Shown in pieces: positions 1-52,866 of a stretch of DNA of 52,866 nucleotides. The stretch spans positions 1-52,866 of the forward strand of contig JAKURY010000016.1 in assembly GCA_022452145.1 (NCBI GenBank). The letters are read 5' to 3'. The notes below the pieces were generated by a model. That model was given only the letters and a program-made list of their open reading frames with translations. It did not search any database and was not told where the DNA came from. Position 1 is the first letter of the stretch; each line of letters begins with the position of its first letter. The position numbers and the translations under genes are program-made. The stretch comes from Acidimicrobiales bacterium (GTDB taxonomy: Bacteria > Actinomycetota > Acidimicrobiia > Acidimicrobiales > MedAcidi-G1).

Positions 1-1156
1 CCTCGGTGACAATCCCGAGGCTGACGAGACGCTCCTCGACCGTGGTCACCAGGTCGTCCTCAGTAGAAAGGCTGGCTACGTCGTGGGCCTTATCTTCTAT
101 GTCGTCGACCAGGTCGTCGACCCGCATCAGAAGGTCGTCTATCTCCTTACGAGCGTCGTAGACGGCGAGCGTCTGAGATGCCACGCCGGCTAGCAATTCG
201 AACCCGCCGCTGATCGCCACCTTCATGTCCTCATAGGGCTCGCGGTCGTCGTCCAGCAGCGTCACGACCTCGACCGTCACCGACAGCCGGCCCGCCGGCA
301 GCACGATCGTGTCGTCGAGGCCCACATAGTCATCGTCGACGGTGACGTCGCCGGAGACGGTGATCGGAATCTCCAGGTCGGCGGTCGGGGCCACGTCGGC
401 GGTAACCGTCACGAAGACCGGGCTTCCCTCTTCGACGACTACGGCTCCGGTGCTGAGCGAGACGGTCGGCACGGGGGCTTCGGCAGCCGACACGGCATCC
501 ACCACCAGGGCCGCCTCGGCGATGACCTCGGCGACCTGGCCGCCCTGGAGCCCGACGGTGGAGCGAACCGCCGGACCGATACGCACCGACACCGCGTTGA
601 CCGGACCCACCGTATAGCCGGCGGGGTTGCCCTGGAGTGAGACGGTCACCACCTCGTTGACCTCGGCGGTGGTTCCGCCGTAGCCGTGGTCGGCCTGCCA
701 GGCCGACAGGCCCGACCTGGTCTCCTCGGTGTAGAGCCCGTCCACGTCTCCCACGTCGTAGCCGGCCCCGTCCAGGACCGCCTCGAGCTGGAGAACGTCG
801 GGCCCGTCCGAGCCGACGTCCAGCTGCCGGTAGAAGGCGAAGTCGCCGGCGACCGCCACGGCCTGCCGACCGTCGACGGTGAACAGTGCGTCGCCCTCGG
901 CCACCACCTCGCCGGCCTCGACCCTGATGCCGCTGATCCGGCCGTCGGTCGACGAGTTGATGGACTGCAGTTCATCGCGGCGCAGTTCGCCTCGGATGGT
1001 GATCTCATCGGTGAGGGTTCGGATGGTCACCGTCTCGGCGATGGCACGGTCCACACCCGGATTGGCAGATTCGACCTCCCTGTCCCACGGCCGCACGGTG
1101 AGGAGCCCGGCGGCTACCCCTCCGAGGAGGATCAGGATGGTCAGGATCTTCTTCAT
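1..1156 (-). CDS. HlyD/MacA-like efflux adaptor with peptidoglycan-binding and Calx-beta domains (partial)
   Basis: Partial gene: the frame stays open through the left edge, so the C-terminus is missing (385 codons seen). The protein starts MKKILTILILLGG, an N-terminal membrane anchor (about residues 3-22). A biotinyl/lipoyl-like segment follows near residues 70-95 (GRISGIRVEAGEVVAEGDAL), then a peptidoglycan-binding repeat near 113-160 (LQLEAVLDGAGYDVGDVDG). A Calx-beta-like segment follows near 230-320 (DDDYVGLDDTIVLPAGRLSV), then an acidic likely coiled coil (EIDDLLMRVDDLVDDIED). Adaptors of this type link a MacB-like ABC transporter to the cell envelope; the transporter would lie beyond the left edge. 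It is the third gene of an apparent operon after two lipoprotein genes, with a 55-base gap and a GGAG motif before the ATG. The domain calls come from motif reading; the transport role is inferred. Confidence 0.7.
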   Translation of the reverse strand, partial: MKKILTILILLGGVAAGLLTVRPWDREVESANPGVDRAIAETVTIRTLTDEITIRGELRRDELQSINSSTDGRISGIRVEAGEVVAEGDALFTVDGRQAVAVAGDFAFYRQLDVGSDGPDVLQLEAVLDGAGYDVGDVDGLYTEETRSGLSAWQADHGYGGTTAEVNEVVTVSLQGNPAGYTVGPVNAVSVRIGPAVRSTVGLQGGQVAEVIAEAALVVDAVSAAEAPVPTVSLSTGAVVVEEGSPVFVTVTADVAPTADLEIPITVSGDVTVDDDYVGLDDTIVLPAGRLSVTVEVVTLLDDDREPYEDMKVAISGGFELLAGVASQTLAVYDARKEIDDLLMRVDDLVDDIEDKAHDVASLSTEDDLVTTVEERLVSLGIVTE

Positions 1157-1211
1157 GGGTGGGATCTCCGGATCGGGAAAGAGAAGGCCGCAGCGGCCAT
1201 GGGACCTGCGG

Positions 1212-1976
1212 TCATTGGTCGGCGGCCAGGTTCAGCTCGCTGATGCAGGAGCGGATGTCGCCGATGTCCAGGTCGCCGTCCGGCCCGCGGAAGTCCTCGC
1301 CGGGACCCAACGAACCGTCGGCATCGGGCATCGGGTCGCTGACCGTCCATCCCTTCCGGCGGAGGCACTCCGCGAGGGCTATGAACTGCTCGTTGTCCTC
1401 CCTGATCTTCTCGGGGCTGCGTCCCACACGCGACTTCTGGAACTCCTGCATGGCGGTGACGATCCCGGAGCGTCCTGCGCAGAGGGTCAACGCCTCGATG
1501 TAGGCGGGCTGGTTCACCGGATCGCCGGCCCCGAGGTCCGCATTCGGTGCACCGATGAACTCGACGCCTTCGTCGGCAAGGCAACCGTTGAACTCCTCCA
1601 GGGCATCCATCATCTGGATTCCCGGAGGAACCTTCTCCTCGGCCAACGGGATGGTCTCCTTGACAGGCTCAGCTGTCGTGGTCGTGGACGTGGACGAGGA
1701 CACGGCCACGTCGTCGGTGTCGACGCTGGTCTCCGACGCCGTCTGGACGCTGGTCTCCGACGCCGTCGTCCCATCCGAGGCAACTGCGATGGTCGTGGGA
1801 GCAGCCGATGTCGTCGACGTCGTGGAGGTCGTCGACGTCGTGCTGACCACGATCTCGGTCGGCGCGTCCTCGGCGAGCAGCGTCACCTTCTGCGTCGTCT
1901 CCGACTGTGCGCCACCACAGGCCGTGACCACCACCAGCATCCCGACCAGCGTCGCCCGCAGGATTCCCGTCATCAT
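1212..1976 (-). CDS. Secreted lipoprotein, paralogue of the upstream lipoprotein
   Basis: A predicted lipoprotein of 254 aa: the signal MMTGILRATLVGMLVVVTAC ends in a lipobox-like VTAC. A Thr/Ser-rich spacer follows, and then a conserved C-terminal domain of about 150 residues with four cysteines. That domain shares PVKETIPLAEE, NADLG, DPVNQP and IR.CISE with the neighbour at 1973-2839, so the two are tandem duplicates. The C-terminus is acidic (DGDLDIGDIRSC), loosely EF-hand-like but not a full loop. The gene overlaps the upstream one by ATGA. A GGGGAGGA motif directly precedes the first of two adjacent ATGs, so ATG 1973 may be the true start. Its position before an efflux adaptor suggests an accessory envelope role. 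The precise function is unknown. Confidence 0.75.
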   Translation of the reverse strand: MMTGILRATLVGMLVVVTACGGAQSETTQKVTLLAEDAPTEIVVSTTSTTSTTSTTSAAPTTIAVASDGTTASETSVQTASETSVDTDDVAVSSSTSTTTTAEPVKETIPLAEEKVPPGIQMMDALEEFNGCLADEGVEFIGAPNADLGAGDPVNQPAYIEALTLCAGRSGIVTAMQEFQKSRVGRSPEKIREDNEQFIALAECLRRKGWTVSDPMPDADGSLGPGEDFRGPDGDLDIGDIRSCISELNLAADQ

Positions 1977-2839
1977 TCCTCCCCTGCCCGTTCCAGCCCG
2001 ATCTCGCTGATGCAGTCCCGGATCTCATCGCTGTCTATGTCGCCGTCGGCGCTCGAGAACTGGTCGCCCGGGCTGAGCAGCCCATTCTCGTCGGGGCGGA
2101 GCTCGCCGATCTCCCATCCCCTGGTGCGCAGGCAGTCGGCTAGTTCTATGAAGTCCTCGTTCGCCTGCCTTATCTCGTCGGGCGCCATGTCCGAACGGGA
2201 TGTCTGGAAGTCCTGATAGGCATTGGCTATACCGGTCCGGCTGTTGCAGAACTGGAGGGCCTCAAGGTAGCCGGGTTGGTTCACAGGGTCGTTCGCCCCG
2301 AGGTCGGCATTGGGGAAGCCGATCCACTGGTAGCCCTCGGCCGCCAGGCAGGTGTTGAAGTCGTCGAGTGCCCCCATGAGCTTCAGGCCCGGGTTGATGT
2401 CCTCCTCGGCCAACGGGATGGTCTCCTTCACCGGAGCGACGGTCGACGTGCTGGTCGTCGACGTCGTCGTCGGCACGTCGTCCGACACCGGTTCGGGGGA
2501 GGCCACCTCGTCAGAGGCCTCTCCGGCCTGAGCGACGCTCGAAGCTGGGACCGTGGTCTCGGACGCCGTCGCCTCCTCGGAGGACGCGCCGGCCGACGAG
2601 GCGACGGACTCGGGAGCTGAGGGCTCGGGGGCAACGGCCTCGGGAGCTGAGGGCTCGGGAGCGACGGAGGTCGAGGTGGTGGTCGGGGCCTCGCCGAACC
2701 CTGCCGGCACCACGATCTGGGTGGCCTGGTCGGCCGACAGGACCACCACCGTCCTGACGCCCTCCGCGCTCGTGCCGCCCGCGGTGCAGGCAGGTAGGAG
2801 CGCGACGAGGCCACAGGCCACTAGGAACAGACGATGCAT
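1973..2839 (-). CDS. Secreted lipoprotein, first gene of the efflux-adaptor operon
   Basis: A predicted lipoprotein of 288 aa: MHRLFLVACGLVALLPAC then TAGG. A long Ala/Ser/Pro/Glu/Thr-rich spacer with near-repeats (VAPEPSAPE) leads to a C-terminal domain homologous to that of the next gene (PVKETIPLAEE, DFNTCLAAEG, NADLGANDPVNQP, DENGLLSPGDQF, DGDIDSDEIRDCISE). I place the start at ATG 2839 rather than TTG 2848, because a TATCGT box at 2853-2848 sits 8 bases before that ATG, which fits a leaderless mRNA. The spacer would hold the conserved domain away from the membrane or through the wall. It is co-directional with the second lipoprotein and the adaptor. The function is unknown; a role with the export system is inferred from position only. 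Confidence 0.75.
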   Translation of the reverse strand: MHRLFLVACGLVALLPACTAGGTSAEGVRTVVVLSADQATQIVVPAGFGEAPTTTSTSVAPEPSAPEAVAPEPSAPESVASSAGASSEEATASETTVPASSVAQAGEASDEVASPEPVSDDVPTTTSTTSTSTVAPVKETIPLAEEDINPGLKLMGALDDFNTCLAAEGYQWIGFPNADLGANDPVNQPGYLEALQFCNSRTGIANAYQDFQTSRSDMAPDEIRQANEDFIELADCLRTRGWEIGELRPDENGLLSPGDQFSSADGDIDSDEIRDCISEIGLERAGEE

Positions 2840-2847
2840 CGTCGGCA

Positions 2848-2853
2848 ACGATA
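2848..2853 (-). promoter_or_regulatory. -10 box TATCGT, leaderless start of lipoprotein operon
   Basis: TATCGT lies 8 bases before ATG 2839 on the minus strand, matching the TAnnnT-to-start spacing seen repeatedly in this window. Confidence 0.5.
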
Positions 2854-2942
2854 ACGGTGGCTCCGTGTGGGGTAGGTGTTGGGACAGTTAGCACCCTGTG
2901 AGCCGGCGACCGCCGACCATGGCCCGTCCGGTTCCCGGCTCC

Positions 2943-2948
2943 TAACCT
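2943..2948 (+). promoter_or_regulatory. -10 box TAACCT, leaderless start of glycosyltransferase
   Basis: TAACCT is followed by 6 bases and then GTG 2955. There is no Shine-Dalgarno sequence, as expected for leaderless initiation. Confidence 0.5.
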
Positions 2949-2954
2949 TGGCCC

Positions 2955-4187
2955 GTGGCCGACTTCTTCCAGAACGGCGTCATCGCCACGCTCCATGACC
3001 TCGGACGGCGATCCACCGAGGACCTGGAGCGCGAGCTGAAGGCGTGGAGCGGTGAGACGCCGATGTCGCTGATCATTCCCTGCCTGGTGGCCGATCTGGA
3101 CGCACCGTCCCTGGAGCGGATAGTCAGACAACTGGCCGCCGTCCCCTACCTTGACGAGGTCGTGGTGGGCCTGGACCGGGCCGATGCCGATGGCTTCGCC
3201 CGGGCCCGCGGCATCTTCTCGCGACTCCCCCAGCACCACCGGATCCTCTGGAACGACGGACCCCGCCTGCGGGCCATCCGGGATGAGCTGGACGCCCACG
3301 ACCTCACCACCGGCCTCCCCGGCAAGGGTCGCAACGTCTGGTTCTGCCTCGGCTACTTCCTGGCCGCGGGCAGGGGCCGGATCGTCGCACTGCACGACGC
3401 CGACATCCGCGACTACGACCGGTCGCTGCCGGCCCGCCTGCTCTATCCGGTGGCCCACCCGTCCACACGCTTCGGCTTCGCCAAGGGCTACTACCACCGG
3501 GCCTCACGTGGGGCCGTGGACGGCGACCGCCTGTACGGGCGGGTGACGCGGCTGTTCGTGACGCCCCTCATCCGGGCCATGGCGGTCACGTTCGGTGAAC
3601 GCGGCTACCTCGACTACCTCGACAGCTTCCGCTACCCGCTGGCCGGCGAGTGCGCCATGACGCTCGACGTGGCCGAGACCCTGCGGGTGCCATCGGACTG
3701 GGGCTTCGAGATCGGCGTGCTGGCCGAGGTCTACCGGCACCTCCCCACGACCCGGGTCTGCCAGGTCGACGTTGCCGACACCTACGACCACAAGCACCGT
3801 GACCTCTCGGCCGACGATCCCGACAGCGGTCTCCATCGGATGAGCGCGGACATCGCCAGGGCGATCTACCGCAGGTTGGCGATCTCCGGCGTTGTCCTCT
3901 CGGCTGAGGGATTCCGGTCGCTCGAGGCGGCCTACGACCGAACGGCGCTCGACCTGATCGACCGCTACGAGGCTGACGCCGCGTTCAACGGCCTGAACTA
4001 CGACCGACACGGCGAGGAGGTGACCATCCAGGTCTTCGCCCGGGCCATCGTCCGGGCTGGCGCCGAGTTCCTGGAGGATCCGTTGGAGTCCACGTTCATC
4101 CCCAGCTGGTCACGGGTCCGGTCCGAGCTCCCCGACCTGGCGGAGCGCCTGGTGGCCGCCGTGGAGGCCGACGCGACCTCCCAGTAA
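2955..4187 (+). CDS. gpgS: GT81-type glucosyl-3-phosphoglycerate synthase-like glycosyltransferase
   Basis: A 410 aa protein beginning MADFFQNGVIATLHDLGRR, which resembles the opening of GT81 glucosyl-3-phosphoglycerate synthases and related glucosyl/mannosylglycerate synthases. A GT-A fold is suggested by SLIIPCLVADLDAPSL (nucleotide-sugar side) and the metal-site motif HDADIRDYD near residue 155. GAECAMT-like and DTYDHKHR segments also fit the family. GpgS moves glucose from a nucleotide donor to 3-phosphoglycerate, the first step to glucosylglycerate, a compatible solute and, in mycobacteria, a methylglucose lipopolysaccharide precursor. No GpgP phosphatase is adjacent. The GTG start at 2955 is set by the TAACCT box. 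The acceptor specificity is inferred from family resemblance; a mannosyl enzyme cannot be excluded. Confidence 0.7.
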   Translation: MADFFQNGVIATLHDLGRRSTEDLERELKAWSGETPMSLIIPCLVADLDAPSLERIVRQLAAVPYLDEVVVGLDRADADGFARARGIFSRLPQHHRILWNDGPRLRAIRDELDAHDLTTGLPGKGRNVWFCLGYFLAAGRGRIVALHDADIRDYDRSLPARLLYPVAHPSTRFGFAKGYYHRASRGAVDGDRLYGRVTRLFVTPLIRAMAVTFGERGYLDYLDSFRYPLAGECAMTLDVAETLRVPSDWGFEIGVLAEVYRHLPTTRVCQVDVADTYDHKHRDLSADDPDSGLHRMSADIARAIYRRLAISGVVLSAEGFRSLEAAYDRTALDLIDRYEADAAFNGLNYDRHGEEVTIQVFARAIVRAGAEFLEDPLESTFIPSWSRVRSELPDLAERLVAAVEADATSQ

Positions 4188-4260
4188 CGACGCGCCCCAC
4201 GCCCCGGCCGTGGGGAGCAGGTGGTTCGGGCCGTAGGAACCACCAGGGCCGGTGCTGCGG

Positions 4261-4334
4261 TGGAGGTGATGAGAATCGAACTCACGACCTCTACGTTGCG
4301 AACGTAGCGCTCTAGCCAACTGAGCTACACCCCC
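4261..4334 (-). tRNA. tRNA-Ala (anticodon CGC)
   Basis: The minus strand folds as a complete cloverleaf: acceptor GGGGGTG pairs with CACCTCC, the D arm contains TAGCTCAGTTGG, and the T arm contains GTTCGATTC. The anticodon stem CTACG/CGTAG holds loop TTCGCAA, giving anticodon CGC (codon GCG). The acceptor stem carries the G3:U70 pair that defines alanine tRNAs. The discriminator is A and the 3' CCA is not encoded. A TACGCT box at 4353-4348 lies 13 bases before the 5' end and is the likely -10 element. Confidence 0.95.
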
Positions 4335-4347
4335 GCGATCGCCGACG

Positions 4348-4353
4348 AGCGTA
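4348..4353 (-). promoter_or_regulatory. -10 box TACGCT of tRNA-Ala
   Basis: TACGCT is 13 bases upstream of the mature tRNA 5' end, which leaves room for a short 5' leader removed by RNase P. It is the same hexamer as used at moaA, mutM and the DUF3048 gene. Confidence 0.45.
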
Positions 4354-4395
4354 GCGGGATGCTCCGGCGCCGGAACCCCGGTCAGGCGTTGTCGA

Positions 4396-4866
4396 TCAGT
4401 TGGCCCGACGGCTCAGCACCGCCTCGTCGCTCATGGCCACGGAAGCGCCCAGGCCGCCAAGCAGCGAACCGCTGGACCGGAACGGAATGACCATGGCCTC
4501 ACGCTCGACCTCGAGCTGGTGGCGCTGGGTGACGAGCACCGCATAGCAGACGAGCACCAGGTCGACGAGGAAGTGGGCCATCCACACCGCTCCGCCAACG
4601 GCGACGCCGGAGAGGAAGGTGAAGGTTGCCATGCCGCCGAGGGCGATAAGCAGGTCACGGCGGCGGCGGCGGGCCGATCGGACGTCGGCGGGCACCGCTG
4701 TGGCGGCGGCCCGGATCGAGCGGAGGTGGCTGGCGTCGAACCGGCCGGCACCGCGTCCGACGGCCACGAGGGCGAGAACCGGACGCCCGAGGGCGCTGCG
4801 ATGGCGAATGATCGGCGGCAGCAGCACCGCCATCCACAGAACTCCGAGCCCCAGGAGGATCAGCAA
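4396..4866 (-). CDS. SepX/GlpR-like membrane protein
   Basis: A 156 aa membrane protein. An N-terminal helix (LILLGLGVLWMAVLLPP) is followed by a soluble linker, a basic patch ARRRRRDLL, and two helices (LIALGGMATFTFLSGVAVGG; MAHFLVDLVLVCYAVLV). This order resembles actinobacterial SepX/GlpR, a divisome-associated membrane protein, and the context agrees: in Streptomyces and mycobacteria the homologue lies near moeA, rimJ and tRNA-Ala. The start is TTG 4866, with GGAGAGG about 9 bases upstream. Seen: topology and synteny. Inferred: a role in cell division. Overall sequence similarity to SepX could not be scored here, so it may be an unrelated protein of similar layout. Confidence 0.55.
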   Translation of the reverse strand: MLILLGLGVLWMAVLLPPIIRHRSALGRPVLALVAVGRGAGRFDASHLRSIRAAATAVPADVRSARRRRRDLLIALGGMATFTFLSGVAVGGAVWMAHFLVDLVLVCYAVLVTQRHQLEVEREAMVIPFRSSGSLLGGLGASVAMSDEAVLSRRAN

Positions 4867-4941
4867 CGGTTCTTACCTCTCCACAGACCGTGACGCACGA
4901 CGGCACCGTAGTTCCGGATCGTTGCAAAATGGTGGACTTCC

Positions 4942-4979
4942 TCGCGCTCTGGGCGCGAACACTCGCGCGCAGTGCGCGA
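4942..4979. repeat. Two identical-arm inverted repeats 21 bases apart
   Basis: TCGCGC/GCGCGA arms with 5-base loops occur at 4942-4958 and again at 4963-4979. The arms are identical, the loops differ (TCTGG, GCAGT), and the period is 21 bases. They lie in the 120-base gap after moaC and before the SepX-like gene on the minus strand. They may act as a terminator or a paired operator; neither has a T tract. Confidence 0.6.
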
Positions 4980-4986
4980 TCCGAGT

Positions 4987-5466
4987 TCAGTCGCCTCTAC
5001 GCCAGTTGCCGGACCGGCCGCCCGACTTCTCGAGGAGACCCAGCGACTCCACCTGCATCGACCGGTCGCTGGCCTTGCACATGTCGTAGACGGTCAGGGC
5101 CGCCACCGCACAGGCGGTAAGGGCCTCCATCTCCACCCCGGTCCGATCCACCGTCTCGGCTGTGGCCTCGATGTCCAGCCAGGACGGGCCGGGGACGAGG
5201 TCCACCTGCACGGAGCTGAGCATCAGGGGGTGGCAGAGCGGGATCAGCTCCGAGGTCCGCTTGGCCGCCTGGATGCCGGCCACGCGGGCGACGGCCAGGA
5301 CATCGCCCTTGGCCACCGTCCCGGCGGCCAACGCTTCGGCCGTGGCAGCCTGCATGGCCACACGGGCCCGGGCCACGGCCCGACGCCGGGTCACCGCCTT
5401 GTCACCCACGTCGACCATGCGGGCCCGACCCTCGGCGTCGAGGTGGGTGAAGCCCTCTCCCGCCAC
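4987..5466 (-). CDS. moaC: Cyclic pyranopterin monophosphate synthase MoaC
   Basis: MoaC completes the first stage of molybdenum cofactor synthesis by turning the MoaA product (3',8-cyclo-GTP) into cyclic pyranopterin monophosphate. The family signatures are clear: THLDAEGRARMVDVGDK, KRTSELIPLCHPLMLS (active-site CHP), EATAETVDRTGVEMEALTA and YDMCKA. At 159 aa the length is normal. I use GTG 5466, 5 bases after the moaA stop; the reading frame stays open further upstream inside moaA but that part is not MoaC-like. It is co-transcribed after moaA. The C-terminal tail (KSGGRSGNWRRGD) is typical. Confidence 0.95.
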   Translation of the reverse strand: MAGEGFTHLDAEGRARMVDVGDKAVTRRRAVARARVAMQAATAEALAAGTVAKGDVLAVARVAGIQAAKRTSELIPLCHPLMLSSVQVDLVPGPSWLDIEATAETVDRTGVEMEALTACAVAALTVYDMCKASDRSMQVESLGLLEKSGGRSGNWRRGD

Positions 5467-5471
5467 GGGGG

Positions 5472-6455
5472 TCAGCCGCCGATCTGGGACATCGACCGGT
5501 TCGGTCGGACGAAGTCGACCGAGGCGATCCCGTGGCCCGCCCACTTGGCGGCCACCGCCCCCTGCAGCAGGTCTCCGACCTCGTCGTCGGACGCTCCCGA
5601 GCGCAACAGCGACCGGAGGTCGAACTCCTCCACGGCGAACAGGCAGTTCCGGAACTGGCCGTCGGCGGTGAGGCGGATCCGGTCACACGAATCGCAGAAG
5701 CTGCGGGTCACGCTGGCCACCACGCCGATCCCGCCGGCGCCGTCCACGTACCTGTAGCGCGTCGCCGGAGCCGAGGTCCGGTCCACCGGCTCCAGCGGGA
5801 AGACCTCACCTATCCGGGCCACGATCTCGTCCTGGCCCACCACCGCACCCTCGGACCAGGAGCGGTCGGCGTCCAACGGCATGAACTCGATGAACCGGAC
5901 CTCCACGCCCCGCTCGCGGCCGAAGCGTGCCAGGTCGACCAGCTCGTCGTCGTTGACCCCCCGCATCACGACCACGTTTACCTTGACCGGGTACAGGCCC
6001 GCCTCGATCGCCGCATCGATCCCGTCCAGCACCCGGGGCAGCTCGTTGCGGAGCGTGAGTTCCTCGAACCGGTCGGCACGCAGCGAGTCCAGCGAGACGT
6101 TGATCCTCTTCAGCCCCGCCGCCGCCAGCTTGCCGGCCACCAGCCGGAGCGTCATCCCGTTGGTGGTCAGCGACAGGTCGACCGGCAGGTCGGCCAGCAT
6201 CCCCACGAGGGTCGGCAGGTTGGCCCGCACAGTCGGCTCGCCACCGGTCAGGCGGATGCTGTCCACGCCGTGGCGTTCCACCATCAGCCGTGCAACCCGT
6301 TCGATCTCCTCGAAGGTGAGGAGGTCCTCCCTGGGGAGCCACTCGAGCCCATCGGCCGGCATGCAGTAGGTACAGCGGAAGTTGCACCGGTCGGTGACCG
6401 AGATGCGCAGGTCGCGGTGGACCCGCCCGAAGGTGTCGATCAGCTGTCGGACCAC
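5472..6455 (-). CDS. moaA: GTP 3',8-cyclase MoaA (radical SAM)
   Basis: MoaA is a radical SAM enzyme that rearranges GTP to 3',8-cyclo-GTP in molybdenum cofactor synthesis. The N-terminal cluster ligands are C24, C28 and C31 (CNFRCTYC). RLTGGEPTVR is the SAM-binding GGEP motif, and the C-terminal cluster is FCDSCDR plus RNCLF. The protein ends in the conserved GG needed for activity. The length is 327 aa, normal for the family. GTG 6455 lies 7 bases after TACGCT (6468-6463), so the start looks leaderless. It is the first gene of moaA-moaC; moeA is transcribed separately just upstream. Confidence 0.97.
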   Translation of the reverse strand: MVRQLIDTFGRVHRDLRISVTDRCNFRCTYCMPADGLEWLPREDLLTFEEIERVARLMVERHGVDSIRLTGGEPTVRANLPTLVGMLADLPVDLSLTTNGMTLRLVAGKLAAAGLKRINVSLDSLRADRFEELTLRNELPRVLDGIDAAIEAGLYPVKVNVVVMRGVNDDELVDLARFGRERGVEVRFIEFMPLDADRSWSEGAVVGQDEIVARIGEVFPLEPVDRTSAPATRYRYVDGAGGIGVVASVTRSFCDSCDRIRLTADGQFRNCLFAVEEFDLRSLLRSGASDDEVGDLLQGAVAAKWAGHGIASVDFVRPNRSMSQIGG

Positions 6456-6462
6456 GACGCCA

Positions 6463-6468
6463 AGCGTA
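6463..6468 (-). promoter_or_regulatory. -10 box TACGCT, leaderless start of moaA
   Basis: TACGCT is 7 bases upstream of GTG 6455 in the 57-base gap after moeA, so moaA-moaC can be transcribed independently of moeA. Confidence 0.55.
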
Positions 6469-6512
6469 GGGCACCGAACAGCCGACCGGCAGGGTCGACC
6501 GTCTCGGCAAGG

Positions 6513-7712
6513 TCAGCCCAGCAGGATGACCTCGACCTCGTCGCCGTCGCTCATCCCGTCACCGTCGGGCAGGATCGCCAGCCCGGTCGCCGTGGCCATG
6601 GCGGCCAGCTGGTGCGACCCCTGACCTCCAGCCGACCACGCCAGGTACCGCCCGTCCCGGTACTCCACGACGACCCGTCCGAAGTGGACCTTGCCGTCAG
6701 CACGACGGCGGAGCTCACCTACCACCACGGCCTCCACCCTGGACCGGTCGAGGCCCCGGTGTCCCGACATGGCACGCAGTGCGGGGCGGGCGAACAGCTC
6801 GAAGGACACCATGGAGGAGACAGGATTGCCCGGCAGCCCGAACACCGGCACGCCGTCGACCAACCCGAATGCCAACGGTTTGGCCGGCCTGATGGCGACC
6901 TGCATCCAGCGCATCTCGCCGATCCGATCCAGCACCACCTTCACGTAGTCGAAGTCCCCCATGGAGACTCCACCGGAGGTCAGCACCGCATCACAACCGG
7001 CCACGCCGCCCAGGAGCGCTCCGGCGATCGCCGCCTCGTCGTCGGCCACCCGACCGAGGTCGACCGGCACCACGCCCATCTCGTCCAGGAGGCCCAGCAA
7101 CGCCGGACGGTTGGCGTCCCTGATCTGGCCTGCCATCAGAGGCACCGAACCATCCACCAACTCGTCACCGGTGGACAGCACCCCGACCCGCAACCGCCGG
7201 AACACAACCACCCGCTCCACACCGATGCTGGCCAGCACGCCCAGGTGACCCGGGCCGAGGGTGGTGCCGGCCCCGACGACCTCGTCGCCCGGTCGCAGGT
7301 CATCCCCTGCAGAACGGACGTGGTTGCCCACCGGAACCTCCACGGCGACGGTCACCACGGACCCGTCGTCGGACACGCTTGTCCGCTCGACCTCGACCAC
7401 CGCATCGGCGCCGGGTGGCATCGGGGCCCCGGTCATGATGCGGATCGCCTCACCGACACCCACCTCGACGTCCGGTGCGACCCCGGCGGGCAGCGTTCCG
7501 ACGATGCCCAGGTCGACCGGAGGGACCGCTGTGTCGGCGGCCCGTACGGCGAAACCGTCCATGGCCGTGTTGGCGAACGGTGGCACGGCCTCGGTCGCCA
7601 CCACGGGTGCCGCCGTGACAAGCCCCCGGGCCTCTGCCAGGGGAACCTCGGAGACCACCGGCCCGGGGCATCGGTCCAGCACGTGGGCCCGGGCTTCGGC
7701 GAGGGAGATCAC
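6513..7712 (-). CDS. moeA: Molybdopterin molybdenumtransferase MoeA
   Basis: MoeA inserts molybdate into adenylated molybdopterin, the last step of cofactor synthesis. Recognised segments are ALAEARGL, PPFANTAMDGFAV, GAPMPPGADAVVEVE, GVLSTGDEL, TSGGVSMGDFDYVK (MoCF domain) and GLPGNPVSSMV. The protein has 399 aa from GTG 7712, which follows TATCCT by 6 bases. An ATG at 7748 would add 12 residues and overlap the end of plsY, so it is less likely. It sits beside moaA-moaC, so three steps of the same pathway are adjacent; moaB/mogA and moaD/moaE are not in the window. Confidence 0.95.
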   Translation of the reverse strand: MISLAEARAHVLDRCPGPVVSEVPLAEARGLVTAAPVVATEAVPPFANTAMDGFAVRAADTAVPPVDLGIVGTLPAGVAPDVEVGVGEAIRIMTGAPMPPGADAVVEVERTSVSDDGSVVTVAVEVPVGNHVRSAGDDLRPGDEVVGAGTTLGPGHLGVLASIGVERVVVFRRLRVGVLSTGDELVDGSVPLMAGQIRDANRPALLGLLDEMGVVPVDLGRVADDEAAIAGALLGGVAGCDAVLTSGGVSMGDFDYVKVVLDRIGEMRWMQVAIRPAKPLAFGLVDGVPVFGLPGNPVSSMVSFELFARPALRAMSGHRGLDRSRVEAVVVGELRRRADGKVHFGRVVVEYRDGRYLAWSAGGQGSHQLAAMATATGLAILPDGDGMSDGDEVEVILLG

Positions 7713-7718
7713 CGAACG

Positions 7719-7724
7719 AGGATA
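7719..7724 (-). promoter_or_regulatory. -10 box TATCCT, leaderless start of moeA
   Basis: TATCCT lies 6 bases before GTG 7712 and decides this start over the upstream ATG 7748. It lies immediately downstream of the plsY stop codon. Confidence 0.55.
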
Positions 7725-7725
7725 C

Positions 7726-8301
7726 TCATCGCTTCCACGAGCCTTCATCGCCGGCTATCAACCGCTGGATGTTGGCAAGGTGGCGTAACAGCACGAGGGC
7801 GCTGATGCCGGCAGCCACCAGCGACTCCCCGACACCATTGCCGGTGGCGGCAACGGCGGTAGGGAGGGCCACGGCGATGGCGATGGATCCCATCGAGGCC
7901 TTGCCGGACACGCGGGCCACAAGGGCGAAGAGGACGATCGACCCCACGGCCAGCACCGGGAACAGGACGATCGAGCCTCCACCGCCGGTGGCCACGCCCT
8001 TGCCTCCCCGGAACCGGCGGGTGACCGGCAGGACGTGGCCCACCGTCGCCGCCACCCAGCAGGCCAGGGCCAACGGACGACCGGCGACCGCCATGCCGAG
8101 GGCGACCGCCGCGATGCCCTTGCCCACGTCGGCGGCGAAGACGACCAGCCCCGCCCGGCGGCCGGCGGTCCGGAAGACGTTGGTGGCGCCCGGATTCCCC
8201 GATCCAGCCGACGTCGGATCCACGCCGGACCGACCGGCCACCAACTGGGCCGATGGCAGGGTCCCGAGCAGGTAGGCGACGGCCACCAGGAGGTAGTTCA
8301 C
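7726..8301 (-). CDS. plsY: Glycerol-3-phosphate acyltransferase PlsY
   Basis: PlsY is a membrane enzyme that moves an acyl group from acyl-phosphate to glycerol-3-phosphate, making lysophosphatidate for membrane lipids. Conserved motifs are GTLPSAQLVAGR, GSGNPGATNVFRT (motif 1), FRGGKGVATGGG (motif 2) and a C-terminal RHLANIQRL. The length is 191 aa with about five hydrophobic helices. The start is GTG 8301, with GATGCT 6 bases upstream as a weak leaderless box. No plsX is nearby. In mycobacteria the equivalent position between the FmdB-type gene and moeA holds a formyl-THF ligase and galU, so plsY looks lineage-specific here. Confidence 0.93.
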   Translation of the reverse strand: MNYLLVAVAYLLGTLPSAQLVAGRSGVDPTSAGSGNPGATNVFRTAGRRAGLVVFAADVGKGIAAVALGMAVAGRPLALACWVAATVGHVLPVTRRFRGGKGVATGGGGSIVLFPVLAVGSIVLFALVARVSGKASMGSIAIAVALPTAVAATGNGVGESLVAAGISALVLLRHLANIQRLIAGDEGSWKR

Positions 8302-8408
8302 CGGACCAGCATCACCGACGGCGGGTCACCCGGGGCGGACCGCCGGTAGGATGCGCCGTCGACCAGCCATGGGGCGACCGCTCCACGACACCCGGCGACA
8401 CAACCACC

Positions 8409-8846
8409 ATGCCTACTTACCAGTACCGCTGCCAGTCCTGCAAGGACGAGTTCGAGGTCCGTCAGTCGTTCGCCGACGAGGCCCTCACCGCCTGCCCGGA
8501 CACCGACTGCGGTGGAAGCGTGAACAAGGTGTTCAGCGGCGTCGGGATCTCCTTCAAGGGCGACGGCTTCTACAAGAACGACCACGGTTCGGTGGCCAGG
8601 GGGCGAAAGGCCGACGCCGGTTCGACGAAGAAGTCCGAATCGGGCTCCGCCGACACGAGTTCGTCCAACGGCTCCGGGTCCGACCCGTCGGGCGGTTCCA
8701 GCGACTCGAGCAGTTCCAGCAGTTCCAAGGATTCCGGCGGTTCCAGCAGTTCCAAGGATTCCGGCGGTTCCAGCAGTTCCAAGGATTCCGGCGGTTCCAG
8801 CAGCACGAACGGCTCCGGGGACAAGGCCACCGCCTCGGCCAGCTGA
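8409..8846 (+). CDS. FmdB-type zinc ribbon protein with Ser/Gly/Lys repeat tail
   Basis: A 145 aa protein. The first 45 residues form an FmdB/CxxC zinc ribbon: PTYQYRCQSCKDEFEVRQSF with a second pair CPDTDC, then VNKVFSGVGISFKGDGFY. This matches the small regulatory or chaperone-like family that includes mycobacterial Rv0991c. The rest is low complexity, with three exact SSSKDSGGS units encoded by 27-base DNA repeats, then TNGSGDK. I take ATG 8409 because the family begins MPTYQYRC; the longer in-frame upstream sequence is not conserved. A TAGGAT box at 8347-8352 could drive it with a short leader. The following SAF gene has the partner expected in actinobacteria. Confidence 0.85.
   Translation: MPTYQYRCQSCKDEFEVRQSFADEALTACPDTDCGGSVNKVFSGVGISFKGDGFYKNDHGSVARGRKADAGSTKKSESGSADTSSSNGSGSDPSGGSSDSSSSSSSKDSGGSSSSKDSGGSSSSKDSGGSSSTNGSGDKATASAS
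8718..8798 (+). repeat. Three exact 27-base tandem repeats in the fmdB-type gene
   Basis: Units lie at 8718-8744, 8745-8771 and 8772-8798, are identical in sequence, and each encodes nine residues (SSSKDSGGS). Partial units flank them. Such perfect repeats imply recent slippage and possible length variation. Confidence 0.9.
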
Positions 8847-8938
8847 GCCGGGCCACCCCGGGGTCGTCGACCCGCTTCCCCCATCTCCCCCGCAACGCCC
8901 TTCTCCAGTCCTCCGTCCGAGGACGTCCGGGAGGACAC

Positions 8939-9348
8939 GTGTCCTACCTGTTGGCCCGGCTCCGCCTCTGGGCCGCCCACCACCGTGTCATCTGGTGGAC
9001 CTGTGCCGCCGCCCTCGCCGGGCTCACCGGCGTCACCGTGCGGGCGGCCACGAACGCCGAACCATGTATGGCCGCCCCGGAGACCAGCCCCGCAGACGGC
9101 CCACTGGCGACGAGCGGGGCGTGGCGCTGGGGCGCGGCGCCGACCCCCTGCCATTAGAGGTGGGCGACATGCTGGACCTCTGGTCGGTGGACGACCTCAC
9201 GGCCAGGGGCCACCTGGTGGTGGCGGGTGCCCGGGTGCTGGACCACCACGACCGGACGGTCACCGTGGCCATCCCCGCCGAGCGGGTCGGCGACGTGGCC
9301 GCCGCCCTCGGCAGGGGCGACCTGCTGACGGCCCTGGTGCCCGACTAG
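8939..9348 (+). pseudogene. SAF-domain membrane protein, apparently frameshifted
   Basis: A GTG at 8939 with GGGAGGA five bases upstream opens VSYLLARLRLWAAHHRVIWW and a hydrophobic helix (AAALAGLTGVTV). This frame stops at 9155-9157. In the next frame the sequence GDERGVALGRGADPLP, LEVGDMLDLWSVDD, LVVAGARVLDHHDRTVTVAIPAERVGDVA runs to a stop at 9346-9348 and looks like the C-terminal half of a CpaB/SAF protein (DRVDVL-type motif, then A-V-I-P). The two halves would make one protein of about 136 aa if a one-base shift lay between about 9050 and 9120. It lies after the fmdB-type gene, where actinobacteria often carry a SAF gene. This could be a true lesion or an assembly error. Confidence 0.55.
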
Positions 9349-9382
9349 GCCGGGCCGACGCCGGGTCGCTCCGTCAGCGCAC

Positions 9383-10195
9383 CTACGAGGCCAGGAGCCC
9401 TAGCACCCCCAGGCCGACTACCACCCGGTAGACGGCGAAGGGAGCCAACCCCACGCGTGCCACCAGGCGCAGCAGCAGGTGGACGGCCATCCCGCCACTC
9501 ACGGCGGCGGCAGCCATTCCGACGAGGATCGGACCCCACCACCCGGCGGGAACCGAGAGGTCGACCGCAGCGATCAGCCCCGCGCCGGCGATCACCGGCA
9601 GGCTCATCAGGAACACCAGCCGGGCTCCGGCCTCCCGTTCGAGCCGCATCCCCCTGGCCAGGGACAACGTGATGCCCGAACGGGACACCCCGGGCTGAAA
9701 GGCCAGCCCCTGGGCGACGCCGAGGGCGACCGCCTCGCCGAACGACAGGTCGTCGAACCCCCGCTCGCCAGGTCGGCGATCGGAGATCCAGAGCACGACG
9801 CCGAAGGCGATGAGGCACACCGCGACCAGCCACGTGCGATCGCCGAGGTCGCCGGTCGTCGACACCACTACCAGGCCCAGCAGGCCGGTCGGGACGGCGG
9901 TGGTGGCCAGCAGCCAGGCCGTGCGGGCATCGCCCACCAGCGGTCCCCTGGCCGCCAGCCAGCCGATCCCGGCCGATCCGTACCGGACCACGTCGGCCCG
10001 CAGGTAGACCACGGCACCCAGCAGGGTCCCCAGGTGGAGTGCAACGTCGAAGGCGTTCTCCAGGGACCCGTCGCCGCCGAAGTGGTCCCAGCCGAACAGC
10101 CACGGCACCAGCGCCAGGTGCCCGCTGGAGGAGACCGGCAGGAACTCGGTCAGGCCCTGGACCAGTCCCAGCAGGATGGCGTGGAGGATCGGCAC
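9383..10195 (-). CDS. uppP: Undecaprenyl-diphosphatase UppP
   Basis: UppP (BacA) is an integral membrane phosphatase that recycles undecaprenyl diphosphate for peptidoglycan and other envelope polymers. Both family signatures are present: LVQGLTEFLPVSSSGHL near the N-terminus and GLAFQPGVSRSGITLSLARG in the second half. The length is 270 aa, with about eight hydrophobic helices. GTG 10195 is used because the conserved sequence begins VPILHAILLGLVQGLTEF; it lies 19 bases after the pmbA stop, so it is probably the last gene of tldD-pmbA-uppP. The longer in-frame upstream sequence is inside pmbA and not conserved. Confidence 0.95.
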   Translation of the reverse strand: MPILHAILLGLVQGLTEFLPVSSSGHLALVPWLFGWDHFGGDGSLENAFDVALHLGTLLGAVVYLRADVVRYGSAGIGWLAARGPLVGDARTAWLLATTAVPTGLLGLVVVSTTGDLGDRTWLVAVCLIAFGVVLWISDRRPGERGFDDLSFGEAVALGVAQGLAFQPGVSRSGITLSLARGMRLEREAGARLVFLMSLPVIAGAGLIAAVDLSVPAGWWGPILVGMAAAAVSGGMAVHLLLRLVARVGLAPFAVYRVVVGLGVLGLLAS

Positions 10196-10214
10196 GGCCC
10201 GACCGACGGCGTCC

Positions 10215-11555
10215 CTAGACCCCGGACACCGTGAGCTCGCCGATGACCAGGGTGACCCCGGCCGCCCGCATCGGCAGCCACTGGACGTCGTCTCCAATGG
10301 CCGTCACGTTGTGGAGCATCTTCTGGATGGTCGAGGCGATGGTGAACTCGCGGACCGGCTCGGCCAGCTCCCCATCCCGAATCCGCAGGCCCTCGGCGCC
10401 CGTGGAGAAGTCCCCGCTCACCGGGTTCACCCCGGAGTGGAGGCCGCTGACCCCCTGGACCAGCAGGCCGTCCCGGATCCCGGAGATCAACTCGGCGGGC
10501 GACCGGTCGCCAGCCACGACGGCTACCGCACGGACACCCACGCCCGGGGTGGAGGAGTAGCCACGAACCGCCGAACCGGTCGACGAGGTACCCGCCCGGC
10601 GGGCCGTCTCGCTGTTGTGGACGAACCGCTCCAGGCGACCGTCGGCCAGCAGGACGTTGCGGCGCGTGGCCAGGCCCTCTCCGTCGGTCCCTGTCGCCGT
10701 GTAGGCCGCAGGATCCGTGGGATCGTCGATCAGCGTGAGAATCGGGGCGGCGACGTCCTCCCCGAGCCGTTCGGCGAACAGCGATCGGCCCTTCTGGACG
10801 GCCTCGCCGCTGAGCGTGCCACCCACGATCCCCAGGAACTGGGCGCTGACCCAGGGGTCGAGCACCACGGTCATCCGGCCCGAGGGAGGCTTCACCGCTC
10901 CCAGCATCCGGGTGGAACGCTCAGCCGCCTCGGCCGCCGCCGCTGCCACGTCCAGGTCGCCGGGCTGGCGTCCCAGCGAGAAGCCGAAGCCGGTCTGGGT
11001 CTCGCCGTCCTGCTCGGCCAGGGCGTAGGCCGCCAGGAAGCACCCGGTCTCGCGGCTGGTGGAGCGGATCCCGGTGGTCGTGGCCACCGCGCTCTCCGAG
11101 ATCGAGTCGGAGTACTCGGCCGACTCCACCCCGCTGATGCGATGGTCGGCCGACCGGGTCAGGCGCTCCAGGTCCAGGGCCAGCTGCACCTTGGCGTCGG
11201 TCGGGTGGTCCAGAACCGACGCCCTGTAGAGGTCCATCTCGGCCGGTGCCACGCCGTCCGGCTCGGCCAGGGCGCAGTGCTCGTCGGGGGTGGCGAAGCC
11301 CAGGTTGTCCCGAGCCTCCCGCAGCACCTCGGCCAGGGCATCCGGGTCCAATGTGCCCGCGTATGCGAAGCCCTGGCGCCCGTCGCGGACCACCCGGACC
11401 CCGACACCGCGGGACTCGGCGGCTGTCAGCGACTCCACCTCACCCTCGTAGGCCCTCACCTCGGTCTCGCGTTCGTGAACGACCACTGCCTCGACCTGCT
11501 CGCCGGACTCGGCCCATCCGACGATCCGCCCGGCGATGTCCAGCAACTCGGACAC
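10215..11555 (-). CDS. pmbA: TldE/PmbA metalloprotease-complex subunit
   Basis: PmbA/TldE pairs with TldD in a heterodimer that degrades unfolded peptides and processes some ribosomally made peptides. This 446 aa protein shows the family layout: the N-terminal substrate domain with EAVVVHERETEVRAYEGEVES, GVGVRVV and GFAYAGTLD, and the C-terminal domain with ATRRNVLLADGRLERFVHN and GVSGLHSGVNPVSGDFSTGAEG. It lacks the HExxH of TldD, as expected for the non-catalytic partner. GTG 11555 starts one base after the tldD stop, so translation is probably coupled. No modified-peptide precursor gene was seen nearby. Confidence 0.93.
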   Translation of the reverse strand: MSELLDIAGRIVGWAESGEQVEAVVVHERETEVRAYEGEVESLTAAESRGVGVRVVRDGRQGFAYAGTLDPDALAEVLREARDNLGFATPDEHCALAEPDGVAPAEMDLYRASVLDHPTDAKVQLALDLERLTRSADHRISGVESAEYSDSISESAVATTTGIRSTSRETGCFLAAYALAEQDGETQTGFGFSLGRQPGDLDVAAAAAEAAERSTRMLGAVKPPSGRMTVVLDPWVSAQFLGIVGGTLSGEAVQKGRSLFAERLGEDVAAPILTLIDDPTDPAAYTATGTDGEGLATRRNVLLADGRLERFVHNSETARRAGTSSTGSAVRGYSSTPGVGVRAVAVVAGDRSPAELISGIRDGLLVQGVSGLHSGVNPVSGDFSTGAEGLRIRDGELAEPVREFTIASTIQKMLHNVTAIGDDVQWLPMRAAGVTLVIGELTVSGV

Positions 11556-11556
11556 C

Positions 11557-13014
11557 TCAGGCCGCCGTTCCGCCGACCGTCAACCTGGCCACCCGGAGCG
11601 TCGGGGTCCCGTCCCCGACCGGGACTCCCTGGCCGTCCTTGCCGCAGGTTCCCGGCGAGCCCATGGCGAAGTCGCCGGCGATGGCGTCGATGTCTCTCAG
11701 TACCGCCGGACCGTTGCCGATCAGGTTTCCGTCCCGGATCGGGGCGGTGAGACGACCGTCCTCGATCAGGTAGGCCTCGGTCATGCCGAACACGAAGTCG
11801 CCGGTGGCCGTGTTCACCTGACCGCCGCCCAGCTGGGCCACGTACACGCCCCGGTCGGTCCCGGCGAGGATCTCCGCCGGGTCGTCGTCACCGGCCTCGA
11901 GGTAGGTGTTGGTCATGCGAACCATGGGGAGGTGCCGATAGCTCTGACGGCGACCGTTCCCCGAACTCTCCCGACCCTCCTTCCGGGCACGCAGGCGATC
12001 CCACATGTAGTCGGCGAGCACGCCGTCCCGGATCAGGACGTTGCGCTGGGCCGGCCGGCCCTCGTCGTCGATCGCGTAGCGACCCCACTCGCCGGCCATC
12101 GTGCCGTCGTCGACGAGGCTGACCATCGGAGCGGCAACCACCTCGCCGCGGCTGCCCGCGAACACGGACGCCGCCTTTGCGATCAAGTCAGCCTCCAAGC
12201 CGTGCCCGCACGCCTCGTGAAAGAGCACACCCCCACCACCCGGTCCGACCACCACCGGCATCTCGCCACTGGGTGCCGGCACCGCATCGAGCTTGGTCAG
12301 CGCCCTCCCGGCAGCCAGCCGAGCCAGCTCCTCCACGTCGATCCGGTCGAACAGCTCGAAGCCGACGGTGTGGCCCACCGACTCCCGGCCGGTCTGGAGG
12401 CCCGAGTCGCCACTGGCCACACACGACACCGAGAAGAGGGTGCGTATCTGTCGATCGCCTGTGAGGAGGCCGTCGCTGTTGGCGACCTGGATGCGCCGCT
12501 GGCTGTCGGCGTACCGGGCGGTGACCTGCGTGATGGCGCCGTCGCGTGACCGCGCCGCGTCGTCGGCCCGGGCCAGCAGGGCCACCTTCCGGGCCTTGGG
12601 CACGTCGGACGGGAAGACCTCGACCACCGCCGGCCCAGGACCGGTGGCGGCGTCCAGTGCGACGACGCGGATGCCCACTCCCCCGCCACGCGCCGCCGCG
12701 GACGCAGCGGTGGCGGCGGCCCGCAGACCGGTCTGCGACACGTCGGCGGTGTGGGCGAACCCGGTGGTCTCCCCCACCACCACCCTGATGCCGGCCCCCC
12801 GATCGCGACCGCTGGTCAACTCCTCGATGCGACCGTCGTCGAGCACCGCCGAGGTGGACCGGCGGTCCTCCACGAACACCTCGGCGAACTCGCCCCCCGT
12901 AGCCAGGGCCACACCCAACGTGTCCTGGAGGAGTCGGGGGTCGAGCATCGGCTCGGCGCCGCCGGTCCTGTCCGTCACCTGCACCATCGTGCCCTCCAAC
13001 GCCCCGTCGATCAT
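11557..13014 (-). CDS. tldD: TldD zinc metalloprotease
   Basis: The catalytic subunit of the TldD/TldE protease. The zinc motif is HEACGH (LFHEACGHGLEADLI), followed by SVFAGSRGEVVAAP, DDGTMAGEWGRYAIDDEG and MTNTYLEAGDDDP. The C-terminal CGKDGQGVPVGDGTPTLRV is typical. ATG 13014 gives 485 aa. GTG 13038 is an alternative (8 bases after a weak TACGCA box), as are ATG 12987 and ATG 12948, the last being closest to the conserved start MLDPRLLQDTLG. The frame remains open upstream to 14079 but there it is only the antisense of the PAP2 gene. It is divergent from the thioesterase gene. Confidence 0.93.
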   Translation of the reverse strand: MIDGALEGTMVQVTDRTGGAEPMLDPRLLQDTLGVALATGGEFAEVFVEDRRSTSAVLDDGRIEELTSGRDRGAGIRVVVGETTGFAHTADVSQTGLRAAATAASAAARGGGVGIRVVALDAATGPGPAVVEVFPSDVPKARKVALLARADDAARSRDGAITQVTARYADSQRRIQVANSDGLLTGDRQIRTLFSVSCVASGDSGLQTGRESVGHTVGFELFDRIDVEELARLAAGRALTKLDAVPAPSGEMPVVVGPGGGGVLFHEACGHGLEADLIAKAASVFAGSRGEVVAAPMVSLVDDGTMAGEWGRYAIDDEGRPAQRNVLIRDGVLADYMWDRLRARKEGRESSGNGRRQSYRHLPMVRMTNTYLEAGDDDPAEILAGTDRGVYVAQLGGGQVNTATGDFVFGMTEAYLIEDGRLTAPIRDGNLIGNGPAVLRDIDAIAGDFAMGSPGTCGKDGQGVPVGDGTPTLRVARLTVGGTAA

Positions 13015-13050
13015 GTCAGCCCGGTCTCCCGCGGGCACCGGACGGATGCG

Positions 13051-13056
13051 TAGGGT
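13051..13056 (+). promoter_or_regulatory. -10 box TAGGGT, leaderless start of thioesterase gene
   Basis: TAGGGT is 7 bases before GTG 13064. A weaker opposing TACGCA (13052-13047, minus strand) overlaps it and could serve tldD, so the two divergent promoters may compete. Confidence 0.5.
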
Positions 13057-13063
13057 ACCCGTC

Positions 13064-13453
13064 GTGCCCCCGATGCCCGGGTTGCGCGGCCGGGCCGCGC
13101 ACACCGTGACCGACGCCGACACGGCCATCGCCCTCCGCTCCGGTGAGGTCCCGACGCTCGGCACCCCGCGCCTGGTGGCCCTCCTCGAGGAGGCAACGGT
13201 CGCCGCACTGGCGGGAGAACTAGGCGATGGCGAGACCAGCGTGGGCATGCGGATCCACATAGACCACCTGGCCCCCTCCGGCCCAGGCACCGGCGTGTCC
13301 GCCGAGGCGGTCCTGGAGGCGGTCGAAGGCCGACGGTTGACCTTCGCCGCCACGGCAACGGTCGGCGACGCCGTGGTGGCCACGGCCAGCATCGTCCGGG
13401 TGGTCGTCTCGACCGAGCGGTTCCTGGGTCGCGTCGGCGGAGAGGCCGACTGA
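13064..13453 (+). CDS. Hotdog-fold thioesterase (FlK-like)
   Basis: A 129 aa protein resembling the fluoroacetyl-CoA thioesterase (FlK) branch of the hotdog superfamily. The segments AAHTVTDADTA, GTPRLVALLEEATVAAL, GETSVGMRIHIDHLAPSGPGTGVSAEA and EGRRLTFAATATVGDAVVATASIVRVVVSTERF follow the family order. The EEAT glutamate and the HIDHLAPSG histidine lie where catalytic residues are expected. Such enzymes hydrolyse small acyl-CoAs; true fluoroacetyl-CoA activity is unlikely to be general in the family, so the substrate is unknown. The GTG start is set by the TAGGGT box. It overlaps the next gene by TGATG. Confidence 0.75.
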   Translation: MPPMPGLRGRAAHTVTDADTAIALRSGEVPTLGTPRLVALLEEATVAALAGELGDGETSVGMRIHIDHLAPSGPGTGVSAEAVLEAVEGRRLTFAATATVGDAVVATASIVRVVVSTERFLGRVGGEAD

Positions 13454-14313
13454 TGTCGGCCACGGCGTCGCCCACCGGACGATACGACGTGACCGACCGA
13501 CCCCCGACGACAGCCGGCCCAGGCCGGCTCGGCCGGTCCGCCGGCGCCGGGACCGGGCTCTACTGGTGGGCCGAGATCATCCTGGTCCTGGCCTTCTACG
13601 TCGTCTACTCGGCGGTACGGAACCGCTTCGGTTCGGAGTCGGTCGAGCCAGCCGAGGCGTTTGTCAACGCCGAGCGGGTCATCGACCTGGAGGAGGCGAT
13701 GGGCCTCTACCTGGAGCCGGGGCTCCAGGCGGCCTTCCTGGACCACCGGTGGTTCATCCAGTTCTGGAACCTCTTCTACGGCACCTTCCACTTCGGCCTC
13801 ACCGTGTTCGCCCTCATCTGGATCTACCGGCGCCACCCGCACCTCTACGCCCGCCAGCGATCCACCTTCCTGTGCACGACGGGCCTGGCCGTGGTCGGCT
13901 TCGGGCTCTTCCCGCTGATGCCCCCCAGGCTGCTCTCGGACTGCGGAGAGTTCGGTGCCTGCCTCGCCGCCCTCTACCCGTTCGTGGACACGGTTTCCGA
14001 CATCGGCGGCCTGTGGTCGTTCGACTCGGGCACGATGCAACGGGTCAGCAACCAGTACGCGGCGATGCCCAGCCTCCACTTCGCCTGGGCCGCCTGGTGC
14101 ACGGTGGCGTTGTGGCCGGTCGTGGTGTCACGCACCGGCCGAGTCCTCGTGGTCGCCTACCCCCTGGCCACCCTCTTCGCCGTCGTGGTCACCGGAAACC
14201 ACTTCTGGATCGACGCGGTGGGGGGCCTCGTGGTGCTGGCCGCGGGCCACGTGCTGTCCGGCCTGCTGGTGGTCAGCTGGAGGCGCTGGCAGACCCCGGC
14301 CCGAATGCCCTGA
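13453..14313 (+). CDS. PAP2/Aur1-type membrane phospho-transferase or phosphatase
   Basis: A 286 aa protein with about six membrane helices. The catalytic motifs are of PAP2/Aur1 type: YAAMPSLHFAWAAW (the PSxH motif) and TGNHFWIDAVGG (HxxxD motif). An N-terminal region with VNAERVIDLEEAMGLYLEP is characteristic of the Aur1/Ipt1-like branch seen in actinobacteria. Possible reactions are phosphatidate or isoprenyl phosphate dephosphorylation, or head-group transfer between phosphoinositol lipids. Its ATG overlaps the stop of the thioesterase (TGATG), so the two are translated together. A hairpin (14316-14343) immediately follows. Substrate not determinable from sequence. Confidence 0.8.
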   Translation: MSATASPTGRYDVTDRPPTTAGPGRLGRSAGAGTGLYWWAEIILVLAFYVVYSAVRNRFGSESVEPAEAFVNAERVIDLEEAMGLYLEPGLQAAFLDHRWFIQFWNLFYGTFHFGLTVFALIWIYRRHPHLYARQRSTFLCTTGLAVVGFGLFPLMPPRLLSDCGEFGACLAALYPFVDTVSDIGGLWSFDSGTMQRVSNQYAAMPSLHFAWAAWCTVALWPVVVSRTGRVLVVAYPLATLFAVVVTGNHFWIDAVGGLVVLAAGHVLSGLLVVSWRRWQTPARMP

Positions 14314-14315
14314 GA

Positions 14316-14343
14316 GCCGCGGGTGCACCGAAATGCACCCGGC
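14316..14343 (+). terminator. Hairpin after the PAP2 gene, no U tract
   Basis: GGGTGCA (14321-14327) pairs with TGCACCC (14334-14340) around loop CCGAAA, and GCC/GGC outside it extends the stem past a two-base bulge. It starts 3 bases after the stop codon. With no T run it is at best a weak or Rho-assisted terminator. Confidence 0.5.
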
Positions 14344-14349
14344 TAGCGT
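14344..14349 (+). promoter_or_regulatory. Possible -10 box TAGCGT of dxs
   Basis: TAGCGT directly after the PAP2 hairpin could start a leader of about 70 bases for dxs. The leader contains a perfect GGTTCC-ACCCC-GGAACC hairpin (14359-14375). No clear Shine-Dalgarno precedes the dxs ATG. Confidence 0.35.
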
Positions 14350-14428
14350 GGACCCCTGGTTCCACCCCGGAACCCGACGTCTCGATCCGGATCCACCGGA
14401 CCCGTCACCCCGATCGGACTGGGCGCCC

Positions 14429-16258
14429 ATGCGACTCGACTCAATCCGGACTCCCACCGACCTGCGCGACCTCGGACCCGACGAGCTCGGTGCCCTGGCC
14501 GCCGAGATCCGCGAGCGAATCGTGGAGACGGTGGGCCGCACCGGCGGCCACCTCGGGTCCAATCTGGGAGCAGTAGAGCTGACGCTGGCCCTCCACAGGG
14601 TGTTCGACAGCCCACGGGACGTCATCCTCTGGGACACCGGCCACCAGACCTACGTCCACAAGCTGCTCACCGGCCGGAACGTCGGATTCGACGGCCTCCG
14701 CCAGGCCGGCCTGATGTCGGGATACCCGTCGCGCGCGGAATCCGCCCACGACTGGATCGAGAACTCCCACGCCTCGACCGTGCTCGCCTACGCCCATGGC
14801 CTGGCCACGGCCCAGGCCACGACCGGCGAGGGACGTCGGGTGGTGGCCGTGATCGGCGACGGCTCCATGACCGGGGGCATGGCATTCGAGGGACTGAACA
14901 ACCTGGGCCACAGCGGCCTCCGAGTCACCGTCGTGCTGAACGACAACGGCCGCTCCTACGCTCCGACGGTCGGCCGTCTGTCGGACAGCCTCATCAGGAT
15001 CCGCTCCAACCCGACCTACATGCGCCGCCAGCGTCGGCTGGAGGACCTGGCCGAGAGCCTCCCGTGGGTGGGTGAGCTGGTCGAGCGGAGCATCAGCGCC
15101 ACCAAGGCCGCCCTGCGTGAGATGTTCGAGCCCACCGCCTTCTTCGAGGCCCTGGGCGTGCACTACCTGGGCCCCTTCGACGGCCACGACATCGCCGAGA
15201 TCGAGGCAGCCCTCACCAACGCATCCGAGTTCGACGGCCCGGTGGTGGTCCATGTGCTCACCCAGAAGGGCCGCGGCCACGCTCCGGCCGAACAGGACCC
15301 GATCAAGCACATGCACGACACCGGGGGTGTGAGGGCGGGGAGCTACACCGCCGCGTTCACCGAGTCGATCCTGAAGGCCGCCGAGTCACGACCCGAGGTC
15401 GTGGCGATCACAGCGGCCATGCCGGACTCAACCGGGCTGCTGCCCTTCAGGGACCGGTTCCCGGACCGTTGCTTCGACGTCGGCATAGCCGAGCAGCACG
15501 CCGTCACCGCAGCGGCCGGCATGGCCATGGGCGGGCTGCGTCCGGTCGTCGTGCTCTACGCCACGTTCCTGAGCAGGGCCTTCGACCAGGCCAACCTGGA
15601 TGTGGGCCTCCACGGCCTACCGGTGCTGTTCTGCCTCGACCGGGCAGGCATCACCGGCGACGACGGCCCCTCCCACCACGGCGTGCTGGACATGGTCCTG
15701 TTGTCCAAGGTCCCCGGCATGACGATCCTGGCGCCATCCTCCTACCAGGAGCTCCAGCAGATGTTCGAGGACGCCATGTCGATCACCGACGGACCGGTGG
15801 CCATCCGCTGGGCGAAGACCCCCGCCCCCCACGTCGGCTGGGACGAGGTCGGTAGGGGCCTCTCGGCCCGCCGGGTGGTCGCTGCCGGGGACCGGACGGT
15901 CTGCCTGCTGGGCGCCGGCAAGATGCTGGCTGCCGTCGTCGAGGCCGCCGGAATGCTGGCCGCCGACGGCGTCGACGCCACTGTCTGGGATCCCCGCTGC
16001 ATCCGCCCGCTGGATCCGGTGATGCTGGAAGACGCCGCCGACCATCGACTCGTGGTCACGGTGGAGGACGGCTTCCGGGAGGGCGGCTTCGGCGCCGCGG
16101 TCCTGGACGACCTCTCCAGCCGGTCGCCGGCTACGGAGGTGGCCGTGCTGGGGGTGCCGGTCGCCCACCACGCCCACGGGAAAGTCGACGACCTGCTGGC
16201 GTCTTTCGGCCTAGACGGTCGGGGGATCGCCGAGACGGTCAGGAGCCGACTGGGCTGA
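14429..16258 (+). CDS. dxs: 1-deoxy-D-xylulose-5-phosphate synthase
   Basis: DXS condenses pyruvate and glyceraldehyde-3-phosphate, the committed step of the MEP isoprenoid route, using thiamine diphosphate. The 609 aa sequence shows RTGGHLGSNLGAVELTLALH, WDTGHQTYVHKLLTGR, the TPP motif GDGSMTGGMAFEGLNN, NDNGRSYAPTVG, the catalytic DVGIAEQHAVTAAAG and DRAGITGDDGPSHHGVLDM. The start ATG 14429 (MRLDSIRTPTDL) matches mycobacterial DXS; the frame is open further upstream but that overlaps the PAP2 gene. The product feeds undecaprenyl, quinone and other isoprenoids, which connects loosely with uppP upstream. Confidence 0.96.
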   Translation: MRLDSIRTPTDLRDLGPDELGALAAEIRERIVETVGRTGGHLGSNLGAVELTLALHRVFDSPRDVILWDTGHQTYVHKLLTGRNVGFDGLRQAGLMSGYPSRAESAHDWIENSHASTVLAYAHGLATAQATTGEGRRVVAVIGDGSMTGGMAFEGLNNLGHSGLRVTVVLNDNGRSYAPTVGRLSDSLIRIRSNPTYMRRQRRLEDLAESLPWVGELVERSISATKAALREMFEPTAFFEALGVHYLGPFDGHDIAEIEAALTNASEFDGPVVVHVLTQKGRGHAPAEQDPIKHMHDTGGVRAGSYTAAFTESILKAAESRPEVVAITAAMPDSTGLLPFRDRFPDRCFDVGIAEQHAVTAAAGMAMGGLRPVVVLYATFLSRAFDQANLDVGLHGLPVLFCLDRAGITGDDGPSHHGVLDMVLLSKVPGMTILAPSSYQELQQMFEDAMSITDGPVAIRWAKTPAPHVGWDEVGRGLSARRVVAAGDRTVCLLGAGKMLAAVVEAAGMLAADGVDATVWDPRCIRPLDPVMLEDAADHRLVVTVEDGFREGGFGAAVLDDLSSRSPATEVAVLGVPVAHHAHGKVDDLLASFGLDGRGIAETVRSRLG

Positions 16259-16265
16259 GTGCTTC

Positions 16266-16287
16266 AGGCGGGGGTGGACCCCTGCCT
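16266..16287. terminator. Hairpin between convergent dxs and nfuA
   Basis: AGGCGGGGG pairs with CCCCTGCCT around tetraloop TGGA: nine pairs, one of them G-U. It overlaps the last base of the nfuA stop codon and sits 8 bases after dxs, so it could end transcripts from both sides. No T tract. Confidence 0.5.
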
Positions 16288-16931
16288 CAGGTGAAGAAGG
16301 GGTTGTCCCCGGCCGCGTGGTCGGTGGCGTCCACCACCTCGACGATCTCCGGAATGGCCTCGAGGATCGCCCGCTGAATGCCCTCGGTGAGCGTGGCCTG
16401 GCTCATGGCACAGCCCTGGCAGCCCCCGCCCATCGTCACGTAGGCGGTGTGGCCGTCCACGCCGACCAGGGTGGCGAAGCCCCCGTGGGAGGCCAGCATC
16501 GGGTTCACGTTCTGCTCGAGCAACTGGGCGATCCGCTCGGGCACCTCGCCCTCCAGGACCAGCTCGCCGACGTCACCCAACGGGTTCGGGCGGTTCGGGT
16601 TGCGGATGATCAGGCCCCCCTGCGCCGGATTGCTCGGCAGGTCGAGGGTTGCTCCGGCGAGCTTGGTCCGGCTCTCGTCGCCCACCGCCATCTGCAGGTC
16701 ACCGACCTCCCAGCGGTGGCTGTCGGCAGGCAGCTCGTCCACCGGGGTGAACGCCAGGTCGTACACGTAGTCGACCCCGGAGACGCCGGTCACCTCGATA
16801 TGGAGGGCCAACTCCGCAGGATCGTCCTCGCCGTCACGGACCTCCAGGACCTTTGCCAGCGCGGCGTCGGTGACGACCATGACCGGCTCGGCCGTGACTT
16901 CTCCAGCTTCCAGGGTGGACTGCTCGCTCAT
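16287..16931 (-). CDS. nfuA: NfuA-type Fe-S carrier
   Basis: A 214 aa iron-sulfur carrier with two parts. The N-terminal domain (about 15-120) resembles an A-type carrier without its cysteines (VMVVTDAALAKVLEVRDG, VDYVYDLAF). The C-terminal Nfu domain has VNPMLASHGGFATLV and the cluster motif GGGCQGCAMSQ, which holds a 4Fe-4S cluster between two subunits, then ILEAIPEIVEVVDATDH. This is the E. coli NfuA layout and delivers clusters to apoproteins under stress. ATG 16931 is 6 bases after TATCCT, so initiation looks leaderless. It is divergent from the enoyl-CoA hydratase gene. Confidence 0.92.
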   Translation of the reverse strand: MSEQSTLEAGEVTAEPVMVVTDAALAKVLEVRDGEDDPAELALHIEVTGVSGVDYVYDLAFTPVDELPADSHRWEVGDLQMAVGDESRTKLAGATLDLPSNPAQGGLIIRNPNRPNPLGDVGELVLEGEVPERIAQLLEQNVNPMLASHGGFATLVGVDGHTAYVTMGGGCQGCAMSQATLTEGIQRAILEAIPEIVEVVDATDHAAGDNPFFT

Positions 16932-16937
16932 GGCCTC

Positions 16938-16943
16938 AGGATA
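16938..16943 (-). promoter_or_regulatory. -10 box TATCCT, leaderless start of nfuA
   Basis: TATCCT lies 6 bases before ATG 16931 in a 72-base divergent gap shared with the hydratase promoter. Confidence 0.55.
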
Positions 16944-16989
16944 ACCGGAAGGGCCGCTCCGCGCTTCGGCCTTCCCAACATGCGGGGGA

Positions 16990-16995
16990 TAGGTT
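16990..16995 (+). promoter_or_regulatory. -10 box TAGGTT, leaderless start of enoyl-CoA hydratase
   Basis: TAGGTT is 8 bases before ATG 17004. Confidence 0.5.
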
Positions 16996-17003
16996 CTCCG
17001 GCC

Positions 17004-17720
17004 ATGAACGACACCGGGCCCACCGCCTCTCCTGTCACCGTCCGTCGGGACGGCGATGTGGCCGTCATCGACCTGGACGACGGCAAGGCCAACGCCCTGG
17101 GCCACGTGGCGATCGCCGCCCTGCTCGCCGCCCTGGACGCCGTCGACGCCGACGGAGCCGATGCTGTGGTCCTGGCCGGTCGACCCGGCCGGTTCTCCGC
17201 GGGTTTCGACCTCAAGGTGATGCAGTCGGGCCCCGAGGAGGCCCGCAGGATGCTCGCCGCGGGCGTCGACCTCTTCCTGCGGACCTACATGTTCCCCCGT
17301 CCCGTGGTGGCGGCCTGCACCGGACACGCCATCGCCGCCGGCGCCATCATCCTCATGTCGACCGACCTGCGCGTCGGCGCCGCCGGCGACTTCAGGATCG
17401 GCCTCCCCGAGGTGACCATCGGCATGCCGCTGCCGTTCTTCGCCACCGAGCTGGCCCGGGACCGCATCTCGAAGCGGCACCTCTCACAGGTGTTCCTGGG
17501 CCGCATGTACGACCCGGAGGCCGCCACCGACGCCGGCTTCCTGGACCAGGTTGTCGACGCCGACGCCGTGGTCGACGCCGCGGTGGATCGTGCCCGGACG
17601 CTTACCGGGGTCAGCCGTGGCGGCCTGAGACGCACCCGTGTCACCTCGCGCGGGGCGGTCGCCGAAGCCATCCGGGCGGGCCTCGACGACGACCTCTCCC
17701 ACTTCTCCGTCGAGGGCTAA
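17004..17720 (+). CDS. Enoyl-CoA hydratase/isomerase family protein
   Basis: A 238 aa crotonase-fold protein. The oxyanion-hole segments are present: VVLAGRPGRFSAGFDLKVM and VVAACTGHAIAAGAIILMSTDLRVG. FRIGLPEVTIGMPLPFFATELARDRI is typical, and the family acidic catalytic position falls at GLPEV. The end, DAVVDAAVDRARTLTG, is a trimerisation helix. It could act in fatty acid, amino acid or aromatic degradation; the exact acyl-CoA is not predictable. It is short for the family (often 250-260 aa). The start follows from the leaderless TAGGTT box. The ferrochelatase gene follows after about 40 bases on the same strand. Confidence 0.88.
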   Translation: MNDTGPTASPVTVRRDGDVAVIDLDDGKANALGHVAIAALLAALDAVDADGADAVVLAGRPGRFSAGFDLKVMQSGPEEARRMLAAGVDLFLRTYMFPRPVVAACTGHAIAAGAIILMSTDLRVGAAGDFRIGLPEVTIGMPLPFFATELARDRISKRHLSQVFLGRMYDPEAATDAGFLDQVVDADAVVDAAVDRARTLTGVSRGGLRRTRVTSRGAVAEAIRAGLDDDLSHFSVEG

Positions 17721-17761
17721 CCGGGCCGGAACCGGTGATCGAACGGGCCACGGACACCTCG

Positions 17762-18787
17762 ATGACCGACCCCTACGACGGGATCCTGCTGGTGGCCTTC
17801 GGCGGCCCAGAGGGACCTGACGACGTCGGACCGTTCCTGGCCCGGGTGACCGCCGGGCGCTCCATACCTCCCGACCGCCTGACAGAGGTGACTGACCGCT
17901 ACCTGTCGGTCGGTGGGCGGTCGCCGCTCAACGGGCGGATGCGCTCCCTGCTCTCCAGGCTCCGAGGCGAGCTGGCCTCCCGCGGCATCGACCTCCCGGT
18001 CTTCTGGGGAAACCGGAACTCCGCCCCCCTGCTGGCCGACGCCGTGGCCGAAATGGCCGACGCCGGGGTACGGCGGGCCCTGGCGTGGATCGCCTCGCCC
18101 TACGCCTCGTACAGCACGTGCCGACAGTACGGAGAAGACCTGGAGGCGGCTCGGGCGGCGGTGGGCCCCGGCGCACCCGCCATCGACCGGATCCGGCGCC
18201 ACCACGACCACCCCGGCCTGATCGGGCCGGCCGCCGATCGCCTCTCGGAGGCACTGGACCGCCTGCCGGCCGACCGCCGGGATCGGGCCCACCTCCTGTT
18301 CAGCGCCCACAGCATCCCGACCCGCATGGCCGCCACATGCGACTACGTAGCCCAGGTCCAGGAGGTGGCGCGGTTGGTGGCCGGGCGGGTCGATCCGGCC
18401 GGCCGGCACTCCCACGAGGTGGTGTGGCAGTCGAGGAGCGGAGCACCGCAGGTCCCCTGGCTGGAACCCGACGTCGGCGACCGAATCGAAGCCCTCGCGG
18501 CCGACGGCGTGAATGCGGTGGCCGTCTCGCCCGTCGGGTTCCCCGTCGAGAACTTCGAGATCGCCTGGGACCTGGACACCGACGCGGCCCGCCGGGCCGA
18601 CGGAGTCGGCGTGGCCTTCGCCCGCGCCGCTGCCGTCGACGACGACCCGCGGTTCGCAGGCATGGTGGCGGACCTCGTCGTCGAGCGCCTCGGAGGGCCG
18701 ACCAGCGGCAGTCGACCGGGCCTGGGCACCCTGGGCACGCCACCCGACACCTGCCCAAAGGACTGCTGCCCGGATCTCCGACGCTGA
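17762..18787 (+). CDS. hemH: Coproporphyrin-type ferrochelatase
   Basis: A 341 aa ferrochelatase. The family motifs are GILLVAFGGPEGPDDV, VTDRYLSVGGRSPLNGRM, VFWGNRNSAP, LLFSAHSIP (catalytic histidine), VWQSRSGAPQVPWLEPDV and VSPVGFPVENFEIAWDLD. Actinobacteria use this enzyme (CpfC) to insert iron into coproporphyrin III before decarboxylation to heme. The C-terminus CPKDCCPDLRR carries the extra cysteines associated with a 2Fe-2S cluster in actinobacterial members. ATG 17762 is preferred; GTG 17735 in frame would add nine residues. Other heme genes are not in the window. Confidence 0.93.
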   Translation: MTDPYDGILLVAFGGPEGPDDVGPFLARVTAGRSIPPDRLTEVTDRYLSVGGRSPLNGRMRSLLSRLRGELASRGIDLPVFWGNRNSAPLLADAVAEMADAGVRRALAWIASPYASYSTCRQYGEDLEAARAAVGPGAPAIDRIRRHHDHPGLIGPAADRLSEALDRLPADRRDRAHLLFSAHSIPTRMAATCDYVAQVQEVARLVAGRVDPAGRHSHEVVWQSRSGAPQVPWLEPDVGDRIEALAADGVNAVAVSPVGFPVENFEIAWDLDTDAARRADGVGVAFARAAAVDDDPRFAGMVADLVVERLGGPTSGSRPGLGTLGTPPDTCPKDCCPDLRR

Positions 18788-18794
18788 GGCCAGC

Positions 18795-18808
18795 CGGGGG
18801 GATCCCCG
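18795..18808 (+). terminator. Small hairpin after ferrochelatase gene
   Basis: CGGGG-GGAT-CCCCG forms a five-base-pair stem 8 bases after the hemH stop. It lacks a T run and is only a weak candidate. Confidence 0.3.
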
Positions 18809-18828
18809 AATGCCAGTGGCCTGACGGG

Positions 18829-18834
18829 TATTTT
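18829..18834 (+). promoter_or_regulatory. -10 box TATTTT, leaderless start of small unknown gene
   Basis: TATTTT is 8 bases before ATG 18843. The earlier in-frame ATG 18837 is only 2 bases away and GTG 18840 five, so ATG 18843 is favoured. Confidence 0.45.
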
Positions 18835-18842
18835 CGATGGTG

Positions 18843-19157
18843 ATGAACCACGCGCGGATCGCCACCGAAGCCCTCCGCTTCCGGCTTGGCACGCTGGCCA
18901 CCAGGGTGGATGGCCCGCAGGGCCTGAACCCCGAGGAGGCCGGGGACATCCTGGTCACGTGCGGCGACCCGGGCGTCGACCAGGCGCTGCGGATGCTCGG
19001 CCAGACCTGGCAGCAGGCCGGGCTCGTGCCCGAGGCCATCGACCTCCCATGGTCGGCGGGCGATGCTGCCCGGCTCCGCTCGGTGGGTGGCATGGCACTG
19101 CTGGACGCCCTCGACGAGCTCGTCACCGGCGTCTCCCGCTGCCGCTTCCGGGACTGA
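18843..19157 (+). CDS. Small conserved-looking protein of unknown function
   Basis: Unrecognised soluble protein of 104 aa: MNHARIATEALRFRLGTLA, then GDILVTCGDPGVDQALRMLGQ, DLPWSAGDAARL and ALDELVTGVSRCRFRD. It has no membrane segment and no motif I can name; it is mostly helical by composition. Codon use matches its neighbours and a promoter-like TATTTT precedes it, so it looks real. Two further starts (ATG 18837, GTG 18840) are possible. It lies alone between hemH and the parC-parE pair, transcribed in the same direction. Confidence 0.65.
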   Translation: MNHARIATEALRFRLGTLATRVDGPQGLNPEEAGDILVTCGDPGVDQALRMLGQTWQQAGLVPEAIDLPWSAGDAARLRSVGGMALLDALDELVTGVSRCRFRD

Positions 19158-19270
19158 TCCGGCCACCCGGACGCCGGCCGGGACGGTGCCGCGGCGCGGC
19201 CGGCGGGCCGCAGTACGGTCCACCCGAGGCCCCGGCGGGCGCTGTCGCACCCGTGCGCCATGCTCGTCGG

Positions 19271-19312
19271 ATGGCGACCGACCTGACCACGAGCGACCAC
19301 CGAGCCCCATGA
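19271..19312 (+). CDS. Possible 13-residue upstream ORF coupled to parC
   Basis: The short frame MATDLTTSDHRAP ends in TGA that overlaps the parC ATG as ATGA. CATGCT lies 6 bases before its ATG, a weak form of the local leaderless signal. parC itself has no Shine-Dalgarno sequence, so a translated upstream ORF could supply ribosomes. This is speculative. Confidence 0.25.
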   Translation: MATDLTTSDHRAP

Positions 19313-21726
19313 GCAAGCAGCAGAAGCTCCTCCCCGAAGACCAGTCATTCGCCCGCGAGGTGATCGAGGTGCCGGTCGCCGAGGAACTCAAGGAGTCCTT
19401 CCTCGCCTACTCTCTGTCGGTCATCACCGCCCGTGCGATACCCGACGTGCGCGACGGCCTGAAGCCCGTGCAGAGGCGGATCCTCTACTCGATGCTCCGA
19501 ATGGGAATCCGGCCCGACACCCCGCACCGCAAGAGCGCCCGGGTGGTCGGCGACACCATGGGTCGCTACCACCCCCACGGCGATGCCGCCATCTACGACG
19601 CCCTGGCACGCATGGGCCAGCCCTTCTCCCGGGGCATGACCCTGATCGACCCCCAGGGCAACTTCGGCTCGCTGGACGACCCGCCGGCCGCATCCCGCTA
19701 CACCGAATGCCGCCTGACCGCTGCCGCCATGGCCATGGTCGGGGAACTCGACGAGGACACGGTCGAGTTCCGACCCACCTACGACGGCGAGGCGACCGAG
19801 CCCGGATACCTGCCCGCCCTACTACCCAACCTCCTGCTCAACGGCACCACCGGAATTGCCGTGGGCATGGCGACCAACATGCCCACCCACAACCTGGCCG
19901 AGGTCCACGCCGCGATCACGCTCACGATGAACAAGCGACGGCCGAAGCCCACGATCGACGAGATGCTGGCCGTGCTCCCCGGTCCCGACTTCCCCAGCGG
20001 CGGCATCGTGGTCGACGACGGCATCCGCGAGGCCTACGAGACCGGCCGCGGGACCATACGCATCCGGGCCCGGGCGCACGTGGAGGACATCGGCCGGGGC
20101 CGCCAGGCCATCGTGGTCACCGAACTCCCGTACCTGGTGGGGCCCGAGCGTGTGATCTCGAAGCTCAAGGAGCTGAACGAGGCGGGACGGGTGACGAGCA
20201 TCGCGGACTTCAAGAACCTCTCGGATCGCCACACAGGACTCCGCCTCCAGGTGACGGTCAAGCCCGGCCACAACCCCCAGGCCGTCCTGGGCGAGCTGTA
20301 CCGCCTGACGCCGCTGGAGGAGACGTTCGGCATAAACAACGTCGTCCTGGTCGATGGCGAGCCCCGCACACTCGGGATCCACGAGATGTGCCGTCACTAC
20401 ATCGACCACCGCCTCGACGTGGTGGTGCGCCGCACACGCCACCGGCTGGCCAGGGCCGAGGAGCGACTCCACCTGGTGGCCGGCCTCCTCATGGCTCTGG
20501 AGGTCATCGACGAGGTGGTGGCCATCATCCGCGGCTCGGAGGACGCGGCGACGGCGCGCGACGGCCTCATGGATCGTTTCGACCTCAGCCGGCTCCAGAC
20601 CGACCACATCCTCGACATGCCCCTGAAGCGGCTCACCGCACTGGAGACCCGTCGCCTGCTCGACGAGCGGGACGACCTGGAGGCCTCCATCCGCGACTTC
20701 ACCACGCTCCTCGGCTCCGAGAAGCGGCAAAGGACGCTGGTGCTGGACGAGTTGGCCGAAGCCGTGGAGTCGTTCGGGCGTCCCCGCCGGACCGAGATAG
20801 TCCATCCGGACGACCTGCCGGTGTTCGACTCCGTGACAACGACTGAGGACGTCGACGACGAGCCGTGTGTGGTCACCCTGTCGACCTCGGGCCAGATAGC
20901 GCGGTCGCCGGTCGACGGCGCGAAGCGTGCCACCCCTGGTCGGCACGACGTGCTGGTCGCCTCGCTGCTCACCCGCACGACGGCCACCGTCACCGCGGTC
21001 ACCTCCGACGGCCGCGCCCTGCAGGTCGCGGCCGCCGAACTGGCCGACGGCGCCGGACGAGCGCGCGGAGCCGGGGCCGCCCAGGCGTTCGGAACGAACC
21101 GCGGCGAGGTCATCCACACCGTGGTAGCCGAGGGCGATGAGCACCTGGTGGTCGTCACGGCCAACGGCGTCGCAAAGCGGCTCACCCAGGACGAGGTCCG
21201 GGCCACCAGGAGCGGCAAGCCGCTCCTGAAGCTCCGGCCCGGAGATCGGGTGGTGGCAGCCTTCACCGCCCACGACGGCGTCGACCTCGTCATAGTCGCC
21301 TCCGACGGCCAGGCCCTCCGTACGCCGGTCGACGCCGTCAGCGTCCAGGGTCGGGGCGCTGCAGGCGTGGCCGGCATGAAGCTGCGGAGCGGAGTCGTCG
21401 TCGTGGGAGCGGCACCTGTCCTCAGCGACGACACCCTGATCACGGTGACCGACACCGGCGGTATCAAGGCCACCCCCCTCTCGGAGTTGGAAGCCAGGGG
21501 TCGGGGCGGCATCGGCGTCCGGGTCTCGAAGCTGGCCGACGGGTCGGCCTTGTCATTGGCACACATCGGGCAACCCATGGGCCTGCTCGCCATCATGGGC
21601 ACCGACGAAGACCCGCGCAGGCCCGACCCGAACCCCGTCCCCCTGATCCTGGAACCCACCAGGCGGGACCTCGTGAGCACCGCCTCGGAACGCCAGATCC
21701 TCGCCATCGGCCCAGCCAGGTGGTGA
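19309..21726 (+). CDS. parC: DNA topoisomerase IV-type subunit A (ParC/GyrA family)
   Basis: An 805 aa type IIA topoisomerase A subunit that cleaves and rejoins DNA. The winged-helix/tower region shows SVITARAIPDVRDGLKPVQRRILYSM and YHPHGDAAIYDALARMGQPFS; the catalytic tyrosine is Y131 in ASRYTECRL. The quinolone-determining position after HPHGD is alanine, as in mycobacterial GyrA. The C-terminal beta-pinwheel has repeated degenerate RGxGxxG segments (VQGRGAAGVAGMKL, EARGRGGIGVRVSKL) but no QRRGGKG-type GyrA box, so I favour a topo IV or second-gyrase role. parE follows with a TGATG overlap. The true gyrBA pair would be expected near the origin, outside the window. Confidence 0.88.
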   Translation: MSKQQKLLPEDQSFAREVIEVPVAEELKESFLAYSLSVITARAIPDVRDGLKPVQRRILYSMLRMGIRPDTPHRKSARVVGDTMGRYHPHGDAAIYDALARMGQPFSRGMTLIDPQGNFGSLDDPPAASRYTECRLTAAAMAMVGELDEDTVEFRPTYDGEATEPGYLPALLPNLLLNGTTGIAVGMATNMPTHNLAEVHAAITLTMNKRRPKPTIDEMLAVLPGPDFPSGGIVVDDGIREAYETGRGTIRIRARAHVEDIGRGRQAIVVTELPYLVGPERVISKLKELNEAGRVTSIADFKNLSDRHTGLRLQVTVKPGHNPQAVLGELYRLTPLEETFGINNVVLVDGEPRTLGIHEMCRHYIDHRLDVVVRRTRHRLARAEERLHLVAGLLMALEVIDEVVAIIRGSEDAATARDGLMDRFDLSRLQTDHILDMPLKRLTALETRRLLDERDDLEASIRDFTTLLGSEKRQRTLVLDELAEAVESFGRPRRTEIVHPDDLPVFDSVTTTEDVDDEPCVVTLSTSGQIARSPVDGAKRATPGRHDVLVASLLTRTTATVTAVTSDGRALQVAAAELADGAGRARGAGAAQAFGTNRGEVIHTVVAEGDEHLVVVTANGVAKRLTQDEVRATRSGKPLLKLRPGDRVVAAFTAHDGVDLVIVASDGQALRTPVDAVSVQGRGAAGVAGMKLRSGVVVVGAAPVLSDDTLITVTDTGGIKATPLSELEARGRGGIGVRVSKLADGSALSLAHIGQPMGLLAIMGTDEDPRRPDPNPVPLILEPTRRDLVSTASERQILAIGPARW

Positions 21727-23915
21727 TGGTGCCCCCCGCAGCAACCCGAAAGGCCGCCAGGAAGAAGCAGCCGGCAGCAGCGGCCGACGGTTCGACCGCC
21801 GGGAGGAAGCCCGCCGCAGCAACCCGGAAGGCCGCCGGGAAGAAGAAGCCGACAGCAGCAACCCGGAAGGCCGCCGGGAAGGGCGGCAACGGCTACGACG
21901 CCGACGCCATCCAGACCCTGGAGGGCATGGAGGCGGTCCGCAAGCGTCCCGGCATGTACATAGGCGGCACGGGTTCGCCGGGGTTGATGCACCTGGTCTG
22001 GGAGCTGGTGGACAACGCCGTCGACGAGGCGGCAGCCGGCTTCGCCAACCGCATCGAGATCACCCTGCACCGCGACCACTCGGTCGAGGTGGCAGACAAC
22101 GGCCGTGGCATCCCGATCGACCGGCACACCAAGCGCAAGGTCTCGGCTCTCGAGGTCGTGCTCACCGAGCTGCACGCCGGCGGCAAGTTCGGCGGCGGCG
22201 CCTACGGCGCGTCGGGCGGGCTGCACGGGGTCGGCGCATCGGTGGTGAACGCCCTCTCCGCCAAGCTGGTGGCACAGGTGGATCGTGACGGGTCCACCCA
22301 CGAGCTGGCCTTCCGGGAACGGGTAGCGGGCCATTTCTCCGGGTCGTCGTTCACGGCGGGCCACCAGCTGGAGAAGGTCAAGCGGATCTCCAAGAACAAG
22401 ACGGGCACGCGCATCCGCTTCTGGCCGGACCGCGAAATCTTCGACTCCGAGGCACGCATCGACGCCGACCAGGTCCGGGCGCGGGTCGTCCAGGCCTGCT
22501 TCCTGGTGCCCGGCGTGAAGATCCGCGTTGTCGACAAGCGGGCCGGGGGCTCGGCGGATCCGTTCGAGTTCGTGTCCCGTGGCGGCCTTGCCGACCTCGT
22601 CGACCACCTCTCCACCGGCGGCAACGCCTGCGAGGTGATCACGCTGTCGGGCATCGACACCTTCGAAGAGCGGGTGCCTGTGGACGGCAAGATGAGCGAC
22701 GTCGAAAGGGAGTGCATCGTCGAGGTGGCCCTCCGGTGGGTGAAGGGCTACGAGACGAGGGTGGAGTCGTTCGTGAACACGATCCCCACCAGCCAGGGCG
22801 GCACGCACACCGCTGGCTTCGACCGAGCCCTCACCAGGGCCGTGAACGACGTCCTGTTGAAGGACACCCGCAAGTTGGCCAAGCTGGCCAGGGAGAACAA
22901 CCACCGGGCCACCAGGGAGGACGTCCAGGAGGGCCTGGTTGCCGCCTGCAAGGTCGTGTTCCCGGAACCGCAGTTCCGTGGCCAGACCAAGCAGGAGCTG
23001 GGCACACCGGCCATCGAGAAGATCGTCTACGACGTGGTCAAGCGGGGCATCACGGACTGGTTCAGCGGTAGCGGCCCCAAGACGCACATCACCGCCGTCC
23101 GGGACAAGCTGGCCAACGCGGTCATCAACCGGGTGAGCTCCAGGCAGCTGCTGGAGACGCGCCGCAGGGCGGCGAGCATGGGCTCGACGGGCATGCCCGA
23201 CAAGTTGGCAGACTGCCGGACCCACGGTCCGGACTCCGAGCTGATCATCGTCGAGGGCGACTCGGCCGCCGGGCCGGCCAAGGCCGGACGCAACGCCGAG
23301 TACATGGCCATCCTCCCGCTGCGAGGCAAGGTCGTGAACGCCGGCAAGGCGACCCTAAAGCAGGTGCTGGACAACGCCGAGGCCCAGGCCCTCTTCACGG
23401 CGATCGGTGCCGGTTCCGGAAAGGACTTCGACCTGGACGCCGCCCGGTACGGCCGAATCGTGATCCTCTGCGACGCCGACGTGGACGGCAGCCACATACG
23501 GTGCCTGCTCCTCACCCTGATCCACGAGTACATGCGACCCCTGTTGGAAGCCGGTCGCGTGTACGCGGCCCAGCCGCCCCTCTACTCCTGCCGTATGGGC
23601 GACACCATCTACCGGGCCTTCTCTGACGAGGAACGCGACGAGATCACGGCCAGGTTGACCAAGGGGGGACGCAAGGCCGAGAACCTGAGGTGGAACCGCT
23701 TCAAGGGGCTGGGCGAGATGAACGTCGAGGAGTTGGCAGAGTGTGCCCTCGACCCCGAGACCCGCATCCTCAAACGCCTGACCATGGCGGAAGGCGCGGC
23801 CGCCAAGCGGGCCTCCGAGCTCTTCGACATCCTGATGGGGACCGACGTGGGCAGGCGCCGCGACTACCTGGTCGCAAACAGCGCCCTGCTGGATCCCGGC
23901 GTCCTCGACATCTAG
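21726..23915 (+). CDS. parE: DNA topoisomerase IV-type subunit B (ParE/GyrB family) with basic repeat tail
   Basis: The ATPase subunit of the pair, 729 aa. GHKL ATPase motifs are ELVDNAVDEA, VADNGRGIPID and GGLHGVGASVVNAL; the Toprim motifs are IVEGDSAAGPA and CDADVDGSHIRCLL. The C-terminus has RWNRFKGLGEMNVEEL. The first 50 residues are an extra tail rich in Ala, Lys and Arg with three AATRKAA units, like histone H1 or HU tails; a normal family member begins near YDADAIQTLEGMEAVRKRPGMYIG. ATG 21726 overlaps the parC stop. The tail probably binds DNA, which is an inference from composition. Confidence 0.92.
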   Translation: MVPPAATRKAARKKQPAAAADGSTAGRKPAAATRKAAGKKKPTAATRKAAGKGGNGYDADAIQTLEGMEAVRKRPGMYIGGTGSPGLMHLVWELVDNAVDEAAAGFANRIEITLHRDHSVEVADNGRGIPIDRHTKRKVSALEVVLTELHAGGKFGGGAYGASGGLHGVGASVVNALSAKLVAQVDRDGSTHELAFRERVAGHFSGSSFTAGHQLEKVKRISKNKTGTRIRFWPDREIFDSEARIDADQVRARVVQACFLVPGVKIRVVDKRAGGSADPFEFVSRGGLADLVDHLSTGGNACEVITLSGIDTFEERVPVDGKMSDVERECIVEVALRWVKGYETRVESFVNTIPTSQGGTHTAGFDRALTRAVNDVLLKDTRKLAKLARENNHRATREDVQEGLVAACKVVFPEPQFRGQTKQELGTPAIEKIVYDVVKRGITDWFSGSGPKTHITAVRDKLANAVINRVSSRQLLETRRRAASMGSTGMPDKLADCRTHGPDSELIIVEGDSAAGPAKAGRNAEYMAILPLRGKVVNAGKATLKQVLDNAEAQALFTAIGAGSGKDFDLDAARYGRIVILCDADVDGSHIRCLLLTLIHEYMRPLLEAGRVYAAQPPLYSCRMGDTIYRAFSDEERDEITARLTKGGRKAENLRWNRFKGLGEMNVEELAECALDPETRILKRLTMAEGAAAKRASELFDILMGTDVGRRRDYLVANSALLDPGVLDI
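21738..21881 (+). repeat. 27-base repeats encoding AATRKAA units in parE
   Basis: Three 27-base units occur at 21738-21764, 21816-21842 and 21855-21881. The second and third are identical; the first differs at two bases. They encode the H1-like tail of ParE and are not strictly adjacent. Confidence 0.85.
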
Positions 23916-23925
23916 GACGCCGACC

Positions 23926-24753
23926 GTGCCCGACCTGCCCCGCTCCTTCTCGCCCTCCTCTGCCGGGACCTGGAACCAGTGCCCCCAGAGGTGGCGCTAC
24001 CGCTACATACAGAAGCTCCCCGACCCGCCGGGTGAACCGGCCCTGCTGGGAACGTTCGCCCACCGCGTGCTGGAACTGCTGTGTGCCGAGCCGGCGGCTG
24101 ACCGTACCGTCGAACGCGCCAGGGAACTGGCTGGACAGGCGTGGCCGGAAACGGCGGACAACCCCGAGTTCCAGGCCCTCGGACTCGACGACGACGCCCA
24201 GCGGGCCTTCCGCTGGCGTGCCTGGACGGCCATCCACGGACTCTGGTCGCTTGAGGACCCCGCCGGTGTCGACGTCCGGGCCACCGAACAGAGGGTCTCG
24301 GCCGACGTGGCCGGCGTGCCGTTCTTCGGCATCGTGGACCGGTTGGACGCCGACGAGGACGGCCTGGTCATCACCGACTACAAGTCGGGTAGGACACCAC
24401 GACCCCCGGAGCGGTCGAAGTCCCTGGACCAGGTCCTGCTCTACGCGGCTGCCGTTGAGGACAGCACCGGCGAGCGCCCACACCGCGCCCGGCTGCTCTA
24501 CCTTGGCAGCGAGATCATCGAGACCGCCGTCACCATCGACGCGCTCGGCGCCACTACCGGCAGGTTCTCCGAATCGTGGCGTCAGGTCGGCAAGGCATGC
24601 GCCGAGGACCGGTTCGAGACCCACACCGGGCCGCTCTGCGGTTGGTGCCCGTACGTCGACCGCTGTGAGGATGGGGGACGTGAGGTGAGGCGCCGGGTGG
24701 CCGCCGGCCGGATGCGGGAGGATGCTCCCGCCAGGGTCCTGCTCGGCCTCTGA
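23926..24753 (+). CDS. RecB-family PD-(D/E)XK nuclease with Fe-S cysteines
   Basis: A 275 aa nuclease of the PDDEXK_1/Cas4-like family. The N-terminal part has RSFSPSSAGTWNQCPQRWRYRYIQKLP (first cysteine) and LGTFAHRVLELL. The active site is VDRLDADEDGLVITDYKSGR, with Asp and the Lys of the core motif, followed by QVLLYAAAV. The C-terminal CGWCPYVDRC provides three more cysteines, enough for a 4Fe-4S cluster. Related proteins are widespread in actinobacteria, and a DNA repair role is presumed. There is no CRISPR or cas gene nearby. The GTG start is 10 bases after parE, so it probably shares its transcript. Confidence 0.85.
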   Translation: MPDLPRSFSPSSAGTWNQCPQRWRYRYIQKLPDPPGEPALLGTFAHRVLELLCAEPAADRTVERARELAGQAWPETADNPEFQALGLDDDAQRAFRWRAWTAIHGLWSLEDPAGVDVRATEQRVSADVAGVPFFGIVDRLDADEDGLVITDYKSGRTPRPPERSKSLDQVLLYAAAVEDSTGERPHRARLLYLGSEIIETAVTIDALGATTGRFSESWRQVGKACAEDRFETHTGPLCGWCPYVDRCEDGGREVRRRVAAGRMREDAPARVLLGL

Positions 24754-24763
24754 CCGCCGGCGT

Positions 24764-25072
24764 TCAGTCGGCCCTGCGGCGTCGGCGCCACATGGCCAAC
24801 ACCAGGGCAAACACCGCAACCGCACCGAGCACCCCCAGCCTGTGCAGCAGGTCGGCACGTTCGTCGGTCATCTCGACCGGTGGCGCCTCGAAGGGCCTGA
24901 GTCCATCAGCTGGATCAGGCATCGGGGTCCCGTTGCCGGCCGCCGGTGCCTCACTCCCAGCCGCCGCCGGGTCCGCCTCCCGATCCGGCACGGCCTCCAG
25001 CAGGCCGTCCACCGGACTGTCCACCGATGGCGAGGGTCGGGTCCGACGAGCCTGCGGGTCATAGGTGGGCAT
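24764..25072 (-). CDS. Small C-terminally anchored membrane protein next to ParA
   Basis: A 102 aa protein, MPTYDPQARRTRPSP, with a disordered acidic/proline-rich N-terminal part and one C-terminal helix (LHRLGVLGAVAVFALVLAMW) ending in RRRRRAD. The tail suggests a cytoplasmic basic end after the membrane, so the long part may face outward. Its ATG overlaps the parA stop as TGATG, so expression is coupled. No known domain recognised. The pairing with an orphan ParA suggests a polar or membrane anchor for that ATPase, as a guess from context. Confidence 0.65.
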   Translation of the reverse strand: MPTYDPQARRTRPSPSVDSPVDGLLEAVPDREADPAAAGSEAPAAGNGTPMPDPADGLRPFEAPPVEMTDERADLLHRLGVLGAVAVFALVLAMWRRRRRAD

Positions 25073-25905
25073 CAGGTGGGGCTCCCCGGCATCGGCGACT
25101 TGGTTCCGGGCCGTGACCGGGATCCCGTCTGCGGGAGTCGGTCGAGCAGTACATCGAACTCGGCGGCCGCCTCGGCCGCTCCAGGGCGTCGACCCAGGGC
25201 ATGAATTGGCAGTGATTGGGCAGCCGCCTCGGCGACCGCGGCTCGGAGGCGAATCGGTGGCAGGCACGTACCCGGATAGGCCTCCTCCAGCTGCTCGTTC
25301 CAGTAGCGGCCGTCACGGGTCCGGCCCAGGCGGTTCACGGCGATACCCACCACCTCCGGGCGCCCGTCGGTTCGTCGGAGTCGTATCCGCTCGACGGTCT
25401 GGAACATGCGGGCCACGCCGTCGACGGCCCACGCCCCGGGCTCGGTGACCACCAGCACCGCGTCAGCCGCGAACAGGGCGTTGACGGTGAGCAGTCCGAG
25501 CGATGGCGGGCAGTCGATCAGCACCAGCGGCCCCTCGCCACCGGTCAAGGCCCGGAGGGCCATGGCGAGACGGTCCTGGGCTCCCAACGGGTCCGTGGCG
25601 AGCTGCGGCTCCAGAACCGCCAGAGATGGCGACGACGGTACGAGATCCGGTACCGGCCCGAGGTCAGCGGGCCACCCGCTGGGTTCGACGACCGTCGCAA
25701 GGCCTCCCAGCCGTTCCTCGGTCAGGACGTGGTCGACGCCCGGACCGGGTTCGAACACCCCCAACCCCGTCGTGGCGTTCCCCTGCGGGTCCAGGTCAAT
25801 GACGAGGGTCGTCACGCCACGGGCCGAGGCCGACGACGCCAGGCCCAGCACCACGGTGGTCTTACCGACCCCGCCCTTCTGGTTCACAACGGCGATCGCG
25901 ACCAT
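25072..25905 (-). CDS. ParA-family ATPase (orphan)
   Basis: A 277 aa ParA/Soj-type ATPase. The deviant Walker A box is VNQKGGVGKTTVVLGLA, switch I DLDPQGNATTGLG, and Walker B LVLIDCPPSLGLLTVNALFAAD. There is no N-terminal HTH, so it is the short chromosomal type. No ParB gene or parS-like palindrome was seen next to it, and the chromosomal parAB locus normally lies near the origin; this is therefore an orphan that may position another cargo. ATG 25905 is 6 bases after TATGTT. It is divergent from mutM and overlaps a small membrane protein gene. Confidence 0.9.
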   Translation of the reverse strand: MVAIAVVNQKGGVGKTTVVLGLASSASARGVTTLVIDLDPQGNATTGLGVFEPGPGVDHVLTEERLGGLATVVEPSGWPADLGPVPDLVPSSPSLAVLEPQLATDPLGAQDRLAMALRALTGGEGPLVLIDCPPSLGLLTVNALFAADAVLVVTEPGAWAVDGVARMFQTVERIRLRRTDGRPEVVGIAVNRLGRTRDGRYWNEQLEEAYPGTCLPPIRLRAAVAEAAAQSLPIHALGRRPGAAEAAAEFDVLLDRLPQTGSRSRPGTKSPMPGSPT

Positions 25906-25911
25906 GCGGGC

Positions 25912-25917
25912 AACATA
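25912..25917 (-). promoter_or_regulatory. -10 box TATGTT, leaderless start of orphan parA
   Basis: TATGTT is 6 bases upstream of ATG 25905, which is preferred over the in-frame ATG 25923 that lies upstream of the box. Confidence 0.55.
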
Positions 25918-25990
25918 ACCCACCGCAACCGGGCGACCGGGCCGGGCGGGACCGCCGTACGGCCCCGGCCAGCGCCACCGTGGCGACCGT

Positions 25991-25996
25991 TACGCT
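25991..25996 (+). promoter_or_regulatory. -10 box TACGCT, leaderless start of mutM
   Basis: TACGCT is 6 bases upstream of GTG 26003. Confidence 0.6.
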
Positions 25997-26002
25997 GCGC
26001 TG

Positions 26003-26824
26003 GTGCCCGAGCTCCCTGAGGTCGAGATGGTACGCCGCCAGCTCGAACCCCTGGTGTCCGGCGTGGAGATCCTGGGCGGCTGGTCCCATCCGTCCGAGAA
26101 GTTCGCCTCGGCGCCGGAAGCCGCCGGCCACCGCATCTCCGAGGTCTCGCGCCGGGGCAAGTACCTGCTTTTCGGCCTGGAAGGCGTGGCGAACCACCTG
26201 GGTACCGAACGCGAGCTGGTGGTCCACCTGGGAATGACCGGCTCCCTCTACGTCGACCCGACGCCGCCCGACGACGCCTATGTCCGGGCCCGGTGGCTGC
26301 TGGGCGACGGCCGGCACCTCTGGTTCCGCGACGTGCGACGGTTCGGCCGGATCGCGGTCGTGCGCCGCGGTGACCACCGGTCCCTTCCCACCCTCCGGGA
26401 CCTGGGCCCCGAGCCGTTCGACCGGTCGCTGACAGGTACGACCTTCCACCGGTCGCTAGCCACCAGTCGACGACGGATCAAGACCAAGCTCCTGTCACAG
26501 CGACCGATCGCCGGCATCGGAAACATCTACGCCGACGAGGCGCTCTGGCGGTCGGGCATCCACCCCGGCGCCCGCCGGCTGGGTACGGAGCGGTCCGACC
26601 GCCTCCTCGGACACCTCCGGGACGTGCTCACCGAGGCGCTGGACAACGGCGGCACCACGTTGCGGGACTACCGCACGCCGGACCGGGGCACGGGTCGGAA
26701 CCAGCACCGCCTGGACTGCTACGGGAGGGCGGGTCGACCCTGCCGGACCTGCGGCGACGTCCTCACCTCGAGGTCCATCGACCAGCGCACCGCCACCTGG
26801 TGCCCGACCTGCCAGGCCCGGTGA
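26003..26824 (+). CDS. mutM: Formamidopyrimidine-DNA glycosylase MutM
   Basis: Fpg/MutM removes 8-oxoguanine and ring-opened purines from DNA and nicks the abasic site. The N-terminal PELPEVE carries the catalytic proline and glutamate, which need removal of the initiator residue. RRGKYLLF has the conserved lysine. The helix-two-turn-helix is LLSQRPIAGIGNIYADEALWRSGIHP, and the zinc finger is CRTCG with CPTCQ. The length is 273 aa. GTG 26003 is leaderless, which matters here because the second residue must be proline. It is divergent from the ParA gene. Confidence 0.96.
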   Translation: MPELPEVEMVRRQLEPLVSGVEILGGWSHPSEKFASAPEAAGHRISEVSRRGKYLLFGLEGVANHLGTERELVVHLGMTGSLYVDPTPPDDAYVRARWLLGDGRHLWFRDVRRFGRIAVVRRGDHRSLPTLRDLGPEPFDRSLTGTTFHRSLATSRRRIKTKLLSQRPIAGIGNIYADEALWRSGIHPGARRLGTERSDRLLGHLRDVLTEALDNGGTTLRDYRTPDRGTGRNQHRLDCYGRAGRPCRTCGDVLTSRSIDQRTATWCPTCQAR

Positions 26825-26865
26825 CCGACCGTCGGGGGTGCCCCGACCGTCGGTATGCCGACCTC

Positions 26866-26871
26866 TACGCT
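26866..26871 (+). promoter_or_regulatory. -10 box TACGCT, leaderless start of DUF3048 gene
   Basis: TACGCT is 7 bases before GTG 26879 and selects that start over an in-frame ATG at 26855, which lies upstream of the box. Confidence 0.55.
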
Positions 26872-26878
26872 CGACGCC

Positions 26879-28501
26879 GTGAGCCAAACCCGCCGACGCC
26901 GCATCGCGCTCCCGATCGCGGTGCTGGTGGTCGGCCTGGCGACGGTCCCTGCCGTCGCCGGTCCGTACGACGACGAGATCGCCGACCTGAGAACCGACAT
27001 CGTGGGCCGGGAAGCCGAAATCGCCGACCAACGGGACCGCATCGAGGACCAGCACGACCTCATCTCCCGGTATGAGGACGACCTGGTCGGCCTGGACCAG
27101 CAGATCGTCGACACCGATGCGCTGATCGGTGCCGAGGACACCGAACTCCTGATCCTCCCCGTGCGCATGGAGCTGCTCGCCGACCGCTTCATCCACGTGC
27201 TCGCCTCCCGTACCGAGCCGGCGATGCTCCACCAGACCATGGCCATCGACGCCTACCTCAGGAACAACGAGCGCATGAACGCGGTGCTGACACAGTCCGC
27301 CCACCTGGCCGCCGACTCCCTCGACGGGGTACGCGACCGGATGCTCTACGACTCGGTGATCGAGGAGTCCCAACGCCGCCTCGACCTCATCGACGCCGAA
27401 CTGCGGCTGTCGGCCGATGCGGTCCGGGGCCTACGGGTGCTCGTAGACGAAGCCGAGGAGAGACGACTCCAGGCCGTCGACGCCCGCTCCAACACCGTGG
27501 ACTCGAAGCCGGCCATCCGGGTGGCGATCGGTGATGCCCGGACGGCCATCGCCGATGCCCGGACGGCGATCGGTGGGTACGAGGCGGAGATTGGTGGGTA
27601 CGAGGCGGAGATCCTCCGGCTGGAACGGCTGGCGGTCGCCCGCACCTGGACCGGGGTCCAGGGCATCGACCTCGAACGCCCGGCCCTTGCCGTCAAGATC
27701 GACAACGTCACCCGGGCCCACCCCCAGTCTGGCGTAAACGTCGCCGACGTCGTCTACGAGGAGATCGTGGAGGGCGGGGTCACCCGGCTGGTCGCCGTGT
27801 TCCAGTCCACGTCGGCCGACATGGTCGGGCCGGTCCGGTCGGCCCGGACGTCCGACCCGCCACTCCTGGCCGCCTTCGACCATCCCCTCTTCGCCTACTC
27901 GGGAGCCAACAGGGGCACCCGGACGGAGCTCGCCGAATCCACGATCACCGACGTCGGCTACGACACGCTCACTGACGAGTACTGGCGGGACAGGAGCCGC
28001 CGTCCACCGCACAACCTCTACACCTCCACCGATGCACTCTGGGCGCACCACAGCGGACGCACCGCGGTCCCGCCGGCGCCGTTCATCCACCGCTACCCGG
28101 AGCAACCCCTCCACCCTTCGGCCGAGTCGGCAACCGGTGTCAGCATCGACTTCGGCCTGACCGAGGTCGACTACGACTGGAACGGCACCGGATGGGCCCG
28201 TACCCACGGCGGCAACCCGCACGTGGACGACGAGGGCGTGCGGGTGGCGCCTGCCAACGTGGTCGTGCAGTTCGTCGCCTACGGCTGGAGCAAGGCCGAC
28301 TCCCGCTCTCCCGAGGCGAGGACCACCGGAACCGGCATGGCGTGGGTGTTCACCGACGGCCACGTGGTCGTGGGCGAGTGGAACCGGCCCGACGAGTCCC
28401 TCCCGGCCACCTTCTCCGCCGACGGCGAGGCGATCCGGCTCTCACCCGGCAACACCTGGGTAGCTCTGGCCAGGAAGAACACCGCCACCTGGCGGGACTG
28501 A
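26879..28501 (+). CDS. Secreted coiled-coil protein with C-terminal DUF3048 domain
   Basis: A 540 aa exported protein. The signal is RRRRIALPIAVLVVGLATVPAVAG. Residues 30-260 are a long coiled coil (EAEIADQRDRIEDQHDLI, EDDLVGLDQQIVDTD), including four 7-residue repeats encoded by 21-base DNA repeats. The C-terminal part is DUF3048: PALAVKIDNVTRAHPQSGVNVADVVYEEIVEGGVTR, VFQSTSADMVGPVRSARTSD and THGGNPHVDDEGVRVAPANVVVQFV. DUF3048 proteins (YerB-like) are exported or lipid-anchored and poorly understood. The usual member has no coiled coil, so this is a fusion or extension. GTG 26879 is chosen from the TACGCT box. Confidence 0.8.
   Translation: MSQTRRRRIALPIAVLVVGLATVPAVAGPYDDEIADLRTDIVGREAEIADQRDRIEDQHDLISRYEDDLVGLDQQIVDTDALIGAEDTELLILPVRMELLADRFIHVLASRTEPAMLHQTMAIDAYLRNNERMNAVLTQSAHLAADSLDGVRDRMLYDSVIEESQRRLDLIDAELRLSADAVRGLRVLVDEAEERRLQAVDARSNTVDSKPAIRVAIGDARTAIADARTAIGGYEAEIGGYEAEILRLERLAVARTWTGVQGIDLERPALAVKIDNVTRAHPQSGVNVADVVYEEIVEGGVTRLVAVFQSTSADMVGPVRSARTSDPPLLAAFDHPLFAYSGANRGTRTELAESTITDVGYDTLTDEYWRDRSRRPPHNLYTSTDALWAHHSGRTAVPPAPFIHRYPEQPLHPSAESATGVSIDFGLTEVDYDWNGTGWARTHGGNPHVDDEGVRVAPANVVVQFVAYGWSKADSRSPEARTTGTGMAWVFTDGHVVVGEWNRPDESLPATFSADGEAIRLSPGNTWVALARKNTATWRD
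27524..27607 (+). repeat. Four 21-base repeats matching coiled-coil heptads
   Basis: Units 27524-27544, 27545-27565, 27566-27586 and 27587-27607 encode AIGDART, AIADART, AIGGYEA and EIGGYEA. Seven codons per unit equals one heptad, so the coiled coil appears to have grown by DNA duplication. Confidence 0.8.
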
Positions 28502-28519
28502 GCCCGGGATCGCCGGATA

Positions 28520-28542
28520 CGTTCGACGCGTCGTGTCGAACG
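28520..28542. terminator. Hairpin between convergent DUF3048 gene and map
   Basis: CGTTCGAC and GTCGAACG form a perfect eight-base-pair stem around a seven-base loop in the 48-base gap of two convergent genes. No T run on either side. Confidence 0.5.
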
Positions 28543-28549
28543 GTTCGGC

Positions 28550-29491
28550 TCAGGCGGGTGCGACGAGGGCGAACACGTCGGCCGGGACCGTGCCGTCGGA
28601 GGTCACCGTCAACACCTCGATCCCTTCCCCGGTGACCAGCACCGTGTGCTCGAACTGTGCCGTCCGTCGACCATCCAGGGTCACCGCGGTCCAGTCGTCG
28701 TCCCACATCCCACACGCCGGGTCCCCGAGGGTCAGCATGGGCTCCACGGTGAACGTCATCCCCGGCTCGAGCACCGTCCAAGCACGGGGGTCGTGGTAGT
28801 GCGGAACCTGCAACCCGCTGTGGAACTCGGTGCCGATGCCGTGGCCGATGAACTCCCGCACGACTCCCAGCCCGTGTCGGTATGCGTGCCGCTCGATGGC
28901 CCGTCCGATGGCATGGACGGGCCTGCCCGGACCGGCCGCTGCGATCCCGTCGTCCATGGACACCCGGGTCTCGGCCACCAGGCGTCGATCGTGGTCCGAG
29001 ACCTCGCCCACCGGGAACGTCACGGAGGTGTCACCGTGCACCCCGTCCAGGTAGATCGTGACGTCGACGTTCACGATGTCGCCGTCCGCCAGCGACCGGC
29101 TGTCCGGAATCCCGTGGCAGATCACCTCATTCACCGACGTGCAGACCGACTTCGGGTACCCGCGGTAGTTCAACGGGCTTGGGTAGCCGCCACGGGCGAT
29201 GGTGGCCTCGTGGACGATCTCGTCCAGACGGTCGGTGGTGACGCCCGGCGCCACGTGGGGCCCGACCTCCAGCAGAATCTCCGCGGCGGCATGACAGGCC
29301 CGGCGCATCCGCTGGATCTCACCGGGGGTCCGGACCGACGAGGAGGTCGATGGGCCCGGATCGCCAGTGAGGGCGTAGGGCGGCCGGCCGATGGACGCCG
29401 GAACGGCACGGGTCGGACTCAGCAGCCCGGGGCGGACGGGAGGCTCCGACCGGGGAGCGAGGGGTGCCTGTCGGCGCTTCCGCTTGGCCAC
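28550..29491 (-). CDS. map: Methionine aminopeptidase with N-terminal linker
   Basis: A 313 aa type I methionine aminopeptidase that removes initiator methionine from nascent proteins. The metal-binding ligands fall in DIVNVDVTIYLDGVHGDTS (two Asp), FIGHGIGTEFHSG (His), MTFTVEPMLTLGD (Glu) and TAQFEHTVLV (Glu). The first 50 residues are a proline-rich arm (PTRAVPASIGRPPY) as in mycobacterial MetAP1c, which lies over the active-site surface. GTG 29491 is 6 bases after TAGCAT. The gene is convergent with the DUF3048 gene, and its stop lies beside the shared hairpin. Confidence 0.95.
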   Translation of the reverse strand: MAKRKRRQAPLAPRSEPPVRPGLLSPTRAVPASIGRPPYALTGDPGPSTSSSVRTPGEIQRMRRACHAAAEILLEVGPHVAPGVTTDRLDEIVHEATIARGGYPSPLNYRGYPKSVCTSVNEVICHGIPDSRSLADGDIVNVDVTIYLDGVHGDTSVTFPVGEVSDHDRRLVAETRVSMDDGIAAAGPGRPVHAIGRAIERHAYRHGLGVVREFIGHGIGTEFHSGLQVPHYHDPRAWTVLEPGMTFTVEPMLTLGDPACGMWDDDWTAVTLDGRRTAQFEHTVLVTGEGIEVLTVTSDGTVPADVFALVAPA

Positions 29492-29497
29492 CGGCCG

Positions 29498-29503
29498 ATG
29501 CTA
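29498..29503 (-). promoter_or_regulatory. -10 box TAGCAT, leaderless start of map
   Basis: TAGCAT is 6 bases upstream of GTG 29491. Confidence 0.5.
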
Positions 29504-29541
29504 CCGGCGGCCGCAGGATGGGATAGCCAGCCGTTCGTCGG

Positions 29542-29997
29542 TCAGCGGAGGAACCTGCTGACGCTGTCGACCACGCAGGCCGGACGGTCGGAACCCTCGA
29601 CCTCCACGGTGATCCGGATCACCGCCTGGTAGCCACCCGACACCTCGTCGACCTGGACGAGTTCGGCTCCACCCCGGACCCGGGATCCGACGACGACCGG
29701 AGACGGGAACCGGACCTTGTTCGTGCCGTAGTTGATTCCCATCGAGATGCCGTCCACGCGGACGAGGTCGGGGAGCATCTGGTTGGTCAGCGCCAACGTG
29801 AGGTAGCCGTGGGCGATGGTGGCCCCGAACGGACCGGCCGCCGCCCTCACCGGATCCACGTGGATCCACTGGTGGTCGCCTGTGGCCTCGGCGAACAGGT
29901 CGATCCGGTCCTGGTCGACCGTGATCCAGTCGCCGTACCCCAGGTGGGTACCCACGGCGCCGGGGAGTTCGTCGGGGCTTGAGAAGACGGTCGTCAT
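29542..29997 (-). CDS. MaoC-family (R)-specific enoyl-CoA hydratase-like protein
   Basis: A 151 aa single-hotdog MaoC protein. The hydratase-2 motif is present as FAEATGDHQWIHVDPVRAAAGPFGATIAHGYLTLAL, with the catalytic Asp and His. NYGTNKVRFPSPVVVGSRVRGGAELV is the typical middle. It probably hydrates trans-2-enoyl-CoA to the (R)-3-hydroxy form; physiological substrate unknown. ATG 29997 with GGAGAA 7 bases upstream gives a normal leadered start; the frame is open upstream but lies across the next, divergent gene. It is one of few genes here with a good ribosome site. Confidence 0.88.
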   Translation of the reverse strand: MTTVFSSPDELPGAVGTHLGYGDWITVDQDRIDLFAEATGDHQWIHVDPVRAAAGPFGATIAHGYLTLALTNQMLPDLVRVDGISMGINYGTNKVRFPSPVVVGSRVRGGAELVQVDEVSGGYQAVIRITVEVEGSDRPACVVDSVSRFLR

Positions 29998-30139
29998 CAC
30001 TGTTCTCCATCTCGAATCGGCGTCGGACGATGCGTCGTCGGTCGCCATGCCGGCCGCATCCACGATGGTGGCCGACACTACGCTTCGCGTCGACCGAGTG
30101 GCCCGACGGGCTGCGCCGAGAGCGCTAACAGGAGGTGCC

Positions 30140-31048
30140 ATGGCCGCATCCGGTGGTGTCCGGGCCATCCTCGCCGCCCTGGTCGCCAACGTCGGCATCG
30201 CCGTCGCCAAGTTCATCGGCTTCCTGGTCACCCGGTCCTCGGCGATGCTGGCCGAGAGCATCCACTCGGTCGCCGACGTCTCCAACCAGCTGCTGCTGCT
30301 CCTCGGTGGCCGCCGTGCCCGGCGGGCTCCGACGGCAACCCATCCGTTCGGATTCGGCCGGGAACGCTACTTCTGGTCGTTCGTGGTCGCCCTCGTGCTC
30401 TTCTCGGTCGGTGCCGCCTTCGCCGTGTTCGAGGGCATCCGAAAGGTCCGGGACCCACACGGGCTAGACGACGTCGGCTGGGGAGTGGCGATCCTCGTCT
30501 TCGCCATCGGGCTCGAGACCTGGTCGTTCCGTACCGCCGTGGTCGCCGCGACGCCCGAACGCGGTGACCTCACCTGGAGGCAGTTCGTGGTCAAGACCCG
30601 GAACCCGGAACTCCCGGTGATCCTCCTCGAGGACGCTGGAGCCCTGCTCGGCCTGGTGATCGCCCTGACGGCCATCGGGCTGGCTTCGGCCACCGGTGAG
30701 CCACGCTGGGACGGCGTGGGCACGATCCTGATCGGCCTCCTCCTCGGTGCCATAGCCACGGTGCTGGCACGCGAGATGAAGAGCCTCCTCGTCGGCGAGT
30801 CCGCCGGTGAGGCCGACCACTCGGCCATCGTCGAGGCCATCACCACCACCCCCCAGGTGGTCTCGCTGGTCCACCTCCGGACCCAGCACCTCGGCCCCGA
30901 CGAGATCCTCGTCGGGGCGAGGGTGGCCTTCGACCCCGACCTCGACACGGCGGGCGTCGCCGCCGCCGTGGACGTCGTGGAGGAACGCGTCCGGCGGGCC
31001 GTTCCGACGGCCCGACCCATCTACGTCGAACCGGCGGATCCGACATGA
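30140..31048 (+). CDS. Cation diffusion facilitator (CDF) metal transporter
   Basis: A 302 aa CDF exporter with about six helices. Motifs are AKFIGFLVTRSSAMLAESIHSVADVSNQLLLLLGG (first metal-site helix), HPFGFGRERYFWSFVVA, and the E-D-A-G segment LPVILLEDAGALLGLVIAL corresponding to the second metal site. The cytoplasmic C-terminal domain has VVSLVHLRTQHLGPDEILVGARV. It exports divalent metal (Zn, Mn or Fe) using protons; the metal cannot be told from sequence. AGGAGG sits 4 bases before ATG 30140, the strongest ribosome site in this region. It overlaps the SGNH gene by ATGA. Confidence 0.88.
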   Translation: MAASGGVRAILAALVANVGIAVAKFIGFLVTRSSAMLAESIHSVADVSNQLLLLLGGRRARRAPTATHPFGFGRERYFWSFVVALVLFSVGAAFAVFEGIRKVRDPHGLDDVGWGVAILVFAIGLETWSFRTAVVAATPERGDLTWRQFVVKTRNPELPVILLEDAGALLGLVIALTAIGLASATGEPRWDGVGTILIGLLLGAIATVLAREMKSLLVGESAGEADHSAIVEAITTTPQVVSLVHLRTQHLGPDEILVGARVAFDPDLDTAGVAAAVDVVEERVRRAVPTARPIYVEPADPT

Positions 31049-31773
31049 CCGGCACTGCCGACGATCCCCTCCGGGTTCCCGCCGAACCGACGAACGGCCG
31101 GTACCGGGACGGGCGCACGGCACGAAGGCTGCTCGGCGCCGTCGTCGTCGCAGCCTCCTGGGCGGCCTTCGACACCATCCTGGGGGCCCGTCGGATCTAC
31201 AGGGCAATGGTCTCGAACCGTCGATCCCGAGCCCGGTCGATCCAACGGGCGTTTCCTATCGAGACCGGAGACACGGTCATGCTGGGCGACAGCATCACCG
31301 CCGAGGGGGACTGGTCCGCAGCCCTTCCCGATCTCCGGATCCGCAACCGTGGCATCGGTTCGGACACCTCGGCCGACGTTCTTGAACGCCTGGACGACTC
31401 GCTGACCGGCCCACCCGGGCTGCTGCTCCTCATGATCGGCACGAACGACCTGGAGTTCGGGGTGGCCCACGCCCAGACGGTCCGCAACGTGTGCCTGATC
31501 CTGGACCGGGTGTCGGCGGCAGCCCCCGACACCCGGGTGGTGGTCCACGCGGCCCTCCCCCGACGCGACCGCTACCACCCCCTGGTGGCACCGCTGAACG
31601 CCGCCCTGGCCCGGGTGTGTGGCGAACGGGACCTCGAGTTCCTCGACCTGACCGTGCACTTCGCCGATGCCGATGGCATGTTCGACACGACCATGACCGA
31701 TGACGGACTGCACCCCAACGGCCAGGGCCACCGACGGTGGGCCGACCTGTTGCGCCCAGTACTCGAGTCGTGA
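31045..31773 (+). CDS. SGNH/GDSL hydrolase, membrane-anchored
   Basis: A 242 aa SGNH-fold esterase. Block I is VMLGDSITAEGDW (nucleophile Ser), block II NRGIGSDTS (Gly), block III LLMIGTNDLEFG (Asn), and block V DDGLHPNGQGHRRW (Asp and His). A hydrophobic stretch near residues 28-47 (RRLLGAVVVAASWAAFDTIL) may anchor it. Such enzymes deacylate phospholipids, glycans or acyl-CoA; the target is unknown. ATG overlaps the CDF stop, so the two are co-translated, though no functional link is obvious. Confidence 0.85.
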   Translation: MTGTADDPLRVPAEPTNGRYRDGRTARRLLGAVVVAASWAAFDTILGARRIYRAMVSNRRSRARSIQRAFPIETGDTVMLGDSITAEGDWSAALPDLRIRNRGIGSDTSADVLERLDDSLTGPPGLLLLMIGTNDLEFGVAHAQTVRNVCLILDRVSAAAPDTRVVVHAALPRRDRYHPLVAPLNAALARVCGERDLEFLDLTVHFADADGMFDTTMTDDGLHPNGQGHRRWADLLRPVLES

Positions 31774-31823
31774 GAGCGGACCCGTAGAGCAGCCGACCGG
31801 AGGTCCCGGCGGACCGGGCCGGC

Positions 31824-32528
31824 TCAGGCCACGGAGGCCCCGAGCACGCCACCGATGGCGTAGGTCGCCATGCAGGCGCCTCCGGCCACCAGCAGCTGTC
31901 GGACCACCGTTCGGACGACGGAGCGTTCGGTCAACCTGGCCAGCAGGCCTCCCACCAGGGCGGCGGCGCCCACTCCGGACACCGCCGATGCCCACACTGC
32001 GCCGGTCCCCGATCCGACTAGCCACGGGACCAGCGGCACGAAGGCACCGACGGCGAATGCCAGGAAGCTGGCCGTCGCCGCCGCCACCGGGTTCCCCAAC
32101 TGGCTGGGATCCACGCCCAGTTCCTCCCGGGCATGGACCTCCAGGGCCACCTCCGGGTCCGACATGAGCTCCGCGGCCACCCGTCCCGCCTGCTCGGGGT
32201 CGAGCCCACGCTCCACGTAGATGGCGGCCAGCTCGGCCTCCTCGGCCTCCGGGTTCTCGGCGATCGAGATCCGCTCGATCTCCAGCTCTCGCTCCACCAA
32301 CTCCGCCTGGGCCTTCAACGACACGTACTCGCCGGCAGCCATCGAGATGGCACCGGCCAGCAGGCCCGATACGCCGGCCAGGCGGACGAATGACGGATCG
32401 GTGCTGGCACCGGCTATGCCGAGGATGAGTGCCACGTTGGATACCAGCCCGTCGCTGATCCCGAACACCGCAGCCCGGGCGGTCCCTCCCTGGACGTCCC
32501 TGTGCCTGTGCACCATCGATGCAGCCAT
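31824..32528 (-). CDS. VIT1/CCC1-family iron/manganese transporter
   Basis: A 234 aa membrane protein of the VIT family. The first helices contain ARAAVFGISDGLVSNVALILGIAGA and GLLAGAISMAAGEYVSLKAQAE, the signature sequence. The cytoplasmic acidic loop (ELVERELEIERISIAENPEAEEAEL) resembles the metal-binding domain, and three more helices follow. VIT proteins carry Fe(II) or Mn(II) out of the cytosol, protecting from excess. With the CDF gene nearby it gives two metal exporters, but on opposite strands. ATG 32528 is 6 bases after TACCGT. Confidence 0.9.
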   Translation of the reverse strand: MAASMVHRHRDVQGGTARAAVFGISDGLVSNVALILGIAGASTDPSFVRLAGVSGLLAGAISMAAGEYVSLKAQAELVERELEIERISIAENPEAEEAELAAIYVERGLDPEQAGRVAAELMSDPEVALEVHAREELGVDPSQLGNPVAAATASFLAFAVGAFVPLVPWLVGSGTGAVWASAVSGVGAAALVGGLLARLTERSVVRTVVRQLLVAGGACMATYAIGGVLGASVA

Positions 32529-32534
32529 GGCACG

Positions 32535-32540
32535 ACGGTA
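32535..32540 (-). promoter_or_regulatory. -10 box TACCGT, leaderless start of VIT-type gene
   Basis: TACCGT is 6 bases before ATG 32528. Confidence 0.5.
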
Positions 32541-32592
32541 GCCCGACCGGCCAGGTCGATCGGCCCTGGTCAGGAGGTGCGACCAGCCACGT

Positions 32593-33654
32593 TCACGAGG
32601 ATCCACCGACGGGCGCCGGGTCGTCGCACGGGTCCACCTCGTAGAGCGGGTCCAACCGCCAGGGGCCGTCCTCCCATCCCGCCTCTGGCTCCAGACCGGC
32701 GTCACCCAGAATCGCCGCGGCGGCGAGGCCGGCCGCCACCTCGGTGCCCTCCCGGCAAAGGTGGACGCCGTCGACCTTGCGGATCGGCCATGCCACGCCG
32801 AGGCGATCCACGTGGTCCACGTACCGGCCCTCGGCGTCGGTGAAGCCGGGGGTCAGATCGACCACCGACATGCGGTCGTCGCCGGCCGCCAGAGCGACCA
32901 GCAGCCGGTTCAATCGCCCTGTGTGCCCGGGATCCGGTGACGGCAGCATCGTCAGCCAGTAGACGTGCGCCCCATCCGCGGCCAGCACGTCGAGCGCCAC
33001 CCCCACGAGAAAGGAGTACTGGGCCTCCCAGTCCGGATCCTCCGGCCTGGGGAGGCGTCTCTCGCCGCCGTACACGGCCTGGACGTCCCAGATCCCGGCC
33101 TGGAGCACCACTGCCTCGGGCCGGACCTCGTCGAGGAACGGCGGCCATACCTCCCACCAGTGGAAGATCGGCCACTGGCTGAGGCCGAAGCCCATCTGCG
33201 TCCGATTGGCGGACACGACCAGGCCGGTGTGTTGCAGCGCGGCGGTCAGGCCCGGCTCGATCTCATAGGTGACGCTGTCACCCAGCACCATCACCCGCAG
33301 GGGCTCCAGGGCGGTGGGACTTCGCAGGATCCTGGCCGGTGGGACGGTTGTGGCCGTGGGCGGGACCGTCGTCGTGGCCGTGGCCTCGACGGTCGTGGGC
33401 GAGACAGTCGTCGTGGGCGGGTCCGTCGTAACGGTGGCCGGACCGGAGGCCGACTCGACGCCGGTCGATGGCTCCAAGGCGGTCGACGTGCCACCGGGCA
33501 CGGTGCCTACCGGCACTGGAACCGTCGCGGCTCCACACGCCGCCACCAGCAACAGGGTCGCCGTCCATCCCGCCATCCATGCGGTGGTCCCTCGGCCCAC
33601 ACCCGCCATGGCTGCCGGAGCCGACGGGTCCTTGCTCCGACGTGCGTTTCCCAT
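32593..33654 (-). CDS. SGNH-hydrolase-fold lipoprotein
   Basis: A 353 aa predicted lipoprotein: hydrophobic TAWMAGWTATLLLVAAC then GAAT. A long Thr/Val/Pro-rich linker (TTDPPTTTVSPTTVEATATT) precedes an SGNH domain: VMVLGDSVTYE (Ser block), QAGIWDVQAVYGG (block III, changed) and VDGVHLCREGT (Asp-His block). It resembles secreted GDSL/OafB-type domains that modify cell-surface sugars. ATG 33654 is used; an in-frame ATG near 33609 would also keep the signal. It begins 6 bases after the EamA transporter stop and is likely cotranscribed. The long linker would let it reach through the wall. Confidence 0.75.
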   Translation of the reverse strand: MGNARRSKDPSAPAAMAGVGRGTTAWMAGWTATLLLVAACGAATVPVPVGTVPGGTSTALEPSTGVESASGPATVTTDPPTTTVSPTTVEATATTTVPPTATTVPPARILRSPTALEPLRVMVLGDSVTYEIEPGLTAALQHTGLVVSANRTQMGFGLSQWPIFHWWEVWPPFLDEVRPEAVVLQAGIWDVQAVYGGERRLPRPEDPDWEAQYSFLVGVALDVLAADGAHVYWLTMLPSPDPGHTGRLNRLLVALAAGDDRMSVVDLTPGFTDAEGRYVDHVDRLGVAWPIRKVDGVHLCREGTEVAAGLAAAAILGDAGLEPEAGWEDGPWRLDPLYEVDPCDDPAPVGGSS

Positions 33655-33660
33655 CTGAAC

Positions 33661-34563
33661 TCAGGGACCCGACCGGGTGGTCAGCCAGGCACCCCCGACC
33701 AGGACCAGCGCTCCGGACACCTGCAGGGCGCCAAGGGTCTCGCCCAGGACGGTCACGCCCAAGACGGCGGCCACCACCGGGACCACGTAGGTCACCGCGG
33801 ACATCCGCACCGGTCCGACCCGCCCGATGAGCGAGGCCGCGGCCACGTACGCGATGCCGGTGCCGCCCACCCCCACGGCCAGGTTGGCCGCCACGGCCGA
33901 CCAGGCGAAGCCGGAGCCAGCCAGGCCGACAAGGCCCCATGGCGTGGTCGCCAGGCTGGCCACCACCAGCACCCGCAGGAGCACGGCGGGCGAGCCATAC
34001 CGTCGTTGGAGAGGTCCGGCGATGTTGGCGGCGACCCCGTAGCAGGACACGGCCAGGATGACCAGAAGGACCCCTACGGCGCTGGTGTCGCCCACGGAGG
34101 CCGTAGGGATGCCGATCATGAGGAGTCCGACGATGCCGACCGCCACACCCACCACCTGCACCCGATGGGTGGCCACGCCGAAGAGGGTCGCGCCGGCGAT
34201 CAGGGTCGTTACCGGCATGCCGCTGTTCATCATCCCGGCGATCGATGAGTCGATCCACGTCTGGGCCAACGGGAACATGCTGAGGGGTACAGCCATCCAC
34301 AGGAGGCCCAGGAGGAACAGCCTGGGATTGTCGGACCGGTCCACGGGGCGCCGCGCCGACGGCACCCCGGCCATGAACGCCAGGCCCAGGAGGGGCCGCA
34401 GCCATGCCACCAGGCCGGGGTGCTCGGCATCCAGGGCGATGTCCATGAACAGGAAGGAGGAACCCCAGATCCCCGCCGCCGTCACCAGGAGCAACCAGTC
34501 GAACGGTGCCATCGGGCGCTGCTCAAACGATGGCGCGTCCGGTGGGGTCATCGGCTCGGGCAT
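33661..34563 (-). CDS. EamA/DMT-family transporter
   Basis: A 300 aa membrane protein with about ten helices in two EamA repeats: WLLLVTAAGIWGSSFLFMDIALDAEHP with FTLR-type helices in the first half, and LLVILAVSCYGVAANIAGPL through GALQVSGALVLVGGAWLTTR in the second. DMT members export metabolites or amino acids; the substrate is unknown. ATG 34563 is 6 bases after TAGCGT. The SGNH lipoprotein gene follows at once, so the transporter may supply or remove a molecule for it, which is a guess. Confidence 0.85.
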   Translation of the reverse strand: MPEPMTPPDAPSFEQRPMAPFDWLLLVTAAGIWGSSFLFMDIALDAEHPGLVAWLRPLLGLAFMAGVPSARRPVDRSDNPRLFLLGLLWMAVPLSMFPLAQTWIDSSIAGMMNSGMPVTTLIAGATLFGVATHRVQVVGVAVGIVGLLMIGIPTASVGDTSAVGVLLVILAVSCYGVAANIAGPLQRRYGSPAVLLRVLVVASLATTPWGLVGLAGSGFAWSAVAANLAVGVGGTGIAYVAAASLIGRVGPVRMSAVTYVVPVVAAVLGVTVLGETLGALQVSGALVLVGGAWLTTRSGP

Positions 34564-34569
34564 CGCCGC

Positions 34570-34575
34570 ACGCTA
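34570..34575 (-). promoter_or_regulatory. -10 box TAGCGT, leaderless start of EamA gene
   Basis: TAGCGT is 6 bases upstream of ATG 34563. Confidence 0.5.
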
Positions 34576-34712
34576 CCGGCGACCCACCGGTCGGACGGAT
34601 CCAGCCCATGACAGGTCCGTCCCGATTGGGGACAGGGCCCGGGCCGTCCCTAGTTTCAGCACCGCTGTTCCGATCCCGCTCCTGGCACCGCCCGACCAAA
34701 TCCGAGGAAGCC

Positions 34713-35882
34713 GTGTCATCCATCTCCGAAGCCGACGTTCGTTCCAGGATCGACCGACTCCTCGAGGCCGACCCATCCGACCGCCGGGGCTTCCTGGGTG
34801 CCCAGTTCGACCTGGGCCTGGCCTGGGTCCACTTCCCCGAGAACTGCGGTGGTCTGGGCGCAGACCGGGAGTTCCAGCGCCTGGTCCACGACGCCGTCGT
34901 GTCCGCGGACGGACCACACCCCTCCCATGACATCGGCTACGGAATGGCCGCCCCGACCATCGTGGCCTCGGGGACCGACGGGCAGAAGGCCCGATGGCTG
35001 CGACCGCTCTTCACCGGCGAGGAGGTCTGGTGCCAGCTCTTCTCCGAGCCGGGAGCCGGATCGGACGTGGCAGGGCTGTCCTGCCGAGCCGTGCGGGACG
35101 GCGACGAGTGGGTGGTGAACGGCCAGAAGGTATGGACGAGCAACGCCCACCTGGCCCGCTGGGGCCTGCTGGTCACCCGGACCGACCCCGACGCCCCCAA
35201 GCACAGGGGCCTGACCTACTTCGGTATCGACCTGGACCAGCCCGGGGTGGAGATTCGACCGCTGCGCCAGATGACGGGCCAGGCGGAGTTCAACGAGATC
35301 TACCTGACCGATGCCCGGGTGTCGGAAGCCGACCGCATGGGCGACGTCGGCGACGGTTGGAGGGTGGCTCTGACGACGCTCATGAACGAGAGGGTGGCGA
35401 TCGGCGGGGGCACCCGGGAGACCGGGAAGACGACCGTGGACTGGATGCTGGAGGCCTGGAACGACCATGGCCACGACGATCCTGCCCGACGGGACGAGAT
35501 GATGAGGTTGTGGGTGCGCAGCGAGGTGCTCCGCCTCAACAACCTCAGGGCCGAGGAGGCCCGGACCACCGGCACACCGGGCCCCGAGGGATCGATCGGC
35601 AAGGTCCTATCGGCAGAGTTCAACAAGGACGCCTTCGCCTTCGCCTTGGGCCTTACCGGCATGGATGGAACCCTGTTCGACGGCGGCTACGAACTGGACC
35701 GGACCCGGCCCATCCTGGACTACGAGACGCTGGCCGAGTACTTCCTGCGGGTGCGTGCCAACTCCATCGAGGGTGGGACAACCGAGGTGATGCGCAACAT
35801 CCTCGGCGAGCGAGTGCTCGGCCTTCCTGGTGACGTCCGCGTGGACAAGGACCTGGCCTGGAAGGACGTTCCCAGGAGCTGA
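34713..35882 (+). CDS. Acyl-CoA dehydrogenase
   Basis: A 389 aa FAD-dependent acyl-CoA dehydrogenase. FAD-binding segments are WCQLFSEPGAGSDVAGL and NGQKVWTSNAHLARWGLLV; the C-terminal helical part ends NSIEGGTTEVMRNILGERVLGLPGDVRVDKD, as in actinobacterial FadE proteins. It takes two hydrogens from the C2-C3 bond of an acyl-CoA and passes electrons to ETF. GTG 34713 with GAGGAAG before it is a leadered start; TAGTTT near 34653 may be its -10 box. It shares the ending VRVDKD with the second dehydrogenase at 49319-50506, so both belong to the same FadE subgroup. Confidence 0.9.
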   Translation: MSSISEADVRSRIDRLLEADPSDRRGFLGAQFDLGLAWVHFPENCGGLGADREFQRLVHDAVVSADGPHPSHDIGYGMAAPTIVASGTDGQKARWLRPLFTGEEVWCQLFSEPGAGSDVAGLSCRAVRDGDEWVVNGQKVWTSNAHLARWGLLVTRTDPDAPKHRGLTYFGIDLDQPGVEIRPLRQMTGQAEFNEIYLTDARVSEADRMGDVGDGWRVALTTLMNERVAIGGGTRETGKTTVDWMLEAWNDHGHDDPARRDEMMRLWVRSEVLRLNNLRAEEARTTGTPGPEGSIGKVLSAEFNKDAFAFALGLTGMDGTLFDGGYELDRTRPILDYETLAEYFLRVRANSIEGGTTEVMRNILGERVLGLPGDVRVDKDLAWKDVPRS

Positions 35883-35920
35883 TGCCCGACGCCGGGACGA
35901 CGGGCGGTAAGCGGGCCCAC

Positions 35921-36589
35921 TCAGTCCCCGGTGGGAAAGAGCGCCCTCAGGAGGACCACCGCCACGCCGGCGCCGACGACCTGCACGACTACGAACATCG
36001 GTGCACACGTCGGGTCGATCCCGGTGAAGGTGTCCGAGAGGGTGCGTCCGACGGTCACCGCCGGGTTTGCGAAGCCGGTCGACGACGTGAAGTAGTAGGC
36101 CCCGCCTATGTAGGCGCCGACCGCATAGGGCAGGTGGCTCGTCCGGGTCGTGCGCACCAGGCTGAACACGACAAGCAACAGACCGACGGTGGCCACCACC
36201 TCGGCCAGCCACAGGTGCCAGCCCGACCGGTCGGTGGTCGACAAGCCGACGGCGGGCAGATCGAACATCAGGTTGGCCAGGATCGTGCCGCAACACGCCC
36301 CGACCAGCTGTGCGACGACCATCGGTGCCACGTCGCGACCGGCCCGGTGGCCCAGCGCCCAGGCGCCGAGCGTGATCGCCGGGTTGAAGTCGGCCGAGAT
36401 GGTCCCGAAGATCGAGATGATCGCCACGAGGACGGCGGCCGTCGCCGCGGCGTTCTGGAACAACTGGAGGCCCGTGTCGCCGGGGTTCAGCCGGGCGGCC
36501 ATGATCCCCGAGCCGACCACGCCGATCAGCAGGAACATGGTGCCGACCGCCTCGGCCAGGAGCAGGCGGGACCTAACGGGGTTCGTCAC
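35921..36589 (-). CDS. Aquaporin/MIP channel (AqpS-like)
   Basis: A 222 aa MIP channel with six helices and two NPA boxes: SADFNPAITLG and TGFANPAVTVGRTLSDTFTGI. The second box with SDTF and the arrangement after it resemble the aquaglyceroporins often found in arsenic operons of proteobacteria. No ars gene is nearby, so a neutral solute or arsenite channel is only suggested. GTG 36589 is 7 bases after TATCCT; an ATG at 36616 upstream of the box is less likely. It follows the epimerase gene on the same strand but has its own promoter. Confidence 0.87.
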   Translation of the reverse strand: MTNPVRSRLLLAEAVGTMFLLIGVVGSGIMAARLNPGDTGLQLFQNAAATAAVLVAIISIFGTISADFNPAITLGAWALGHRAGRDVAPMVVAQLVGACCGTILANLMFDLPAVGLSTTDRSGWHLWLAEVVATVGLLLVVFSLVRTTRTSHLPYAVGAYIGGAYYFTSSTGFANPAVTVGRTLSDTFTGIDPTCAPMFVVVQVVGAGVAVVLLRALFPTGD

Positions 36590-36596
36590 TGACCCG

Positions 36597-36602
36597 AGGA
36601 TA
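36597..36602 (-). promoter_or_regulatory. -10 box TATCCT, leaderless start of aquaporin gene
   Basis: TATCCT is 7 bases upstream of GTG 36589. Confidence 0.5.
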
Positions 36603-36632
36603 GGTACCCATGACACGCAGCAGGGGCGGGGC

Positions 36633-37553
36633 TCAAGCGAACAGGTCCGGGTGGCGGTCCTCTGCCATCCTCCGTAGGCCGGTGCGCCAGTCCACTGCGC
36701 ACGCTCCCACGAGCGCCATCTTCCGGGTGGTGTCGACGGCCCGGCTGGACACCCCGTCCGAGGTCGGCGCCACCTCGAGCTCCAGGCCGGTCAGTCCGGC
36801 GAGGTGGCCCAGGTAGGTTCGGGTCTCCACCGCCTCGTCGCCCGACCAGTTGACGATGGTGGCAGGAACCTCGGCGATGCCGAGCATGGTGGGTACCTGG
36901 GCGTCGATGTCGTCCTGGTGGATCAGGTTGAACCACGCCGGCCGGTCGTGGATCGGGATCGGCATGCCGGCCCTCATCATGTCCAGCTGGTAGGCGGGCA
37001 GGCCGCCGTTCGGACCGTACGACATGTTCATCCGGGCGATGGTCGTGGGCAGGCCGAGCATCCGTGCCATGGAGCGGGCCACCGCCTCCTGGGAGTTCTT
37101 GGCGATCCCGTACGTCGGGGCGAACGACTGCTCGTGCCCACCCAGCGGGTCGCCTTCCGCGAGCCGATATTCGGGGTCGTCCACGTCCCGGTAGACGGCG
37201 CTGCTGGACATCACCAGCACCGATCGGGCATTGGAGAACCTCTGCATGAGCAGGCCGGTCCCCTCGGCGTTGACCGCCAGCGCCCGGTCGTAGTCGTCGC
37301 CGATGATGAACGCCGCCAGGTGGACCACGTGGTCGAACCGGTCGGGAAGGCCTGACCAGTCGGGTTCGGCGAGGTCTACGACCACCGTGCGACAGCCGGT
37401 GGCCTCGACCCGCTCCCGGGAGCCCTCGCCCGAGAATCGGGCGATCCCCCAAACCTCGTTGTCGGAGGCCAGCGACCGGACGATCGGGAACGCGATCTGG
37501 CCGGCCGGACCTGTGACGAGGATGCGTCGGTCGGTCAGCGGTTCGTCGGCCAT
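36633..37553 (-). CDS. NAD-dependent epimerase/dehydratase (extended SDR)
   Basis: A 306 aa extended SDR protein. The nucleotide motif is ILVTGPAGQIAFPIVRSLA (GxxGxxx), with DHVVHLAAFI and the active-site pair S in VMSSSAVYRD plus YGIAKNSQEA (YxxxK). FNLIHQDDIDAQVP is the typical later segment. It resembles UDP-sugar epimerases or 3-beta-hydroxysteroid-type SDRs; the substrate is unknown. ATG 37553 is 8 bases after TAGGTT, and the first three bases of that box are the cimA stop codon, so it can be transcribed independently of the upstream operon. Confidence 0.85.
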   Translation of the reverse strand: MADEPLTDRRILVTGPAGQIAFPIVRSLASDNEVWGIARFSGEGSRERVEATGCRTVVVDLAEPDWSGLPDRFDHVVHLAAFIIGDDYDRALAVNAEGTGLLMQRFSNARSVLVMSSSAVYRDVDDPEYRLAEGDPLGGHEQSFAPTYGIAKNSQEAVARSMARMLGLPTTIARMNMSYGPNGGLPAYQLDMMRAGMPIPIHDRPAWFNLIHQDDIDAQVPTMLGIAEVPATIVNWSGDEAVETRTYLGHLAGLTGLELEVAPTSDGVSSRAVDTTRKMALVGACAVDWRTGLRRMAEDRHPDLFA

Positions 37554-37561
37554 GGCCGACG

Positions 37562-37567
37562 AACCTA
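37562..37567 (-). promoter_or_regulatory. -10 box TAGGTT overlapping the cimA stop codon
   Basis: TAGGTT begins with the TAG stop of cimA (37567-37565) and lies 8 bases before ATG 37553 of the epimerase. Confidence 0.5.
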
Positions 37568-39196
37568 GGCGTCGGTGTGGAGGATCCCGAAGACCAGCGA
37601 GTCGACGAGGGCCTGCCAGGAGGCCTCGATGATGTTCTCCGAGACGCCGATAGTGGTCCAGGTCTGCTCACCGTTGGTGGTGTCTATGAGCACCCTGGTC
37701 ACCGCTCCGGTCCCCTGGCGGGTCTCCAGCACCCGGACCTTGAAGTCGGTCAGGTGCAGCCTCTCCAGTTGCGGGAAGCTGTCGTCCAGGGCCTTGCGGA
37801 GGGCGGCGTCCAGGGCGTTGACCGGGCCGTTGCCCTCACCTGTGGCTACCATGCGCTCGCCGTCCAGCTGGAGCTTGACGGTTGCCTCCGTCTCGACCTC
37901 CACCGCCACGTCATTCCAGGCCCGGCTCCCGCTACCCGACCGGTGGCCGACGTTGACCGAGAATGACTCCAGGACGAAGTAGTCGTGCGACCAACCCGAG
38001 GCGGCACGCATCAGGAGCTCCAGGGAGGCATCTGCCGCCTCGAAGTGGTAGCCGGCGTACTCGAGTTCCTTCAGGGTCTCCACGATCTCGCCGAGTACCT
38101 CGCCGTCAAGCTCGATACCCAGCTGTTCCGCCTTCAGAGCGATGGTCGAGCGGCCTGACATCTCCGACACCAGGAAGCGGGTGCCGTTGCCCACCAGGCC
38201 CGGGTCGATGTGCTCATAGGCGTCGCTCCGGCGGGCGATGGCGCTGGTGTGCAGGCCGGCCTTGTGGGCGAACGCCGTGGTGCCGACGTAGGGCTGCTGG
38301 GGATCGACGGTGAAGTTGACCAGCTCGGCCACATGGTGGGCCACCGATGTCAGTTCGGCCATCCGACCCTCGGGCAGCGTCTCCACGCCCATCTTGAGGC
38401 TGAGGTTGGCGATGATCGGCACCAGGTCGCAGTTGCCCACCCGTTCCCCGTAGCCGTTGATGGTTCCCTGCACCTGGGTGGCTCCGCCGGCCACCCCGGC
38501 CAGGGCGTTGGCCACCCCGCAGCCGGTGTCGTTGTGGAGGTGCACGCCTACAGCGCAGTCCACGGCGTCTACAACGGCGCGGACCATGGCCTCGACCTGG
38601 TCCGGCAGCGACCCGCCGTTGGTGTCGCACAGCACCAGGCAGTCGGCACCCGCCTCGGCCGCTCCCCGCAGTACCCGTAGCGAGAACTCCGGGTCGTCGC
38701 GGTACCCGTCGAAGAAGTGCTCGGCATCGAAGAACACCTTGCGGCCCCGAGACTTCAGGTACGTGACGGAGTCGGCCACCATGGCCACGCCCTCGTCGAG
38801 GCTGGTTCGCAGCGCCTCGGTCACGTGGTACGCCGAGGCCTTCCCGACTATGCAGACCACGTCGGTCTCCGCCGCCAGCAGGTTGGCCAGGGTCGGGTCC
38901 TCGGCGGCATCACCGTTCACCCTGCGGGTCGACCCGAAGGCCACCAGCTGGGAGCGTTCCAGGGCCAGCTCGCTCCTGGCCCTGGCGAAGAACTCCTCGT
39001 CCTTGGGGTTGGCACCCGGCCAGCCGCCCTCGATGTAGTGCACGCCGAGGCGGTCCAGCTGCTCTGCGATGCGCAACTTGTCCGCGACGGTGAGCGAGAT
39101 GCCCTCCAGTTGGGCGCCGTCGCGCAGCGTCGTGTCGTAGATCTCGACCGCCGCCGGGAGCACGACGGACCGGTCCGCCGACTCAGGCGTCGACAT
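37565..39196 (-). CDS. cimA: (R)-citramalate synthase CimA
   Basis: CimA condenses pyruvate and acetyl-CoA to (R)-citramalate, the entry to threonine-independent isoleucine synthesis. The 543 aa sequence has the HMGL-like domain (EIYDTTLRDGAQLEGISLTVADKL), GGWPGANPKD, the metal site CDTNGG and VHLHNDTG, and VQGTINGYGERVGNCDL. The second half has FAHKAGLHTSAI and a C-terminal LeuA-dimer regulatory domain where isoleucine would bind as feedback inhibitor. The length and the GGWPG motif fit the long CimA type rather than LeuA. ATG 39196 overlaps the end of ilvE by 14 bases. It is the last gene of the leuB-ilvE-cimA operon. Confidence 0.92.
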   Translation of the reverse strand: MSTPESADRSVVLPAAVEIYDTTLRDGAQLEGISLTVADKLRIAEQLDRLGVHYIEGGWPGANPKDEEFFARARSELALERSQLVAFGSTRRVNGDAAEDPTLANLLAAETDVVCIVGKASAYHVTEALRTSLDEGVAMVADSVTYLKSRGRKVFFDAEHFFDGYRDDPEFSLRVLRGAAEAGADCLVLCDTNGGSLPDQVEAMVRAVVDAVDCAVGVHLHNDTGCGVANALAGVAGGATQVQGTINGYGERVGNCDLVPIIANLSLKMGVETLPEGRMAELTSVAHHVAELVNFTVDPQQPYVGTTAFAHKAGLHTSAIARRSDAYEHIDPGLVGNGTRFLVSEMSGRSTIALKAEQLGIELDGEVLGEIVETLKELEYAGYHFEAADASLELLMRAASGWSHDYFVLESFSVNVGHRSGSGSRAWNDVAVEVETEATVKLQLDGERMVATGEGNGPVNALDAALRKALDDSFPQLERLHLTDFKVRVLETRQGTGAVTRVLIDTTNGEQTWTTIGVSENIIEASWQALVDSLVFGILHTDA

Positions 39197-40103
39197 GGTC
39201 GTTCCATTCCGAGTACTCGGGGCGCTGACCACGAACCGCCTGGAAGAAGACCTCCTGGACCTGCCGGGTGATCGGGCCGGGATCACCGATGACGCGGTCG
39301 TCGACGGAACGGATCGGCACCACCTCGGCCGCTGTGCCGGATAGGAAGGCCTCGTCGGCCGTGTATAGGTCGCTGCGGAGGAGGTTTCCCTGGACGTAGG
39401 GGATCCCGAGGTCCCCTGCGATGCGCCGGACGCAGTCCTGTGTGATGCCCGCCAGGGCACCGGCGCTTGTCGGCGGCGTCACGATGGTTCCGTCACGGAC
39501 CACGAACAGGTTCTCACCGGTGCACTCCGAGACGTGGCCCTGTGGCGACAGGAGGATGGCCTCGTCGTAGCCGGCCTTCACGGCCTGCACCTTGGCCATC
39601 TGGGAGTTGATGTAGTGGCCGCATCCCTTGGCCGCCGGCGGCATGGCGTTCGGGTCGTGGCGCTGCCAGGACGAGATCATCATGTCGACGCCAGTGGTCA
39701 GGCCCTCGTCGCCGAGATAGGTCCCCCACGGCCAGGTCGCGATCGACACGTCGACCTTGCAGGGCAGCGGGTTGAGGCCCATCTCGCCGTAGCCGAGGTA
39801 CACCAGCGGGCGGATGTAGCAGGAGAGGTGTCCGTTCACCCCGACGGTGTCCCTTGTCGCCGTGACCAGCTCGTCGACCGAGTACGGAATATCCAGGAAG
39901 AGGATCTTGGATGAACGGAAGAGCCGTTCTATGTGGTCGCGGAGCCGGAACACGGCCGGGCCGCGGTCGGTCTCGTACGCGCGTATGCCCTCAAACACGC
40001 CGTTGCCGTAGTGCAGCGTATGGGTCAGCACGTGGATCGTGGCGTCGTCCCAGTCGACGAGCTCGCCGTTCATCCAGATCTTGGAGGACTTCTCGATCGG
40101 CAT
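39183..40103 (-). CDS. ilvE: Branched-chain amino acid aminotransferase IlvE
   Basis: A 306 aa class IV PLP aminotransferase, which transfers amino groups to the keto acids of isoleucine, leucine and valine. Signature segments are KIWMNGELVDWDDATIHVLTHTLHYGNGVFEGIRAYE, IRPLVYLGYGEMGLNP, AAKGCGHYINSQMAK with the likely PLP lysine, GYDEAILLSPQGHVSECTGENLFVV and EAFLSGTAAEVVPI. ATG 40103 follows AAGGAACCGAG, a normal ribosome site. It lies 43 bases after leuB and overlaps cimA, so the three form one operon. Confidence 0.95.
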   Translation of the reverse strand: MPIEKSSKIWMNGELVDWDDATIHVLTHTLHYGNGVFEGIRAYETDRGPAVFRLRDHIERLFRSSKILFLDIPYSVDELVTATRDTVGVNGHLSCYIRPLVYLGYGEMGLNPLPCKVDVSIATWPWGTYLGDEGLTTGVDMMISSWQRHDPNAMPPAAKGCGHYINSQMAKVQAVKAGYDEAILLSPQGHVSECTGENLFVVRDGTIVTPPTSAGALAGITQDCVRRIAGDLGIPYVQGNLLRSDLYTADEAFLSGTAAEVVPIRSVDDRVIGDPGPITRQVQEVFFQAVRGQRPEYSEWNDHVDA

Positions 40104-40146
40104 CTCGGTTCCTTCGGTTCTGTCTCGGGTCGTTCTTCTCAGGTTG

Positions 40147-41151
40147 TCAGGTCTCGTGTCGGCGGTCGGCCCGGGACACCAGGGCGGCGACGGCATCCCC
40201 GATGGCCGTGGTCCCCTCGATGTCTGTGGACGGATCGGCACAGGCCGCCTCGATGCGCGCCGCTGCTTCGGGCTCCCCGAGGAAATCCAGCATCATGGCC
40301 CCGGAGAGGATGGCCGCCTTCGGGTTGGCGAGCCCGAGGCCGGCGATGTCAGGCGCCGAGCCGTGGACCGGTTCGAACATCGACGGGCCGGTGCGGTCCG
40401 GGTTCAGGTTGGCCGACGAGGCCAACCCGATGCCACCGGAGATGGCCCCGCCCAGGTCGGTGAGGATGTCGCCGAACAGGTTGTCGGTGACGATGACGTC
40501 GTACTGCTGGGGTGACTGCACGAAGTAGATGCAGGCCGCATCGACGTGGTTGTAGGCCGTCTCCACCTCGGGGTACTCGGCGGCCACCTCGTTGAAGGTC
40601 CGTTCCCAGAGGTCGCCGGCGAACGTCAGCACGTTGGTCTTGTGTACCAGGGTGAGGTGCCGACGACTGGTCATGGCCAGGTCGAACGAGTACCGGATGA
40701 CCCGCTCGACGCCGTGTCGGGTGTTGACCGAGCCCTGGGTGGCGATCTCGTGGGGGGTGCCACGACGTAGGAAGCCGCCCTCGCCGGCGTACGTCCCCTC
40801 GGTGTTCTCGCGCACGACCCGGAAGTCGATGCCGTCGGTCGGATGCGCGAACGGCCGGAGGTTGACGTAGAGGTCGAGGGCGAATCGCATCTTGAGGAGC
40901 AGGCCGCGCTCGATGACACCAGGAGGCACCTCGGGGGTCCCGACGGCGCCAAGGTAGAGGGCGTCCAGGGAGCGCCACTCCTCGATGGTCTCGTCCGGCA
41001 GCACGGTGCCGTCACGTCCGTAGCGAGCGCCACCCAGGTCGTATCCGACCGTCTCGAGCTCGACCCCCGCCGCGCCGATCACCTTCAGGCCCTCGGCGAT
41101 GACATCGGGCCCGATGCCGTCGCCGCCGATGATGCCTATGCGGTGGGTCAC
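40147..41151 (-). CDS. leuB: 3-isopropylmalate dehydrogenase LeuB
   Basis: A 334 aa NAD-dependent decarboxylating dehydrogenase. The family motifs are [45 protein letters not shown], the signature [20 protein letters not shown] and [14 protein letters not shown]. LeuB oxidises 3-isopropylmalate for leucine; the same enzyme acts on 3-methylmalate in the citramalate route to isoleucine, which suits its place ahead of ilvE and cimA. GTG 41151 has AGGAG 9 bases upstream. The gene is preceded by a leader peptide and attenuator (41182-41284), so its expression is probably controlled by isoleucine supply. Confidence 0.95.
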
Positions 41152-41181
41152 GACTGGATTCTCCTGATGGGGATGGGAACG

Positions 41182-41207
41182 AAAAAACCGTCCACCGAGG
41201 TGGACGG
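41182..41207 (-). terminator. Attenuator terminator upstream of leuB
   Basis: On the minus strand CCGTCCAC and GTGGACGG form a perfect eight-base-pair stem (41207-41188) around loop CTCG, followed by TTTTTT (41187-41182). It lies before, not after, a gene on its strand, with the leuB ribosome site 17 bases further. This is a canonical intrinsic terminator in leader position. Confidence 0.85.
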
Positions 41208-41212
41208 TCGGG

Positions 41213-41236
41213 GCGCACACCTGAGGTGGTGTGCGC
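41213..41236 (-). promoter_or_regulatory. Leader hairpin (anti-antiterminator) at the leader-peptide stop
   Basis: GCGCACACC pairs perfectly with GGTGTGCGC around loop ACCTCA. Its first base is the last base of the leader stop codon, so a ribosome held at the isoleucine codons would cover its 5' arm. The 3' arm (AGGTG, then GCG) can instead pair with CACCT and CG(T) in the terminator 5' arm, a possible antiterminator. Confidence 0.7.
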
Positions 41237-41271
41237 TAGCCAATGATGATCACCTGCGGTCGGAAGGTCAC
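41236..41271 (-). CDS. Leader peptide MTFRPQVIIIG of the leuB-ilvE-cimA operon
   Basis: An 11-residue ORF, starting at GTG 41271 and ending TAG 41238-41236. The peptide MTFRPQVIIIG holds one Val and three consecutive Ile codons (ATC, ATC, ATT) just before the Gly and the stop. It is followed at once by the leader hairpin and then the terminator. The operon downstream makes isoleucine through citramalate, so the codon content matches the end product, as in ribosome-mediated attenuation of amino acid operons. The GTG lies 7 bases after TACACT, so it would be translated from a leaderless mRNA. The whole is well supported by layout; the regulation itself is inferred. Confidence 0.7.
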   Translation of the reverse strand: MTFRPQVIIIG

Positions 41272-41278
41272 GTAGCGA

Positions 41279-41309
41279 AGTGTACCAAGCACCCCCGGGG
41301 CCCAATCAA
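41279..41309 (-). promoter_or_regulatory. Promoter of the leader-leuB-ilvE-cimA operon
   Basis: TACACT (41284-41279) is the -10 box, 7 bases before the leader-peptide GTG. TTGATT (41309-41304) is a possible -35 box at 19 bases, slightly longer than ideal. Confidence 0.5.
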
Positions 41310-41355
41310 CCGGGTTGTGCGTCGGGCCGACGGTCGGTCCACCGGGCGCTCTGGC

Positions 41356-41361
41356 TACCCT
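41356..41361 (+). promoter_or_regulatory. -10 box TACCCT, leaderless start of greA
   Basis: TACCCT is 6 bases upstream of ATG 41368. It diverges from the leuB leader promoter about 70 bases away. Confidence 0.55.
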
Positions 41362-41367
41362 CTCGGC

Positions 41368-41841
41368 ATGGCCGAAGCACAGCAGCTCTCCCAGGAGGCC
41401 CACAACCGGCTCGTTGCCGAGTTCCAGGACCTCACGACACGTGGACGCATCGACATCGCCCGCAAGATCGAGACGGCCCGCGAGCTCGGCGACCTCTCCG
41501 AGAACGGCGACTACCACGCCGCCAAGGAGGAGCAGGGCAAGATGGAGGGCCGGATAATGCAGCTAGAGAGCATCCTGGAGAACTCCGAGATCGTCGAGAT
41601 TGCCACCGGCACCGTCGACCTGGTGGCACCGGGAACCGTGGTGGCCATCGTCTTCGAGGGTGACGACGAACCGGAGCGCATGCTGGTCGGCTCCATCGAG
41701 GAGAAGCGCGACGACGTGGGCGTCGTGTCGCCGGGTTCACCCCTGGGCGAGGCCCTGCTGGGCGCGGCGGTCGGCGACACGGTCTCCTTCGAGGCGCCCG
41801 GGGGCACCCTGGCCGTCGAGGTCGTGGCCATAGAACGGTGA
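41368..41841 (+). CDS. greA: Transcription elongation factor GreA
   Basis: GreA rescues backtracked RNA polymerase by stimulating transcript cleavage. The 157 aa sequence has the N-terminal coiled coil with RKIETARELGDLSENGDYHAAKEEQGKMEGRI, whose acidic tip (DLSENGD) reaches the polymerase active site, then the C-terminal FKBP-like domain (VDLVAPGTVVAIVFEGDDEPERMLVGS, SPGSPLGEALLGAAVGDTV). The length is normal. ATG 41368 is leaderless after TACCCT. The stop overlaps the ATG of the hydrolase gene. Confidence 0.96.
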   Translation: MAEAQQLSQEAHNRLVAEFQDLTTRGRIDIARKIETARELGDLSENGDYHAAKEEQGKMEGRIMQLESILENSEIVEIATGTVDLVAPGTVVAIVFEGDDEPERMLVGSIEEKRDDVGVVSPGSPLGEALLGAAVGDTVSFEAPGGTLAVEVVAIER

Positions 41842-42722
41842 TGATCGACGCGCCCCCATGGCGTGAGGTCCACCTGCCGGGCCTCGGCAAGATGCACATC
41901 AGGGACTCAGGCCCGCCCGAGGGCGACCCGGACGCCCCCACCGTCCTGCTCCTCCATGGTTGGACGGTCAGCGCCGACCTGAACTGGTGCCGAACTTACG
42001 GGCCCCTGGCCCGGCGCGCCCGGGTGGTCGCCTGGGACCAGCGCGGGCATGGTTCCGGCGGCCTCCGTACCCGGGGACGCATGCGCATCGAGTCGCTGGC
42101 CGACGACGCCGCTGCCGTGGTCAGGGTCCTGGACCTCGACCGGGCGACCGTCGTCGGCTATTCGATGGGTGGGGCGGTCGCCCAGGCGATGTGGCACCGT
42201 CACCGGGACCTGGTGGACGGCCTGGTCCTATGCGCCACGGCCATGGCGTTCGGCCTCACGGCGACGGAGCGACGGGACTTCGCCGTGATGGGGGCATCGT
42301 CGCTGCCGGCCCGCCTGCTGTCCGCCATGGGACACGAGGAGCGCTGCTGGCGGGCGGCCAGGCGTGCCAGCGAACGCCAGGCCGGCGGGTCGATGGGCAC
42401 AGGCGATGCCGAGTTCGACGGTTGGGCATGGGACGAGACGCGGGCCGGATCACTGGACCGGGTGCTGCGGACGGCCTGGAACCTCGGCCGGTTCGACGCC
42501 AGCAGCTGGATCCATGAGGTGGACGTGCCGCACGCCGTCGTGGTCTGCGGTGACGACGACGTCGTTCCGACGGCACGACAACGCCAGCTGGCCCACGCCC
42601 TTCCGGATGCGGCGATCGTGGAGATCGACGCAGACCATGCGGCCTGTGTCATCAGGCCCGACCTGTTCATTCCTGCGCTGTGCAGCGCCCTCGACTCGGT
42701 GTGCCGGCCGGTGCTCCGATGA
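41841..42722 (+). CDS. Alpha/beta hydrolase
   Basis: A 293 aa alpha/beta hydrolase. The strand-3 segment is VLLLHGWTVSADLNWCRTYGPL with the oxyanion HG, followed by VVAWDQRGHGSGG. The nucleophile elbow is GYSMGG; the acid is in VVVCGDDDVVPTA and the His in EIDADHAACV. It is typical of esterases or lactonases of the family; the substrate is unknown. ATG 41841 overlaps the greA stop (TGATG), so it is translated from the same mRNA. GTG 41838 is one codon earlier in frame. Confidence 0.85.
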   Translation: MIDAPPWREVHLPGLGKMHIRDSGPPEGDPDAPTVLLLHGWTVSADLNWCRTYGPLARRARVVAWDQRGHGSGGLRTRGRMRIESLADDAAAVVRVLDLDRATVVGYSMGGAVAQAMWHRHRDLVDGLVLCATAMAFGLTATERRDFAVMGASSLPARLLSAMGHEERCWRAARRASERQAGGSMGTGDAEFDGWAWDETRAGSLDRVLRTAWNLGRFDASSWIHEVDVPHAVVVCGDDDVVPTARQRQLAHALPDAAIVEIDADHAACVIRPDLFIPALCSALDSVCRPVLR

Positions 42723-42892
42723 CCGACGGGTCGCCGCCACATTCAGCCGGTCCATCGATGCCGACGTGGTGGCGGGTGCTCTTCCTTACCGGAGCGGTGC
42801 TGCTGGCCGCCGGCCTGGTGGCAACCCTGTGGGTCACCGACGATCGGGGTCCGGTACCGGTCAGCGGCAGCGGCGCCGACAGCGGCGACTGA
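42719..42892 (+). CDS. Small single-helix membrane protein
   Basis: A 57 aa protein: MTDGSPPHSAGPSMP, then a membrane helix WWRVLFLTGAVLLAAGLVATLWV and a short tail DDRGPVPVSGSGADSGD. It begins by ATGA overlap with the hydrolase stop, the same arrangement as other coupled genes here. No known family recognised. It is probably real because of the overlap and matched codon use, but short ORFs in GC-rich DNA can be accidental. Confidence 0.5.
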   Translation: MTDGSPPHSAGPSMPTWWRVLFLTGAVLLAAGLVATLWVTDDRGPVPVSGSGADSGD

Positions 42893-42901
42893 ACCGGACG
42901 C

Positions 42902-44389
42902 TCAGCCGAATCGGCGCCGGCAGCCGTCGCCCGCCCACATCAGGAGGATTCTTCCCGTATCCGAGGTCTTGCCCACCGCTCCGAGGATGCCGTAGCCCAG
43001 AAGCGGCTCCGTGTCGAACCAGCCGGCCGGGTCCTGATCCGAAGGCTGCTCCAGCGTCAGCTGGTCTCCATGCGCAGCCAGAAGGTCGGCCACCGTGGAG
43101 CCGATACCTATGCGCTCCAGCGTCCAGAGCGACGTCGTGGTCGAGTCCTCACCGGTCAGGTACCACTGGGCCAGGAGCGTAGGACCGCCGGCCGCCCCGC
43201 GGCTCAGGACCACCTCCAGATCACCCCATCCGAGACGTCGGACCTCCGGCGGAGTGCAGCGGGCATCGGCTCCCCATCCGGGGTCGCCCACCGGCTCGCC
43301 CAGCACCGTGGTCAGGTCGGCCAGGGCGGCTTCGCCGTCGTCGCCGAAGGCCCACAGTCGCTCGGTGTCCGTGGTGGCATCCAGGGTGAAGCCGACGCCC
43401 GACAGCGTCACCGTGCCCAGCCGGGGCGGCGAGGTGGTCGTGGAGGGCGTGCCGTCCCCGGGTTCACCCCCGCCGGGTTGTTCCTCCGCCGCCGGTTCCT
43501 CCGAGGGAGCCGGGGCCGGGCGAAGGACCTCGCCGCTCACCGGGTCCACAGCCACCAGCGGCTCCTCGCCGGTCACCGGGTCCACGGCCACCAGCGGTTC
43601 CTCGCTGGTCGGCGGGGCGATGGTGGTCGGGGCCGGGGAGGTCGTGGACACCACCATGGTGGTGGGCGCCGGGGTCAGCGTGGTGGTGGGCGCCTCGACG
43701 ACCGGAGCCTGCGGGGCGGTCGTCGCCACGACGGTGGGTGGTGGTGCAATGGGGCGGTCATCGCCCCGGAGGATCAGGAGGGCGGCGAACGCCCCCAACA
43801 CCAGGACGGCCAGGACGAACAGGAACGAGGTGGGCAGTCCACGGCGGCGGCCCGACCTCGGTTCGTCGTCCTCGAAGACGGTCCGGGGACCGACCGCCAC
43901 CACCGACGGAGCGGAAGGGAGGCGATCGGGACGCGACGCGTCGACGCCCAGGTCCTCGCGGGTGACGATCGGCTTCGGGCCGGTCGGCGCATCGCCGCTG
44001 CGGTGCCAGAACAGCCCACCGAGTGCCGGAGCCAACGAGCGGTCGATCCCGGCCGGCCCATGGGCGGCCAGAGCGGCTACCGCACGAAGCTCGTCCAGCA
44101 CGACCGGTACCGGTACCCGGGCCCGGCTGGCGGCCTCACCTAGCGTGGCATCGTCGGCTCCCACGTCCGGCCTCACGACGATCAGCTCGTCGGGCACTGC
44201 GTCCACAACACGGACGCACCGGGCCTGTGCAGTGGTCAGGATGCGCACCAGCCCGGGCCCGTCTGTCGGCGCGGGGGCTGGGAGGTCGGCCCGACCGTCG
44301 CCCAGAGCCAGGACGTCGATCCGGCCCCCGACGGAGACCGCGGCGTGGACCGAGGCGCCTCCTATGTGCAGTGCGAGGACGGTCGTCAT
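42902..44389 (-). CDS. Mosaic membrane protein with actin/Hsp70-like N-terminus
   Basis: A 495 aa protein I cannot assign. The first 150 residues (MTTVLALHIGGASVHAAVSV, LVRILTTAQARCVRVVDAVPDELIVVRPDV, RSLAPALGGLFW) resemble a degenerate Hsp70/actin-type nucleotide domain, with a poor phosphate loop. A membrane helix follows (TSFLFVLAVLVLGAFAALLIL) after a basic RRRG, then a Pro/Thr-rich outer linker, two tandem EEPLVAVDPV repeats, and a C-terminal domain (GTVTLSGVGFTLDATTDTE, ADLTTVLGEPVGDPGWGADARC). This would place the N-terminus inside and the C-terminus outside. No neighbouring gene suggests a role. Confidence 0.6.
   Translation of the reverse strand: MTTVLALHIGGASVHAAVSVGGRIDVLALGDGRADLPAPAPTDGPGLVRILTTAQARCVRVVDAVPDELIVVRPDVGADDATLGEAASRARVPVPVVLDELRAVAALAAHGPAGIDRSLAPALGGLFWHRSGDAPTGPKPIVTREDLGVDASRPDRLPSAPSVVAVGPRTVFEDDEPRSGRRRGLPTSFLFVLAVLVLGAFAALLILRGDDRPIAPPPTVVATTAPQAPVVEAPTTTLTPAPTTMVVSTTSPAPTTIAPPTSEEPLVAVDPVTGEEPLVAVDPVSGEVLRPAPAPSEEPAAEEQPGGGEPGDGTPSTTTSPPRLGTVTLSGVGFTLDATTDTERLWAFGDDGEAALADLTTVLGEPVGDPGWGADARCTPPEVRRLGWGDLEVVLSRGAAGGPTLLAQWYLTGEDSTTTSLWTLERIGIGSTVADLLAAHGDQLTLEQPSDQDPAGWFDTEPLLGYGILGAVGKTSDTGRILLMWAGDGCRRRFG
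43530..43601 (-). repeat. Two tandem 36-base repeats in the mosaic membrane protein
   Basis: Units 43530-43565 and 43566-43601 are adjacent and nearly identical, encoding EEPLVAVDPV(T/S)G twice. They fall in the outer linker between the membrane helix and the C-terminal domain. Confidence 0.85.
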
Positions 44390-44519
44390 CTGGGGAATCG
44401 GTCGATCCGGTGGGTGGCTGGCGTCAACGGCGACCCTACGACCTCCGCGGTCCTGCGGACTGCCATCACAGGTCCATCGACGAGACGGATGTGCTCATGG
44501 CGTGGCATCATTCCGGGCG

Positions 44520-45437
44520 ATGGACCTGCGCCAGCTGAACCACCTCATAGCGGTCGCCGAGCACCGGAGTTTCTCGGCCGCCGCGCGGGCCCTCCACACC
44601 GTGCAGTCGAACGTCTCGACACACGTCGCCAAGCTCGAGAAGGAGCTCGGAGCGGTGTTGGTCGACCGGCACACAATGCAACCCACCTCCGAGGGTCATG
44701 CCGTCCTGGACCGGGCCCGTCGGATCCGTACCGAGCTCCAGGCAATCAGCGACGACATCGTCTCGATGCGCCACGAGGTGGCCGGAGAGGTCCGGATCGG
44801 GTGCATCGGCACGACCGGCCGCTGGATGGCCACACCGCTGTTAAGGCGGCTCGAGGAGCGCCACCCTGCCCTCCACCCCGTCCTCGTGGACGCCACGACG
44901 ACATCGCTCACCCCGAGGGTGCTGAACGGCGACCTGGACATGGCCATCGTGAACACGCCCGTGGTGGAGGCCGGCCTCGAGTCCGAACCCCTCTTCGACG
45001 AGGAGCGGATCATCGTCGCGCCCGAGGGCCATCCGCTGGCCGGGCAGGGCACCATCAGCATCGAACAACTGGCCGGGCATGCCGTCATGCTCACCCCACG
45101 GGGTACCACGTTCCGCGACGCCATAGACCAGGAGTTGGCGGCATCGGGGGTGCGCCTGACAGCAGCGGCAGAGGTGGACGGGCTCCGCCTCCTGGCCTCG
45201 CTGGCCTACCAGGGCTACGCCCCCGCCCTGCTCCCGGCCAGCGCCGTGTCCGGCTATCCCGCGGGCGGCTGGTCACTCGTCCACGTCGAGGGGCTAGCCC
45301 GTCGATCAGTGGGACTGGTCCGCAACCGGCGTACCACCCCGTCCATGCCGACCAGGGCGGCCACCGACGTCATCCTCGACGTGATCCGTGAGATAGCCCC
45401 GCACCAGCCCGGAATCCATGTCACGCTGGATGGGTGA
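44520..45437 (+). CDS. LysR-family transcriptional regulator
   Basis: A 305 aa LysR regulator. The N-terminal winged helix is MDLRQLNHLIAVAEHRSFSAAARALHTVQSNVSTHVAKLEKELG, followed by the linker helix and a substrate-binding domain (VRIGCIGTTGRWMATPLLRRLEERHP, DLDMAIVNTPVVEAGLESEPLFDE, DEERIIVAPEGHPLAGQ). Its stop overlaps the carboxyltransferase start by GTGA, so it is cotranscribed with that gene instead of lying divergent to its target as most LysR genes do. CATCAT lies 8 bases before the ATG as a weak leaderless box. The likely target is its own operon. Confidence 0.93.
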   Translation: MDLRQLNHLIAVAEHRSFSAAARALHTVQSNVSTHVAKLEKELGAVLVDRHTMQPTSEGHAVLDRARRIRTELQAISDDIVSMRHEVAGEVRIGCIGTTGRWMATPLLRRLEERHPALHPVLVDATTTSLTPRVLNGDLDMAIVNTPVVEAGLESEPLFDEERIIVAPEGHPLAGQGTISIEQLAGHAVMLTPRGTTFRDAIDQELAASGVRLTAAAEVDGLRLLASLAYQGYAPALLPASAVSGYPAGGWSLVHVEGLARRSVGLVRNRRTTPSMPTRAATDVILDVIREIAPHQPGIHVTLDG

Positions 45438-46783
45438 GCGGAGTGCCTGACCTCGAACTCCGTAGCCGGACCGGCGGGTCGGTGGCCTTCGCCGTGCGGG
45501 ACCTCGGGGGCCGCAGTGTTGTGGTGGTCGACATTGCCGGCGAGGACCGCGGCGCGCTGCGACCCGCCGACGGCGAGAATCTGGCGATCGCCGCCCGCAC
45601 CGCCCGGGACCAGCGCCTTCCCCTGGTCTGCTTCGTCGAGTCCAGCGGTGCCGCCATCGACGAGGGGGTGGGCGCCGTCCACGGCTGGGGCACGGCGGCC
45701 CGGGAGTTCGTGGCCTGTTCCGGTGTGGTGCCGACCATCTTCTGCGTGACCGGCCCCACGGTCTCGGGGCCGGCGCTGCTGCTGGGCCTGGCCGACCTGG
45801 TGGTCATGATCACCGACACCTACGCCTTCGTGAGCGGCACCCACATGGTCCGCCAGTTCACCGGCGAGGAACTCTCCAACGAGGGCCTCGGCGGGGCTTC
45901 GATGCACGAGCGCACCTCCGGGGTCGCCCACTTCACGGCGGCCGACCGGGCCGAGGCCGAGGACCTGATCTCCGAGCTGCTCTCGTTCCTCCCCGACCAC
46001 ACCGACCAGGTCCCGACCGGCTGGCCGTGCTCCGATCCCGTGGACCGTCCGACGCCCGAGGCCGGCGACCTGATACCCGAGACGCCTACCGGCAGCTACG
46101 ACGTCCGCGACGTCCTGGCCTGCGTGGTGGACGACGGACACCTGCTCGAGCCACGGGCCCAGTGGGCACCCAACCTGGTGACAGCCTTCGCCTCCATCGG
46201 TGGCCGACCGGTCGGGCTGGTGGCCAACCAACCCCAGTCGGTGGCCGGCACGCTCGACATCGCGGCGTCGCAGAAGGGTGGCCGGTTCGTGTCCTTCTGC
46301 GATGCCTTCAACCTGCCCCTGGTCACCTTCGTGGACACCTCGGGCTTCTACCCGGGAAAGGACCTGGAGTGGCGGGGCATGATCCGCTACGGCGCCCAGA
46401 TGGCGTTCGCCTACGCCCGGGCCACCGTCCCCCGGGTCTGCCTGACGCTTCGCAAGTCCTACGGTGGCGCCTACATCGTCATGGACTCCCGCTACATGGG
46501 CAACGACCTCATGCTCGCCTGGCCGACGGCGGAGATCGCGGTCATGGGGGCCAAGGGCGCCGTGGAGATACTCCACCGGCAGGCGGACGAGGCGGAGCGG
46601 GAAGACCTGGTCGCCGCCTACGAGGAACGCCTCCTGAATCCCTACATCGCAGCCGAGCGCGGCTCCGTGGACCGGGTCATCGAGCCGGCCGACACCCGCT
46701 CGGAGCTGGCAGCCGCCCTGGACGTCCTGTCAGGGAAGCGGGAGCGCCTGCCGCGCCGACGGCACGACAACACACCCCTCTGA
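45434..46783 (+). CDS. Acyl-CoA carboxylase carboxyltransferase subunit, short form
   Basis: A 449 aa protein of the PccB/AccD carboxyltransferase family. The N-half has VVDIAGEDRGALRPADGENLAIAARTA, LPLVCFVESSGAAIDEGVGAVHGW and ADLVVMITDTYAFVSGTHMV; the C-half LVTAFASIGGRPVGLVANQP, VTFVDTSGFYPGKDLEWRGMIRYGAQM and RKSYGGAYIVMDSRYMGNDLMLAWPTAEIAVMGAKGAVEI. It lacks the usual first 60-80 residues, since full members are about 510-530 aa. It acts with a biotin-carrying subunit to carboxylate acyl-CoA; no such gene is adjacent. It follows a LysR gene by overlap. Confidence 0.88.
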   Translation: MSGVPDLELRSRTGGSVAFAVRDLGGRSVVVVDIAGEDRGALRPADGENLAIAARTARDQRLPLVCFVESSGAAIDEGVGAVHGWGTAAREFVACSGVVPTIFCVTGPTVSGPALLLGLADLVVMITDTYAFVSGTHMVRQFTGEELSNEGLGGASMHERTSGVAHFTAADRAEAEDLISELLSFLPDHTDQVPTGWPCSDPVDRPTPEAGDLIPETPTGSYDVRDVLACVVDDGHLLEPRAQWAPNLVTAFASIGGRPVGLVANQPQSVAGTLDIAASQKGGRFVSFCDAFNLPLVTFVDTSGFYPGKDLEWRGMIRYGAQMAFAYARATVPRVCLTLRKSYGGAYIVMDSRYMGNDLMLAWPTAEIAVMGAKGAVEILHRQADEAEREDLVAAYEERLLNPYIAAERGSVDRVIEPADTRSELAAALDVLSGKRERLPRRRHDNTPL

Positions 46784-46810
46784 GCCGAGCGCCGACCTCG
46801 ACACAGGTCA

Positions 46811-46890
46811 GCGATTCTTTTGGCGAGAAATCAGCCTGAGCATCCGGCAGAGCGCGCAGGTTCTACAAATTTAACAGTTCTTTGAATACT
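46811..46890. promoter_or_regulatory. AT-rich region upstream of gltA
   Basis: This is the most AT-rich stretch in the window, notably 46861-46890 (23 of 30 bases are A or T) in DNA otherwise around 70 percent GC. It contains TTCTTTGAA (TTC, three bases, GAA) and an imperfect GATTCT/AGAAATC dyad at 46813-46832. It is likely a promoter or regulator-binding region for gltA, whose GTG is about 150 bases downstream. Confidence 0.4.
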
Positions 46891-47036
46891 CCCGACGGCG
46901 ACAGGTGGACCTCCTGCCCGGTACCTTCGTAGACAGAACGAGGATTCGGACGTCGACGAGGACCCCCGAACCGACCGCAGCCGCCGGCCCGACCCACGGG
47001 CGCAGGCCGGCACGATCAGGCAGGAGGGATGGCACC

Positions 47037-48305
47037 GTGGCCGACAGCATCATGATCACCGACAACCGGACCGGCGAGACCATCGAGATCCCCCTCGTCG
47101 ACGGCACAGTGTCGGCCAAGGCCTGGAGCTCGCTGCTCCCCGGCATCTGGTTCGATGACCCGTCGTTCAGCGCCACCTCGGGTGCCGACAGCGCCATCAC
47201 CTACCTGGATGGCGAGGCCGGCCTGCTGCGCTACCGCGGCTACCCGATCGAACAGCTGGCCGAGCGGGCCACCTTCCTCGAGGTGGCCCACCTCCTGGTC
47301 CGAGACGAGCTCCCGGATGCTCCCAAGTTGAAGGCATGGCAGGAGGAGATCGCCGAAGCCGCCCCCATCCACGAGAACTTCCACAAGCGGATCCTCGAGG
47401 GCTTCCGGGACGACGCCCACGCCATGGGCGTCCTCGTCTCGTCGATCGCAGCCATGTCGACCTTCTGGCCGGCCAGCAAGGACATCGAGAACCCGGACCA
47501 GCGCCGCGACGAGATCGTCCGCCTCATCGCCAAGATGCCGACGTTGGCGGCAAGCGCCCACCGCCGCAGCGTCGGGTTGCCGTACGTCTTCCCCGACCCG
47601 GAACTCGACTACACGTCGAACTTCCTCTCCATGATGTTCAAGATGGGCGACTCGCCCTACGAGATCGACCCGGTGCTGCGCGACGCCCTGGACATGCTCT
47701 TCGTCCTGCATGCCGACCACGGGCAGAACTGCTCGACCACGACGGCGCGGGTGGTCGGCAGCGCCCACTCCGACCCGTACGTCACCGTGGCCGCCGCCGC
47801 CGGCGCCCTATACGGCCCGCGCCACGGCGGAGCCAACGAGGCCGTTCTGCGCATGCTCGAGGAGATCGCGGAGTTCGACGACGTCGACGACTTCGTCGCC
47901 GGGGTGAAGACCGGCGAGCAGAAGCTCATGGGCTTCGGCCACCGGGTGTACAAGAACTACGACCCCCGGGCCCGGATCGTGAAGGACACCGCCCACCGGG
48001 TCTTCGACATCACCGGCACCAACCCGCTGCTGGACATCGCCCTGAAGCTCGAGGAGGTGGCGCTGGCCGACCCCTACTTCGTGGACCGCCGGCTCTACCC
48101 CAACGTCGACTTCTACTCGGGCCTCATCTACCAGTCCATGGGCTTCCCGGTCGAGATGTTCACCGTGCTGTTCACCATCGGCCGCACCCCCGGCTGGCTG
48201 GCCCACTGGGACGAGATGCTCTCGCTGGACTCCAGGATCGCCCGACCGCGCCAGCGCTACACCGGCCCAGCCACCCGGGACGTGCCCTCCATCGACGTCC
48301 GCTGA
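47037..48305 (+). CDS. gltA: Citrate synthase GltA
   Basis: Citrate synthase condenses oxaloacetate and acetyl-CoA at the entry to the TCA cycle. The 422 aa sequence is of the long hexameric type: YLDGEAGLLRYRGYPIEQLAE, the active-site regions with HADHGQNCSTTTARVVGSAHSDPY, LYGPRHGGANEAVLRML, KLMGFGHRVYKNYDPRA, and the C-terminal DFYSGLIYQSMGFPVEMFTVLF. GTG 47037 has an AGGAGGG ribosome site 8 bases upstream; the upstream in-frame sequence is not family-like. The long 5' region with an AT-rich segment suggests regulated transcription. Confidence 0.95.
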   Translation: MADSIMITDNRTGETIEIPLVDGTVSAKAWSSLLPGIWFDDPSFSATSGADSAITYLDGEAGLLRYRGYPIEQLAERATFLEVAHLLVRDELPDAPKLKAWQEEIAEAAPIHENFHKRILEGFRDDAHAMGVLVSSIAAMSTFWPASKDIENPDQRRDEIVRLIAKMPTLAASAHRRSVGLPYVFPDPELDYTSNFLSMMFKMGDSPYEIDPVLRDALDMLFVLHADHGQNCSTTTARVVGSAHSDPYVTVAAAAGALYGPRHGGANEAVLRMLEEIAEFDDVDDFVAGVKTGEQKLMGFGHRVYKNYDPRARIVKDTAHRVFDITGTNPLLDIALKLEEVALADPYFVDRRLYPNVDFYSGLIYQSMGFPVEMFTVLFTIGRTPGWLAHWDEMLSLDSRIARPRQRYTGPATRDVPSIDVR

Positions 48306-48315
48306 ACGGCTCCTC

Positions 48316-48331
48316 CGGGCCTGGCGGCCCG
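48316..48331. terminator. Hairpin between convergent gltA and quinone oxidoreductase
   Basis: CGGGCC-TGGC-GGCCCG is a perfect six-base-pair stem with a tetraloop, in the 30-base gap of two convergent genes. No T run. Confidence 0.45.
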
Positions 48332-48335
48332 CAGG

Positions 48336-49319
48336 TCAGCCGGCGGCAATGTCCAGGACGATCTTGCCCACGCTGGCGTTGGTCTCCATGTAGGCGTGCC
48401 CCTCGGCGATGTCTGCCAGCCGATACCGGCGATCGACCACCACATCGAGGCTCCCGTCCTCGAAGCCCGGCACGACCTCGTCCTCGAAGGCCCGACTGAG
48501 GGCGACCTTCTCGTCCAGCGACCGGGCCCGCAGGGTGGTGCCGACCAGGCTGGCCCGCTTGGCCAGCAGCTTGCCCAGGCCGAAGGTGGCCGCACCGCCA
48601 CCCATCAAGCCGACCTGCATGATCGTCCCGCCCACGGCCAGGGCATCGGCGTTGCGATCCAGGTAGTCGCCCCCGATGACATCCAACACCACGTCGGCAC
48701 CGCGCCCGTCGGTCAACTCGTCCACCACAGCCACCCAATCCTCCGTGGCGTAGTCCACCGCACGGTCAGCCCCCAGATCCAGGCACCGGGCCACCTTCCC
48801 GGCCGAGGCGGTGACCACGACGGCGGCTCCCAGCCTGCGGCAGAGTTGTATGGCCGCCGTACCGACGCCCGACGCGCCGGCGTGGACGAGCGCCGTACCG
48901 CCCTCGCACAGGCCGCCCTGGAGGACCAGAGCGTCCCATGCGGTGATGAAGACCTCCGGTAGCGCACCGGCGACATCCAGGGGGGTCCCGTCCGGCACAC
49001 GAACCGCCTGGTCCGCGTGGATGACCAGGCGTTCCGCGTGGGCCGCTCCGCCCGTGATGCCCATGACGGTGTCGCCCTCGGACCACCGGGACACCCCGTC
49101 ACCGAGGGCTGACACCCGGCCGGCGAACTCCAGGCCCGGAACCTCGTGCTCCATGGGTGGGCCCGGGTAGAGGCCCATGCGCTGGAGCAGGTCGGCACGG
49201 TTCAGGGCACTGGCCACGACATCGACCATGACCTCGCCGTGTCCGGGAGTCGGCTCAGGCACGTCCATGACCCGCAGGACCTCCGGCCCGCCATAGCCGG
49301 TTATGACGGCGGCACGCAT
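48336..49319 (-). CDS. Zinc-free MDR quinone oxidoreductase-like protein
   Basis: A 327 aa medium-chain dehydrogenase of the NADPH:quinone oxidoreductase type. It starts MRAAVITGYGGPEVLRVMDVPEPTPGHGEVMVDVVASALNRADLLQR, with the NAD(P) motif LVHAGASGVGTAAIQLCRRLGA and GADVVLDVIGGDY. The structural zinc cysteines of alcohol dehydrogenases are absent, as in quinone reductases such as PIG3. ATG 49319 overlaps the acyl-CoA dehydrogenase stop (TGATG), so it is the second gene of that operon. The actual substrate (quinone or enone) is open. Confidence 0.88.
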   Translation of the reverse strand: MRAAVITGYGGPEVLRVMDVPEPTPGHGEVMVDVVASALNRADLLQRMGLYPGPPMEHEVPGLEFAGRVSALGDGVSRWSEGDTVMGITGGAAHAERLVIHADQAVRVPDGTPLDVAGALPEVFITAWDALVLQGGLCEGGTALVHAGASGVGTAAIQLCRRLGAAVVVTASAGKVARCLDLGADRAVDYATEDWVAVVDELTDGRGADVVLDVIGGDYLDRNADALAVGGTIMQVGLMGGGAATFGLGKLLAKRASLVGTTLRARSLDEKVALSRAFEDEVVPGFEDGSLDVVVDRRYRLADIAEGHAYMETNASVGKIVLDIAAG

Positions 49320-50506
49320 CAGCGGCTCTTCCTGAGGTCGCAATAGGCCACGTCCTTGTCAACCCGCGGCCCGCCGGGAAGGCTCAGGATGCGCTCGCCG
49401 ACGATGTTCCTCTGCACCTCGTCGGTCCCTCCACGGATCGACATCGAGGGGGCGGTCAGGAACTCGAGGTGCCCGGGCGAGTCCGACAGCATCCCGGCGG
49501 CACCCTCGAGGTCCTTGCCCAGGTAGGCCCGGGCCTTGAAGGCGGCCACGCCGCGGAGCTTGGCAATCGACCCCTCCGGACCCGGAGCCCCACCGTCAGC
49601 CATGGCGGCGGCCCGGGCCGTGGCCAGCTGGTTCACGCGGTGCAGCACGTACGCCCGCATGGCCGCCTGGCGGGCGACCGGTCCGACCAGTCGGCCTGCT
49701 GCCCTCCACTCCTCCAACCAGGACGGCAGGCCGACCTCCTCGGCGTCGCCGCCGCCGAACGCCCGGCCCCCGATGGTGACCCTCTCATGGGCCAGGGTCT
49801 CCACCGTCAGGCCCCACCCCGCCCCCAGGTCACCGATCCTGTCGCCGTCGGGAACCCGGAGGTCGGATACGAACACCTCGGTGAAGTGGCGGTCACCGTT
49901 GATCTGGTCCAGCGGACGGACCTCGACCCCAGGCGACGACATCTCGACGGCGAACATGGTCAGGCCACGATGCTTGGCCACCGAGGCATCGGTCCGGGCC
50001 AGGCACATCCCCCACCGGGCGTACGCGCCGCGCGACGTCCACACCTTGGAGCCGTTCAGAATCCACTCGTCGCCGTCGCGCTCGGCCCGCATGCCGGCGT
50101 TGGCCAGGTCCGAGCCGGCGTCCGGCTCGGAGAACATCTGGCACCAGATCTCCGACCCGTCGGCAATGGGTCGCAACCACCGGTCCTGCTGCTCGGGGGT
50201 GCCCCGGTCGAGTAGGACAGGTCCCACGAGGTTCAGGCCCACGCCGTACGGGTACAGGTCGGCCACGTCGTAGTCGGCCATGGCGGAGTCGATCAGCGCC
50301 GCCTCGCCTGCGTCCGCGTCGCGGCCTCCGTGGCGGGCCGGCCAGGTCGGCACCATCCAGCCGCCCTCGACGAGGGACTCGAGGAAGCGGCACCCCGCCT
50401 CGAGGTCGTCGCTTCCGGCACCCAGCACCGTGGACGATCCGGTGGGATCACGACGATCCAGCAGGCCGCCCAGCGCCTCGTGGATCTGGTCGACGGTGGG
50501 TGGCAC
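49319..50506 (-). CDS. Acyl-CoA dehydrogenase
   Basis: A 395 aa flavoprotein of the FadE family. Motifs are GWMVPTWPARHGGRDADAGEAAL, EIWCQMFSEPDAGSDLANAGMRAERDG, NGSKVWTSRGAYARWGMCLARTD and SIRGGTDEVQRNIVGERILSLPGGPRVDKD. The Arg in SIRGGTDEV, where the other copy in this window has SIEGGTTEV, is a difference near the active-site region. GTG 50506 is chosen from the conserved start VPPTVDQIHEALGG; CAGACT lies 6 bases upstream as a weak leaderless box. It is divergent from the amidohydrolase gene. Confidence 0.88.
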   Translation of the reverse strand: MPPTVDQIHEALGGLLDRRDPTGSSTVLGAGSDDLEAGCRFLESLVEGGWMVPTWPARHGGRDADAGEAALIDSAMADYDVADLYPYGVGLNLVGPVLLDRGTPEQQDRWLRPIADGSEIWCQMFSEPDAGSDLANAGMRAERDGDEWILNGSKVWTSRGAYARWGMCLARTDASVAKHRGLTMFAVEMSSPGVEVRPLDQINGDRHFTEVFVSDLRVPDGDRIGDLGAGWGLTVETLAHERVTIGGRAFGGGDAEEVGLPSWLEEWRAAGRLVGPVARQAAMRAYVLHRVNQLATARAAAMADGGAPGPEGSIAKLRGVAAFKARAYLGKDLEGAAGMLSDSPGHLEFLTAPSMSIRGGTDEVQRNIVGERILSLPGGPRVDKDVAYCDLRKSR

Positions 50507-50571
50507 GGTGGCAGTCTGCCCGTTCGGTTCCGGGTCATGTGCACCCGGCGGCCCTGGGCAATGATGGGGCA

Positions 50572-51765
50572 ATGCACGAACTCCTCGAAGCGGCCGGCAC
50601 GGTCATGGACGACGTGGTCGCGCTGCGCCGCGACCTCCACCAGAACCCCGAGTTGGGCCTGGACAACCCCCGCACGCAGGCAATGGTGCTGGCAGCGCTG
50701 GACGGCCTCCCCGTGGACGTACGCACCGGCGATGGCCTGACCTCGGTGGTGGCCGACCTGACCGGGACCACCGATGGCCCGACGGTGCTACTGAGGGCCG
50801 ACACCGACGCCCTCCCCATGACCGAGGACACCGACCTGGACTTCCGCTCGGCCGTCGACGGCCGGGCACATGCCTGTGGCCACGACGCCCACACCGCCAT
50901 GCTGGTCGGCGCCGCGAAGGTGCTGGCCGCCCGACGCGACGAGGTCGCCGGCCGTGTCCGCTTCATGTTCCAGCCCGGTGAGGAGGGCTTCGCCGGCGCC
51001 CGGGTGATGATCGACGAGGGCGTGCTGGACGGGGTGGACCGGGCCTTCGCCCTCCACATCAGCCCCAACCAGCGGGTGGGTACCGCGTCGTGCCGGCCCG
51101 GACCCCTCCTGGCCGGCGACACGTCGATCACCGTCACCATCCGGGGGCGTGGCGGGCACGCCTCGGCCCCGCACCACGCCACCGACCCGATCCCGGCCAC
51201 CGCGGCGATCATCACCGCCCTCCAGACGGCGGTAACCCGGGAGGTAGACGTCTTCGACCCGGCTGTCCTCACCATCGCCCACGTGGTGGCGGGTACCACG
51301 ACCAACGTCATCCCCGAGACGGCGTTCTTCGAGGGAACCATTCGTTGCGTCTCCGAGCACACCCGGACCCGGATCCGCGAGGCGGTGGCCAGGACGGTCC
51401 GGGGCGTGGCCGAGGCCCACGGCTGCTCGGCCGACATCGACATGGTCGACGGCTACCCCGTCACGCTCAACGACGACAGCGAAGCCGCCCGGTTCGCCGA
51501 GGTGTGTCGCACCACGCTCGGAGAGGAGAGCCACCGCGTCCTTCCGGCACCCGCCATGGGCGGTGAGGACTTCTCCTACGTGCTCCAGCAGGTACCCGGT
51601 GTGATGGCGTTCCTCGGCGTGTGTCCGGCTACCGAACCGGATCCGCGGTCGGCACGGCCCCTCCACTCCAACCGCATGCTCCTCGACGAGGACGGGCTGG
51701 TGCACGGGATCGCCCTCCACGCTGCCATGGCCCTCCACCGAGGACAGGTCGCCGACCGGACCTGA
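50572..51765 (+). CDS. M20-family amidohydrolase (aminoacylase/IAA-amino acid hydrolase type)
   Basis: A 397 aa M20D metallo-amidohydrolase. Metal-binding segments are VVALRRDLHQNPELG, LRADTDALPMTE, HACGHDAHTAMLVGAAKVLA, MFQPGEEGFAGARVMIDEG and HISPNQRVG; PAMGGEDFSYVLQQVPG is the C-terminal His/Glu region. GRGGHASAPHHATDPI is the dimerisation part. Such enzymes remove acyl groups from N-acyl amino acids or related compounds. Upstream AATGAT 6 bases before ATG 50572 is a weak promoter candidate. tesB follows within 3 bases. Confidence 0.9.
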   Translation: MHELLEAAGTVMDDVVALRRDLHQNPELGLDNPRTQAMVLAALDGLPVDVRTGDGLTSVVADLTGTTDGPTVLLRADTDALPMTEDTDLDFRSAVDGRAHACGHDAHTAMLVGAAKVLAARRDEVAGRVRFMFQPGEEGFAGARVMIDEGVLDGVDRAFALHISPNQRVGTASCRPGPLLAGDTSITVTIRGRGGHASAPHHATDPIPATAAIITALQTAVTREVDVFDPAVLTIAHVVAGTTTNVIPETAFFEGTIRCVSEHTRTRIREAVARTVRGVAEAHGCSADIDMVDGYPVTLNDDSEAARFAEVCRTTLGEESHRVLPAPAMGGEDFSYVLQQVPGVMAFLGVCPATEPDPRSARPLHSNRMLLDEDGLVHGIALHAAMALHRGQVADRT

Positions 51766-51767
51766 CC

Positions 51768-52577
51768 ATGGCCTGGGAGGTTTCCGACTTCGCCACGCTG
51801 ATGGCGCTAGAGGCCCACGGCCCCGACGTGTACGTGGGCGTCAGCCCCGAGTACCCGTGGGGCCGCGTGTACGGGGGCCAGGTGGTAGCCCAGGGCCTGC
51901 GGGCCGCCCAGGCCACCGTCGGCGCCGACCACCACGTGCACTCGCTGCACGCCTACTTCATCCGGGGCGGCACCAGCAACGAGCCCATCCGGTACGAGGT
52001 GGACCGCATCCGCAACGGCCGCTCCTTCGTGACCCGACGAGTGGTGGCCCGCCAGTCCGAGGGCGCCATCCTCAACCTGTCCTGTTCGTTCCAGGTGCAC
52101 GAGGACCAGGCCGACGTCCAGGAGTCGGCCCTACCCGCCGACGTCGGCGCAGCCGGTAGTGGCGAGGTGGAGGACTGGGGCCTGCTGGGCCGACGGGTAG
52201 CCGGGCAGGCCACCGGTAGATCGTCCCTCTGGCTGCGGGTACTGGACGACCTGGGCGACGATCCGCACATGCAGGCATGTGCGCTCGCCTACACCTCCGA
52301 CGACATACCGACCAACGCCGTGGGCAGCACCCACCCGCGAATCGGAGAGGTCCGCGACGACGCGACCACCTACGGGGAGGTATTCATCGGCGCCAGCCTG
52401 GACCACGCCATCTGGTTCCACAGGCCACTGCCCCCCGACGAATGGCTGCTGCACGACCACCGGTCGCACGGCCTGGCCAGCGCCAGGGGCCTCAGCGTGG
52501 GCGAGGTGTTCGCCCCGTCAGGCGTGCACGTGGCCACCGTGGCCCAGGAGATCCTCATCCGCGAACGGACTCGCTGA
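51768..52577 (+). CDS. tesB: Acyl-CoA thioesterase II (TesB)
   Basis: A 269 aa double-hotdog thioesterase. The N-terminal hotdog has WGRVYGGQVVAQGLRAAQATV and SLHAYFIRGGTSNEPIRYEVDRIRNGRSFVTRRVVARQ; the C-terminal has CALAYTSDD and SLDHAIWFHRPLPPDEWLLHDHRSHGLASARGLSVGEVFAPSG, with Asp, and His/Gln positions typical of TesB. It hydrolyses medium to long acyl-CoA. ATG 51768 lies 2 bases after the amidohydrolase stop (TGACCATG), so the two are one transcript. The pairing with an amidohydrolase may mean that both process acyl conjugates. Confidence 0.92.
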   Translation: MAWEVSDFATLMALEAHGPDVYVGVSPEYPWGRVYGGQVVAQGLRAAQATVGADHHVHSLHAYFIRGGTSNEPIRYEVDRIRNGRSFVTRRVVARQSEGAILNLSCSFQVHEDQADVQESALPADVGAAGSGEVEDWGLLGRRVAGQATGRSSLWLRVLDDLGDDPHMQACALAYTSDDIPTNAVGSTHPRIGEVRDDATTYGEVFIGASLDHAIWFHRPLPPDEWLLHDHRSHGLASARGLSVGEVFAPSGVHVATVAQEILIRERTR

Positions 52578-52685
52578 GCCGATGGCCCGGCAACCGGGAC
52601 TAACCGGGATTCCGGCCGCGGACGCTGCTCTTCGCCTCCGCCGGGACCCCGGTGCCCACCACACCCCGTGACAGACTCGGCGACG

Positions 52686-52866
52686 ATGGCTGAGCCAGGA
52701 AACGCCACCCCCGTCCTCGTCCACCTGTGGGGCAACCACTTCCCCACTCCGGACATCAGGGAACGGTTTCCTGAGGTGGAGTTTTTCCACGTCCCAACCG
52801 ACGGGCCGGTGGGTGACGGCGTGTGGGGGGAGGCGTGCCTCACTCAGGCGGCCCACACCGAGAACT
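52686..52866 (+). CDS. Unidentified protein (partial, right edge)
   Basis: A partial gene whose first 60 codons are seen before the right edge: MAEPGNATPVLVHLWGNHFP, then PDIRERFPEVEFFHVPTDG. The start resembles the N-terminus of D-2-hydroxyacid dehydrogenase-like proteins (a strand, then RFPEVEF), but too little is present to be sure. CAGACT lies 8 bases before ATG 52686, the same weak box as before the acyl-CoA dehydrogenase at 50506. The 108 bases after tesB contain nothing else I recognise. Confidence 0.45.
   Translation, partial: MAEPGNATPVLVHLWGNHFPTPDIRERFPEVEFFHVPTDGPVGDGVWGEACLTQAAHTEN

Follow-up and report, generated by a model that had tools for sequence, protein, structure and literature searches.

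A very probable Val/Ile-codon leader-peptide attenuator of leuB-ilvE-cimA and its product-matched relatives in Acidimicrobiia

The trp, leu and ilv attenuators of Escherichia coli are composed of a leader peptide with control codons inside segment 1, an intrinsic terminator and an antiterminator that is mutually exclusive with the terminator. The leader described here shares the leader peptide, the control codons and the terminator; different from the E. coli systems, neither a mutually exclusive antiterminator nor codons within segment 1 were found.

Attenuators of branched-chain amino acid (BCAA) genes are on record in Actinobacteria (PMC1262725, PMC11857589, PMC13236596, PMC8079986, PMC2965389 and PMC4833913, each in its accessible part). 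In Mycobacterium tuberculosis, the accessible part of the ilvB1NC account (PMC13236596) describes a leader ORF that has LVVI as its regulatory codons, four in number, an intrinsic terminator that is read through on BCAA shortage, and an antiterminator that belongs to the stalled state and is lost at the stop codon; our locus is probably alike in these respects, and we place its first hairpin (H1) in the starved state, matching the placement by those authors. Different from ilvB1NC, where the terminator and the antiterminator are mutually exclusive, H1 and the terminator (T) do not overlap here, and family members with product-matched boxes also precede leuB-ilvE-cimA, cimA and leuA. Like our leader, Corynebacterium glutamicum ilvBNC has a near-leaderless leader peptide with BCAA codons (LVVV) and a terminator ahead of an ilv operon; as far as the accessible text goes (PMC11857589), it differs in that its antiterminator overlaps the terminator base, its leader continues six codons beyond LVVV, and an extra hairpin covers the ribosome landing site. 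The Streptomyces leuA, leuS and ilvBHC leaders are also leaderless peptides with LLLL, LLL or ILVL runs, but with at least four codons between run and stop; no typical terminator is present in the leuA leader, whose region was described as a pseudoknot (LEU element), and the accessible parts of these accounts (PMC8079986 and PMC1262725) contain no leuB-cimA attenuator.

Searches of the open-access literature, in which few subscription journals and preprints are covered, found no paper on attenuators in Acidimicrobi* and no prior work on a leuB-cimA attenuator. As judged from the comparisons below, the element very probably is a ribosome-mediated transcription attenuator of leuB-ilvE-cimA. It appears to be of a known kind, that of the actinobacterial BCAA attenuators; what appears new is that its two hairpins lie side by side, do not overlap and are not accompanied by a conserved antiterminator.

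The leader and the operon behind it

The window, which is the whole stretch of DNA analysed, is 52,866 nt in length (contig JAKURY010000016.1, from an Acidimicrobiales bacterium). Its minus strand carries, at 41309–41182, a promoter, an 11-codon leader ORF, hairpin H1 and a terminator with a T6 run, which lies 30 nt ahead of leuB (Table 1). leuB starts with GTG and has the Shine-Dalgarno (SD) sequence AGGAG at 41165–41161. The codons of the leader ORF are GTG ACC TTC CGA CCG CAG GTG ATC ATC ATT GGC TAG (41271–41236). H1 reads GCGCACACC-ACCTCA-GGTGTGCGC (41236–41213) and is separated by CCC from T, which reads GACCGTCCACCTCGGTGGACGGTT (41209–41186, both on the minus strand). The first-pass annotation had reported the promoter, the MTFRPQVIIIG ORF and two hairpins ahead of the leuB ribosome site, and by direct reading all of them are real. 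Both hairpins are present and H1 is of 9 bp as it had stated; however, terminator prediction gave a stem of 10 pairs (one G-T) instead of 8, and H1 begins from the last base of the stop codon. The gene order leuB-ilvE-cimA was confirmed by NCBIfam, and cimA and ilvE overlap by 14 nt.

Table 1. Features of the leader, its operon and the two sister leaders of the same genome
Feature	Coordinates	Strand	Basis and remarks
-35-like element TTGATT	41304..41309	-	Direct reading; 19-nt spacer to -10
-10 element TACACT	41279..41284	-	Direct reading; 7 nt ahead of leader GTG
Leader ORF MTFRPQVIIIG, stop TAG	41236..41271	-	Direct reading; start GTG at 41271
Control box GTG ATC ATC ATT (Val-Ile-Ile-Ile), codons -5 to -2 from stop	41242..41253	-	Direct reading
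Hairpin H1, 9 bp, 6-nt loop	41213..41236	-	5' arm from G of stop codon
Intrinsic terminator T, 9–10 bp	41186..41209	-	3 nt past H1; T run to 41182
leuB, 3-isopropylmalate dehydrogenase (334 aa)	40147..41151	-	NCBIfam NF002898, 475 bits, cut-off 393
ilvE, branched-chain aminotransferase	39183..40103	-	NCBIfam TIGR01122, 410 bits, cut-off 246; start MPIEKSS by reading
cimA, citramalate synthase	37565..39196	-	NCBIfam TIGR00977, 659 bits, cut-off 450; start MSTPES by reading
greA, divergent neighbour	41368..41841	+	NCBIfam TIGR01462
ilvB leader L428, VAVL box, same genome	G000:C4:33293-33367
leuA leader L429, LLLL box, same genome	G000:C1:15089-15177

With the -10 element so close to the start codon, the leader mRNA is probably leaderless. 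The promoter scan of the window called no promoter here, because it allows spacers of 16–18 nt. The leader RNA (96 nt) has a folding energy of -42.7 kcal/mol (z = -4.78), and none of 200 shuffles was equally stable; folding of the leader had been proposed as a check, and this stability is above chance. H1 and T coexist in the computed fold. Rfam at gathering scores matched only one tRNA elsewhere in the window and nothing on the leader, and gave no match in nine related loci. A permissive Rfam search returned the Hrs13 sRNA (21.7 bits, cut-off 52, E 0.0026) at 41181–41282 of the minus strand, which is probably chance.

Conservation of the element and of its codon box

LeuB was found in 56 of 61 genomes, our own genome counted. 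Among 50 leuB upstream regions inspected, 41 keep the attenuator element (38 by a scripted leader rule and three, L015, L038 and L049, by eye) and nine are without it; in two of those nine genomes it precedes cimA. Relatives lacking the codons or hairpins had been named as evidence that would speak against the attenuator, and the large majority retain them. L049 has both hairpins with AVVTSS ahead of the stop. All three leaders seen by eye were left out of the codon counts; at -2, Ile is found in L015 and L038 but not in L049.

The two stems were analysed in A1, an alignment of 37 leuB leaders, in which 98.6% of the H1 and T cells pair. Four pairs have changed on both sides, which one of 500 shuffles reached, and the covariation score was attained by no shuffle; in number of pair types A1 does not exceed the shuffles. 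Variation concentrates in the upper part of H1, while lower H1 (GCGCAC/GUGCGC) and lower T (ACCGUCC/GGGCGGU) are nearly invariant. Compensatory changes thus keep both stems, as the alignment check of the first-pass annotation had anticipated. The H1 and T arms also co-vary in all four gene classes (leuB, cimA, ilvB and leuA).

Covariance model R1 has matches in 225 of 397 genomes of the order and in 168 of 296 genomes of the class; under the strict filters applied, the other 172 genomes of the order gave none. Among the matches listed, 70 loci were chosen, of which 65 lie directly before leuB, three before cimA and two at contig ends; ilvE or cimA follows leuB wherever the fetched stretch was long enough. 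Since R1 contains the codon-box columns, the box was re-examined in a set that is blind to it, obtained by a pattern scan of named genomes that begins at the stop codon. Among its 77 loci, 74 lie ahead of leuB and one (L276) at a contig end. The other two, L241 (Pseudonocardiaceae) and L284 (Mycobacterium), have neither the gene nor the box and were rejected as chance. The titles of the blind set are mostly Acidimicrobiia or unassigned Actinobacteria metagenome-assembled genomes (MAGs), including Candidatus Microthrix and one MAG labelled Ferrithrix thermotolerans; L248 and L256 are labelled Acidobacteria, yet have the same leader and leuB. One MAG (G326) has two leuB-ilvE loci, L122 and L123, each with an attenuator; contamination of the MAG is possible.

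The geometry is also kept. In a free search, H1 begins inside the stop codon in 101 of 108 leuB leaders; in a search that tries the last stop base first, it begins there in 119/138 leuB, 38/43 ilvB, 24/29 leuA and 9/10 cimA leaders. The gap between H1 and T is 0–6 nt in all but one of 220 leaders, with up to 14 nt permitted; it was taken from the stop-base-first search, the free terminator finder having sometimes fused H1 with T. The onset of T is 25–39 nt from the first stop base, with class medians of 29–32 nt, and the U tracts of several T hairpins are poor. TANNNT is found 4–9 nt ahead of an in-frame start in 83 of 139 leuB leaders, compared to 8, 2 and 2 of 139 in shifted windows. Among those 83, 28 have TTGA[CT] at a spacer of exactly 19 (15–21 were tried), and none at the control spacers of 28–34. 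At the same place, TANNNT occurs in 8/42 ilvB, 9/30 leuA and 2/10 cimA leaders; due to these low counts, leuB is the only class in which a leaderless start has good support. Judged from the aligned leaders, the chassis is a (probably leaderless) ORF, a BCAA box at -5 to -2, one codon, the stop, H1, 0–6 nt and T.

Before counting of codons, L348, L350–L353, L241 and L284 (chance), L012 (the same as L011) and identical leaders were dropped, which reduced 237 entries to 193. The leuB box, in 139 distinct leaders, contains 304 Ile, 160 Val and 5 Leu codons. Codons for Ile, Leu or Val (ILV) occupy -5 to -2 in 117, 111, 104 and 137 of these leaders, compared to 19 at -6 and 19 at -1. Ile is at -2 in 137 of the 139, and in 73 of 73 in the blind leuB set, so the Ile codons are kept across relatives as expected. 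The first-pass annotation had called the leader an Ile sensor. The Ile codons and their agreement with the end product stand; a sensor of Ile alone does not, the box being one of Val and Ile.

The boxes of the other gene classes are different. In ten cimA leaders we counted 39 Ile codons, with no Leu or Val; the boxes of 43 ilvB leaders hold 20 Ile, 53 Leu and 93 Val codons. Outside the ilvB box, ILV codons are found at -1 in 2/43 and at -6 in 26/43 leaders, so that this box is often of five codons. GTA makes up 64 of the 93 Val codons of the ilvB boxes, perhaps a slow codon chosen for sensing. One ilvB leader, L217, whose contig ends, was counted as such from leader likeness alone; the ilvB genes of L201–L240 were named from the N-terminus, NCBIfam having been run on L201 (first 110 residues) and on the copy of our own genome. 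Leu is depleted in leuB compared to ilvB boxes (Fisher p = 2e-28); p values are nominal, because the sequences are related and their independence is overstated.

For leuA, a gene-first search gave matches in 61 of 118 genomes, and 30 loci were examined. A Leu box with a strong fold lies upstream in 29 of them, and the remaining locus has almost no upstream sequence; Leu is found in 19, 29, 29 and 30 of the 30 leaders at -5 to -2. Because this set was picked by a rule of at least three Leu codons in four, a control with eleven other amino acids was run: each was found in 0/30 upstream regions on the coding strand and in at most 1/30 on the other strand. The strongest evidence for the predicted attenuator is that the box tracks the product: Val/Ile for leuB, Ile for cimA, Leu/Val/Ile for ilvB and Leu for leuA.

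Two other readings bear on these data. The leuB leaders end in a short conserved C-terminal V-x-x-I-x-stop, as would be expected if the nascent peptide arrested the ribosome and sensed free amino acids instead of tRNA starvation. However, the N-terminal residues vary freely and the identity of the box follows the pathway across the four gene classes, which is what codons, and not a single arrest motif, would give; we consider such arrest very improbable. Even less credit is given to a plain insulating terminator behind a meaningless short ORF, since greA is divergent and the minus-strand terminator ends no upstream gene, and the codon box and its spacing are conserved over the class. Taken together, the conserved box, both stems and the product match support the claim of the first-pass annotation that a leader-peptide transcription attenuator precedes leuB-ilvE-cimA. 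As in known attenuators, the leader ORF has a short product-matched codon run, and on sequence grounds an intrinsic terminator lies between the leader and the first structural gene.

Pairing of the hairpins and position of the ribosome

In this genome, the H1 3' arm (AGGUG.GCG) can pair with the T 5' arm (CGU.CACCU) at about -8 kcal/mol, compared to -18 for T; as a duplex, the two arms reach -10.1. In classical four-segment attenuation, which the first-pass annotation had invoked, a stalled ribosome would block H1 and this pairing would take apart the terminator. In A1, the seven pairs between arm 2 and arm 3 are formable in 91.3% of the cells, compared to 38–68% in slid versions, but 54 of 500 shuffles attain that fraction of pairs; 24 of 500 attain the covariation score, and 10 of 500 have four cells changed on both sides. 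Across classes the support is lost. Pairing of cognate arms is no stronger than that of non-cognate ones (differences of +0.2 in leuB, +0.4 in cimA, +0.2 in ilvB and +0.6 kcal/mol in leuA) and no better within than between gene classes, although H1 and T pass both tests; in ilvB leaders, the duplex of the two arms is weak (mean -2.7). The region exposed by a stalled ribosome folds about as shuffles do (mean z 0.03 in leuB, -0.43 in cimA and 0.44 in ilvB); the mean z is -0.97 in leuA, where mostly the upper part of H1 folds. In leuB, the terminator is stronger by 8–10 kcal/mol. The switch step as first proposed is therefore formable here, but no conserved arm 2:arm 3 antiterminator was found across the four gene classes.

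A wider comparison of segment pairs covered eleven combinations (leader with the four arms, loop with two arms, 1:3, 2:3, 2:4, and two arms with the downstream tail), plus 1:4. No base-paired antiterminator emerged from them in leuB, ilvB and leuA, where the mean ranks of the eleven are 0.44–0.56 (0.5 meaning none); in cimA, with ten leaders only, there are weak leanings (mean rank 0.34 for leader with arm 1 and 0.39 for leader with arm 4). Because invariant bases give no covariation signal, an all-invariant pairing within leuB escapes the cognate test; the cross-class comparison argues against a pairing made only of leuB-invariant bases.

The position of the box was also considered. In the classical arrangement control codons lie inside or overlap the 5' arm of the first hairpin; here the box ends 5 nt before H1, a spacer that resembles the one separating the slippery site from the stem in frameshift signals. 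A ribosome usually protects RNA up to about 15 nt beyond the start of its P-site codon. By this footprint, an A site at -5, -4, -3 or -2 puts the ribosome edge at -3, 0, +3 or +6, with the first base of the stop as reference; an A site at the stop puts it at +12. H1 may thus remain folded ahead of a ribosome waiting at any of the box codons, and may be melted only by the steps to -1 and to the stop. The codon at -1, where stalling would best block H1, is at background and is not a box position, which speaks against the classical switch, whereas conservation within the box is highest at -2, which fits it. The placement of the box suggests that H1 forms during stalling and melts at the stop, a better fit than a stalled ribosome that blocks H1. 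For M. tuberculosis ilvB1, the accessible part of the account uses a codon-centred occlusion of 26 nt (PMC13236596), and with this value H1 would be partly covered once the ribosome stands at -3 or -2. Owing to this wider occlusion and to the most conserved -2, the argument from the position of H1 is suggestive only. On balance, we regard classical four-segment attenuation as rather unlikely.

In the very probable attenuation by the ribosome, charged Ile- and Val-tRNA would let the ribosome run on to the stop codon, and transcription would terminate at T; with either tRNA in short supply, the ribosome would stall in the box and the polymerase would read into leuB-ilvE-cimA. For the switch itself we favour, more tentatively and at a little under even confidence, a mechanism in which no base-paired antiterminator takes part and the folded H1 would hinder T sterically. 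Stalling in the box would leave H1 folded directly ahead, whereas a ribosome at the stop would melt H1, so that T would be free to form. As H1 and T share no base and lie 0–6 nt apart, we conjecture that the folded H1, either unaided or helped by the bulk of the ribosome, would prevent T from forming inside the RNA exit channel of the polymerase.

The fixed distance between stop and T would also suit a switch by ribosome proximity, similar to pyrBI or ampC, in which the stalled ribosome with H1 would crowd the polymerase or NusG and H1 would set the distance; the very short leader and the probable leaderless start favour the tight coupling that this needs. However, by the footprint above, about 18 nt of RNA would be left between the ribosome edge and T even at the stop, and we judge this switch unlikely. 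If steric hindrance by H1 is right, Actinomycetota may possess a new mechanistic class, in which a stop-anchored hairpin acts by proximity as a non-overlapping antiterminator and one chassis is re-addressed by its box to Leu, Ile, Val/Ile or all three; we offer this class as possible, with confidence well short of even.

Sister leaders and related loci

Our own genome has three such leaders, with the boxes VIII (leuB), VAVL (ilvB) and LLLL (leuA), the genes being assigned by NCBIfam. Forty second or weak R1 matches were fetched, and these belong to ilvB (28, one by leader likeness only), cimA (7), leuB (4) and leuA (1). A scan for a common H1, with matches in 63 of 148 genomes, gave, among 20 loci newly fetched, 15 ilvB leaders and five chance hits. 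The leaders form a natural series: one RNA plan is combined with Leu, Ile, Val/Ile or mixed boxes, and three members of the series stand in one genome. They also suggest that LeuB is here regulated alongside CimA, in the role of an Ile/Val enzyme, and they pose the question of how a terminator is switched by a leader without a conserved competing fold.

Model R2, built from 26 ilvB leaders, has matches in 70 of 296 genomes across the phylum. Among 34 matched loci read, 23 are outside the class: 14 ilvB, three cimA, one leuA, one leuS, one contig end and three without a recognised BCAA gene. Five of the 14 ilvB loci outside the class lie about 500 nt upstream, and L447 is without a clear box and stop. 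Boxes that do not end at -2 were seen in L417, L425 and L440 outside the class, and L443 and L444 within the class are also off-rule.

Two further genes of the order were searched. Within up to 600 nt upstream of trpE (30 loci; 39 genomes with a match), there is no stop with two Trp codons in the preceding nine. Upstream of leuS, 26 loci of the order (two with less than 200 nt upstream) showed no Leu box with a strong fold; four further leuS loci matched only internally and fell outside the scan. In a genome from a different class within the phylum, one leader of the same plan (TLLLT, L436; also L435, where the contig ends) stands before leuS. At L420 (G676:C11:7733-7814), a VLLIT leader with both hairpins lies ahead of a 92-aa ORF that is not a recognised BCAA gene. 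In leuA leaders, for example L369 and L385, the terminator 3' arm is AGGAGG, a perfect SD sequence, and the leuA start is at least 90 nt past the leader stop.
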